Below are positions 1 to 42,764 of a stretch of 42,764 nt of DNA, in pieces (the first letter of the stretch is position 1; the number at the start of each line of letters is the position of its first letter). This DNA comes from Candidatus Roizmanbacteria bacterium GW2011_GWC1_37_12. GTDB taxonomy: Bacteria; Patescibacteriota; Microgenomatia; UBA1406; GWC2-37-13. The position numbers were made by a program, and so were the translations under genes. The notes under the pieces are model-generated. The model had not been told where the DNA came from, did not search any database, and saw nothing but the letters and a program-made list of their open reading frames with translations. The stretch covers positions 1 through 42,764 of the forward strand of contig LBST01000011.1 of assembly GCA_000991135.1 (NCBI GenBank), read 5' to 3'.

Positions 1-99
1 AGGATACTTTAATCATACTAAAATTATGAAATATTAACTTTGGAGCATTATATCAATTTAAAGTAGTTAATTCAGACCCATTTTTTGAAACTTAAGCCA
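1..99 (-). mobile_element. Outward-facing insertion-sequence end, left edge
   Basis: This block is the reverse complement of 42577-42675, with one difference in 99 bases (position 11 against 42665). Read on the minus strand it starts TGGCTTAAGTTTC, contains a TATAAT box, and reaches an ATG at 16-14 that opens a reading frame running off the window. The right-hand copy has the same layout and leads into a zinc-ribbon transposase start, so this is most likely the 5' end and promoter of the same IS. Both copies point out of the window, as expected if the assembly broke at repeated elements. The other end of the IS is not visible, so the terminal repeat and target duplication cannot be defined. 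Confidence 0.75.
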
Positions 100-306
100 A
101 TGTAGTATGACAGTTTGGTCATCAGGTCCTTCTGTGATTGTCATAATTTCACCTGTACCAGATTGTCCTTTATGGAAAATGGGGTTCCTTAAAAGTGGTC
201 CTCTAGAAAGGAGTCTTTGTGTCAAAATTAAAGGATATTTTTTAGGCTTGGGTTTAGGTTTGGGTTTTTCCTCCTCTGGTTGTAAATAAGTTAGTTGTTC
301 AACCAC
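67..306 (-). CDS. Small host protein with an IS-encoded C-terminal tail
   Basis: A 79-residue open frame with a GTG start at 306. The N-terminal third has a charged stretch with a Lys-Pro repeat (KPKPKPKPKK); the rest (GPLLRNPIFHKGQ, then GEIMTITEGPDDQT) resembles no family I recognise. The last ten codons, WLKFQKMGLN plus the stop, lie entirely inside the IS end at 1-99, beginning exactly at its boundary. The original C-terminus was therefore probably lost when the IS inserted and replaced by IS-encoded sequence. It lies downstream of tRNA-Leu(CAA) on the same strand. It may be a pseudogene. Confidence 0.4.
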   Translation of the reverse strand: MVEQLTYLQPEEEKPKPKPKPKKYPLILTQRLLSRGPLLRNPIFHKGQSGTGEIMTITEGPDDQTVILHWLKFQKMGLN

Positions 307-351
307 ACTATTTTATTTTTATTTAATAAATAGTCTTTAAAAATAATGATG

Positions 352-435
352 TGGGTGAGGAGGGAGTCGAACCCTCACGGCCGTAAAGACCATTAGTTTT
401 TGAGACTAACCTGTATGCCATTCCAGCACTCACCC
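352..435 (-). tRNA. tRNA-Leu (anticodon CAA)
   Basis: The minus strand folds as a class II tRNA. A 7-bp acceptor stem pairs GGGTGAG (435-429) with CTCACCC (359-353). The anticodon arm TTAGT/ACTAA holds loop CTCAAAA with anticodon CAA. The variable arm is long, as expected for leucine, and the T arm contains GGTTCGACTCC. The CCA tail is not encoded and must be added by tRNA nucleotidyltransferase. It reads UUG codons. Confidence 0.96.
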
Positions 436-492
436 TGATGACAAATTATACCAATTTCTTTTTAAATCTTTAGATGGAGATGATATTTGCCC

Positions 493-521
493 TTGACAAA
501 TCAATAGTGATTCTGTTAAAT
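493..521 (+). promoter_or_regulatory. Predicted sigma70-type promoter of the pyr operon
   Basis: A consensus -35 box TTGACA (493-498) is followed after 17 nt by TTAAAT (516-521), a 4/6 match to the -10 consensus. Transcription would begin near 528, only a few bases before the ATG at 534, and would meet the hairpin at 561-586 about 30 nt later. The -35 hexamer is a strong match; the -10 is only fair. Confidence 0.6.
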
Positions 522-533
522 TTTACTTTTGAA

Positions 534-1505
534 ATGATTAACAGGAAGAATAGACTTCAACCCCGCGACCGGCGGGGGTTTTTTTTAAATGACGTCATTT
601 CCCTAGACCACTTTGATCGAAAGTCAATTTTAAAATTATTTAAAGAAACAAAAAAATTAAAAAAAATAAAGGGAAAGAAATTATTAAAAATTTTATCGGG
701 CAAATTAGCCGCTCTAGTCTTTTTTGAACCTTCAACGAGGACGTTCTCTTCAAATTCGGCCGCATTCAAGAGATTGGGTGGGCAAACAATTGAACATCAG
801 AATCCCGCCTCGACCTCTTCGTCAGTCAAAGGAGAATCAATTGAAGATATGGCAAGGATGTTCGAACAATACTGTGATGTCATTGTTGTTCGTCATCCAG
901 TCATTGGCACTTTGGAAAGGATCGCCGGTGCCGCAAACGTACCCGTTATAAATGCCGGCGATGGTATCGGAGAACATCCAACACAAGCGCTTCTTGACAT
1001 GTTTACCATCTGGGAAAAGTTTGGTAAATTAACTGGTTTAAAGGGTTTGATGGCGGGTGATATGCTAAACGGTCGGACAGTCCACTCGCTGATTCGTGGT
1101 TTGTCGATCTTTCCAGGAAATACGGTTTACCTGCTTTCGCCAAAACAACTTTGCTTGTCAAGAGAGGAGTTTCGGCTCTATTCAAAAAGAGGAGTAAAGT
1201 TGATAGAAATAGATTCATTGAACCAAATTCCTGAAGACTGCCATTTCTGGTACTGGACCCGCGTGCAGAAGGAACGATTTAAGGACAAAAAAGTTTATGA
1301 AAAGCTGAAGTTAAGTTTTATTCTAACTAAAAAATTGGTTAAAGAAAGAGCCGGGAAAGATACTTTGTTGATGCATCCACTGCCGCGAGTAGGAGAGATT
1401 GAGACAGCGGTTGACAGCGACCAAAGGGCGGTTTATTTAACAACAGAAGCGAGAAACGGAATGTATGTGAGAATGGCATTATTTAAGTTAATTTTGAAAG
1501 GGTAA
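534..1505 (+). CDS. pyrB: Aspartate carbamoyltransferase catalytic subunit (PyrB)
   Basis: Catalyses carbamoyl phosphate plus L-aspartate to N-carbamoyl-aspartate, the committed step of pyrimidine synthesis, in the cytoplasm. Family motifs are intact: the carbamoyl-phosphate loop FFEPSTRTFSS, then HPTQALLD, the arginine in TRVQKERF, and MHPLPRVGEI near the end. I start it at the ATG at 534 because the likely promoter lies at 493-521; an upstream in-frame ATG at 474 would precede that promoter. Homology to the family begins only around VISLDHFDRKSI, so about 20 N-terminal residues are unusual, and they are encoded by a terminator-like hairpin. One nucleotide separates its stop from carA. No regulatory subunit (pyrI) is seen. 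Confidence 0.95.
   Translation: MINRKNRLQPRDRRGFFLNDVISLDHFDRKSILKLFKETKKLKKIKGKKLLKILSGKLAALVFFEPSTRTFSSNSAAFKRLGGQTIEHQNPASTSSSVKGESIEDMARMFEQYCDVIVVRHPVIGTLERIAGAANVPVINAGDGIGEHPTQALLDMFTIWEKFGKLTGLKGLMAGDMLNGRTVHSLIRGLSIFPGNTVYLLSPKQLCLSREEFRLYSKRGVKLIEIDSLNQIPEDCHFWYWTRVQKERFKDKKVYEKLKLSFILTKKLVKERAGKDTLLMHPLPRVGEIETAVDSDQRAVYLTTEARNGMYVRMALFKLILKG
561..586 (+). terminator. Intrinsic terminator-like hairpin inside the start of pyrB (possible attenuator)
   Basis: A perfect 6-bp G/C stem pairs CCCCGC (561-566) with GCGGGG (572-577) around a 5-nt loop, followed by an extra G and eight T (579-586). This is the full form of a Rho-independent terminator on the + strand. It lies downstream of the predicted promoter and inside the pyrB reading frame, with no in-frame ATG, GTG or TTG between it and the conserved part of the protein. 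The position resembles the E. coli pyrBI attenuator, but regulation is inferred. Confidence 0.6.
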
Positions 1506-1506
1506 A

Positions 1507-2562
1507 ATGCAAAGTAAGTTAATTCTTAAAGACGGATCTACGTTTATCGGTAGAAGTTTCGGTTATGAAGAATCAAAAGCGGGAGAGTTGGTTTTTGCAA
1601 CAGGGATGGTCGGTTATCCGGAGAGTTTGACAGACCCATCATATGAGGGACAGATTCTGGTGATGACTTATCCGATTATTGGTAATTATGGAGTTCCGGA
1701 AAAATTTTTTTGGGAGTCATCTCGAATCCATGTTGCCGGATTGATTGTTAATCAATATATAGACACTCCTTCTCATTTTCTAAGCAGGAAAACTTTATCA
1801 ACTTGGTTGAAGAAGGAAAAGGTTCCTGGTTTGATGGTAGAAGACACCAGATATTTGACCCAGCTTTTAAGAGACAAAGGTAGTCAATTGGCAAAAATAG
1901 TCTTTAAGAAAGATGTTGCTTTTGACGATCCGAATAAAAGAAATCTCGTCACCCAAGCCGTCACCCTACGGGTGACGAGGCTGGGGAAAGGTTCAAAAAC
2001 AATTGTTCTTATTGATTGCGGGGTCAAGGAAAATATCAGACGGAGTTTATTACAGCGTAACGTTAGACTGATAACCGTACCTTGGGATTTCGACATTTTC
2101 TCCTTGAATGAAAAAATTGACGGAGTCGTTATTTCAAACGGGCCCGGCGACCCAAAAATGACCGGCGTCACAATAGAAACTACCAAAAAAATTTTGGCGA
2201 AAAAAATACCATTACTAGGTATTTGTTTGGGAAATCAGATTTTGGCTTTGGCAGCCGGAGGAGATACTTATAAGCTGAAGTTCGGTCATCGTGGCCAGAA
2301 TCAACCATGCATAGAGCAAAATACAAAGCGTTGCTACATCACCACTCAAAATCACGGGTTTGCCATAGGGAAAATTCCCAAAGGATTTAAACCTTGGTTT
2401 GTTAATGCCAATGATAAAACCAATGAGGGGATCATTCATGAAAAATATCCGTTTATGTCTGTTCAGTTTCACCCGGAGGCAGTTCCAGGGCCGGTAGATA
2501 CAGAATGGATATTTGATAAATTTTTAGATCAAATCTCGAAAGTGAAAAAATTGATTATATGA
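1507..2562 (+). CDS. carA: Carbamoyl-phosphate synthase small subunit (glutaminase)
   Basis: Hydrolyses glutamine and passes ammonia to CarB for carbamoyl-phosphate synthesis. The N-terminal CarA domain is followed by a class I glutamine amidotransferase domain with nucleophile Cys240 in GICLGNQ and the His322/Glu324 pair in QFHPEA; all three catalytic residues are present. Length (351 aa) is normal for the family. It sits 1 nt after pyrB and overlaps carB by 4 nt (ATGA), so the three are probably co-transcribed and translationally coupled. Residues about 147-158 (LVTQAVTLRVTRL region) are encoded by a palindromic repeat where relatives have unrelated sequence of similar length. Confidence 0.96.
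   Translation: MQSKLILKDGSTFIGRSFGYEESKAGELVFATGMVGYPESLTDPSYEGQILVMTYPIIGNYGVPEKFFWESSRIHVAGLIVNQYIDTPSHFLSRKTLSTWLKKEKVPGLMVEDTRYLTQLLRDKGSQLAKIVFKKDVAFDDPNKRNLVTQAVTLRVTRLGKGSKTIVLIDCGVKENIRRSLLQRNVRLITVPWDFDIFSLNEKIDGVVISNGPGDPKMTGVTIETTKKILAKKIPLLGICLGNQILALAAGGDTYKLKFGHRGQNQPCIEQNTKRCYITTQNHGFAIGKIPKGFKPWFVNANDKTNEGIIHEKYPFMSVQFHPEAVPGPVDTEWIFDKFLDQISKVKKLII
1945..1979 (+). repeat. In-frame palindromic element in carA
   Basis: CTCGTCACCC (1945-1954) is exactly complementary to GGGTGACGAG (1970-1979), and inside it GTCACCC (1960-1966) pairs with GGGTGAC (1970-1976) around TAC. The 13-bp core CACCCTACGGGTG differs by one base from a core in the GT4 gene at 13803-13815. It is translated as part of CarA without disrupting flanking conserved blocks. 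Confidence 0.7.
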
Positions 2563-5500
2563 AAAAGATTTTATTATTAGGTTCGGGGGCACTAAAAATC
2601 AGCCAGGCTGGGGAGTTTGACTACTCTGGCAGTCAGGCAATTAAAGCTTTTAAGGAAGAAGGGATTAAGACTATTCTTATCAATCCCAATATTGCCACTA
2701 TTCAGACCTCAAAAGAACTGGCAGATAAAATTTATTTTCTTCCCGTGACAAGTGAGTTTGTCGAGCGAGTGATTGAAAAAGAAAAACCAGACGGCATCGC
2801 TCTATCTTTTGGCGGTCAGACAGCCTTAAACTGCGGAATAGAACTTTATAAAAAAGGAGTTTTGAAAAAAAATAACGTTAAGGTTTTAGGAACTCCGATT
2901 TCATCAATTATATTGACTGAAGACAGACAAAAGTTTAGCGATCACCTGCACAAAATAAAAGTATCGACGCCAAGGTCTCAAGCAGTAAAATCTGTTGCCG
3001 AGGGGCTAAAGATCGCTCAAGAAATAGGCTTTCCAGTAATGATTAGGGCTGGGTTTTCTCTAGGCGGACAAAAATCAGGCGTTGTCAAAGACAAAAAAGA
3101 ATTTGAAAAGGTCGCCGAAGCCGCCCTATCTTTTTCGCCTCAAATATTAGTCGAACAGTATCTTCATCATTACAAGGAAATAGAATATGAGGTAGTCAGA
3201 GACAGATATGATAACTGCGTCACCATCTGCAATATGGAAAATTTTGATCCTTTAGGAATCCATACTGGCGAGTCGATCGTCGTTGCCCCAAGCCAAACAT
3301 TGACGAATTTTGAATATCATTTTTTACGGAAGAAATCTATAGAAATTGTCAGAAGTTTAGGGATTGTTGGCGAGTGCAATGTCCAGTTTGCGTTAAATCC
3401 CTCCTTCGCTAAAGCTACGGAGGGCAGGCCAAATCCGGAAGCGACGGGTGTCGAGAGGAAAGGGGAAAAAATTCAGAACTCGAGACAGGCCCCGTCGCTT
3501 GAGTATTACGTCATAGAAGTTAATGCTCGTCTTTCCCGATCTTCGGCTCTGGCTTCCAAAGCCACTGGCTATCCTTTGGCATACGTTGCCGCTAAGTTGA
3601 TTCTCGGAAAACCTTTAACCTCAATAATTAACGAAGTGACAAAGGTTACCCAGGCGGCATTTGAACCGGCTCTGGACTATATCGTTGTCAAAATTCCCAG
3701 ATGGGACATGGAAAAATTCAGAGGCGCCGAGGAGACAATCGGAAGCAGTATGAAGTCGGTCGGCGAAGTGATGGCTGTAGGACGGACTTTTGAAGAAACC
3801 ATCCAAAAAGCAGTCAGAATGCTTGACATCGGTGTCCACGGAGTTATTGAAAATAAATTTATAGATAAAAAAGACATCTGGCGCCATATAAAAATACCGA
3901 CGCCGAGGAGGCTGTTTGCCGTATGTCAAGGAATAAAAAAAGGATTTTCTATAGATAAAATCTATCAGGAGACGGGAATTGACAGATGGTTTTTGTACCG
4001 GTTGAAAAATATTGTCGATGCGGAAAGGGAATTATTATCCGTAGGGACAATTCATGAATTGTCCCTACATAAAGATAAATTATTGAATCTAAAAAAACTA
4101 GGTTTTTCTGACAGGAGAATTGGGGAAGCATTGGGAAAAACAGAATTAGAGATTAGGAAATTAAGAGATAAATGGAAATTAAGGCCATCAGTATTTTCGA
4201 TTGACACCCTAGCCGGCGAATTCCCCGCCAAAACCAACTATCTATATACTACTTATTGGGGAAATCACCACGACGTAAATCCGTTAAAAAAAGATGGATT
4301 AATTGTATTAGGTTCGGGTCCCTATAGAATTGGTAGTTCAGTTGAGTTTGACTGGAGTTGCGTTAACGTTGCCAAAAGCTTAAAGAAATACAAGAAAAAA
4401 TCAATCATTATCAACTGCAATCCGGAAACAGTCTCAACAGATTACGATATGAGCGACCGGCTTTATTTTGAAGAACTGACATTTGAACGGGTTACAGATA
4501 TTTATGAATTTGAAAAATCTTCTTCCATAATTTTATCGGTTGGCGGCCAGACGCCGAACAATTTGAGCAGTAGACTAGACCAATACGGAGTAAAAATTTT
4601 AGGAACAAAAGCCTCTGATATTGACTATGCTGAGAATAGGAATAAATTTTCCGACCTTTTAGACAGGCTGAAGATCCTTCAGCCGGTCTGGAGAAATTTT
4701 TCCGATATGAAATCGGCTTTGAAATTTGCCGAAAAAGTCAGTTATCCAGTATTAATTAGGCCCTCATACGTGCTATCTGGTTTAGCAATGAACCTTTGTT
4801 ATGATGAGAGAGAGCTTCGGTCTTTCATGAAAAGGGCAATAGAAATTAATAGAAGACACCCGGTGACGATTTCAAAGTTCATCACCAATGCTCGCGAGGT
4901 AGAGCTTGACGGTGTTGCCCAAAACGGCAAGCTGAAAGTTTATGCGATAGCCAACCATATCGAACACGCCGGCGTCCACTCGGGAGACGCGACTATCGTC
5001 TATCCGGCAGAAAGAGTCAGATATTTTAGCGGAGTCGCGATTGTTGAAACTGCCGAGAAATTGGCAGAAGCCTTAAACATTAACGGTCCTTTTAATATTC
5101 AATTTATGGTGAAAGACAATAAGGTCTACGTCATAGAATTGAATATTAGAGCTTCCCGAACTTTTCCTTTTATCTCGAAAGCCACTGGAGTCAATTTCGC
5201 CGAAGTGACTGTTGATGTATTTTTCAATAAAGCCAAAGATTATAAAATCGAATATCCAAATTATGTGGTTGTTAAAGCGCCTCAGTTTTCTTTTGCTAGG
5301 CTAGAAGGCGCTGATCCGGTCTTAAGGGTCGAGATGGCCTCGACCGGCGAAGTTGCCTGTTTTGGCGAGACGGCCGAGGAAGCCTATTTGAAATCTTTGC
5401 TGTCAACAGGTTTGTCTCTGAAGAAAAAGACGGCTTTGGTGACAATCGGAGGCGATGAAAACAAACTCCATTTTGCCGAATCAATCTGGAAGTTGAAAAA

Positions 5501-5852
5501 TCTCGGTTTCAAGCTTTATGCGACCAATCACACCCATCAATTTTTGAAAAGCAAAGGCGTGAGGACAAAGTTGGTGAGTAAGGTCTACGAGGGAAAAAGG
5601 CCCAATGTGGTTGATATAATTGAACAAAAAAAAGTGTCTTTAGTCATTAATTTAAGCGTTAAAGGAGATGGAAATATGGTGGCCGCCGAGCGCAAAACCG
5701 ACGGCTATTTAATCCGGCGAGCGACGATTGATAATAATATCGCTTTGTTTACCGACCTAAACTCGGCTCGACTATTAGTCAACGCTTTGGATAAATATAA
5801 ATTAGATGACTTAAAAATTAAAAGCTGGGAGGAGTTTGTTCATACAAGTTGA
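2559..5852 (+). CDS. carB: Carbamoyl-phosphate synthase large subunit
   Basis: Makes carbamoyl phosphate from bicarbonate, ammonia and two ATP, together with CarA. The order is a first ATP-grasp half (about residues 1-400), an oligomerisation region (about 430-570), a second ATP-grasp half starting at LIVLGSGPYRIGSSVEFD, and a C-terminal MGS-like regulatory domain (about 960-1097). The motif EVNARLSRSSALASKATGYPLA in the first half matches ELNIRASRTFPFISKATG in the second, as expected from the ancient duplication. At 1097 aa it is slightly longer than usual. The extra length is explained by two in-frame repeat insertions: about 34 residues near 280-314 (SFAKATEGRPN onwards) and VGTIHELSL at 495-503. 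Confidence 0.97.
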   Translation: MKKILLLGSGALKISQAGEFDYSGSQAIKAFKEEGIKTILINPNIATIQTSKELADKIYFLPVTSEFVERVIEKEKPDGIALSFGGQTALNCGIELYKKGVLKKNNVKVLGTPISSIILTEDRQKFSDHLHKIKVSTPRSQAVKSVAEGLKIAQEIGFPVMIRAGFSLGGQKSGVVKDKKEFEKVAEAALSFSPQILVEQYLHHYKEIEYEVVRDRYDNCVTICNMENFDPLGIHTGESIVVAPSQTLTNFEYHFLRKKSIEIVRSLGIVGECNVQFALNPSFAKATEGRPNPEATGVERKGEKIQNSRQAPSLEYYVIEVNARLSRSSALASKATGYPLAYVAAKLILGKPLTSIINEVTKVTQAAFEPALDYIVVKIPRWDMEKFRGAEETIGSSMKSVGEVMAVGRTFEETIQKAVRMLDIGVHGVIENKFIDKKDIWRHIKIPTPRRLFAVCQGIKKGFSIDKIYQETGIDRWFLYRLKNIVDAERELLSVGTIHELSLHKDKLLNLKKLGFSDRRIGEALGKTELEIRKLRDKWKLRPSVFSIDTLAGEFPAKTNYLYTTYWGNHHDVNPLKKDGLIVLGSGPYRIGSSVEFDWSCVNVAKSLKKYKKKSIIINCNPETVSTDYDMSDRLYFEELTFERVTDIYEFEKSSSIILSVGGQTPNNLSSRLDQYGVKILGTKASDIDYAENRNKFSDLLDRLKILQPVWRNFSDMKSALKFAEKVSYPVLIRPSYVLSGLAMNLCYDERELRSFMKRAIEINRRHPVTISKFITNAREVELDGVAQNGKLKVYAIANHIEHAGVHSGDATIVYPAERVRYFSGVAIVETAEKLAEALNINGPFNIQFMVKDNKVYVIELNIRASRTFPFISKATGVNFAEVTVDVFFNKAKDYKIEYPNYVVVKAPQFSFARLEGADPVLRVEMASTGEVACFGETAEEAYLKSLLSTGLSLKKKTALVTIGGDENKLHFAESIWKLKNLGFKLYATNHTHQFLKSKGVRTKLVSKVYEGKRPNVVDIIEQKKVSLVINLSVKGDGNMVAAERKTDGYLIRRATIDNNIALFTDLNSARLLVNALDKYKLDDLKIKSWEEFVHTS
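3399..3500 (+). repeat. Composite in-frame palindromic insertion in carB
   Basis: Two hairpins lie side by side. CCCTCC (3399-3404) pairs with GGAGGG (3419-3424), giving peptide PSFAKATEG. AAGCGACGGG (3439-3448) is exactly complementary to CCCGTCGCTT (3491-3500), with TGTCGAG and CTCGAGACA nested inside. Together they encode the segment between NVQFALNP and YYVIEVNARLSRS, blocks that are nearly adjacent in ordinary CarB proteins. Confidence 0.75.
4041..4068 (+). repeat. 28-bp perfect palindrome, in frame in carB
   Basis: The left arm GTAGGGACAATTCA is followed directly by its exact reverse complement. An identical 28-bp copy lies at 9832-9859 in an unrelated epimerase gene. In both genes it is read in the same frame as VGTIHELSL. 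The other two frames contain TAG or TGA, and both strands read the same, so this is the only frame a coding insertion could use. Confidence 0.9.
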
Positions 5853-5932
5853 ACAAGTCTTTTCACAAAGCTATAGGATTAAATCAATGTAAGTCAGGCT
5901 GTATAGACAGTTTAAATAAAATTAATTTTAAG

Positions 5933-5960
5933 TTGATTTTCTTACAATTTATCTTATAAT
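5933..5960 (+). promoter_or_regulatory. Predicted promoter of the 5977 gene
   Basis: TTGATT (5933-5938), a 16-nt spacer, and a perfect TATAAT (5955-5960). The start codon at 5977 follows 16 nt after the -10, implying an mRNA leader of roughly 10 nt with no visible ribosome-binding site. Confidence 0.6.
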
Positions 5961-5976
5961 ATCTTTTAAAACAAAT

Positions 5977-7128
5977 ATGTCTACAGAAACATTAGCTCAA
6001 GGTAAAAAGTTTTTAGGAATGCTTCGCAATACTGATCTAAACTTTAGAAAACTTGGCGCCGAACATAGGAGTGGTGGTATTTTTACTTTTCTTCCAAAAG
6101 AATTAATGGACTTGACTCCTGGCAGCTACATTTCTCCAGACATGTTTTTTAGTGAAATGGGTATCGATAGTTCTCGAGAAACAAAAAAAATGTTATTAGG
6201 AGATAGAATAGGTCATTATGATAGTCCGATTATTCCTCGAATGAGATTTGAGGGAAAAGACGGGGGAAGCTTTTCTTTCAGCATCACGCATGGGGCTACT
6301 AATGAATATATAATGTCTGCGTCACGTCTGGCTACTAAAGGAGCCAAAGATGATAATAATCGAAGTCATTATCAAGATGAAGTTTTACATATTATGATGC
6401 CATTACTACAAAACCACGAAGACCAAGAAGCTGTTGGGATAGAGTTAAACGAAGACTGCGGAGCAACAGGGATAACCGAAGCCCTATTTATTAAAATGTC
6501 GTCGGAGACAAAGTTGGCGTCAAAAAAAATAAGAATTAATGTTGCCGTCGCAACAGCTCAATCTGTACTAGTTGTAAAAAAACTGGCTCTAGATAACGAC
6601 TTGGATATAGAATTAAATGTCGGATCGATGGCTTTTGGTCTCTCTCGTGGAAAACGTAACGAACAAGGTGTAATCGAACACGCAAATTACATTGTTTATC
6701 CTAGACAGTTAATTCATGAACTTAATGAGCTTTTTGGCAATGGATTTGATGATTTTTATGAGGAAATATTTAGTCAAGAGTTAGGCGAAGCATTTGTGGT
6801 TGGCGATATGGGCGATCTTTCTCTCAAACTTCCTGATGATAAAAATGTTAAGCACAAGTATAACTCATATAGGGTAGACGACTATATTCCTGAAGATGCT
6901 AATAAAGGAGATTATCGATTTGAAAGCGCTGCTACACAACCTGAATATATTGAAGGTCAACATACAGAAGTCTATTTACCAAACGGGGGACTTTTAATAA
7001 GAGCCTTGAAAAGATATCTAAATCCAGGTGACCATCCTTCAGAGGTATTTATTGATGCAAAAAGGAAAGAAGTCAATGGTCGTTATGGCGTTTTATTCTA
7101 TAATATTCCTCAAGAAATCTTGAACTAA
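5977..7128 (+). CDS. Uncharacterised 383-aa protein with a weak PRPP-loop-like motif
   Basis: I do not recognise this protein. It appears soluble, with no signal peptide or membrane segment. The most suggestive segment is residues 159-167, EDCGATGIT, preceded by a beta-strand-like stretch. It resembles the acidic-acidic-x-x-ATG-x-T loop of type I phosphoribosyltransferases, although the hydrophobic positions of that signature fit poorly. After it come alternating strand and helix segments (RINVAVATAQSVLVVKKLA, then DIELNVGSMAFGLS). The C-terminal part is acidic and polar. It stands alone behind its own promoter, 124 nt after carB. Proximity to pyrimidine genes makes nucleotide metabolism possible, but that is only a suggestion. 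Confidence 0.8.
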   Translation: MSTETLAQGKKFLGMLRNTDLNFRKLGAEHRSGGIFTFLPKELMDLTPGSYISPDMFFSEMGIDSSRETKKMLLGDRIGHYDSPIIPRMRFEGKDGGSFSFSITHGATNEYIMSASRLATKGAKDDNNRSHYQDEVLHIMMPLLQNHEDQEAVGIELNEDCGATGITEALFIKMSSETKLASKKIRINVAVATAQSVLVVKKLALDNDLDIELNVGSMAFGLSRGKRNEQGVIEHANYIVYPRQLIHELNELFGNGFDDFYEEIFSQELGEAFVVGDMGDLSLKLPDDKNVKHKYNSYRVDDYIPEDANKGDYRFESAATQPEYIEGQHTEVYLPNGGLLIRALKRYLNPGDHPSEVFIDAKRKEVNGRYGVLFYNIPQEILN

Positions 7129-7150
7129 CTTCTGCTATAATGATTTTCCT

Positions 7151-8350
7151 ATGTATACTCCTTCCAAAAAAATCCTCGAAAACTACTCACGGGTGATGGT
7201 GGATTTTGCTCTAGGAAAGGGGAAAGGTGTCAAACCCAAGGAAGTTGTTTATCTTCAATACGATGCAGAAGCTCTACCTTTGGCTTTGGAGGTTTATAAG
7301 AGAATCTTGGAAAAAGGCGCCTATCCAATGTTGAGAGGTTATGAGGAGGAATTTGAGAAGATTTTGTTTAATACTGCTGCCGATGATCAACTGTCTTTTT
7401 TCCCAAAAAAATACACAAAAACTCTGATCGACACGATCGATCACCGCGTGTATCTCATCGCTACTCGGAACCCGTTTCTTCTAAAAGATATCGATCCCCA
7501 GAAAATCGTTAAGGCAAATGCTCAAAAACACGCGATCCGTCAGTGGCAGTTTGAAAAAGAAGATAAAGGAAAACTAACTTGGTCACTGTGTCTTTACGGA
7601 ACAGAAGGCATGGCTAAAGAGGCTGGATTGACATTGGAGGAATTTTGGCAGGAAATTATCAATGCCTGTTTTTTAGGATCGGAGGACCCGATCTCTACAT
7701 GGAAAAAAACTTTCAGACAGATAGACGATTTGATGGGAAAATTAAATAAACTTCCTATTGATAAGCTTCACGTCACTTCGGAAAAAACAGATCTATATAT
7801 AAAATTGGGTGAACATAGGCAGTGGTTGGGAGGTAGAGGAGCGAATATTCCGTCATTTGAAATTTTTACTTCTCCTGATTGGCGGGGTTATGAAGGACAC
7901 GTCTATTTTAACTTTCCTTTATATCGCTATGGCAATATCATCGAAAAAATCTATTTCGAGTTCGATCAGGGAATTATTGTTAAAGCCAAAGCAGAAAAGA
8001 ATGAGAAATTGCTCAACGCTCTAATTTCCCAGAAAAACGCCAACAAAATCGGCGAGTATTCCTTAACTGACAAAAGATTCTCTAAGATAAGCAGGTTTAT
8101 GGCCAATACGTTGTACGACGAAAATTTCGGCGGCGATTACGGCAATTCTCACCTGGCATTTGGTACGTCTTACCATGATGCTTATGATGGTGACGTTAAA
8201 AAAATGAAAAAAGAGGATTGGAAGAGGCTAGGTTTTAACGAATCAATAGAACACCTTGACGTCATCAATACCAATCAAAAGACAGTCGAGGCGATTATGA
8301 AAGACGGCAGCAAAAAAATTATCTACAAAGATGGTATTTTTGTGATATAA
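7151..8350 (+). CDS. M29-family metallo-aminopeptidase
   Basis: Removes N-terminal residues from peptides using a two-metal site; cytoplasmic. The 399-aa length matches family M29 (AmpS/PepS/T type). Recognisable blocks are NIPSFEIFTSPDWRGYEG (metal-binding Glu), KIGEYSLTDKRFS (second Glu), TLYDENFGGDYGNSHLAFG (His, with the family's Tyr) and SIEHLDVI near the C-terminus (His and Asp). All expected metal ligands are visible. A TATAAT at 7136-7141 lies 9 nt before the ATG, consistent with a leaderless transcript. Confidence 0.92.
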   Translation: MYTPSKKILENYSRVMVDFALGKGKGVKPKEVVYLQYDAEALPLALEVYKRILEKGAYPMLRGYEEEFEKILFNTAADDQLSFFPKKYTKTLIDTIDHRVYLIATRNPFLLKDIDPQKIVKANAQKHAIRQWQFEKEDKGKLTWSLCLYGTEGMAKEAGLTLEEFWQEIINACFLGSEDPISTWKKTFRQIDDLMGKLNKLPIDKLHVTSEKTDLYIKLGEHRQWLGGRGANIPSFEIFTSPDWRGYEGHVYFNFPLYRYGNIIEKIYFEFDQGIIVKAKAEKNEKLLNALISQKNANKIGEYSLTDKRFSKISRFMANTLYDENFGGDYGNSHLAFGTSYHDAYDGDVKKMKKEDWKRLGFNESIEHLDVINTNQKTVEAIMKDGSKKIIYKDGIFVI

Positions 8351-8357
8351 CTAATTT

Positions 8358-9224
8358 ATGAGATTGTTGAATATCCTTAAGGAGAACAACATCATAAAAG
8401 TCTCGCCCGAAAATCACCTTTCTTATGCCTTATCCAGGCTTTCCACTTCGCACGATGCCGCTTTCGTCTTTGACGAGGAAAATAAATATTACGGTGTCAT
8501 CAACCCTTATTATTGTGTTATAAAATCATCCTACCCTGGAAATACCAAAGTAGCTCATTGCTTGACCCATCCACCACGAATCTATGTCAACTATTCGTTG
8601 ACTAAAGTCGCGGAGCTTTTTAATCAGTCAAAGATTCACTATCTACCTGTTTTTGATCCTCAAACGGAAAAATTTTTAGGGATAGTCTCCGCTCGTCGAG
8701 TCATCAACCATATAAAGACCCTTCCAATTTTTAAGATCAAAATTAAACAACTGATTAAATTAAAAAAACCACCGGTAATCATATCCGAAAATAGCTCGGT
8801 GGCCGAAGCTTTAAATCTTTTTAAGATCTATAAATTCTCAAAATTAATAGTGACTAATCGCGAAGGAAAATTGAAAGGAGTTTTGAGTTATTATGACTTG
8901 ATTTCATTTATGATGATGCCTAAAAATAAAGAGAAGCGGGGAGAGAGAAAGGGCAATAAAACACATTTAACTAACAAAACAATCAAATATTTTTTTAAAA
9001 CTTATGTTTTGACTCTTGACGAGAACAAAAATCTTTATGAAGTCATTGACCTTATCATTAACAAAAAAATAGGAAGCGTTGTTGTCGTTAATAAAGAAAA
9101 ACGCCCTGTAAATATTATCACTACCAAGGATTTATTAAAGTTTTATATCAGGGAAGAGAAGAACGGATTTTTTAAACAAGTTTCTTCAGGTATTGGCAAA
9201 CTTCTTTCAAGGAAGAAAACTTAA
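8358..9224 (+). CDS. CBS-domain protein (two CBS pairs)
   Basis: The protein consists of four CBS-like repeats in 288 residues and has no fused catalytic domain. Repeats are recognisable from motifs such as HYLPVFDPQTEKFLGIVSARRVI, SKLIVTNREGKLKGVLSYYDLI and GSVVVVNKEKRPVNIITTKDLLKF. CBS pairs bind adenine nucleotides and usually regulate partners. It starts 7 nt after the aminopeptidase stop, and a TATAAC box overlaps that stop 6 nt before the ATG. The 3' end overlaps the convergent HAD gene by 53 nt. Its partner cannot be inferred from context. Confidence 0.88.
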   Translation: MRLLNILKENNIIKVSPENHLSYALSRLSTSHDAAFVFDEENKYYGVINPYYCVIKSSYPGNTKVAHCLTHPPRIYVNYSLTKVAELFNQSKIHYLPVFDPQTEKFLGIVSARRVINHIKTLPIFKIKIKQLIKLKKPPVIISENSSVAEALNLFKIYKFSKLIVTNREGKLKGVLSYYDLISFMMMPKNKEKRGERKGNKTHLTNKTIKYFFKTYVLTLDENKNLYEVIDLIINKKIGSVVVVNKEKRPVNIITTKDLLKFYIREEKNGFFKQVSSGIGKLLSRKKT

Positions 9225-9741
9225 ACTGATAGGGAATCTTTCTATCTACAATATTAGTAATCCAAAAAATTTTTGCTTTTGTATGATGATTTAATTTTTC
9301 AATTATATCCCAGTTATCTTCTACATAAATATCTAATTTTAATTTATTAATCATTTTGACTTTGAAATCGTTTGGTTGTAGATCGTTTTCGTTTGAATAG
9401 CTTTTTTTAAAAACATTTAGGCGGTTAATTTTTTTTAGCCATCGATTAAAATCTTTTTTTAAAAAACTGTAGCGGCCGCTGATTATGTAGGCGTCAATTT
9501 TTTTTTCTTGAACGAGTGATTGTAGTTGATAGATAGTCGGATCAATACGATAGCTGCTTTTATGGACGAAAGTCCAAAACTTTTTTTCCCAGTCTGTTTT
9601 AGGATAATAAAACGGGGATTTTTCTTGTTTAAAAAATATTGGTTTGAGAACCTTTAATTTTTTAGCAAAGATTCTTAAGGTTCTTAATGGATTATTAAGA
9701 ATTACGCCGTCGAGGTCGAAACCGACTTTTAAAGTTTTCAT
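9172..9741 (-). CDS. HAD-superfamily hydrolase
   Basis: A 189-aa HAD-like phosphatase. Motif I is FDLDGVI with Asp9 (nucleophile) and Asp11; motif II is the Ser in IISGR (88); a lysine in FKVKMINKL fits motif III; and DIYVEDNWD supplies the acidic motif IV. There is no obvious cap domain beyond the short helical insert at residues 20-70. Substrate is unknown. It is divergent from the epimerase at 9763, with only 21 nt between the two start codons. Confidence 0.85.
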   Translation of the reverse strand: MKTLKVGFDLDGVILNNPLRTLRIFAKKLKVLKPIFFKQEKSPFYYPKTDWEKKFWTFVHKSSYRIDPTIYQLQSLVQEKKIDAYIISGRYSFLKKDFNRWLKKINRLNVFKKSYSNENDLQPNDFKVKMINKLKLDIYVEDNWDIIEKLNHHTKAKIFWITNIVDRKIPYQFKFSSLKEVCQYLKKLV

Positions 9742-9745
9742 AAAT

Positions 9746-9761
9746 TTGTATAATTATACAA
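9746..9761. promoter_or_regulatory. Palindromic divergent promoter
   Basis: A perfect 16-bp palindrome, TTGTATAA followed by TTATACAA, fills most of the 21-nt gap between two divergent genes. It supplies a TATAAT -10 box on each strand (+ 9749-9754; - 9758-9753). The + start codon (9763) lies 8 nt after its box and the - start codon (9741) 11 nt after its box. Confidence 0.6.
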
Positions 9762-9762
9762 C

Positions 9763-10818
9763 ATGAAAGTTTTGATCACCGGTGGAGCGGGGTTTTTAGG
9801 ATTACATCTTGCAAAATATTTCTCTGAAAATGTAGGGACAATTCATGAATTGTCCCTACTGGATATTGCAGATTTTGACAAAAAAGAATACCCGAAAAAT
9901 TGCCGTTTTATTAAGGTCGATATCCGTAATTCGCAATCCGTTAATTTGTTAATTAAGAAATTTAAGTTTGACTTTGTGATTCATGCGGCCGCTGCTTTGC
10001 CTTTATGGAAAGCAAAAGACATCTTTGAAGTAAACGTCAACGGGACGAAGAATATTCTTGAGTCCTTGCTGAAGAATAAAGTGAAAAGAGTCATTTATAT
10101 TTCTTCAACCGCGGTCTACGGAGTTCCAAAAAAACATCCAATATATGAAAGCGATTCTAGGGTTGGTGTCGGGCCATATGGGCAGTCTAAAATAGAAGCA
10201 GAAAACTTTTGTTTTGACTATATTAAAAAAGGATTAAACGTAACAATTCTCCGGCCAAAAACGTTTCTTGGTACCCATCGTCTCGGAGTTTTTGAGATTC
10301 TTTTTGACTGGATCCACGATGGGAAAAGAATTCCTTTAATTGGAAATGGTAACAACCGTTATCAGCTTTTGGACGTTGATGATTTAGTCGAAGCTGTTTA
10401 TCAGGTTCTGTCCTTAAAAGGACCGTCCCTAAATGGCGCGTTTAATATCGGTGCCGAGAAGTACTTAACAATAAAAAAAGATTTTGAGATTTTTTTTAGA
10501 GCCATCGATTCTAAATCTCGTATTTTTCCCACTCCGGCTTTCTTGGTCAAAAAAGCTTTATGGTTATTTGAAAAATTAAAATTGTCACCGCTTTACCAAT
10601 GGGTATATGATACGGCTGATAAAGACTCTTTTGTTTCAATTGAGAAATTGACAAAAACCCTAGATTGGCATCCTAGGTATTCTAACTCTGACGCTTTGAT
10701 AAAAGCTTACCGTTGGTATTACAAAAACTACAGAGAAATAAAATCACGGGGTAGTGGCTTGAGTCATACGGTTGGTTGGAAGCAGGGAATACTAAGCTTA
10801 ATTAAAAAGCTAATGTGA
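9763..10818 (+). CDS. NAD(P)-dependent sugar epimerase/dehydratase (extended SDR)
   Basis: Likely converts a nucleotide-linked sugar for envelope glycan synthesis. The N-terminal nucleotide-binding motif is GGAGFLG (7-13), and the catalytic pair is Tyr139/Lys143 in YGQSK, with Ser in YISSTAVYG. The C-terminal half has the RPKTFLG and FNIGAEKYLTIKKDF substrate-domain blocks. Length (351 aa) is normal. Residues 24-32 are VGTIHELSL, encoded by the 28-bp palindrome also found in carB. They sit where relatives have the second beta strand of the Rossmann fold. It overlaps the following GT gene by 4 nt. Confidence 0.9.
   Translation: MKVLITGGAGFLGLHLAKYFSENVGTIHELSLLDIADFDKKEYPKNCRFIKVDIRNSQSVNLLIKKFKFDFVIHAAAALPLWKAKDIFEVNVNGTKNILESLLKNKVKRVIYISSTAVYGVPKKHPIYESDSRVGVGPYGQSKIEAENFCFDYIKKGLNVTILRPKTFLGTHRLGVFEILFDWIHDGKRIPLIGNGNNRYQLLDVDDLVEAVYQVLSLKGPSLNGAFNIGAEKYLTIKKDFEIFFRAIDSKSRIFPTPAFLVKKALWLFEKLKLSPLYQWVYDTADKDSFVSIEKLTKTLDWHPRYSNSDALIKAYRWYYKNYREIKSRGSGLSHTVGWKQGILSLIKKLM
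9832..9859 (+). repeat. 28-bp perfect palindrome, in frame in the epimerase gene
   Basis: Base-for-base identical to 4041-4068 in carB and read in the same frame (VGTIHELSL). It lies between KYFSEN and LLDIADFD, where this family normally has a glycine-rich turn and strand beta-2, so it probably replaced or displaced native codons rather than sitting in a loop. Confidence 0.9.
10402..10415 (+). repeat. Half-site of the AAGGACAG hairpin family inside the epimerase gene
   Basis: CAGGTTCTGTCCTT matches the right arm of the intergenic hairpin at 22226-22256 over all 14 bases, and both are followed by a purine and then A-rich sequence. Here it encodes part of QVLSLKG in the epimerase. The left arm is absent. 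It could be a decayed copy or coincidence. Confidence 0.35.
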
Positions 10819-12473
10819 AATCACAAATGACAAATAACAAAGTGCAAATAAAAGAGTTTTTTTTAATTTTTTTTATTTTGATTATTGGATTTTTATTCCG
10901 GTTTAATAATCTTAATTGGGATGAAAACTTTCATCTTCATCCGGATGAGAGATTTTTGACCATGGTCGGCAATGCCATAGTTTTGCCAAAAAATATAGGT
11001 GAGTATTTGGATCCAAAAATTTCAAAACTCAATCCGAATAATATCAACTTCAATTTTTTTATCTACGGCGATTTTCCTTTAATCTTAAACAAGTATCTGG
11101 CAGTATTTACAGGTAAGGATAACTATAATGATTTTACGATTCTGGGTAGGGCGTTATCGGCCTATTTTGATTTACTGATAATTATTTTGGTTTATAAGTC
11201 GGCAAAGCTCTTGTTTCCCAATAAAAAAAACGTCCCTTTTTGGTCAGCGTTTTTATACGCTGTTGCTGTTTATCCTATCCAAGCAGCGCATTTTTTTACA
11301 GTTGATACCTTTTTGAATTTTTTTATGTTTGGGTCATTTTACTTTGCGTTAAAGGAAAAAAATATTTTATCGGCAGTTTTTTTCGGCTTGGCTCTTGCTT
11401 CAAAAATATCGGCGATTTATATTATCCCGTTGATTTTGGTGGTTTTTCTTATAAAAAGTCCAAAAAAGGTTTTTAATATTTTTATTTTTTTTGTGATTAC
11501 TTATTTTGTTTTGAGATTGGCAAGCCCATATTATTTTTTAAACAGTAATCTTTTAGATCCGCGCTTGAATCAAACTTTTGTTACCAGTATCAAAGAGTTA
11601 AAATCTTTTGAAGGCAAAGATATCTGGTATCCGCCGGCTGTTCAATGGATGAATAAACCAATTAGTTTTGTTTTAATAAATCTGATGTTGGTAGGAGTAG
11701 GACCACCTTATTTTATTCTGATAATTATTGGTATTTATTATTTAATCTCAAAACTAAATCTCAAATCTGGAAACTTTTTGTTATTTATTGTCTTTTTTTG
11801 GGTTTTAGGATATTTTGTTTATCTTTCTTTTCAGTTTGTTAAATCAATACGCTATACGATCTTTCTTTACCCTTTTTTTGCAATTTTTGCAGGGATTAGC
11901 ATCGATTCTGTTTTAAAAAAAATCAAAAATAAAAAATTATTTATCATTTGTAATTTGTTATTTGTTATTTTATTGTTGATCTGGCCCTTAATGTTTTCCT
12001 CAATCTATTTTCACAAAAACACCCGCATTGAAGCGTCAGAATGGATCTACAAAAATTTACCCAACGGTTCTTATATATTGAGTGAATCTTGGGATGATTC
12101 ATTACCGTTGTCGATTAACAACAACTATGGCAAGCGGTTTGACGGAGAGCAGCTGCCTGTTTTTGATCCGGATACATCGGAAAAATGGCAGAAGATGAAT
12201 GAACTATTTTTAAAAGCCGACTATTATATTTTATCATCCAACCGAGGGTGGGGGAGCATCCCGACAGTTCCGGAAAAATATCCCAAAATGAGCAAATTTT
12301 ATAATAGTTTATTAAAAAATGAAAATTCTCAGTACAAACTAATAAAAGAATTTAACTCATATCCTTCTCTGCGCTATTTAGGGATACCATTAGAATTTCC
12401 TGATCAATGGTCTGATGAAGCATTTACTGTTTTTGATCATCAAAAAGTTATTGTTTTTGAAAGGAAAAAATGA
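10815..12473 (+). CDS. GT39/ArnT-like polytopic membrane glycosyltransferase
   Basis: A membrane GT-C enzyme expected to use a polyprenyl-phosphate-linked sugar and act on the outer face of the membrane. After a short N-terminus there is a first transmembrane helix (about residues 14-26). A loop with WDENFHLHPDERF follows, carrying the acidic pair typical of PMT/ArnT enzymes, then about ten more hydrophobic helices. A soluble C-terminal domain starts near residue 410 (ASEWIYKNLPNGSYILSE). It overlaps the epimerase by 4 nt. Two A/T-rich quasi-periodic tracts lie in the gene: 10821-10850, encoding the N-terminus, and 11939-11977, encoding a transmembrane helix, as near-complements of each other. 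Confidence 0.85.
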   Translation: MKSQMTNNKVQIKEFFLIFFILIIGFLFRFNNLNWDENFHLHPDERFLTMVGNAIVLPKNIGEYLDPKISKLNPNNINFNFFIYGDFPLILNKYLAVFTGKDNYNDFTILGRALSAYFDLLIIILVYKSAKLLFPNKKNVPFWSAFLYAVAVYPIQAAHFFTVDTFLNFFMFGSFYFALKEKNILSAVFFGLALASKISAIYIIPLILVVFLIKSPKKVFNIFIFFVITYFVLRLASPYYFLNSNLLDPRLNQTFVTSIKELKSFEGKDIWYPPAVQWMNKPISFVLINLMLVGVGPPYFILIIIGIYYLISKLNLKSGNFLLFIVFFWVLGYFVYLSFQFVKSIRYTIFLYPFFAIFAGISIDSVLKKIKNKKLFIICNLLFVILLLIWPLMFSSIYFHKNTRIEASEWIYKNLPNGSYILSESWDDSLPLSINNNYGKRFDGEQLPVFDPDTSEKWQKMNELFLKADYYILSSNRGWGSIPTVPEKYPKMSKFYNSLLKNENSQYKLIKEFNSYPSLRYLGIPLEFPDQWSDEAFTVFDHQKVIVFERKK

Positions 12474-12565
12474 AACAAAATTCACTAAAAGATTTTTTAA
12501 TAATAGTTATTTTTTTTACCAGTTTTCTTACTGATATCGTTTTTGATAACAAAAGAAAAAACTAA
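12470..12565 (+). CDS. Possible 31-aa membrane peptide or truncated gene start
   Basis: An ATG overlaps the preceding stop (ATGA). The frame encodes MKQNSLKDFLIIVIFFTSFLT and a short polar tail, then TAA, ending within the convergent methyltransferase gene. One hydrophobic helix is visible. It looks like the first helix of a longer membrane protein whose remainder has been lost, but it could be spurious. Confidence 0.3.
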   Translation: MKQNSLKDFLIIVIFFTSFLTDIVFDNKRKN

Positions 12566-13332
12566 ACTTTTAGAAGATAAAACTGAGCGGACCCTTCTTT
12601 GATTTTCCTTTCTAGCAAAAGATTATCTATATATTTATCCATAAATAAATATTTATACCATTTTGGGAATAAAACCCATTTATTGGTAAATTTGTGACTG
12701 ATTAATGAAGGAAGGGATAGATAGTGGAAGAGATCCATTATCTGGGACTGCTTTTTATTCATATAATCGTCTGTTTTTATAATTTTAAAACCTGTTTTTT
12801 CAAAAATGCTATTCCATTGTTTACTCGATAAAAGATTATAATGTTCTTGTCTTTTTCTCATAATCTGCAAATATTTATTGCCGATTATATTTTTTCCAAA
12901 AAGATAGTCTTCCCATCTGTCGGTCATGACTGAAGTCAAAAAAAAGCCTTTTGGTTTTAGAACTCTTTTTATTTCTGATAAGGATTGTTTGAGATTTGGG
13001 ATGTGTTCAAGGACGCAGTTGGAAATAACTGTCGAGAAGTATTTATCAGGAAAAGGGATTTTTTTGCCGTCATAGTAGACGACTTTTTTGTAAGTTTTAT
13101 TTTCATCTGCCCTAAGCGCCCTGCTATTTTTTAAATCAAGTCCAACATCTATTTTTCCTTTCCCAAAAACGATTTCTGTAAAAAAACCATCCCCACAGCC
13201 AAAATCCAAAACTTTTCCTTTAATAACATAATTATGTTTTTGAAACAATACTGCTTCCTGACTTCGGATGATTGCCAAAAACATCGGTCGGTTTTCTAAA
13301 TACTTTCTAATAAAATAATCTTTATTTTTCAT
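12562..13332 (-). CDS. Class I SAM-dependent methyltransferase
   Basis: A 256-aa methyltransferase of the Methyltransf_11 type. Motif I is VLDFGCGDGFF, followed by the acidic end of strand 2 (DVGLDLKN) and by the FSTVISNCVLEHIPNLKQSLSEI region with the post-motif helix. The substrate is unknown. It overlaps the upstream GT4 gene by 11 nt on the same strand, so the pair is probably co-translated and acts on the same glycan or lipid carrier. Confidence 0.88.
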   Translation of the reverse strand: MKNKDYFIRKYLENRPMFLAIIRSQEAVLFQKHNYVIKGKVLDFGCGDGFFTEIVFGKGKIDVGLDLKNSRALRADENKTYKKVVYYDGKKIPFPDKYFSTVISNCVLEHIPNLKQSLSEIKRVLKPKGFFLTSVMTDRWEDYLFGKNIIGNKYLQIMRKRQEHYNLLSSKQWNSIFEKTGFKIIKTDDYMNKKQSQIMDLFHYLSLPSLISHKFTNKWVLFPKWYKYLFMDKYIDNLLLERKIKEGSAQFYLLKV

Positions 13333-14470
13333 CGATCAAGTTGTCGTAGAATTTATAGACTTTTTTAATATCAAAAATTTTAGAAGCATTTTTAATTAAC
13401 TTTTGATTGGAATATTTTTTTTTATTTTTTAATATTTTATTTATAGCTTCAGTTATCTGTTCTGAATTTTTTGGTTGGACAAGAATGCCCATTTTGGTAA
13501 GTCTTATAGGGACACGGACACCTGGAAGGTTAGAAGCAATTACCGGTGTACCTAAAAGCATCGCTTCGACCTGTACCATGCCAAAGGCCTCGGTTCGATT
13601 AATTGAAGATAGAACTAAAATATCAATTGATTTATAAAAAGCGCCAAGATCTCCATTAGTAAGATTTCCTAGAAAGCGATGTTTGATTCTTTTTTTGTTT
13701 AAAATTTTTTTAATTTTAAGATAGTAAGAATTTTCGCCCGCTACGTCTTTACCATATGGTCCGGCAAAAACTAATTCTACACCCGTAGAGAGTCGGTTCC
13801 GCCACCCTATGGGTGATACAGATTCTATTAAATATTCTAAACTTTTTTCGTTTGATATCCTACCAGCATAACCGATCCAAATATTTTTCCTTTTTAGATT
13901 TAGTAGATTTTTGAGTCTAGTTTTTGAAATTGCTAGTTTGAATATTGGAGGAAAAACTGTTTGAGTTTTATTTTTAACTAATCTAGCTATTGGAAGATTG
14001 TTAACATAGTCATTAGTGTAGCTGATTATTTTATTAGATAAAATTAGCTGTAATAGAATAATAAAATTAGTGACCGAGTTGATAATTTTTAAATGGATTT
14101 TATTACTGAATCCTAAAAAGCAATGAAGAATGCTAATAACTTCTTTTCCAAACAATCTTGATAATAAGGTCAAGATTAACCCTTCAATATTAGGTAAATT
14201 AACGATTACTAAATCATTTTTTTCCAGCTGATTATAAAAGTAAAGTAAAGATTGAGGAGAGATAAATCCTTTGTAAAGCTTTATCAAATAAGGCATTCTG
14301 ATAATTTTAAAGCCGTTGATTGATTCTTCTTCAAGCTCGTTTTTTTTATGATTAAAAGTTAAGGCAGTGATTTTATGTTTTTTTGCCAAATGAGAAAGAA
14401 TTTTGAAAGGATAAGTGGTAATGCCTGAAGTGTATGGGTAGAAATAAGAAGAATAAAAGAGAATTCTCAT
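13322..14470 (-). CDS. GT4-family glycosyltransferase (GT-B fold)
   Basis: Transfers a sugar from a nucleotide donor, probably in surface polysaccharide synthesis. The N-terminal acceptor domain begins MRILFYSSYFYPYTSGITTY; the C-terminal donor domain has IGYAGRISNEKSLEYLIESV and the conserved ExFGxxxxEA block as TEAFGMVQVEAMLLGTPVIAS. Length 382 aa is normal. Residues near 219-230 (SPIGWRNRLSTGVE) are encoded by a palindromic element where relatives have a variable helix end. It follows the epimerase gene by 10 nt on the same strand. Confidence 0.9.
   Translation of the reverse strand: MRILFYSSYFYPYTSGITTYPFKILSHLAKKHKITALTFNHKKNELEEESINGFKIIRMPYLIKLYKGFISPQSLLYFYNQLEKNDLVIVNLPNIEGLILTLLSRLFGKEVISILHCFLGFSNKIHLKIINSVTNFIILLQLILSNKIISYTNDYVNNLPIARLVKNKTQTVFPPIFKLAISKTRLKNLLNLKRKNIWIGYAGRISNEKSLEYLIESVSPIGWRNRLSTGVELVFAGPYGKDVAGENSYYLKIKKILNKKRIKHRFLGNLTNGDLGAFYKSIDILVLSSINRTEAFGMVQVEAMLLGTPVIASNLPGVRVPIRLTKMGILVQPKNSEQITEAINKILKNKKKYSNQKLIKNASKIFDIKKVYKFYDNLIDEK
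13780..13815 (-). repeat. In-frame CACCC/GGGTG palindromic element in the GT4 gene
   Basis: CACCCTATGGGTG (13803-13815) is a 5-bp stem with a 3-nt loop, and a second CACCCG lies at 13780-13785. The core differs by one base from the carA core at 1962-1974. The segment is translated within an otherwise well conserved donor domain. Confidence 0.5.
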
Positions 14471-14480
14471 AGTTATATTG

Positions 14481-15455
14481 TTATATGGTTATATTGTTGT
14501 GCTGCCAATCAATAAGTTTTTCCAAGCCTTCTTTAAAATCGGTTTTCGGCCTCCAGCCTAAAAGTTTTTTTATTTTTTCGTTCTTGGAAACAAAATACTT
14601 TTGGTCGCCGACACGCATTTTTTCATAAGAAATTTTTATTTTATGGTTAAACTTTTTTTCTAGAATTTCTATCACTTGGAGTAGGGAATAGGCATTTTTT
14701 GTTCCACCTCCAATATTAAAAGCTTCGCCCCTAGCTTTACTAATTTTATTTATTGTTAGTTGATAGGCTTTAATAAGATCTTCAATGTAAAGAAGATCAC
14801 GGATTTGTTCGCCGTCGCCAAAGATCTTAATTGATTTTTTCAACAAGAACTGCTTGGTAAAGTGAGCGACCCATCCTTGATCCTCGACGCCAATTTGGTG
14901 GGGGCCGTAGATACAGGATTGTCTGAAAACCACAGTTTTCAAACCATAAATACGGGCGTAGTCTAAAAAATATAAGTCAGTGGCACCCTTGGAACACCCG
15001 TAGGGTGAAATAAAATCGAGTCTTTCAGATTCGTCGATCGGTTGAAAACGATGGCGATGACGTAAGTCGCCGTAGACTTTGTTGGTTGATGAATAGATAA
15101 TAATCGCTTTGGGATTGTTTCTTCTCAAGCTGTCTAACAAAATAAAACTTTCAAAGATGTTGTTTTTAAAGTCATGATGAGGATTTTTTATCGAAGAAGT
15201 GACAGCTGTTTGTCCGGCCAAATGAATGATGACGTCTGATTTTGTTAGTTCTTTTTTGTAATTATTAATCGCTCCAACGGGTGATTTGATAATTTTTATT
15301 TTAGGAAAGTTGTCTTTAAGGTATTGAGCGTTTTTTTCGACGCCAGTCCTTGAAAAATTGTCAATAACGGTTATTTTGTTCCCCGGGTTTTTGGAGAAAA
15401 GAAGGCAAGCGTTAGTGCCAATAAATCCGATGCCCCCGGTAATTAATATTCTCAT
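14481..15455 (-). CDS. CDP-paratose 2-epimerase-like sugar-nucleotide epimerase
   Basis: An extended SDR enzyme acting on a nucleotide sugar. GGIGFIG (7-13) binds NAD; the catalytic Tyr152/Lys156 lie in SPYGCSK. The long blocks YSSTNKVYGD, SPYGCSKGATDLYFLDYARIYG and FRQSCIYGPHQIGVEDQGWVAHF closely resemble the CDP-paratose (CDP-tyvelose) 2-epimerase group rather than GalE or Gmd. The exact sugar is inferred. It heads a three-gene minus-strand operon with the GT4 enzyme and the methyltransferase. It is divergent from lgt, with overlapping -10 boxes near 15481-15490. Confidence 0.85.
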   Translation of the reverse strand: MRILITGGIGFIGTNACLLFSKNPGNKITVIDNFSRTGVEKNAQYLKDNFPKIKIIKSPVGAINNYKKELTKSDVIIHLAGQTAVTSSIKNPHHDFKNNIFESFILLDSLRRNNPKAIIIYSSTNKVYGDLRHRHRFQPIDESERLDFISPYGCSKGATDLYFLDYARIYGLKTVVFRQSCIYGPHQIGVEDQGWVAHFTKQFLLKKSIKIFGDGEQIRDLLYIEDLIKAYQLTINKISKARGEAFNIGGGTKNAYSLLQVIEILEKKFNHKIKISYEKMRVGDQKYFVSKNEKIKKLLGWRPKTDFKEGLEKLIDWQHNNITI

Positions 15456-15494
15456 AGATTGTCTTTTTGTTGACGATAAATTATACTAAATCTT

Positions 15495-16328
15495 ATGCTT
15501 CCGGTATTACTAGATCTGAAATTCGTTAAAATCTATACCTTCGGTGTTTTTTTGATGCTTGGTTTTTTATGGGCAAGTTTTGCCCTTTGGAGAAATATAA
15601 GATTGACCCCCCATAAGGAAGACGAAATATTTGACGGATTATTTATTAGCTTATTTGGCGGTCTTTTCTTTGGAAGGCTAGTCTATGTTCTTCTTAATTT
15701 TAAGGACTTTGGCCTAAGTTTTATTAAGTTTATTCTCATCAATGGTTATCCCGGTATGTCTGTATATGGAGCCATATTTGGCGCTTTAATTACTTTGTTG
15801 ATTTTTTTTAGCATAAAAAAAATTAATTTTTGGGAAACAATCGATTATTTCATGACGCCTTTTTTTATTGCCGCTGTTTTTGGAAAGCTGGGAGGTTTTT
15901 TTTCCGGTAGCGAAGTCGGAACAGTAACAAAGTTTTTTTTAAAGACCAAGTACTTTGGTTTTGACGGATTTCGTCATTTGACGCCATTTTATGAGGCGCT
16001 ATTTTTTATCGTCGCTGCTTTATTGGCTCATCGGATTCTTTTTGAAATAAGAAAGGAAAAATATTTTCGCGGCTTTCTTTTTTTAATATCGATGTGGTAT
16101 TTTAGTTTAATAAATATACTGTTTGACAAAATTAAGGTCAATCCTCTATACTTTCTAGATTATAGTTTTAACAAGGTGGTGTCTACCGCCTTGCTATTGA
16201 CAATCAGCACCTATTTCATCTATTATTTCAGAGTCGGTATTTTAAGTTTTATAAAAGGATATGGACAAAAAATTGCCAAAAAAATTCGTTTCGGAGCAAA
16301 AAGAAAAATTGGAGAAGGAAAAAAATAA
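15495..16328 (+). CDS. lgt: Prolipoprotein diacylglyceryl transferase (divergent Lgt)
   Basis: Attaches diacylglycerol to the lipobox cysteine of prolipoproteins in the cytoplasmic membrane. About seven transmembrane helices are visible in 277 aa. Family landmarks are GGLFFGRLVYVL, GYPGMSVYGAIFGAL and LTPFYEALFF. The signature usually written G-R-x-G-N-F-x-N-x-E appears here as GKLGGFFSGSE, with the arginine replaced by lysine and both asparagines missing. Activity or specificity may therefore differ. TATACT (15482-15487) lies 7 nt before the ATG. It overlaps the next gene by 68 nt. Confidence 0.82.
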   Translation: MLPVLLDLKFVKIYTFGVFLMLGFLWASFALWRNIRLTPHKEDEIFDGLFISLFGGLFFGRLVYVLLNFKDFGLSFIKFILINGYPGMSVYGAIFGALITLLIFFSIKKINFWETIDYFMTPFFIAAVFGKLGGFFSGSEVGTVTKFFLKTKYFGFDGFRHLTPFYEALFFIVAALLAHRILFEIRKEKYFRGFLFLISMWYFSLINILFDKIKVNPLYFLDYSFNKVVSTALLLTISTYFIYYFRVGILSFIKGYGQKIAKKIRFGAKRKIGEGKK

Positions 16329-16626
16329 AAGCCTGTTTCAGATAGAAGAATTAAAAAAAGACGATCCATTTACTGATCCTGATCATGCTTCAGACAATGC
16401 TGCTATTGACACTGATGTCCGCGAGCAGGTTGGCCACGACACAATTGAAGCGGAGATAAAAGATCTGGAAAGAAGAGTCATGGATATTGACATTGCCTTA
16501 AGAAAAATAAGTAAGGGTCAATACGGCGTTTGTGAACGGTGCAAAAAACTTATCCCTCAGGCGCGTTTACGTCTTATCCCCGAAGCCGCCTACGACATCG
16601 ACTGCGAAAAAAAACTGCGAAAGTAA
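16261..16626 (+). CDS. DksA/TraR-family zinc-finger protein
   Basis: A 121-aa protein of the DksA/TraR C4 zinc-finger type, which binds the RNA polymerase secondary channel. An N-terminal coiled coil (residues 5-85) ends in RKISKGQYGVCERCKKLIPQARL. The canonical four cysteines are C-x2-C and C-x2-C; here the first pair is Cys91/Cys94, but the second reads D-I-D-C, so only Cys115 remains and Asp112 takes the third position. Aspartate can ligate zinc, so the fold may survive. The tip of the coiled coil carries several Asp residues. It overlaps lgt by 68 nt, so its start could instead be further in. Confidence 0.85.
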   Translation: MDKKLPKKFVSEQKEKLEKEKNKSLFQIEELKKDDPFTDPDHASDNAAIDTDVREQVGHDTIEAEIKDLERRVMDIDIALRKISKGQYGVCERCKKLIPQARLRLIPEAAYDIDCEKKLRK

Positions 16627-16653
16627 ATTGTTATATTGCTATACTGAATTATT

Positions 16654-18384
16654 ATGGGTGAAATTCCACTAAACCAGGTTTTTGACTTTCTTGTTTTTTT
16701 GAGCCTGCCTTTTCTTTTTGCCGCTCTTTTAAAAAAAATCAAGCTCCCGCCCTTAGTCGGCTACACGATCGGAGGTTTGGTCTTCGGCAATATGGTTAGC
16801 AGCCTTCCGGCCCAGGAAGCCATAAGAAACATCGCTTTTTTTGGCATCTTACTGCTTCTTTTCACCGTCGGACTTGAGACCAATTTTTCCAGAATCTTGT
16901 CGTTTAAAAAAATCATATTAATTGGCGGATCCTTGCAAATTATCCTTTCTATTATCTTCGTTTTTTTTATCACTTTATTTTTTCACTTTTCCCTGCTGAC
17001 GTCTTTTTTGATAGCAATCGCCTTGTCTTCTTCTAGCACCACTTTAGTTGCCAAGATAATCCAGGACAGGGGAGAAGAGTCTTCGTTTGTTGGCGAAGTA
17101 GCGATGGGAATTCTTCTTTTCCAGGACATCGCTTTTATTCCATTTTTAATCATTTTTACTTCAATCACAAACGGCGGGGAAACTTCAACTATAAAAATAG
17201 TAGGAGAGATTGTCTTGAGTTTGGTCAAATCGACTTTAATTATTGCCAGCCTTTTTTATATCGGTCAAAAAATCGTCCCTCTAGTTTTTAACAGGATAGC
17301 CCGTTCGTCAAGAGAACTTTTTAATCTATTCATTATTCTTTTTATTTTTTTCGTGACCACTCTGTCGTTGTTTTTAAAAATACCGACTCTGATAGGAGTT
17401 TTTATGGCAGGCATTCTTTTGGCACAGACTATAGAACACCACCATATTTTTACCGAAGTCAGACCCCTGCGTGACCTTTTAGCAGTGATTTTTTTTGTCT
17501 ATATTGGTACTAACATTAAGATCGACATGATCGCCGGGGTTCTACCCCAGATTTTCTTATTCACTTTACTGGTAATTTTAGCTAAAGCCGTTATCATTTT
17601 GGTGATTTTCCTGTGGTTGAAGTTCCATACGCGGACGAGCTTCAATCTTTCTCTTTATCTATTTCAAATAGACGAAGACGCCTTTATTTTGATGTCAACG
17701 GCCCTGGTCAATAAGTTGATTTCTACGTCCGACTATCTTTTTATCATCTCTTCGGTTTTAATCACATTAATAGTTACACCGATTCTCATTAAAAATAAAG
17801 ACAACCTGTACAAAGGAATTCGTACCTTTATAAAAAAATACCTGCGTTTCCTGGAAAGTTTCATAAGTTTGCGGCTCGACACCAATCAATCTCCAATAGA
17901 CGAACTTAAGATCAAAAATCACGTTGTCATCTGTGGTTACGGCAGGATGGGCAGCTATATAGGCCGATCCTTGATGATGGCTAACATTCCTTATATCGCG
18001 ATTGACTACAACCTTTATATCGTAGAAAAAGCCAAAAAAGCCGGAGTAAACATTATTTATGGCGACCCTTCAGATATCGATATTTTAGATTATGCCCAAG
18101 TCGATGAGGCGGCTATTTTAATCTTGGCTCTTCCTGAAAGATATATCCAGGAAGCAATTGTCTTAAACGCCAAGAAGCTTAACCGAGACATATTTATTAT
18201 CAGTCGGGTTCACCGCGAAGGGGATCAAGCACGAATGAAAGATCTTGGAGTCAATTTAGTAATTCAACCGGAATTTGAAGCTTCCTTATCGGTTATCAAA
18301 AAAATCTACCTGTGGCATAGATTGGATAAGACAGACATTATCAATAAAATAAAAAGATTGAAGATAGAGCACGGAATAGCATAG
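16654..18384 (+). CDS. CPA2-family cation:proton antiporter with TrkA-N domain (KefB-like)
   Basis: A membrane transporter exchanging K+ or Na+ for H+. The first about 390 residues form around a dozen hydrophobic helices, with LPPLVGYTIGGLVFG and ALSSSSTTLVAKIIQDRGEESS typical of the Na_H_Exchanger family. A cytosolic Rossmann-type RCK/TrkA-N domain begins near residue 425 (HVVICGYGRMGSYIGRSL) and should bind NAD(H) or a nucleotide to gate transport. No TrkA-C domain is evident. TATACT (16640-16645) lies 8 nt upstream of the ATG. Confidence 0.9.
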   Translation: MGEIPLNQVFDFLVFLSLPFLFAALLKKIKLPPLVGYTIGGLVFGNMVSSLPAQEAIRNIAFFGILLLLFTVGLETNFSRILSFKKIILIGGSLQIILSIIFVFFITLFFHFSLLTSFLIAIALSSSSTTLVAKIIQDRGEESSFVGEVAMGILLFQDIAFIPFLIIFTSITNGGETSTIKIVGEIVLSLVKSTLIIASLFYIGQKIVPLVFNRIARSSRELFNLFIILFIFFVTTLSLFLKIPTLIGVFMAGILLAQTIEHHHIFTEVRPLRDLLAVIFFVYIGTNIKIDMIAGVLPQIFLFTLLVILAKAVIILVIFLWLKFHTRTSFNLSLYLFQIDEDAFILMSTALVNKLISTSDYLFIISSVLITLIVTPILIKNKDNLYKGIRTFIKKYLRFLESFISLRLDTNQSPIDELKIKNHVVICGYGRMGSYIGRSLMMANIPYIAIDYNLYIVEKAKKAGVNIIYGDPSDIDILDYAQVDEAAILILALPERYIQEAIVLNAKKLNRDIFIISRVHREGDQARMKDLGVNLVIQPEFEASLSVIKKIYLWHRLDKTDIINKIKRLKIEHGIA

Positions 18385-18393
18385 AAATCTCAA

Positions 18394-19254
18394 ATGTCAA
18401 ATCTCAAAAGCAAATCTAAAATTTTAAATCTTTCATTATTATTAATAATAGGGTTAGTTTTAATTTACATGATCTTTAAAAACATAACTTCATCGGTTTT
18501 TCTAAAAGAAAAAGATCGGGTCAACGTTGTTTTTTATTCGCAAAACAGCAAGTTCTTTTCTTTTTCTAAAAAAGAAGTCAACTACTTGGTTAAATTCCCA
18601 GCCGAGATTGAGATTTTGATCCCCGGTGGGTATGGCTTTTATCGAAGCGGTGCTTTGGGCAAACTGGCTGTCCTCGAAAATAAACCAGAGCTTTTCAAGA
18701 GAGCTTTTTCGGCGACTACTTCGACTTTTGTCGACCTTTATTTTTATCCTGCAAAAACAGAAATATACTATGACACTTCGGTCAATAAAAGCTTCCCATC
18801 AGTCGGTGAAATTTTTTTAAATAAATCTAATGCAAATATTATTGATAAAGTTATATTATTCTCCCTTTTTTTAAAAAGAAATGATTCTGATTATAAAATT
18901 ATTTCGCTTGACAGCATTCTTTATGATCGAGAACAATTTAAAAAAGACATTCAGGGAAGTTTTTACAAAAAAATCTATAGAGCGATTGGCGAAAATGTAC
19001 AAATTATCTATAAAAAGAGTTATTCAACCGCCTTGTCAATAAGCTCTATAATTGACGGAGAAGGGATAAGAGTGGTAGATTTGAGTCAAGAGAAAGAAGA
19101 TAACAAAAACTGCCAGGTAATTACTAAGAAGCCGAGTTTGATTAGTCAAGAGCTTAGTCGGTATTTTGATTGTCAGTTAAAGATAGGGGAGATAACGATA
19201 TCTGATATAATATTGAAGTTAGGAAGTTTGGAGAAAGACTGGGCGGTAAGATAA
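18394..19254 (+). CDS. Membrane-anchored extracytoplasmic protein, possible LytR_C-like C-terminus
   Basis: One N-terminal transmembrane helix (about residues 12-30) is followed by roughly 255 residues predicted outside the membrane. The C-terminal part (SIIDGEGIRVVDLSQEK, then CQVITKK, DCQLKIGEITISDIILKLG) resembles the LytR_C domain found after LytR-CpsA-Psr enzymes, with a pair of cysteines (near 250 and 270) that could form a disulfide. No catalytic LCP domain is present. Its N-terminal codons lie in a quasi-periodic tract (18385-18425). It follows the antiporter by 9 nt. Confidence 0.6.
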   Translation: MSNLKSKSKILNLSLLLIIGLVLIYMIFKNITSSVFLKEKDRVNVVFYSQNSKFFSFSKKEVNYLVKFPAEIEILIPGGYGFYRSGALGKLAVLENKPELFKRAFSATTSTFVDLYFYPAKTEIYYDTSVNKSFPSVGEIFLNKSNANIIDKVILFSLFLKRNDSDYKIISLDSILYDREQFKKDIQGSFYKKIYRAIGENVQIIYKKSYSTALSISSIIDGEGIRVVDLSQEKEDNKNCQVITKKPSLISQELSRYFDCQLKIGEITISDIILKLGSLEKDWAVR

Positions 19255-19255
19255 T

Positions 19256-19354
19256 TGATCTAATTAACCTAATTTCTAATTGATCTAAATAATACTCAAT
19301 GACCAATTGGGAAATTGGATATTTTTTAGGTCAATTAGGTTAATTAGAAATTAG
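19256..19354. repeat. Long imperfect inverted repeat of CTAATT-type units
   Basis: The gap between two + strand genes consists of repeated CTAATT/AATTAG words arranged as two arms (19258-19289 and 19325-19354), around a loop containing CCAATTGGGAAATTGG. The inner 14 bp pair with one mismatch: CTAATTGATCTAAA against the complement of TTTAGGTCAATTAG. RNA from this region could form a long A/U-rich hairpin. No promoter or ribosome-binding site stands out. Confidence 0.6.
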
Positions 19355-19364
19355 AAATTTAAAA

Positions 19365-19538
19365 ATGATTTGGATTATTTTACTGATTTTAATTCTATCT
19401 ATGGTTCTTGCCTTTCGTTCAATGCGTGATTTTGCTATTCCTAAAGAAATAAAACATCTTCTTGAATCAAGAAGAGTAAAAGGGACTATTGTTTTCCTTA
19501 AAGGCAGGATTAAGCATTACCACGCTGAGCGTGGTTAA
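19365..19538 (+). CDS. 57-aa single-helix membrane protein
   Basis: MIWIILLILILSMVLAF forms one transmembrane helix, followed by a basic cytosolic tail (RSMRDFAIPKEIKHLLESRR, KGTIVFLKGRIKHY). The pattern of one helix followed by a conserved basic tail looks like a real small protein rather than noise, but I cannot name a family. Its last codons, HAERG and the stop, are encoded by the palindrome at 19519-19535, so the C-terminus may have been set by a palindromic insertion. Confidence 0.55.
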   Translation: MIWIILLILILSMVLAFRSMRDFAIPKEIKHLLESRRVKGTIVFLKGRIKHYHAERG

Positions 19539-19556
19539 AGGTCGCTTAGCGGCCTT
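19519..19556. terminator. Tandem hairpins between convergent genes (bidirectional terminator)
   Basis: ACCACGCT (19519-19526) pairs perfectly with AGCGTGGT (19528-19535). AAGGTCGC (19538-19545) pairs with GCGGCCTT (19549-19556), with one G.T pair, and is followed by a T-rich run on the + strand. The hairpins cover the stop codons of both convergent genes (19538 and 19555). Confidence 0.55.
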
Positions 19557-20340
19557 ATTCTTCTGGATCGTCATCTTTGTCTTCTGGTTCGTAGCCGAGA
19601 TATTCTTTTTCTTCACTGAGAGTTTCTGCCAATTTTTCCAGATCGTTATCGGATATTTCCTCGACCTCGTTTTCTTTTGATTCCTCGTCCGACAAATGAA
19701 TATTTGCTAAACCTGACTGGAAATTTATGGGGAAAGAAGCATATCTGGCGACTTTTTTTCCTTTTTTTTCTTCTTTTAGAAAGACACTAGTTACTTTTAG
19801 TGTCGTTTCTTTTACGAAACAACGAAAGTCACTTCCGGCTTTTATAAAAATAATTAACCTTTTAGAAATGTCATCAGGGAGACAGCCAATATATTCCTTT
19901 TCTTTTGATCTGACCTCGATTCGTCTTCTTTTTGGAACAAGAAAAACGTCTTGACCAACATTTAATTTTGCTAAAACTGATTTTTGACCACAGTTAACCA
20001 GAGTGACAGTTTTTGTTTTTCCTGGAACATCAATAAAAACATAAGGGTTTAGTTGAGTCGGGGAGAGCCGGGAAATTTTTTTTGCTTCAAGGATTTTTAT
20101 TCTTTCGAGATTTTCGGTTATTGAGTAGTTGCCAGGTTGAAGTTTTTGGGCTTTACGGTAATAATTTTTTGCCTTTTTAATTTTACTTTTTTGAAGATAA
20201 GCAAAGCCCAACCGAAGGTAGGCGTCGGCATTTTTTTTGTCTTTGGCGACAATTTTTTCGTTGAGCTTGATTGCCTGTTCCCATTGTGAGTTAATAGCGG
20301 CATCGATTGCCTCTTTTTCGAGCAGTTGGGTTTTATCCAT
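19555..20340 (-). CDS. TPR-repeat protein with acidic C-terminal tail
   Basis: A 261-aa soluble protein. Residues 1-85 carry about two and a half tetratricopeptide repeats (for example ADAYLRLGFAYLQKSKIKKAKNYYRKAQKLQP). The middle, about residues 100-205, looks beta-rich (KTVTLVNCGQKSVLAKLNVGQDVFLVPKRRRIEV). The last about 45 residues are strongly acidic, ending in DKDDDPEE. TPRs mediate protein contacts; the middle domain is not recognised. A TATACT box lies 11 nt before its ATG, divergent from yebC. Confidence 0.8.
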   Translation of the reverse strand: MDKTQLLEKEAIDAAINSQWEQAIKLNEKIVAKDKKNADAYLRLGFAYLQKSKIKKAKNYYRKAQKLQPGNYSITENLERIKILEAKKISRLSPTQLNPYVFIDVPGKTKTVTLVNCGQKSVLAKLNVGQDVFLVPKRRRIEVRSKEKEYIGCLPDDISKRLIIFIKAGSDFRCFVKETTLKVTSVFLKEEKKGKKVARYASFPINFQSGLANIHLSDEESKENEVEEISDNDLEKLAETLSEEKEYLGYEPEDKDDDPEE

Positions 20341-20394
20341 AATGAAGTTAAAGTATATTTTAAATTATTCATTTGTCAAGGTATAATTAAGATT

Positions 20395-21108
20395 ATGTCT
20401 GGTCATTCCAAGTGGGCGAATATAAAAAGAAAAAAAGAAGCCAATGACAAAGTAAAGGGCAATGTTTTTAGTAAATTGAGCCGTCTAATCACGCTTGCCG
20501 TGGTTGAGGGCGGGGGAGTTTCCGATCCTGATAATAATGTTAAATTGAGACTGGCAATCGAAAAGGCGCATTCTTCCAATATGCCCAAGGAAAATATCAA
20601 GAGAGCGATAGAAAAAGGCATAGGTCCTGATAAAAGCCAAATCAAAGAGATAGTCTATGAAGGTTTTGGCCCATACGGCATTTCTTTAATGATTTTGACA
20701 GCAACTGACAATCCAAATAGAACTTTGACCGAAATTAGAAACATTCTTGATAAACACCAAGGGAAACTAGGCAGCTCTGGATCGGTTTCCTATCAGTTTC
20801 AAAGATGTGGTCTGATTATTTTTGACAAGTCCAGCATTAATCAAGATCAAATTCTTGAAGTTAGCGATCAACTCAAGGCCTTTGATATAGCTGAAACAGA
20901 TGATAGATTTTATCTTTATTTTCCTTATGAACATCTCGGACATATAAAAAATCTTCTCAAAGACTTTAAGTATGAATCAGTTTCGGTTGATTTTAAGCCT
21001 CAAATGATAATGGTGCTTGAGGACGACGAAAAAATTGAAAAAATATCTGAATTAATAGATTTATTAGAAGCCTCAGATGATATTCAAAAAGTATTTACAA
21101 ATCTTTGA
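20395..21108 (+). CDS. yebC: YebC/PmpR-family protein
   Basis: A YebC/PmpR (TACO1) family protein; members have been described as transcriptional regulators and, more recently, as helping ribosomes through difficult peptide motifs. The start at 20395 gives the family N-terminus MSGHSKWANIKRKKEAND. Conserved blocks include NMPKENIKRAIEKGIG, YEGFGPYGISLMI and the GSSGSVSYQF loop. Length 237 aa is typical. A TATAAT at 20382-20387 ends 7 nt before this ATG, which supports the start over an upstream in-frame ATG. It overlaps the next gene by 32 nt. No ruvC follows. Confidence 0.95.
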   Translation: MSGHSKWANIKRKKEANDKVKGNVFSKLSRLITLAVVEGGGVSDPDNNVKLRLAIEKAHSSNMPKENIKRAIEKGIGPDKSQIKEIVYEGFGPYGISLMILTATDNPNRTLTEIRNILDKHQGKLGSSGSVSYQFQRCGLIIFDKSSINQDQILEVSDQLKAFDIAETDDRFYLYFPYEHLGHIKNLLKDFKYESVSVDFKPQMIMVLEDDEKIEKISELIDLLEASDDIQKVFTNL

Positions 21109-21889
21109 GAAAAAAGCGATCAAGATCGAAAAGAGGTTGAGATTAGTAATCTCTGTCTTTATTTTGACTTCATTATTAGTTTTTTCCACATTTTTTTATT
21201 TTGACAAAGCCCCAATCTTTATCCCGGTGCTTTTAATCGCGAGTTTTCTATTGGCCTATTTTTCTCTTCTTGAAGGGATAGAGAAGATGGCTTGGTTTGG
21301 GCTTTTTTTTATGCCGGTTGCTTTGACGATTTTTTTCTATACGTTCTATTTTCTATTTCCGGGCCGGTGGTTGACCAGAATTCCTTTTATTATCATCTAC
21401 GGAGTTTCTTTATACGCAGTTTTACTGAGCGCAAATATCTTTAACGTCGGAGTAGAGAAGAATCTCCAGCTTTATCGAGCTGCCTTTTCCATAAACTTTT
21501 TCTACCAGGCCTTTTTGGCTTTTATTATTTTTAATATTCTATTTTCTTTTAAAGGAATATTTTTGATAAATATGGTGATAGTTGGGGGAATAGGTTTTTT
21601 GCTAGCTCTACAACTTTTTTGGACGATAAAACTTGATAAACAAATAGAGAAAGAAGTTGTCAATTACGCCTTGTTTTTGTCTATTTTGTTGGGTGAATTA
21701 GCGGTTTTGGTTAGTTTTATACCTTTGAGAGGGACGATAGCGGCGCTATTTTTAACGGCCTCTTATTATAGCTTGGGAGGAGTTATTTACAACTTTATCG
21801 ATCAGAAGCTTTTTAAAGAAACAATTCGCGAGTATGTCTTTGTCTGGATCTTCGTATTGATAATTACTGTGCTTTCAATTAGTTGGTAA
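21077..21889 (+). CDS. Polytopic membrane protein of unknown function
   Basis: 270 aa with about eight hydrophobic helices and short loops (for example VISVFILTSLLVFSTFFYF, FIPVLLIASFLLAYFSLL, IREYVFVWIFVLIITVLSISW). No catalytic or transport motif is recognisable. The loop sequence FPGRWLTRIPF and a cytosolic segment between helices (KLDKQIEKEV) are the only charged regions. It overlaps the yebC end by 32 nt in a different frame, so expression is probably coupled to yebC. Confidence 0.75.
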   Translation: MIFKKYLQIFEKKAIKIEKRLRLVISVFILTSLLVFSTFFYFDKAPIFIPVLLIASFLLAYFSLLEGIEKMAWFGLFFMPVALTIFFYTFYFLFPGRWLTRIPFIIIYGVSLYAVLLSANIFNVGVEKNLQLYRAAFSINFFYQAFLAFIIFNILFSFKGIFLINMVIVGGIGFLLALQLFWTIKLDKQIEKEVVNYALFLSILLGELAVLVSFIPLRGTIAALFLTASYYSLGGVIYNFIDQKLFKETIREYVFVWIFVLIITVLSISW

Positions 21890-22225
21890 TTCTAATTAAA
21901 AAAGCTCGATACCGAAATTTTTTATCACAGTGGGGCCCCTACCCCAAAAGTGAAAAAAATTTGGTCTTCTCGCTTTTTTCTGAAAAGAAGTCTTTCGCTT
22001 TCTGGACACCTCCGAGGTGGTAAGAGATTATCTTTATAATCTTTTATTATTTTGTATCAAGGTAAAATAAAATATAAAGAAAAATAGCTTTGGGTTCCTC
22101 GGAGGTGAAAATAAGGATAGACAAGGTAGAGAATAGAGGAGTGGTACGCCCTACGGACGTGAATAAATAACCTATAGTAAATATTTAGTACGAACGTTAA
22201 AAAAACTATAGGATTAAATTTAAAT

Positions 22226-22256
22226 AAGGACAGAACCTGTTCCAGGTTCTGTCCTT
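22226..22256. repeat. 31-nt hairpin element, AAGGACAG family, copy 1
   Basis: AAGGACAGAACCTG (22226-22239) and CAGGTTCTGTCCTT (22243-22256) form a perfect 14-bp stem with a TTC loop. The flanks (TAAATT...ATAAGG before, AAAAAACAT after) are shared with the copy at 22396-22426. Confidence 0.85.
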
Positions 22257-22395
22257 GAAAAAACATATTTCGAGGCTAAAATGAAAGAATAGACTATCAC
22301 TATACTCCGAGTAGTTACGGGTACTTTGTGGATAAGAATTTGTATTTAGCCTCAAAAATGAATATTTAGATTGATATTATGCTCTAAATTAGTAT

Positions 22396-22426
22396 AAGGA
22401 CAGTTCCTCGTAGAGGAACTGTCCTT
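22396..22426. repeat. 31-nt hairpin element, AAGGACAG family, copy 2
   Basis: AAGGACAGTTCCTC (22396-22409) and GAGGAACTGTCCTT (22413-22426) form a perfect 14-bp stem with a GTA loop. The outer 8 bp equal those of copy 1. The inner 6 bp differ on both arms in a compensating way, so pairing is preserved although sequence is not. Confidence 0.85.
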
Positions 22427-22988
22427 AAAAAACATCAGGATTTAGCCTCGAAAGTGATGATTTGGAGCAATAATATACTCTAAAATTACTCAATAAAGAA
22501 ACAACATAAGAGAAGTGCTTATTATTCTAAATTAATTCACTAATTGACAGATTAAAGGACTAACGGATTAAAGGATTATTTATACCTTATAGAGAGAAGA
22601 CGGGATCTTTGTTCTCCAAAGAATTTATATAAAAAAGATCAAAATCTAAAAGTTAGCAATTGTTGATATCAATGCTAGGAGAAATGAACACATATAACGT
22701 CGTAAATTATATCTTTTACGATGTTAGCCTTCTCTGACAGAAGAGGAGTGACAGATTGTATTGACAATCTAAATTAAAATTATTCATTAATAATTATTTA
22801 TTAATTATTTTAATTAATCATTAATTATTCCCTATTATTCTCTCTTGGGGTTGTTGGGGGTTTTAAGGATATTTGGGAAGGTCTCCCCGACCCTTTTTAT
22901 CATATTTGGATTGTTAGGGTAAGATAATTAACTTCGCTTCCCTATTTTTTTCATTGGTAGGTGAGTAGGCCTGTTATAATAATTACTA

Positions 22989-23900
22989 ATGGATATTCTT
23001 ACAGTAACCAATCTGACGAAGAAATTCGGCAAGTTCACTGCGGTAAATAATATTTCCTTTTCCCTTAGGGAGGGTGAAATATTGGGTTTGCTTGGTCCAA
23101 ACGGCGCTGGCAAGACGACAACAATAGATATACTTTTGGGCGTAACAAAACCAACCAGCGGAAAAATAACTATATTTAATCTTCCGTTCGAAGAAAACAG
23201 AGTCCAAATATTAAAGCAAATGAACTTTTCCGCCGCTTACATTAATTTACCTTGGAGTCTTAAAGTTTGGGAAAACCTTTATACTTTTGCCCGTCTTTAT
23301 GAAGTCGATGGTTTTAAAGAAAAGGTACAAAAGCTAATGAAAGAATTTAAGTTATATAATCTGAAAGATAAGCCGACTGATAGTTTATCTTCCGGTCAAC
23401 TGACGAGACTATATCTGTGTAAGGCTTTTATTAATAATCCACGCTTATTATTGCTAGACGAACCAACGGCTTTTTTAGACCCTGATGTGGCTGATTTAAT
23501 GAGAAAATATATTTTGAAAGAAGTAAAAACCAAAAAAACATCAATCCTCTTTACATCTCATAACATGGCGGAGGTGACAGAGATATGCGACCGGGTGATT
23601 TTCTTAAATCGCGGGAAAATAATCGCTAAAGATACTCCGATAAACTTGGCAATGAGAATTAAATTTTGCCGAGTCAGGTTGTTTTTTGACGAAAAGAAAA
23701 AAAACGCAGAAGAACTATTAAGAAACTATAAGTATATTTTTTCTTTAGAAGGAAAAGAAATCGTAGTTGAAACCGAAGAAGAAAAAGTCGGCCAACTTTT
23801 AGGAAGACTGTCCTTAGCTAAATTAAAATATTCTCAAATAACTATTGAAAAACCTACGCTTGAAGATTTTTTTATAAAAATTGCTAGAGAAAAAATATGA
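22989..23900 (+). CDS. ABC transporter ATP-binding protein (ABC-2 type exporter), copy 1
   Basis: ATPase subunit of an ABC-2 exporter. Walker A is GPNGAGKTT (about residues 36-44), signature SLSSGQLTRL, Walker B LLLLDEPTAFLD, and the H-loop TSHNMAEV; all are intact. After the nucleotide-binding domain comes an about 80-residue C-terminal extension ending EKPTLEDFFIKIAREKI, as in drug and polysaccharide exporters of this class. It overlaps the permease gene by 4 nt. Its first 108 nt are almost identical to those of the ATPase at 25073, while the rest has diverged strongly. TATAAT at 22975-22980 lies 8 nt before the ATG. Confidence 0.94.
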   Translation: MDILTVTNLTKKFGKFTAVNNISFSLREGEILGLLGPNGAGKTTTIDILLGVTKPTSGKITIFNLPFEENRVQILKQMNFSAAYINLPWSLKVWENLYTFARLYEVDGFKEKVQKLMKEFKLYNLKDKPTDSLSSGQLTRLYLCKAFINNPRLLLLDEPTAFLDPDVADLMRKYILKEVKTKKTSILFTSHNMAEVTEICDRVIFLNRGKIIAKDTPINLAMRIKFCRVRLFFDEKKKNAEELLRNYKYIFSLEGKEIVVETEEEKVGQLLGRLSLAKLKYSQITIEKPTLEDFFIKIAREKI

Positions 23901-24688
23901 GCATAAGGAGAATATTGGCTATGGTTATTCGTCATATGTATCTTTGGCCAAAAAGTTTTGAGAGATTGATGGGAACATTGGGATGGCCGTTTTTGGAATT
24001 GACGATATGGGGATTAACCATGAGTTACTTACAATCTAATTTAATGAATTCCGTATCTTTAGTGACTGTTTTTTTGGGTGGTTTGATTTTTTGGCAGTTC
24101 GTAACCAGAACCGAAGTCGAAACAGCGTTAAATTTTCTTGAAGAGGTTTGGAACAAAAATTTGATAAATATTTTTGCTTCACCGTTAACTAAAGCAGAAT
24201 TTTTGATATCCACCGTAATTTCCAATCTTATCAAGTTATCTTTTACGGCTTCAATGCTTACTTTAGTTTCTTGGTTTTTCTATCAATTCAATATTTTAAA
24301 GACTTTTGGTTTTCTTATACCTTTTATCCTTATAAATTTATTTTTAACAGGATGGATAGTTAGTTTTTTTGTCATTGGTATGGTTTTGAGATTCGGATAT
24401 AAAGCCCAGGAGCTCGCTTGGGCGATTACTCTTTTAGTTCAACCATTTTCATGCGTTTTTTACCCCTTATCAGCTCTTCCTACTTGGGCACAAAACATTG
24501 CTAAATTTTTTCCCACTTCCTACGTTTTTGAAGAAATGAGAAGATTTTTATACGAAGGGAGTATAAATAAAAGTAACCTATTGTTTGCGTTTTTACTCAA
24601 CTTAACTTATTTGATCATTTCTATTTGGTTTTTTTCAATGATGTTTGAAAAAGCCCGTGAACATGGAAGATTAGTGAAACTGAATTGA
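23897..24688 (+). CDS. ABC-2 type transporter permease, copy 1
   Basis: 263 aa with six hydrophobic helices, starting with an amphipathic N-terminus (RRILAMVIRHMYLWPKSFERLMGTLGWPFLELTIWG). The C-terminal block QPFSCVFYPLSALPTWAQNIAKFFPTSYVFEEMR is the ABC-2 membrane signature region. It should form a dimer with two copies of the upstream ATPase. The substrate is unknown; location between glycan and peptidoglycan genes makes an envelope component plausible. It is clearly homologous to the permease at 25986. Confidence 0.9.
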   Translation: MSIRRILAMVIRHMYLWPKSFERLMGTLGWPFLELTIWGLTMSYLQSNLMNSVSLVTVFLGGLIFWQFVTRTEVETALNFLEEVWNKNLINIFASPLTKAEFLISTVISNLIKLSFTASMLTLVSWFFYQFNILKTFGFLIPFILINLFLTGWIVSFFVIGMVLRFGYKAQELAWAITLLVQPFSCVFYPLSALPTWAQNIAKFFPTSYVFEEMRRFLYEGSINKSNLLFAFLLNLTYLIISIWFFSMMFEKAREHGRLVKLN

Positions 24689-24721
24689 CAAAAGGAATTT
24701 TTAGTGTGATATCATTAGGGT

Positions 24722-25009
24722 ATGAAAAAAACTACTAATGGTTTAGCTACAAAAAAAGATCTCAAGGAAACCGAAGAAAGATTAGATAAAAAAATCAACG
24801 CTGTTAAAAACTATTTTGATTTTCAGCTAGAACCAATTCATGAGTTTGTAAAAGAATTTAAAGAGTTTAAGAATAATATTTTTGACAAACTGGATTGGCT
24901 AATAGGAAGATATAGAAAGTTTGATGAAGAACTTGCGGTTAAAACTGAACAAGATAAAAGAATTGAAAAGAGAGTAGAAAAGTTAGAAAAAAGAGTTTTT
25001 GCTTCTTGA
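24722..25009 (+). CDS. Small coiled-coil protein
   Basis: 95 aa, almost entirely helical and charged, with heptad-like segments at residues 10-30 (TKKDLKETEERLDKKINAVK) and 70-92 (RIEKRVEKLEKRV), and a central FDKLDWLIGRYRKFDEE. No membrane segment or catalytic motif. TATCAT at 24710-24715 lies 6 nt before the ATG, with TTGACA at 24685-24690. It is inserted between the two ABC systems and may assist neither; no function can be assigned. Confidence 0.75.
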   Translation: MKKTTNGLATKKDLKETEERLDKKINAVKNYFDFQLEPIHEFVKEFKEFKNNIFDKLDWLIGRYRKFDEELAVKTEQDKRIEKRVEKLEKRVFAS

Positions 25010-25072
25010 TATAAGACATAGGGTATTATTTTAGTCTTTTAATCTCACTTCGTTCGATTATAATAACCATTA

Positions 25073-25807
25073 ATGGATATTCTTACAGTAAAAAATCTGA
25101 CGAAGAAATTCGGCAAGTTCACTGCGGTAAATAATATTTCCTTTTCGCTTAGGGAGGGTGAAATATTGGGCTTACTTGGCCCAAATGGAGCGGGAAAGAC
25201 TACAACTATTCAGATGCTTTTGGGAGTTTTGACGCCGACTCAAGGAGAAGTAAAGTATTTTAACAAGAGTTTGCAGGATAACCGGGAGGAAATATTAGAA
25301 AAGGTAAATTTTTCTTCGACCTATACTCAACTGCCTTGGCTTTTGACTGTTGAGGAAAATCTAACCTATACTTCTTATCTTTATAAAATCAAAGACAGAA
25401 AACAAAGAGTTAAGAAGCTTATCGAGGCTTTTAGACTAAAAAAGCTGATTAAGGAGCAAATGAAAGAACTTTCATCAGGTGAAGTGACTCGGGTGAATTT
25501 AGCCAAGGCTTTTATCAACTATCCCAAGGTTTTGTTGCTTGACGAGCCGACGGCATCCTTGGATCCGGAAACATCTGATTATATAAGGAAGTTTTTGATC
25601 AAAGAGAGAAATCAATTCAATTTCTCCATTATCTGGACTTCCCACAATATGGCTGAAGTTGAAGAGGTCTGCGACCGGGTGGTATTTATAAACCACGGAA
25701 AGATCATCGCCGACGATACGCCGGAAAAATTAGCCAAAACCATTGAGGTCTGTCACGTCGTCCTCAATGTTCCGGACGGGTTAAAAAGAACTGTTGAGAT
25801 CTGTTAA
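25073..25807 (+). CDS. ABC transporter ATP-binding protein, copy 2, ended early by an in-frame TAA
   Basis: A nucleotide-binding domain with intact Walker A (GPNGAGKTT), signature ELSSGEVTRVNL, Walker B VLLLDEPTASLD and H-loop TSHNMAEVEE. Translation ends at TAA 25805-25807 after residue 244 (RTVEIC). The same frame then continues for 62 more codons with clear homology to the C-terminal extension of copy 1. The gene is therefore either truncated by a nonsense mutation, or there is a base error here. The 244-aa product would still be a complete ATPase domain. The 5' 108 nt match copy 1 with three differences. TATAAT 25059-25064 lies 8 nt before the ATG. Confidence 0.9.
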   Translation: MDILTVKNLTKKFGKFTAVNNISFSLREGEILGLLGPNGAGKTTTIQMLLGVLTPTQGEVKYFNKSLQDNREEILEKVNFSSTYTQLPWLLTVEENLTYTSYLYKIKDRKQRVKKLIEAFRLKKLIKEQMKELSSGEVTRVNLAKAFINYPKVLLLDEPTASLDPETSDYIRKFLIKERNQFNFSIIWTSHNMAEVEEVCDRVVFINHGKIIADDTPEKLAKTIEVCHVVLNVPDGLKRTVEIC

Positions 25808-25996
25808 AACAAAAATGTCAATTATAAACTAGAAGCAAGAAATATCGTTATCGATCTTAAGGAAAAAGAAATTCCTGGTTTTTTGCGCGAATTGATGGAC
25901 CGAGGCGTATCTTACGATCAAATTAGTATTGATAAACCAACCCTTGAAGATTATTTCTTACAAGTTGCCCCCAAGAAATCAAAAGATGAAGTTTAA
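25808..25996 (+). pseudogene. Detached C-terminal extension of the copy 2 ABC ATPase
   Basis: In frame with the ATPase above and directly after its TAA. It encodes 62 residues containing ISIDKPTLEDYFLQVA, matching ITIEKPTLEDFFIKIA at the end of copy 1. Its own TAA (25994-25996) overlaps the permease start at 25986 exactly as an intact ATPase-permease pair would. One substitution restores the full reading frame. Confidence 0.8.
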
Positions 25997-26771
25997 CCGG
26001 ATTTACGCGCTGGTATTGCGGTTTTATTATCTGTTCAGACACAGCTGGGATAGAATCGGTGATGCTTTTTACTGGCCAACAATCGATCTGATGATTTGGG
26101 GTTTAACCAGTACTTTTTTCAAGTCATTCGCCCCCAACGCACCACAGATTATTCTCATTGTCTTGTCCGGCCATATGTTTTGGCTCATAGTCTGGCGGGC
26201 CCAGTATGAAATTACCGTTAATCTACTTGAAGAATTGTGGAACAGGAACATGATCAACATCTTTGTCTCGCCGATCAAATTTTCCGAATGGGTGACGTCA
26301 TTTATTATCGTCGGCCTGTCCAAAGCGGCGATGAGTTTTCCTTTTGCCATGTTGGTAGTTTATTTGGCTTATAAGATAGAGATACTTTTTTTCAGTTGGT
26401 ATTTTGTTCCGATTATTCTTTTGATGTTTATGACCGGCTGGTGGGTGGGGTTTTTTGTATCGGGATTAATCTTGAGGTTCGGTACCAAAGTCCAGACCCT
26501 GGCTTGGACGTTCGCCTGGCTGATCGGGCCTTTTGCCGCCATCTATTACCCGGTTTCGACCCTTCCAGGCTGGGCGCAGACAATCGCCCTGTTTGTCCCG
26601 GCCAGTTATGTTTTTGAAGGCGCCCGGGAAATAATCTACAACGGCTACACCGATCCGACCAAGTTTTATATCAGTTTTTCGATTAATTTAGTCTACCTGA
26701 TTTTGTCGATTGCTTTTCTTTATTCGAGTTTTAAAAAAGTTTTGGAAAAAGGATTGGTAAAGGTTTATTAA
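25986..26771 (+). CDS. ABC-2 type transporter permease, copy 2
   Basis: 261 aa and six helices, starting MKFNRIYALVLRFYYLFRHSWDRIGDAFYWP and ending with the signature region GPFAAIYYPVSTLPGWAQTIALFVPASYVFEGARE. I place the start at 25986 rather than at 25929. The upstream stretch belongs, in another frame, to the ATPase C-terminus, and the shorter N-terminus aligns with copy 1. Base composition is visibly more GC-rich than copy 1, so the two systems are not a recent whole duplication. The 3' end overlaps the convergent aminotransferase by 4 nt. Confidence 0.9.
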   Translation: MKFNRIYALVLRFYYLFRHSWDRIGDAFYWPTIDLMIWGLTSTFFKSFAPNAPQIILIVLSGHMFWLIVWRAQYEITVNLLEELWNRNMINIFVSPIKFSEWVTSFIIVGLSKAAMSFPFAMLVVYLAYKIEILFFSWYFVPIILLMFMTGWWVGFFVSGLILRFGTKVQTLAWTFAWLIGPFAAIYYPVSTLPGWAQTIALFVPASYVFEGAREIIYNGYTDPTKFYISFSINLVYLILSIAFLYSSFKKVLEKGLVKVY

Positions 26772-28099
26772 GAGAGATATTTTTTATAAGCAATCAGTTG
26801 GTTAACAAAAGCAGTGACGGCTTGAGGGATGAGGTTGATATCGCTGCCTATACATAGTCTTAACTCTTTTTTGCCTTCATTACTATCGACTGCTCTAAAG
26901 CTAGACTGACCGACGGTAAGGGGGACAAAACTCGTTGCCTTTGATCCGGTATATTTTGTCATCACCCAGATAAAAAAATCTAAGTTGTCAAAACCCGTCT
27001 TAATCGTTATATATAAACTTCCTTCAGGACAAGGCGAAGTCGGAATCACCCCTTTTTCCATGAGATTCGTTCTAATCGTTTTATAGATAACCGACATTTT
27101 TTTCTTATAAAGCTTTTTAAGACTGTCGAGAATAGACCTGTCTTCGGAAAGTTTGTCCAAGACAAACGATGATTTAATCTGGCCATGATTCTGGACGTTG
27201 CCGCGAATGCTTAGATCGCTAAAGATTTGATTCCTGATTTTTTCGTTTGGAATCAAACCGAAGCCGATTCTTACCCCGGGATTGTGAGCGAGTTTTGACA
27301 TGCTATCCAAGAAAACCAGATTTTGGTAAATTTTCTTTCTTTTTTCATTGGATACAGAATGGAGATATTCGATGAGCGTCGGGTTGCTGCTATAGTTATA
27401 AAGTGAATAAACGGCGTCCATGACGATATAAAGATCGTTTTTTAGGGCGTAATCAACAAACATGTCAATCTCTTCTCTAGAATAAATTACGCCTGTCGGG
27501 TTACTGGGGCTATTGATATAGACGGCCCTGATTCTTCCTTGTTTTTGCTTTTTGAGGGTGTTTTCGAAATCTTTTTTAGTAAAATGGAAGCCGTTTTCCG
27601 CTTTTGTCTCGATGACTACCCAGCCGGCCCCAGCCTCAGACAAAGCGACGTCAAAAGGATTGTAGTGAGGATCTGTCGCCAAAACCAGGTCACCCGGCCA
27701 AAGACTTGAATGGACAAATGAGTTCCACATTTCTGACGCCCCGTTGGATACAAGTAACGTATTGGCGTCTATATCGAAGTGCCAGTATTTTTTATAGAAA
27801 TTGACGAAACTTTGTCTTAAAACAGCCAAGCCAAGTGGTGATGTGTATCCGCGGAGGTCGGAATTTTTCTTCAGGAAGTCAGTTGCGTATTGGTCCCCTT
27901 GGGAAATTACTTTATGAATTAATAAATCTTGATCAAGCGGTTGACCGATATCAGCGTGGAAAAAGTTTTTTTTGCCGAACCTTTTTTCAGCGATGTCCAA
28001 AGACTGAATTATCCTCAAATCTCTCATAATATTGGCAGGAAGATCCTTACCTTTTTTCATGAAATGAGAGATGCCCCAGGTGATGGTTGTCTTAGTCAT
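26768..28099 (-). CDS. PLP-dependent aminotransferase, class I/II (fold type I)
   Basis: Transfers an amino group using pyridoxal phosphate. Expected residues are present: NSPSNPTG with Asn200, Asp228 in YIVMDAVYS with Tyr231, the Schiff-base lysine Lys269 in SMSKLAHNPGVRIGFG, and a substrate-carboxylate arginine in KELRLCIGSD. At 443 aa it is slightly long, with an unusual N-terminal 50 residues. It belongs to the broad aspartate/alanine aminotransferase group; the amino acid substrate cannot be told. A TATAAT lies 7 nt upstream of its ATG, divergent from the MurF-like gene. Confidence 0.9.
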   Translation of the reverse strand: MTKTTITWGISHFMKKGKDLPANIMRDLRIIQSLDIAEKRFGKKNFFHADIGQPLDQDLLIHKVISQGDQYATDFLKKNSDLRGYTSPLGLAVLRQSFVNFYKKYWHFDIDANTLLVSNGASEMWNSFVHSSLWPGDLVLATDPHYNPFDVALSEAGAGWVVIETKAENGFHFTKKDFENTLKKQKQGRIRAVYINSPSNPTGVIYSREEIDMFVDYALKNDLYIVMDAVYSLYNYSSNPTLIEYLHSVSNEKRKKIYQNLVFLDSMSKLAHNPGVRIGFGLIPNEKIRNQIFSDLSIRGNVQNHGQIKSSFVLDKLSEDRSILDSLKKLYKKKMSVIYKTIRTNLMEKGVIPTSPCPEGSLYITIKTGFDNLDFFIWVMTKYTGSKATSFVPLTVGQSSFRAVDSNEGKKELRLCIGSDINLIPQAVTAFVNQLIAYKKYLS

Positions 28100-28135
28100 T
28101 AGATTTATTATATCACCGCTTGGTATAATCTGTTA

Positions 28136-29446
28136 ATGAAAACTTTTGTTCTCTATTATCTTAGGTTTTTTGCCAGGTTGGCGCTTTTTATTCATAAACC
28201 AAAAATAATCGGTATCACCGGGTCTGTCGGAAAATCTTCAACCAGAAACGCCATTTACGCTATGATGAAGGACTATTTTAAAGTCAAAGCAATCAAAGAA
28301 GGCAATTCGGAGACGGGGATACCATTAGGAATCTTGGGTATTTCTCCCGGCCACTATCACCTACTCGACTGGCTAAGGATAATGCTGTTTGCCCCCTTCA
28401 AAATAAATAATTTAAAAGGAATAAATTATTTGATCGTCGAAATGGGAATTGATTCTCCGCTCCCTCCGAAGAACATGGATTATCTGTTGACGATTGTCAA
28501 GCCGGATATTGCCGTTGTTTTAAACGTATACCCTGTTCATACGATGCAGTTTGACGGAATAGTCGATGAGAAGATAACAGGAGAGAAGCGGATAAAAGAA
28601 ATTATTGAAAAAATAGCCGAAGAAAAGTTCAAAATTATTACCAAGGCTAAACCAAAAATAGGAATTTTTAACGAATTAGCCTCATTCCACCTCGGAGGTG
28701 GAAGAGGTACAAAGTTGACAAGTTTTGGACAGAGCGATGAGGCAGAAATTAAATTTTTAGACTATCAGGTCAGTTTGAAAAAGACGACCTTCAAGTATTT
28801 ATTAAAAGAAGAAAATAAAGAGATAGAAGTTAATATTAGAAATTTTGTTTTGCCGAGAGGCTATCTTGAGGTTTTTGCGGCTACAATCGCTGTTGGGAAA
28901 AATCTTGGATTGACCGATAACCGGATCATAAAGGGTCTAAGCGATAATTTTACCGTACCTTCAGGAAGAGGTAGTATTTTTGAAGGGATTAATTCATCGA
29001 TTATTATTGATTCCTCGTACAATGCCTCCCGCGCCTCTGTTTTGACTTTTTTGGAAATGGCGGAGACTTTGTCTGAAAAGGAAAATCGGCCCTTGGTTTT
29101 TTTAATGGGAGACATGAGGGAGTTGGGGCAGGAGGCAAAGATCGAACACGAAACAGTTGCTAAAAAAATTCTTGATATTAATGTTAGTCAAGTTTATTGT
29201 GTCGGACCAAATACCAAGAAATACATAAGGTATACAAGGTGGTTTAAGACGGCGATTGAAGTAGGTGACTATCTTCGTAAAACTCTGCCCTACCAGTCGA
29301 TTATCCTCGTCAAGGGATCGCAAAACGAAATCTTTCTGGAAGAGGCAGTGAAAAAAATACTAAAAAACAAATCAGACGCAAAAAAACTGTGCCGTCAGAA
29401 TGACTTTTGGATAAATAAAAAGAAAGAGTTCTTTCAGGGGGTGTAA
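28136..29446 (+). CDS. murF: MurF-like Mur ligase (UDP-MurNAc-tripeptide:D-Ala-D-Ala ligase family)
   Basis: ATP-dependent ligase that probably adds D-Ala-D-Ala to the peptidoglycan precursor in the cytoplasm. A hydrophobic N-terminus precedes the ATP loop GITGSVGKSST (about 26-36). Then come the Mur central-domain block NYLIVEMGIDSPLPPKNMDYLL and the C-terminal domain with IIIDSSYNASRAS and VFLMGDMRELG. The usual N-terminal UDP-binding domain is reduced, as in membrane-associated MurF-like proteins. Pairing with a convergent ddl supports the assignment. Residues 184-190 (FHLGGGR) are encoded by a 19-nt palindrome. TATAAT (28124-28129) lies 6 nt before the ATG. Confidence 0.85.
   Translation: MKTFVLYYLRFFARLALFIHKPKIIGITGSVGKSSTRNAIYAMMKDYFKVKAIKEGNSETGIPLGILGISPGHYHLLDWLRIMLFAPFKINNLKGINYLIVEMGIDSPLPPKNMDYLLTIVKPDIAVVLNVYPVHTMQFDGIVDEKITGEKRIKEIIEKIAEEKFKIITKAKPKIGIFNELASFHLGGGRGTKLTSFGQSDEAEIKFLDYQVSLKKTTFKYLLKEENKEIEVNIRNFVLPRGYLEVFAATIAVGKNLGLTDNRIIKGLSDNFTVPSGRGSIFEGINSSIIIDSSYNASRASVLTFLEMAETLSEKENRPLVFLMGDMRELGQEAKIEHETVAKKILDINVSQVYCVGPNTKKYIRYTRWFKTAIEVGDYLRKTLPYQSIILVKGSQNEIFLEEAVKKILKNKSDAKKLCRQNDFWINKKKEFFQGV
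28685..28703 (+). repeat. 19-nt palindrome, CCTCGGAGGTG family, in frame in murF
   Basis: TTCCACCTC and GAGGTGGAA are exact complements around one central G. The core CCACCTCGGAGGTG recurs, inverted, at 22007-22020 in the gene-free region, and CCTCGGAGGTG again at 22095-22109. It adds FHLGGG to the ligase between domains. Confidence 0.7.
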
Positions 29447-30546
29447 CTTCGTTTGAGCTTATCTTTTTCTTTCTTTTTTTCAATCGCCAAATTGATCAAT
29501 CGATCAAGGATCTCCGGATATGAAATACCAGAGGCATTGAATAGTTTGGGGAACATGCTGATTTTAGTGAATCCTGGAAGAGTATTGATTTCATTGATAT
29601 AAATCTTATTTTTCGGAGTGAGGAAAAAATCCACTCTGGCAAATCCTGAACACTCAAGTGTCAAGAAAGTTTTAACAGCAGTTTCCTGTATTTCTTTAGC
29701 GACTTTTTTAGGAAGATCGGCTGGGATAAGAAGATCAGCTCCGTTTTCATCAATATATTTGGCTTCATACGAATAAAATTCGTGATGCGGGATAACTTCT
29801 CCAAGTACTGAAGCAATTGGTTTATCATTACCCATGACCGAACATTCGATTTCTCTTCCTTGAATAAACTCTTCGATCATAATTTTTAAGTCGTATTTAA
29901 AAGCATCATTTAAGGCCACATTAAATTCTTTAAGATTATGAACTTTTGATATTCCAACAGATGATCCAGTATTAGCCGGTTTAACAAAAAAAGGAAAGAA
30001 GAACTTCTTTAATATCTTAGCCTTAGTTTTTTTATTAAATTGACTTTTTCTTATAGCCATAAACTTGGCAATGTTAATACCGGCAAGACTAAGAAGACGC
30101 TTTTGGACATCCTTGTCCATTCCGAGAGCCGAACCAATGACGCCGGCTCCTACGTAGGCGCTGTTGATCATTTCAAACATCCCTTGAAGTGATCCATCTT
30201 CACCGTAAGTACCATGGATGATCGGAAAAAAGACGTCGATTTTTCCCAGTTTTCTCCCCGACTCCATAGCAATAATTTCTGAACTGTTATCTTTATTTAC
30301 AGGTACGATATTTGTTGATACCGATTTATTTAATGCGATTAATTTTGGGTTAGTACTGTTGAGAAGATAGTTGGCGGGATTACCAAGCAACCAACGTCCT
30401 TGTTTATCAACACCGATAAGAAAAACATTATATTTATTTTTGTCTAAAGCTTCATAGATTGATTTTGCCGAAAGAAGCGAGACCTCGTGTTCACCGCTTT
30501 TTCCACCAAAGACCAAACCGATGTTGATTTTCTTATTTTTTACCAC
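29434..30546 (-). CDS. ddl: D-alanine--D-alanine ligase
   Basis: Joins two D-alanines with ATP for peptidoglycan precursors. GLVFGGKSGEHEVSLLSA marks the N-terminal domain; the ATP-grasp domain has FPFFVKPANTGSSVGISKV, IEEFIQGREIECSVMG and the C-terminal EINTLPGFTKISMFPKLF. All family landmarks are present in 370 aa. The start appears to be GTG at 30546; no clear promoter lies directly before it. The 3' end overlaps the convergent murF-like gene by 13 nt. With that gene it covers two consecutive steps of peptide-stem synthesis. Confidence 0.95.
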   Translation of the reverse strand: MVKNKKINIGLVFGGKSGEHEVSLLSAKSIYEALDKNKYNVFLIGVDKQGRWLLGNPANYLLNSTNPKLIALNKSVSTNIVPVNKDNSSEIIAMESGRKLGKIDVFFPIIHGTYGEDGSLQGMFEMINSAYVGAGVIGSALGMDKDVQKRLLSLAGINIAKFMAIRKSQFNKKTKAKILKKFFFPFFVKPANTGSSVGISKVHNLKEFNVALNDAFKYDLKIMIEEFIQGREIECSVMGNDKPIASVLGEVIPHHEFYSYEAKYIDENGADLLIPADLPKKVAKEIQETAVKTFLTLECSGFARVDFFLTPKNKIYINEINTLPGFTKISMFPKLFNASGISYPEILDRLINLAIEKKKEKDKLKRSYTP

Positions 30547-30566
30547 TTTTTAGTTTGTTTTAACAA

Positions 30567-30602
30567 GCCGTTGGCAACCTACGGGGTTGATTTTGGCACG
30601 GC
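30567..30602. repeat. Nested inverted repeat between dsbA-like gene and ddl
   Basis: GCCGT (30567-30571) pairs with ACGGC (30598-30602), and CAACC with GGTTG inside, around a CCTACGGG core like that of the CACCC elements in carA and the GT4 gene. It fills the 69-nt gap. It could act as a terminator on the minus strand, but no T run follows. Confidence 0.45.
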
Positions 30603-30615
30603 GTGGCAATCTAAA

Positions 30616-31263
30616 TTATAATGATTTTAAGAGATTTTTAAATTCGTCGAACGAATTAACATCGACTTTTTGTCCATTGAGAAAAAAAGTCGGAGTGGAG
30701 TTGACGCCTACCGATTCGCCTTCGGTCAGGTCGGATTGGACTTTATCTTTGACTTCTTTTGAGTCAATATCTTTTTGAAATTTTTCTGTGTCGAGCTTGA
30801 GGGATTTGGCAACTTTGATAAAGTAGTCTTTGGGATTGGATAGAGCGCTCCATTCGGTTTGTTTGTCATAAAGAATATTAACCATTTCCCAGAATTTATT
30901 CTGGTTGCCAGCGGCTTCGGCAGAGTAACCAGCACTAAAAGCATTTTTATGAATTTGATAAAGAGGGAAATGCCGGAAGACGAGCGTTGTTTTTTGGGTG
31001 ATGGCGAAATCAGGACTCGAGGAGGCTTCGAAAGTCTTTAAGACGTCATAGAATCCTTTACAGGCCGGGCACTGGATGTCACTGTATTCAATAAGAATAT
31101 TTTTGTTTTCTCTAGACCATTTGGTCTGGTCGCTGGCTCTTATTTTGTTAATTTCTTGGAAGTCGGTTTTGACCGGGTTATTAGTCAGTTTATAGGCGAA
31201 AAATAAAAGAATAAAAGTAACGACGATTGAACCTGTCCAGATAAGGATATTTTTTAGAGTCAT
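30616..31263 (-). CDS. Membrane-anchored DsbA-like thiol oxidoreductase
   Basis: Probably introduces disulfides into exported proteins. An N-terminal membrane helix (about residues 7-25) is followed by a thioredoxin-fold domain with active site Cys65-Pro-Ala-Cys68 (QCPACK). A helical insert and the cis-proline region VNSTPTFFLNGQKV follow, as in the DsbA/Thioredoxin_4 family. I use the ATG at 31263; TAAAAT lies 7 nt upstream of it, in keeping with the leaderless pattern. No DsbB or VKOR partner is in the window. Confidence 0.9.
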   Translation of the reverse strand: MTLKNILIWTGSIVVTFILLFFAYKLTNNPVKTDFQEINKIRASDQTKWSRENKNILIEYSDIQCPACKGFYDVLKTFEASSSPDFAITQKTTLVFRHFPLYQIHKNAFSAGYSAEAAGNQNKFWEMVNILYDKQTEWSALSNPKDYFIKVAKSLKLDTEKFQKDIDSKEVKDKVQSDLTEGESVGVNSTPTFFLNGQKVDVNSFDEFKNLLKSL

Positions 31264-31284
31264 CAAAGATATTTTATCACAATG

Positions 31285-32196
31285 TTATTTGATAGAGCTG
31301 TATATTTTATTATTAATCGGTATATTAATATTAAATTGTTTAGCGTATTTTATAACTGTGCCGTTTAAGGTTTCTATTTCATTTCTACCACCGCGTTCGA
31401 CGTCAACTAAAAGTGAAGATTTAGATGCAGGGTTAGTTTTTTCAGTCGTTGCCATCGTTATTTCGAAAATATTTTCTGGCAAATCAACTTTAAGAGCCTT
31501 AGCAACTTTTATAGTTTCTCTGACACAGTTTTCGTACTCAGTCTTTAAATTGTTGTCTTTTATAATTTCTCCGATTCGTTTTTTATATAAAGTAGTAATT
31601 CCAGAAAAAGCGGAGATTAAAACAAATTTTTTCCAAATATCTTGAGTGATATTTTTGGATAAAACCGCGTCAATTTCCGCCTCTCTCATTATTTTAACGA
31701 TTCGATCAAGTTTTTCGTTTGTAGAATTATTCCTATCGCCGATAATAAATCTTCCGATTCCGCCGACGCCTCCTATTTGTTCAATAACTCCTGGTTTAAT
31801 TCTTGTAGAAATCAAATAAGCAACACCTGGAAAAACAAGCCCTTTTTTGACATATTTTTTGATTTCTAGGTCGTTTTCAACTCCGTTTTGAAAAGTAATA
31901 ATTATAGTTTTATCATTAACAATCTCATTTAATTGTTTTGCGGCTTCTTGGGTATCGTATGTTTTGACGGTAAATAAAATCAGATCAGGATTTTTTATTT
32001 CCCTTAAAGAACTAATGACTTGAGCAGGTTTAATGAGGAAGTTTCCTTTGACACGATTTATTTGTAGGCCATTTTTTTTGATTGCTTGAAAATGATCCTT
32101 TCGAGCAACAAAAGTAACATAATTAGTACTTGTTTTGGCTAAAAGCCCTCCTAGGTAACCTCCAACTCCCCCACTCCCGACGATATAAATTTTCAT
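31285..32196 (-). CDS. 2-dehydropantoate 2-reductase family protein (PanE/ApbA)
   Basis: NADPH-dependent ketopantoate reductase fold. The dinucleotide motif is GSGGVGGYLG (7-16); the two-domain layout includes TFQNGVEN at the domain junction, a catalytic-type lysine in DIWKKFVLISAFSGI, and DVERGGRNEIETLNG near the C-terminus, with the conserved Arg/Glu. Length 303 aa is typical. No other pantothenate gene is nearby, so the physiological substrate is not certain. TATAAT lies 6 nt before the start codon. Confidence 0.88.
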   Translation of the reverse strand: MKIYIVGSGGVGGYLGGLLAKTSTNYVTFVARKDHFQAIKKNGLQINRVKGNFLIKPAQVISSLREIKNPDLILFTVKTYDTQEAAKQLNEIVNDKTIIITFQNGVENDLEIKKYVKKGLVFPGVAYLISTRIKPGVIEQIGGVGGIGRFIIGDRNNSTNEKLDRIVKIMREAEIDAVLSKNITQDIWKKFVLISAFSGITTLYKKRIGEIIKDNNLKTEYENCVRETIKVAKALKVDLPENIFEITMATTEKTNPASKSSLLVDVERGGRNEIETLNGTVIKYAKQFNINIPINNKIYSSIK

Positions 32197-32251
32197 AGAA
32201 GAATTATAACAACTTTTGCACCGATCGTGTTAAAAGTTGTTAAAGAATCTC

Positions 32252-32280
32252 TTGACAGTGAACAAGTGTTTACTTAGAAT
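32252..32280 (+). promoter_or_regulatory. Near-consensus promoter giving a leaderless transcript
   Basis: TTGACA (32252-32257), 17-nt spacer, TAGAAT (32275-32280). The ATG of the radical SAM gene begins at 32287, so the expected start of transcription coincides with the start codon. This is the clearest promoter in the window. Confidence 0.75.
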
Positions 32281-32286
32281 AAAGAA

Positions 32287-33156
32287 ATGGAATTCAAAGA
32301 AATAAGGGCAAAGAATATTCTTGTCCGCTGCGGGATTCCCGGAATCGACTACGTCATCAATCCTTACATCGGCTGCCGGTTTGCCTGCAAATACTGTTAC
32401 GCTTCGTTCATGGGCCGGTTTGTTGATAAGACGATTTATGACTGGGGCGAGTACGTCTACGCCAAGGTGAACGCTCCTGAATTATTAAATAAAGAAATAA
32501 AGAAATTAAAAAATAAGGGACGAGGCAAAGAAATATTCTTGAGTTCGGTGACTGATCCTTATCAAGGCGCAGAGGGTGATTACAAATTGACAAGGCAGTG
32601 TCTAAAGATTTTGGCCGACTACGGATTCGAAGGCGTTGTTTCAATATTGACGAAATCGAATCTGGTTATAAGAGATATTGATATTTTTAAAAAGTTAAAG
32701 CACGCTATTGTTGGGTTGACGGTGACTTCGACCGATGACGGTATTTCGCGATATTTTGAAAAAAGCGCACCAGCAGTTTCGGTCCGTTTGAAAACCCTTA
32801 AAATATTAAATGAAAATGGAATCAAGACCTATGCTTTTATTGGTCCTCTTCTCCCCCACTTCGTTGCTGAAAGCGATGAGCTGGAGAAATTATTTAAAGA
32901 ATTATCAGAAACCGGTACTAAAGATATTTTCGTTGAGCATCTAAATCTAGCAAAGTATATTCGTAACCGGTTATTCGAAGAAATGAAAGACGTCGATCAA
33001 GAAATCTTAAAGAAATTTTATTCTTCCCAGTCTAAGAGTTACCGGGTAGAATTAGAAGAAAAGATAATAAAATTGATTAAAAAATATAAAATGAATTTAT
33101 TAAAAGACATGGTTATTTTTCACAAGGAATTTCAAAAGCTGAAAAACAATGAATAA
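32287..33156 (+). CDS. Radical SAM protein of the SPL (spore photoproduct lyase-like) family
   Basis: An iron-sulfur enzyme using S-adenosylmethionine. The cluster cysteines are Cys30, Cys34 and Cys37 in GCRFACKYCYASF. Downstream blocks are FLSSVTDPYQGAEGDYKLTRQCL and VGLTVTSTDDGISRYFEKSAP, typical of the SplB-related 'radical SAM domain protein' group (COG1533). The substrate is unknown in most members. It overlaps the AlkA-type glycosylase gene by 8 nt, which hints at a DNA-repair role, as does the SPL relationship, but this is inference. Confidence 0.9.
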   Translation: MEFKEIRAKNILVRCGIPGIDYVINPYIGCRFACKYCYASFMGRFVDKTIYDWGEYVYAKVNAPELLNKEIKKLKNKGRGKEIFLSSVTDPYQGAEGDYKLTRQCLKILADYGFEGVVSILTKSNLVIRDIDIFKKLKHAIVGLTVTSTDDGISRYFEKSAPAVSVRLKTLKILNENGIKTYAFIGPLLPHFVAESDELEKLFKELSETGTKDIFVEHLNLAKYIRNRLFEEMKDVDQEILKKFYSSQSKSYRVELEEKIIKLIKKYKMNLLKDMVIFHKEFQKLKNNE

Positions 33157-33763
33157 AAAAGTCTTAAACCATTTTAAGAAAAATGATCCTTTATTATATT
33201 CATTTGCGATAAAGGTAGGGAACGATTTAAAACCGTTCCTTACACAAAAGGCAAACCCAAAAAATTACTTTTCCAGTCTTTGCCGAGAAATAATTGGTCA
33301 ACAGTTATCAGGTAAAGTGGCAGAGGTAATCTTTGACCGTTTTAGTAAATTATACCCTAAAGGTATCAACCCAAAAGTAATCATTAATACAACATATGAA
33401 AAGTTAAGAAAAGTTGGGATGTCTAATGCAAAGGCCAAATATGTAAAAAATTTAGCAGAAGCTGTTAATGATAACAGTCTTCAAGTAGATAGACTTGATA
33501 GTCTATCTGATGAAGAAGTGAAAAAACAACTCATAAAAGTAAAAGGGATAGGGCCGTGGACGGCCGAAATGTTTCTTATGTTCACTCTGGCAAGGCCTGA
33601 TGTTTTTTCGCATGGAGATTTGGGATTAAGAAAAGGAATAAAAAAAATTTACGGTTTTAAAAAAGATCCGAGCCTAAAAACCGTTGAAAAAATTATTAAG
33701 AAGTGGTCTCCCTATAAAACCTATGCTTCATTAATTTTATGGGAGAGTTTTGATGTTAAATAG
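33149..33763 (+). CDS. DNA-3-methyladenine glycosylase-like protein (AlkA/HhH-GPD)
   Basis: Removes damaged bases in DNA. FSSLCREIIGQQLSGKVAEVIFDRF starts the HhH-GPD fold; the helix-hairpin-helix is VKGIGPWTAEMFLMF and the catalytic aspartate lies in FSHGDLGLRKG. At 204 aa it lacks the N-terminal beta domain of E. coli AlkA, like many small glycosylases of this group. Residues 23-32 (VGNDLKPFLT) are encoded by an imperfect palindrome. It is co-transcribed with the radical SAM gene (8-nt overlap). Confidence 0.9.
   Translation: MNKKVLNHFKKNDPLLYSFAIKVGNDLKPFLTQKANPKNYFSSLCREIIGQQLSGKVAEVIFDRFSKLYPKGINPKVIINTTYEKLRKVGMSNAKAKYVKNLAEAVNDNSLQVDRLDSLSDEEVKKQLIKVKGIGPWTAEMFLMFTLARPDVFSHGDLGLRKGIKKIYGFKKDPSLKTVEKIIKKWSPYKTYASLILWESFDVK
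33215..33243 (+). repeat. 29-nt imperfect palindrome, GTAGGGA family, in frame in the glycosylase gene
   Basis: GTAGGGAACGATTT and the complement of its downstream arm match at 12 of 14 positions, and both mismatches would be G.U-compatible in RNA. The outer GTAGGGA equals that of the 28-bp palindrome in carB and the epimerase. It encodes VGNDLKPFLT just before the conserved HhH-GPD core. Confidence 0.7.
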
Positions 33764-33781
33764 TTGTGATATAATTTTTTA

Positions 33782-34648
33782 ATGTCTTTTACCCTAGCGA
33801 TTTGGATTTCTTCCTTTGCTTATGGTGTACAAACGATAGTAGGTAAACTTACAGCCAAATACTCTCTTTCTAATCCATGGCATCTTAATTTTGTTTGGAC
33901 GCTTTTTAACTTAATAATAGTTGTTCCGATGGCAATCGTATCAGGAATTATAATCCCTTCTTCTATTACACTTTTTGTCGTCTCAGGATTTTTCCTAGCT
34001 TTAGGAAACATTTTTTTGACTTATTCTCTGTATAAATTGGATATTACGATCTTCTCTCCTTTGTTTGCTCTAAGAACAGCCTTTACGGCAATACTTGGAT
34101 TATTATTTCTCGGAGAAAAATTTACGTTATTTCAATACTTACTGATACTATTAATATTTATTTCTGGAATGTTTATCAAAATCGACGAAAATTTTTCATT
34201 TAAAAAATTTAAACTCCAAGGACTAGGATATGGTATTGCCTGTATGTTTTTTTTAAGCCTTTCAAGCATGGCGATAAAAATAGCCTCCGTAAACGGTAAT
34301 TATTGGAATAATATATTTTGGATAAATATTTTTACAACACTTTTTCTGATCTTTACTATTCCGATGTTTATCAAAGAAATAACAAAGACTCCTTTAAAAA
34401 AATATTTCGGTGCACTTGGTTATTCATTATTCGGTGGAATAGGAAGAATACTTATGTTTTTTGGGTTGGCAACGAATGTTACGATTACAACAGTGGTAAC
34501 TTCTTTGCCCTTAAGTATGATAATTACGATTCCGTTGGTTTACATTTTTCCGAAACTTTTGGAAAAACATTCTACGAAGATTTACATTTACCGTTTGATT
34601 TTAGCAGCGATAATGGTTGGAAGCGCAATCGAATTAAGTCTAAGATGA
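33782..34648 (+). CDS. EamA-family (DMT superfamily) membrane transporter
   Basis: 288 aa with ten hydrophobic helices arranged as two EamA repeats of five (for example TIFSPLFALRTAFTAILGLLFLGEKF ending repeat 1, and TTVVTSLPLSMIITIPLVYIF in repeat 2). Members export or import small metabolites; the substrate cannot be predicted. TATAAT (33770-33775) lies 6 nt before the ATG. It is convergent with the small membrane protein gene, with 4 nt between stops. Confidence 0.85.
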   Translation: MSFTLAIWISSFAYGVQTIVGKLTAKYSLSNPWHLNFVWTLFNLIIVVPMAIVSGIIIPSSITLFVVSGFFLALGNIFLTYSLYKLDITIFSPLFALRTAFTAILGLLFLGEKFTLFQYLLILLIFISGMFIKIDENFSFKKFKLQGLGYGIACMFFLSLSSMAIKIASVNGNYWNNIFWINIFTTLFLIFTIPMFIKEITKTPLKKYFGALGYSLFGGIGRILMFFGLATNVTITTVVTSLPLSMIITIPLVYIFPKLLEKHSTKIYIYRLILAAIMVGSAIELSLR

Positions 34649-34652
34649 TCTT

Positions 34653-34919
34653 TTATTTTCTGTAAATATATCTTTTCCAAAGATTTTTGAAAAAAGGCAG
34701 AGTTAAAGTTGATAGTAAAAAGCCAACGCTTGGAACAACCGCATTTAACCAGGGCTTCTCAACTCCAATAACATTGATGTATAGTCCGATTGCTAAGTAG
34801 GTAAAAATAAAAAGTAATATTTTTCTTGTTAAGCTCGTTTCCCACGCTTTATCAGTCTCAACTTTATTATTTCTTTCTTTTATTAGACTTATCTCTTTTT
34901 CTATTTCTTTAAGGTCCAT
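34653..34919 (-). CDS. Small protein with N-terminal coiled coil and two membrane helices
   Basis: 88 aa from the ATG at 34919. A charged helix (MDLKEIEKEISLIKERNNKVETDK) precedes two hydrophobic segments (KILLFIFTYLAIGLYINVI and WLNAVVPSVGFLLSTLTL), with a basic end. This layout is common in conserved small proteins of unknown role. I choose this start because TATAAT lies 6 nt upstream; a frame opening at 34964 would place the promoter inside the gene. It is 7 nt downstream of the fic gene. Confidence 0.65.
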   Translation of the reverse strand: MDLKEIEKEISLIKERNNKVETDKAWETSLTRKILLFIFTYLAIGLYINVIGVEKPWLNAVVPSVGFLLSTLTLPFFKNLWKRYIYRK

Positions 34920-34926
34920 AAAAGAA

Positions 34927-35901
34927 TTATACAATCTTATAAAAACTTCCTTTTGTTCGACCAATTTTGATTATTAATCCAGCATTAGAAAGCTTTCTTA
35001 AATCATAGCGTAGAGTTCTGTTTGGTATTTTTAAAAAACGTCTTTTTATAAAATCAAGAGAAACGTTTTTATGATCTTTGATAATTTCCAAAATTTCTTC
35101 TTGACGTGGTGGAAGACTAACAACATTTTTTTTATTAATTCCAAGTTCGATTTCTTTTTTCAACTTTTCCGCTTGATTATGGAAAGTTTTTAACATAAAA
35201 AGAAGATAATCATTGGGATTCTTTAAACCTATATCAAGACTGTAATAATAATCATTTTTATTTTCGTTTAATGATTCTTCGAAAGAAACATGAGGTTTAA
35301 ATTGATAATTATCTATTTGACAAATAAGTGAAATCATCAATCTTCCTACCCGGCCATTACCGTCTAAAAACGGATGGATTTTTTCAAAAACTAAATGAGT
35401 AATGAACGCTTTGATTAACGGAAACTTTTCCGTACTCGAATTTATATAGTTAGCTAATTGACTAGTTAACGGTTCTATTTGATTTGGTGGAGGACAAACG
35501 TAGACTGCGACCCCAACTTGGTTAAATATTGCACTCATCTCACGTCTAAAATATCCAGCTTGATAATGAATATTATTCATAACAATTTTATGAATGGTTT
35601 TAATAAGTAAGTTATCGATTGTTTTGAGTTTAAGCTTAAAAATGTAGTCAATAGCGGTTTCAATATTATGTATTTCTAATTGTTTAATTTTATTGGGAGA
35701 GTCTTTATAGTCTTCAATGGTTAAAGGATTGCCTTCTATTTTTGCCGAATAAAGCGAGCTTTTTAAAAGACTGATTCGTTGAATTTTTTGCCTGATGTTA
35801 AAAGGAATATTTATAGTACTTAAATACTGTTTAATTGCTTCAATCTTCCCTAAAAGTTCAATCATCTCGGAAGTAATATTGTAAATAGGAGGTATTCGCA
35901 T
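34927..35901 (-). CDS. Fic-family protein (predicted AMP transferase) with N-terminal autoinhibitory motif
   Basis: Fic enzymes transfer AMP or another phosphate-containing group onto target hydroxyls. The complete catalytic motif HPFLDGNGRVGR is present (His176). The N-terminal region carries SAKIEG (Ser52-Glu56-Gly57), matching the inhibitory motif (S/T)xxxE(G/N) of class II Fic proteins, whose glutamate blocks ATP binding. The C-terminal 80 residues form a winged-helix-like domain (PPRQEEILEIIKDHKNVSLDFIKRRF). I start at 35901 (MRIPPIYNIT) because an upstream -10-like box precedes it. No antitoxin gene is adjacent, consistent with internal control. Confidence 0.92.
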   Translation of the reverse strand: MRIPPIYNITSEMIELLGKIEAIKQYLSTINIPFNIRQKIQRISLLKSSLYSAKIEGNPLTIEDYKDSPNKIKQLEIHNIETAIDYIFKLKLKTIDNLLIKTIHKIVMNNIHYQAGYFRREMSAIFNQVGVAVYVCPPPNQIEPLTSQLANYINSSTEKFPLIKAFITHLVFEKIHPFLDGNGRVGRLMISLICQIDNYQFKPHVSFEESLNENKNDYYYSLDIGLKNPNDYLLFMLKTFHNQAEKLKKEIELGINKKNVVSLPPRQEEILEIIKDHKNVSLDFIKRRFLKIPNRTLRYDLRKLSNAGLIIKIGRTKGSFYKIV

Positions 35902-35950
35902 AATATCTAATATTACCAAATCTTGCCGAATATTGCCAGATATTGCCGAA

Positions 35951-36736
35951 TTATTTTATTAAACTTTTTTGAAGAGTGTTGAGTATTTCTTCATGGACAG
36001 TTCCGTTACTGGTTATAAAATACTTAGGGTTCCCGAAAGCCGTCATTCTGTCTCCATTCTCATCGGTACACTTCCCGTTAGCATTCTCGATAATCATAAT
36101 CGCTGCAGCTCTGTCCCAAGGATGAGCAGCGCTTGTAACTGTTGCTTTAACAATTCCCATGGCAAGGAGCATAGTTTCATAGACGATAGACTCGATCAAT
36201 GACATATTGATTTGTTTATCTGATAAGAGTTTAACGAATCTGTTTAAATCAAAGTCTTTCTTTCTTACAGGAAATCCATAGATATAGTCTCCTTTTTTAA
36301 ATCCTTCTTTATTAACACTAATTTTCCTATCGTTCATATATGAATAATCGTCTTTTTTGGTATAAAACATTCTTTTGATAAACGGATCATAAGTGACAGC
36401 AACGACTGGTCTCTCGTTAAAGCAAAGAGCCAGTGAAAACATTGAGGTTGGTACGTGATGAGAAAAAGGTACGGTTCCGTCAACTGGATCGCAGACCCAT
36501 ATATATTCAGAGTCAACCTGAGTGTTTTGGAGTTCTTCATCCAAAACTGTATGATCAGGAAAATGTTTTTTAACCTCATTAATAACCATTTTACTTATTG
36601 AAACGTCAGTTTCTGTCACTGGAGTAAGGTTTGATTTGGTAGTAATCTTTGAATGAAGGAAGTTTTTGTTTATAATCTCTCCTGCTTTTAAAGCAAGGGT
36701 TTTGGCAAAAGCTAATTCGTCTCTATAGTCCATCAT
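35951..36736 (-). CDS. Inositol monophosphatase-family phosphatase
   Basis: A metal-dependent sugar or inositol phosphatase. Key blocks are VTETDVSISKMV, LDEEL (metal-binding Glu), WVCDPVDGTVPFSH (the Asp-Pro-x-Asp-Gly-Thr motif) and AAHPWDRAAAIMIIENANG (the C-terminal Trp-Asp motif). Length 261 aa is normal. The substrate could be inositol phosphate, histidinol phosphate, 3'-phosphoadenosine phosphate or a sugar phosphate; context does not decide. TATAAT lies 6 nt upstream of the first of two adjacent ATG codons. Confidence 0.92.
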   Translation of the reverse strand: MMDYRDELAFAKTLALKAGEIINKNFLHSKITTKSNLTPVTETDVSISKMVINEVKKHFPDHTVLDEELQNTQVDSEYIWVCDPVDGTVPFSHHVPTSMFSLALCFNERPVVAVTYDPFIKRMFYTKKDDYSYMNDRKISVNKEGFKKGDYIYGFPVRKKDFDLNRFVKLLSDKQINMSLIESIVYETMLLAMGIVKATVTSAAHPWDRAAAIMIIENANGKCTDENGDRMTAFGNPKYFITSNGTVHEEILNTLQKSLIK

Positions 36737-36763
36737 GAAGTTATTATATATTAATAGGAAAGG

Positions 36764-37960
36764 TTATTCTTCAACAAAAGTCAAAGCAGTGCCGGGAGTG
36801 TTGGCGCGTCCAGTGCGTCCTATTCTATGAATATAGTCTTCATAGGTCGTTGGGATGTCATAGTTGATGACGTGGGAAACATTGGGAATATCAAGTCCGC
36901 GGGCAGCCACGTCAGTAGCGATCATTATTTTGACGACATCTTCTTTGAACATGCGAATCGCCTGTTGACGTTGGAACTGGGCTTTATTACCGTGGATCGA
37001 AGTCACCTTAAATCCCTTTTGAAATAGATCTCTTGAGATTCGTTCGACTCCGTGTTTTGTCCTTCCGAAGACAAGAACTTTTTTAAATTCTTCGTTTTTT
37101 AAAAGATAAGTAAGCTTTTCCATTTTTGCGCCGATTTTACTATCGTGTTTAACTAAATCTTGTTTTATATGGCTCAAGGTCTCCCCTGTTTTAACGGAAA
37201 TTATCACAGGGTTTTTTACAAACGAGGCAATCAGTTGATTGATCCTTGCTGATACCGTTGCCGAGAAAAATAACGACTGGCGGATCGCCGGCAGATAGGA
37301 AATAATTTCCTTTATGTCGTGGATAAATCCCATATCGAGCATCTGGTCTGCCTCATCAAGAATGATCATTTTAAAAGAACCAAGTTTTAGGACTCCCCTA
37401 TTGATGAGATCTTTTAGCCTTCCAGGTGTTCCTACAACCACATGAGGGTTTTGTCTCACTTGGTAGATTTGTTCCCTGATTGAAAGCTGGCCGACGCAGA
37501 AAGCGCTATAAATAGCCATTCTTCCAGAGAATTTCCTCAACTCATCCCTAGTCTGCATAGCTAGTTCGCGGGTCGGACTTATGACAAGAGCTTTGTACGA
37601 ACTATCTTTAATGATCTTTTCGACGAGAGGGATTAAGAAAGCTGCTGTCTTTCCTGTACCTGTATTGGCAATACCTATAACATCTTTTCCATCGCGAATC
37701 GCGGGAATCCCTTTAGCCTGAATCGGCGTTAAAGCGGTATACCCATGACTTGATATAGTCATTTTTAGTGATTCCGGTAGGTTAAGGCTGCTAAACAGTA
37801 CTTCATCTACAGGCATAGGCAAAACATCAGCTGTTTTGACTGCGGCTTTTTTTATGAATTGGTGGATGTCTCCTACACGTCCAAATCTGGATTGATTTCG
37901 AGATCCGAATCTTGAGAAACGGAAGTTTCGATATGGTGTACGGAAACGTCTTAAATACAT
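36764..37960 (-). CDS. DEAD-box ATP-dependent RNA helicase
   Basis: Unwinds RNA, probably in ribosome assembly or mRNA turnover. The N-terminal 40 residues are Arg/Phe-rich (YLRRFRTPYRNFRFSRFGSRNQSRFGRVG), an RNA-binding-like tail that is usually C-terminal in this family. Core motifs follow in order: Q motif GYTALTPIQAKGIPAI, ANTGTGKT, PTRELAMQ, DEADQMLDMGF, FFSATVS, VARGLDIPNVSHVINYD and HRIGRTGRA. At 398 aa it ends almost directly after motif VI. The 5' leader is about 100 nt, unlike most genes here, as in cold-inducible helicase genes. Confidence 0.95.
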   Translation of the reverse strand: MYLRRFRTPYRNFRFSRFGSRNQSRFGRVGDIHQFIKKAAVKTADVLPMPVDEVLFSSLNLPESLKMTISSHGYTALTPIQAKGIPAIRDGKDVIGIANTGTGKTAAFLIPLVEKIIKDSSYKALVISPTRELAMQTRDELRKFSGRMAIYSAFCVGQLSIREQIYQVRQNPHVVVGTPGRLKDLINRGVLKLGSFKMIILDEADQMLDMGFIHDIKEIISYLPAIRQSLFFSATVSARINQLIASFVKNPVIISVKTGETLSHIKQDLVKHDSKIGAKMEKLTYLLKNEEFKKVLVFGRTKHGVERISRDLFQKGFKVTSIHGNKAQFQRQQAIRMFKEDVVKIMIATDVAARGLDIPNVSHVINYDIPTTYEDYIHRIGRTGRANTPGTALTFVEE

Positions 37961-38062
37961 AAGATAAGCTCACGCAATTAGTAAAAAGAAAGTAAAATCT
38001 CTTAGAAGCTCCTCTAGAAAATTAAGAAGAACTTAAATTAAAAAGTAGAACTTACGATCTTA
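37961..38062 (-). promoter_or_regulatory. Long 5' leader of the DEAD-box helicase gene
   Basis: Between the predicted promoter and the ATG lies about 100 nt with no reading frame. It is A/T-rich, with a central AGAGGAGCTTCTAAGAG segment (around 38000-38020) that can pair partly with itself. In a window where most transcripts appear leaderless, this leader suggests post-transcriptional control, for example autoregulation, but none is demonstrated. Confidence 0.4.
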
Positions 38063-38068
38063 TTTATT

Positions 38069-38096
38069 AGTATAACAGAATATTTTTAGTATTCAA
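38069..38096 (-). promoter_or_regulatory. Predicted promoter of the DEAD-box helicase gene
   Basis: Minus strand TTGAAT (38096-38091), 16-nt spacer, TATACT (38074-38069). It lies just downstream of the tRNA-Leu(UAG) gene on the same strand, so read-through from the tRNA is also possible. Confidence 0.5.
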
Positions 38097-38107
38097 GTGC
38101 AAATTTG

Positions 38108-38192
38108 TGCCGCAGAGAGGACTTGAACCTCTACACCTTATTCAGGCACAGGATCCTAAATCCTGCGTGTATGCCAATTTCACCACTGCGGC
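38108..38192 (-). tRNA. tRNA-Leu (anticodon UAG)
   Basis: Class II cloverleaf on the minus strand. The acceptor GCCGCAG (38192-38186) pairs with CTGCGGC (38115-38109); the anticodon stem CAGGA/TCCTG encloses loop TTTAGGA with anticodon TAG. A long variable arm and T arm GGTTCAAGTCC are visible. CCA is not encoded. It reads CUA and, with wobble, other CUN codons. Confidence 0.96.
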
Positions 38193-38240
38193 TTCGATTA
38201 AAGGCTAGATAAAAGCAAAAATTAATCAACTCTTATTATA

Positions 38241-38690
38241 TCAAGTAGCCAGTGTCTTTGCCCAGTCGGAGATCTTTTGATTGTTTGCGTCCATGTTAAA
38301 AAGATAGCCGTCGATTTGCAGAGATTCGGTTTTCAATTTTCCGCCGCTAGTCTTGATAAAATCTTCAACGATGGGAACGGCGCCGCAGAAATGAGCATAA
38401 GATGAATCTCCTAGCCCGAGGACCGCGCAGTTTTTGCCGTCATATTTTTTGTTCGTTGACTTTTCCATAAAAGTAATAAAATCCTGGTGGGGTTGGCCTT
38501 CTTTACCTTCATAGTCCCAGGTGGGTGAAGCAAAGATCCGTAAGTCATAGTTCAACGTATCTTCAAAAGCCAATTCTGAAATCATCTTCATCGTCACTTG
38601 GTGACCGAGCCCTTGGAGAGTTTGCGTCAAGAATTCGCAAGCGGCCTGAGTGCCTCCGGAATAAGTCGCATAAGTAATAAGAATATTCAT
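38241..38690 (-). CDS. Flavodoxin
   Basis: A small FMN-binding electron carrier. The phosphate-binding loop is ILITYATYSGGTQAAC at the N-terminus. The second loop ASPTWDYEGKEGQ contains the Trp that stacks on the flavin, and VLGLGDSSYAHFCGAV contains the matching Tyr. The 149-aa length is that of a short-chain flavodoxin. It lies between tRNA-Leu and the UPF0182 gene, with no reductase partner in the window. Confidence 0.93.
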   Translation of the reverse strand: MNILITYATYSGGTQAACEFLTQTLQGLGHQVTMKMISELAFEDTLNYDLRIFASPTWDYEGKEGQPHQDFITFMEKSTNKKYDGKNCAVLGLGDSSYAHFCGAVPIVEDFIKTSGGKLKTESLQIDGYLFNMDANNQKISDWAKTLAT

Positions 38691-38735
38691 AATACTTTAC
38701 TTGAAACCTTGGGCGTCAGCTCGAAGGAGGCAAGT

Positions 38736-41495
38736 TTATTTAATTTGTTTCTTTAAAATTTCTCCTAAGCGTTTAATAGCTTCACCATAGCGTGACCAAT
38801 CACCATCTTTTTGAGCGCGAATTGCCTCATCATATACTTCTTGAGCTTGTTTGAAGGGTTCAGTTTCACCAGTCTTTTCTTCTCTTATTGTTGTAGGCTC
38901 AAGAGAGGTTGATAATTCTTCATCCCTTGTTAGACCAAAGATTTTAGCTAGGGCCTCCTCCAAGGTTTCTTCCATAGCAATCTTGTTTTCATAGGCGACT
39001 ATCACTCGCTTAAGCTCCGGAATTTTCCCTGTTTCTGCTTTAAGATAAAGTGGTCTTACATAGATAAGTGATTCTTCAATTGGAATTACAAGTAGTGGAC
39101 CTTGAATAACTTGTGATCCTCGCTGATCCCATAAAGAAATTTGCCTGCTGACTTCGGCATCCTGATTAATACGACCGATGACCTGTTTTGGTCCAAAGAT
39201 AAGCCTTTGTTTTGGAAAACGGTAAACAATAAGTTTTCCATAATTATCTTCATCATTTCGTGCAACCATCCATGCAGAAAGGTTATCCTTATTTCGGGGA
39301 GTAAACGGAAGCATCAAGATATACTCTTCTTTTTTCTCACCAGGCAACTTCATAATCATATGGCGAGGATTCATCTGTTGCACTGTATCGGTGGTTTCTT
39401 GTTTCTTTTCCTCACTGATCGTTGGGATTTCCCATTGATCCTCTTTATTGTAAAAAACCTGCGGGTTATCCATGTGGTAGATCGTGTAGATAGATGTTTG
39501 AAGACTAAAGATATCTTCCGGATACCGAAGGTGAGAAAGAAGACTCTTTGGCATTTTGCTCATAGGCTGAAAGAGATTGGGAAAGATTTTGGCATAGGTT
39601 TGAATAATAGGATCATTTGTATCAACTTGATAAAAAGCAATTGATCCTTCGTACGCATCAATAACAATTTTCACCGAGTTTCTGATGTAGTTGACACTTT
39701 CTTCATTTAAAGCTAATGGTTGAGAATAGGGATAGTTATTGGTTTTTGTATATGCATCGTAAATCCAGAATATTCTATTATCAGCGACTACAGCGTATGG
39801 ATCACGATCGAGAGTAAGGAATGGAACGATCTTCTCAACTCGTTCCCTGATGTTGCGGTAATAGAGGATGCGGCTTTCGGATGTTACATCGTTTGATAAA
39901 AAAAGTTTAAGCGAGTTGAATTTGATGGCAAAAAATAATCGCTTAATAAGCGAGCTTATCTCTACTCCTCCTTTACCTTGATAGGTGGTATAAACGTTTT
40001 CTTCTCCCTTTGGATAGTCAAATTCTTTTGATTTGGTTTTTACAATCACATAGTCATTGGTGAGTTCACCAAAGTATATTTCCGGGCGATTAACAGTAAG
40101 TTCTTTCGCTTCTGATTTCGGCGGCAGATCTTTAACAAATAGAACAGGTAATCCTTCTGCAGTTACTTGATTTACCGGTCCTCCGGCAATTCCGTATCCA
40201 TGAGTAAAGCTAAGTTTCTCATTAATCCAGCTTCTATTGGGGAGACTCTCTGATGCCAACTCTCTTGGTGAAAGCATGATCTGGCGGATTTCATCATTAA
40301 CTAAATATCGGTCATTATCAACAGAAACAAATTCATAATAGGTTCTTATTTCCTGAATTTGAGAAAAGGTAGAAAGCAGCGGTTCTCGATCCCAAAGCCG
40401 TACGTTTTTAATGGTTAGATTATTGGAAGCAATATCGGCAGAAGTTAACGGCTTATCTGCCGAAATATCCCGTTCTTCTATCTTATCTAAGCCATAGGCC
40501 TTGCGGGTGGCGGCAATATTATATTTAATAAATGGTGTCTCTTTAACTAATTCATTAGGAGCAACAATCAGTTTTTGAAAAAGAGACGGAACTACTGCCG
40601 AGACAATTCCTATAAAAACATAAAGAGAGATCGCTGTGATAAGCGGCGCGAGTTTCCCACTTATGCCCCAAAACAGGGTTAAAATAGCCACTAAAACAGT
40701 CAGACCAATAGAAATTTTTAGAATAGGTATCATAATAGCCACATCAGTATAGGCAGCTCCAAATATCGGACCGCTTTGTGTGGAAAGGAGTTCAAATAAG
40801 GAGAGATATGTGCCTAAAGCGGTTGCTGTAAAGAAAAGAAAAAGCAGAATACTAAGATGTAATTGTGCTTTTGGCTCGGTTTTGCCCTTGTTAGATAGTT
40901 TTAAACCAGGAACTTCAAATTTACTAAGGAAGCCTGTTAAATTAAGGCTGCCTTTGAGAGTATATATTATTCCACTGCTAATAAGCGAAGTAAAAACAAG
41001 AATTTTTAGAATACCTAGTCCTATATTAAAAACGGGAAGAGAAAAGATATAAAATGCGATGTCTTTTTTGAAAATAGGATCGTATTCTCTAAAAGGGGTG
41101 GAGGAGAAGAATTTGAGTATTTCCTGCCAGTTTGCTGCGGTAATGAGTCCAAGAACCAGAGAGAAAACAATACATACAGCTATACCTATTTTTTTTAATA
41201 CTCGACTGTCAAGACTCACAGGCTGACCGAGTAATGCCGCAGGTATAAGAACTACCCACGAGGTTTTTGACCGGACGGCAATGAGAAAATTGATAAGTAA
41301 AAAAATTACCGCAATAACAGAGGTCACTATATAAATAATTATTTTTGTAAGAAGCGGCTTGATAAAAACCTCTGTTTGTCCTACTTCAGCAAACCACCAC
41401 CAGTCTGTAATAAAACTAACAATTGTAGAGAATGAAGAAAAAAGAAAAATAACGACAGCGATTCCTATTCCTGAAAAAAGCCCTATGTTTTTCAT
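38736..41495 (-). CDS. UPF0182-family large membrane protein
   Basis: A 919-aa member of the UPF0182 (COG1615) family of unknown function. The first about 315 residues hold seven or so transmembrane helices (starting IGLFSGIGIAVVIFLFSSF, with WWWFAEVGQTEVF in the first loop). The remaining 600 form a soluble domain with family-typical strings (YNIAATRKAYGL, NVRLWDREPLLSTFSQIQEIRTYY, FTHGYGIAGGPVNQVT, GPKQVIGRINQDAEVSRQISLWDQRGSQVIQGPLL). The C-terminal 70 residues are acidic and coiled-coil-like. An inverted repeat AATTACAAC/GTTGTAATT lies immediately before the start codon. Confidence 0.92.
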   Translation of the reverse strand: MKNIGLFSGIGIAVVIFLFSSFSTIVSFITDWWWFAEVGQTEVFIKPLLTKIIIYIVTSVIAVIFLLINFLIAVRSKTSWVVLIPAALLGQPVSLDSRVLKKIGIAVCIVFSLVLGLITAANWQEILKFFSSTPFREYDPIFKKDIAFYIFSLPVFNIGLGILKILVFTSLISSGIIYTLKGSLNLTGFLSKFEVPGLKLSNKGKTEPKAQLHLSILLFLFFTATALGTYLSLFELLSTQSGPIFGAAYTDVAIMIPILKISIGLTVLVAILTLFWGISGKLAPLITAISLYVFIGIVSAVVPSLFQKLIVAPNELVKETPFIKYNIAATRKAYGLDKIEERDISADKPLTSADIASNNLTIKNVRLWDREPLLSTFSQIQEIRTYYEFVSVDNDRYLVNDEIRQIMLSPRELASESLPNRSWINEKLSFTHGYGIAGGPVNQVTAEGLPVLFVKDLPPKSEAKELTVNRPEIYFGELTNDYVIVKTKSKEFDYPKGEENVYTTYQGKGGVEISSLIKRLFFAIKFNSLKLFLSNDVTSESRILYYRNIRERVEKIVPFLTLDRDPYAVVADNRIFWIYDAYTKTNNYPYSQPLALNEESVNYIRNSVKIVIDAYEGSIAFYQVDTNDPIIQTYAKIFPNLFQPMSKMPKSLLSHLRYPEDIFSLQTSIYTIYHMDNPQVFYNKEDQWEIPTISEEKKQETTDTVQQMNPRHMIMKLPGEKKEEYILMLPFTPRNKDNLSAWMVARNDEDNYGKLIVYRFPKQRLIFGPKQVIGRINQDAEVSRQISLWDQRGSQVIQGPLLVIPIEESLIYVRPLYLKAETGKIPELKRVIVAYENKIAMEETLEEALAKIFGLTRDEELSTSLEPTTIREEKTGETEPFKQAQEVYDEAIRAQKDGDWSRYGEAIKRLGEILKKQIK

Positions 41496-41720
41496 AATTA
41501 CAACAGGAAAACTTTTTTGTCTTGGCCAGTTGTAATTGATGATAGTTCATTGCAGCAAAGCGCTATTAGGTTAGACCAATCCCGCTTTTTTTGCTCCCTA
41601 TCATCCAAGGCGATGTTAGACAATGATAATACTGTATCAAAAAAATGTATAATTTGCAATAGAGTGAGAATAAGAAAGATAATTTTATCCTTGTTAGCTA
41701 TTTCAGCATAATTGCAAATT
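41496..41720. other. Gene-free stretch with two inverted repeats
   Basis: AATTACAAC (41496-41504) and GTTGTAATT (41529-41537) flank 24 nt directly upstream of the UPF0182 start. TAATTTGCAAT (41650-41660) and ATTGCAAATTA (41711-41721) form a second pair 50 nt apart. TATAAT at 41648-41653 on the + strand could drive a transcript antisense to the old transposase. No protein-coding frame is convincing. Confidence 0.5.
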
Positions 41721-41724
41721 AGTA

Positions 41725-42543
41725 CGGCTAGTTAACTGACTATAAGATGCTCAATAAGTTTGGTTCTCCGGTGTAATTTTAATTCTCGATGTATAGAAAC
41801 GATCTAAGGAATTAGTAGTGTTTGGCATGTTTTTGACAGTTTAATAAGTAAAAAGATAAGGAATGTTTTTTCTCAAAGAACGGTAAGCGCTCCTTAATCT
41901 TTTATGGGTATAAAACCATCTCTTGGTTAACGGGTTAACTGTTCATTCCTTGATAAATCTACCGTATTTAAACTCCCAAACATCAAGTAATGTTTCAAAC
42001 CATAGTTGATCATATTTTGTCAAATCTGAAACAATTGCCTTTAACTCAATACCGGCTGCAGTCTGTGGACGGTTAGTAATGTAACGGCGGACAATCTGTC
42101 TCTGGTGGGAACTGACACATCTGGATTGGAAATTGACCTTTCAGCGCCTCAAACACTCCTTTACGGCCGTCAACGACTATTCCATCAATAATATATCTCT
42201 GACTCTCAAGATAATCTATTGCCGAAACGTAATCGCCAATTGTCTCGTAAACAATTCTTTTAAAGTAGATATTTTGTTTCCTGTACCAGTCGCGAATTAC
42301 CAGATAACAACAGACTCGTCTAAAGTAGGTACAGTCCATAATAACCATAATGTGGCGTGGAGACATCGGATGATTTATGACTGGCTTTTTAACTTTGCTT
42401 AAATAATTATGAATTAACCTTTGTAATATTATCCGCCGTTTTTTGTTTTGAAATGACTTTAAACAAGACAAACAACGGTACGACTGTTTACCTTTATGAA
42501 ACCCGTTCTTTTTAACTCTATAGGCCTGACAAAAAGGACATTT
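41725..42543 (-). pseudogene. Decayed IS transposase (zinc-ribbon plus DDE type)
   Basis: Read on the minus strand, a zinc ribbon (KCPFCQAYRVKKNGFHKG, then RCLSC) begins at 42543 directly after an in-frame TAA, with no start codon. DDE-like blocks follow: MVIMDCTYFRR (Asp) and GIVVDGRKGVFEALKG (Asp). A frameshift near 42105 leads into RQIVRRYITNRPQTAAGIELK and LWFETLLDVWEFKYGRF; then three in-frame stops interrupt TVNPLTKRWFYTHKRLRS and MPNTTNSLDRFYTSRIK. The C-terminal PNTTNSLD block is typical of MULE/ISXO2-like or IS1595-like transposases. It is inactive. Its 5' end appears to have been cut by the newer IS at 42577. Confidence 0.8.
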
Positions 42544-42576
42544 TTATTCATAGAAATAAAAATTGATAATAAAAGA

Positions 42577-42675
42577 TGGCTTAAGTTTCAAAAAATGGGT
42601 CTGAATTAACTACTTTAAATTGATATAATGCTCCAAAGTTAATATTTCATAATTTTAGTATGATCAAAGTATCCT
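42577..42675 (+). mobile_element. Outward-facing insertion-sequence end, right edge
   Basis: Inverted, 98/99-identical copy of 1-99. It begins TGGCTTAAG at 42577, carries TATAAT at 42624-42629 and an ATG at 42660, and continues into the partial transposase below. It sits 33 nt upstream of the older transposase remnant, which it probably disrupted. Confidence 0.8.
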
Positions 42676-42764
42676 CTTTTAAAAAACTCTAAGATGTCCG
42701 GAGTGTTGCGGATTATCAAAAAGAAAAGGCTTCGATTCTACGGGAAAACGGAGATTTGTCTGTT
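42660..42764 (+). CDS. N-terminal fragment of an IS transposase, cut by the window end
   Basis: The ATG at 42660 opens MIKVSSFKKL and then a stop. Shifting -1 at the TTTTAAAAAAC run (42677-42687) gives KKTLRCPECCGLSKRKGFDSTGKRRFVC, an evident zinc ribbon like that of IS1-, IS1595- and related transposases. Either the element uses a -1 frameshift at a slippery A run, it starts internally, or it carries a mutation. The protein differs from the older remnant at 41725-42543, so it is another family or subfamily. The rest lies outside the window. Confidence 0.6.

Follow-up and report, generated by a model that had tools for sequence, protein, structure and literature searches.

Two intergenic hairpins in a Candidatus Roizmanbacteria genome as probable REP-type elements of a RAYT transposase system

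Results

Two perfect hairpins lie close together between genes in the window, the whole stretch of 42,764 nucleotides that was analysed, which is contig 11 of the 18-contig, 0.99-Mb genome of Candidatus Roizmanbacteria bacterium GW2011_GWC1_37_12 (G000). Among named sequences, those nearest to its YebC protein belong to Candidatus Roizmanbacteria and further Microgenomates bins. Both hairpins are very probably REP-type non-autonomous palindromic elements of a RAYT (TnpA-REP, Y1/HUH) system. Hairpins of this kind are dispersed over the genome, conserve their palindrome with covarying arms, border transposase genes, and are present or absent at orthologous sites. Judged from these sequence patterns, the likeliest agents of the family's movement are the hairpin-cutting transposase genes that its members flank.

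The hairpins occupy positions 22226-22256 and 22396-22426 of the forward strand, as the initial annotation had placed them, and each consists of a perfect 14-bp stem and a 3-nt loop. Hairpin 1 reads AAGGACAG-AACCTG-TTC-CAGGTT-CTGTCCTT and carries the AACC arm type. Hairpin 2 carries the TTCC arm type, and its stem can be extended to 15 bp (22395-22427), reading (T)AAGGACAG-TTCCTC-GTA-GAGGAA-CTGTCCTT(A). These are the only perfect stems of at least 11 bp (loops of 2 to 8 nt) in the whole window, where a 14-bp/3-nt hairpin is expected by chance about 0.0005 times. Both fall within an intergenic gap of 1.1 kb, with a DUF5656 gene (21077-21889) on one side and an ABC transporter gene (22989-23900) on the other. 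Six inner positions had been thought to differ between the two stems, but AACCTG and TTCCTC have CCT in common, so that only stem pairs 9 (A-T/T-A), 10 (A-T/T-A) and 14 (G-C/C-G) differ, each matched on the opposite arm; two loop bases also differ, and 8 of the 31 positions differ overall. The similarity of the flanks holds on the downstream side, where the A-rich tail AAAAAACAT adjoins hairpin 1 (22258-22266, forward strand) and hairpin 2 (22427-22435, forward strand) with a 1-nt offset, and similar tails are found at several other copies. On the upstream side it is partly host sequence: TAAATT at hairpin 2 is the end of a conserved TCTAAATT word that is also found in hairpin-free relatives.

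Two shorter sequences in the same gap, the palindrome CACCTCCGAGGTG (22007-22019, no strand assigned) and CCTCGGAGGTG (22095-22107), resemble the CCACCTCGGAGGTGG hairpins that flank a different Y1 gene (C10:17007). Therefore, a second REP family may be present beside the window hairpins, to judge by this likeness.

A genome-wide pattern survey showed that the genome holds far more than two copies. The pattern AAGGACAG-N15-CTGTCCTT was found three times, exact AAGGACAG...CTGTCCTT hairpins with a variable core 11 times in 0.99 Mb, and relaxed GGACAG-N3-30-CTGTCC hairpins 23 times, while the reversed control pattern gave 0 matches. The copies are mostly intergenic, sited at gene ends, and can be separated by their flanks into two sets. 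Type A, AAGGACAG-NNCC...GGNN-CTGTCCTT, has about a dozen copies, including both window hairpins; type B, which has the classical GTAG foot, reads GTAG-GGACAGG...CCTGTCC. GTAG (GT[AG]G) is absent from the 5' foot of the AAGGACAG hairpins and present in the other set of the same genome. This GTAG-foot set, GTAGGGACAGGTC...GACCTGTCC, was observed on contigs C1, C3 and C6 (loci L134, L135, L136, L141 and L147), and no cognate transposase gene was found beside it at these loci. A scan of viral contigs for AAGGACAG...CTGTCCTT returned at least 120 stretches with hairpins of varied length, a result that shows only that the arm word is common.

The inner arms of the type-A copies covary. Among 12 copies the inner four pairs are AACC in five, TTCC in four and TCCC in two, and the remaining copy is mismatched; thus 11 of the 12 are fully paired in the inner 4 bp, with three arm types. 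The arms of one copy pair with each other at 11.92 of 12 positions, compared with 10.71 for arms combined from different copies (p=0.00005, a value that overstates independence because the sequences are related). The AACC type of hairpin 1 also occurs on C1, C5, C7 and C14, and the TTCC type of hairpin 2 on C2, C8 and C15 and at RAYT fragments on C2 and C18. Loops vary within one arm type.

A search for a REP-type nuclease gene elsewhere in the genome, as the initial annotation had suggested, identified about nine Y1_Tnp (PF01797) genes, at least five of which bear their own palindrome at both ends; examples other than CCACCTCGGAGGTGG are GGCAACCTCCGAGGTTGC at C1:21447 and GTCACCC...GGGTGAC at C6:52737. 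One intact Y1 gene (C10:25342-26043) sits between TCCC-type (GGGACAGTCCC-type) arms. Its product scores above the PF01797 cut-off and has an HFH motif at residues 95-97 and a conserved Tyr 119. It reached 41 bits against the NCBIfam REP_Tyr_transpos equivalog model NF047646 (cut-off 80), and of the genome's Y1 proteins eight were scored and none reached that cut-off; we therefore term these proteins RAYT-like. No solved structure related by sequence to the C10 protein was found. On C18, the 3' fragment of a sister RAYT gene (L126, 1270-1857) is followed by AGGAACTGTCC...GGACAGTTCCT (TTCC type), and on C2 a 5' RAYT fragment (L138, 1-240) is preceded by AAGGACAGTTCCTAAAGGAACTGTCCTT (TTCC type) about 25 nt before the ATG. 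Both fragments are broken off at about residue 45 of the intact protein, close to contig ends, so they may be the halves of one RAYT gene that was interrupted, possibly by a repeat. No AACC-type hairpin was found at the edge of a transposase gene in G000. A conserved TTTTGTAGNNTATANNC...GACA block was observed upstream of the hairpin and start codon of RAYT genes (L289, L291, L292 and L138), and it is probably a RAYT promoter or operator.

A search of 72 genomes of the family gave homologues of the C10 protein in 41, and each of the closer RAYT genes, where readable, has a palindrome upstream of its start codon. The congener G011 has a RAYT homologue that is 63% identical; it is preceded by AAGGACAGAACCTGAAAGGTTCTGTCCTT (AACC type) at a distance of 18 nt and followed by a matching palindrome, and 31 such hairpins, nearly all of the AACC type, are dispersed over the G011 genome. 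The RAYT genes of G008, G002, G014, G031 and G086 have different hairpins that are equally palindromic, such as the upstream AGGGTCAGACCCT...AGGGTCTGACCCT in G008, AGGGTCGGACCCTCGACGAGGGTCCGACCCT in G014 and AGGGTCTGTCCCG...CGGGACAGACCCT in G031. For seven RAYT genes of relatives, own arms pair at 11.6 of 12 positions and swapped arms at 7.6 (p=0.0003, which again overstates independence, the sequences being related). In G009 the RAYT gene, also 63% identical, has an internal stop, and that genome has 0 exact copies of the AAGGACAG...CTGTCCTT hairpin. Altogether, flanking of a Y1 gene by hairpin copies was seen at the C10, C18 and C2 loci, in G011 and in five further species.

Orthologous sites differ in whether they carry a hairpin. 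The hairpin at C2:18883 separates a stop codon from the following start; in the same place G010, G004 and G001 have only about 20 nt, and G011 has its own AACC-type element. The hairpin at C15:17204 is absent in G004, where the genes nearly abut, and in G010, which has a short AT-rich spacer. Both window hairpins are missing from the orthologous region in the relatives examined. Such patterns are what a mobile palindrome would leave, and the site junctions are not clean enough to fix the exact ends of the element. At the C2:18883 junction, G009 (C51, L392) has an unrelated CGTCATTCCGAGCGAAGCGAGGAATCT repeat, so that three different palindromes are seen at one site.

Alignment of the region downstream of DUF5656 over 35 relatives revealed that both hairpins are hosted, in variable linkers, by a conserved non-coding element of about 830 bp (22125-22955, forward strand) that is common to the Roizmanbacteria family and present in about 50 relatives. 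Its words include TTTAGCCTCAAAA and TTTAGA...TCTAAA, which are repeated, a CCTATAGT...ACTATAGG pair, TGTGGATAAC, and CTTCCCTATTTTTTT near the end; a palindrome, AACGTCGTAAATTRTATCTTTTACGAYGTT, is near-invariant, as is the inverted repeat AACGTCGTAAA...TTTACGAYGTT, and the end of the element is rich in T. The near-invariant palindrome was found once per genome in 28 of 281 genomes of the class, one of them outside the order, and lies downstream of DUF5656 at the loci checked. The linker of hairpin 2 (22385-22440) is 52 nt long, against about 50 nt in many hairpin-free relatives, as if it had been replaced and not lengthened. The DUF5656 match in G011 (C2:94857-95683) is spread over different frames and interrupted by many stops, which sets it apart from that of almost all the other relatives. 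The element carries a DnaA-box-like TGTGGATAA and AT-rich DNA, but a role as chromosome origin was rejected on its position in two single-contig genomes: the element is at 0.678 Mb in G026, where dnaA and the skew minimum map near 1.04 Mb, and at 0.904 Mb in G065, where the skew minimum is near 0.1 Mb. A terminus was rejected as well; AACGTCGTAAA...TTTACGAYGTT is dif-like, but the skew maxima, near 0.5-0.6 Mb in G026 and 0.65 Mb in G065, lie away from the element.

The location of the hairpins within a non-coding element conserved over the whole family raises the question of whether they are stems of one large structured RNA of about 830 nt, covarying as an RNA needs its stems. RNAalifold predicts helices in the element, among them a closing helix (22128-22144/22934-22950), and folding z-scores lie mostly between -2 and -7. 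These scores, however, are similar on both strands (10 of 12 sequences), covariation over all columns gave no helix pattern, none of the predicted helices passed the test of own versus swapped arms, and Rfam (gathering and E-value thresholds) gave no match in the window or in 20 relatives. The arm-swap tests thus spoke against a structured RNA as the nature of the element; moreover, the same linkers occur in relatives without hairpins and the same hairpins at many unrelated loci, and it is very unlikely that the two hairpins owe their covariation to such an RNA. A literature search on large RNAs of Roizmanbacteria or CPR found nothing relevant. The element itself may represent either a large RNA or a DNA locus. 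In a further reading, which seems to us very improbable, it would be a large non-coding RNA (or multi-palindrome DNA locus) of Roizmanbacteria that has so far escaped description, and REP hairpins would have replaced its variable peripheral stems in this species; if this were true, a mobile palindrome would now be part of a cellular RNA or DNA structure.

Transcription terminators that resemble one another by chance or local constraint would also be strong stems in intergenic DNA, and several copies do stand directly after stop codons. But on the forward strand the window hairpins have A-runs, not T-runs, after the stem, and on the reverse strand the T-run precedes it; moreover, terminators do not need an 8-bp outer arm that is common to dispersed copies and to transposase gene borders. 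Such an origin is extremely unlikely, although a secondary terminating effect of some copies is possible. We doubt just as strongly that recombination or gene conversion exchanges the inner core between hairpins as a cassette. Such an exchange would fit the recurrence of only three arm types on a constant outer arm, and the linker of hairpin 2 matches in length that of many relatives, but lineage descent suffices, because RAYT gene borders also carry the arm types as whole units and copies of one arm type have different loops.

Discussion

Against these alternatives, we favor a RAYT-REP system as the source of both hairpins. We infer cleavage, transposition, and which enzyme moves which arm type. 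Enzymes of the IS200/IS605 and RAYT families are described in the consulted part of PMC6006769 as Y1 enzymes that bind a single-stranded hairpin and cut at its foot. Here, the folded hairpin in single-stranded DNA, such as the lagging-strand template, is most likely what the transposase recognises; the enzyme would cut at the hairpin foot and insert the element elsewhere, mainly in intergenic DNA. Selection for the fold would preserve the pairing of the two arms and let the inner arm drift or diversify in sequence, leaving an outer arm, AAGGACAG, that is common to the family and an inner arm that would exist in AACC, TTCC and TCCC lineages. Hairpin 1 would then belong to the AACC lineage and hairpin 2 to the TTCC lineage.

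Because the copies, the arm types and the RAYT borders recur across the genome and in sister species, the compensatory difference between the two hairpins is best placed between REP lineages; the window carries one copy of each of two lineages, so that many paired mutations in place are not needed. The argument of the initial annotation against gradual mutation is thus weaker than it was stated: the paired changes are real, but they affect just three pairs, and each of the two arm types recurs as a lineage of its own. Neither outcome that the initial annotation had named as refuting, a total of just two copies or inner arms without covariation, was observed. It had also proposed that palindromicity itself is maintained, either by a mobility enzyme or by an RNA structure. 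The Y1 genes that are bordered by the same kind of hairpin, here and in sister species, give good support to the former, and an RNA role of the hairpins found no support. The palindrome is probably kept by its use by a single-strand transposase.

The system is a RAYT-REP system of known kind, without the GTAG foot, in a CPR genome, and it is ordinary in mechanism. Its significance is that a RAYT-REP system whose stem cores are perfectly paired and specific to lineages is thereby placed in reduced CPR genomes, where 1 Mb contains about nine Y1 genes. The cognate pairs of the sister species (AACC, TTCC, TCCC and AGGGTC types) form a ready set for finding out what the enzyme reads within the hairpin. 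The conserved host element downstream of DUF5656, whose core palindrome is single-copy in the genomes searched, is a separate lead.

The closest known system is REP with TnpA-REP/RAYT (the REPtron), as described in the parts of PMC2817692 and PMC6006769 consulted. In both systems, short palindromes are scattered over intergenic DNA, Y1/HUH genes have hairpins of their own type at their flanks, and one genome has several hairpin types with separate transposases. Unlike the REPtron in those parts, the AAGGACAG hairpins lack a GTAG foot, their copies number about 10-30 and not 100 or more, and the host belongs to the CPR, which the same parts do not mention in connection with the REPtron. Subclass 2.6 and class 3 of TnpA-REP, in the portion of PMC6006769 consulted, have, at the borders of their transposase genes, atypical hairpins that lack GT[AG]G and are also present elsewhere in the genome, as here, although the CnGA foot of class 3 was not seen here. 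REPINs, according to the sections of PMC3116915 consulted, commonly show compensatory changes on the two hairpin sides and are presumed to be moved by a RAYT; they are REP pairs with a spacer, whereas the hairpins here are mostly single, with some inside-out pairs beside RAYT genes. Of the GTAG- and CGTC-tagged palindromes in the part of PMC3733652 consulted, the window hairpins have neither tag, but GTAG is present in the second set of this genome (GTAGGGACAGGTC...GACCTGTCC) and a CGTC-type repeat lies at the G009 junction.
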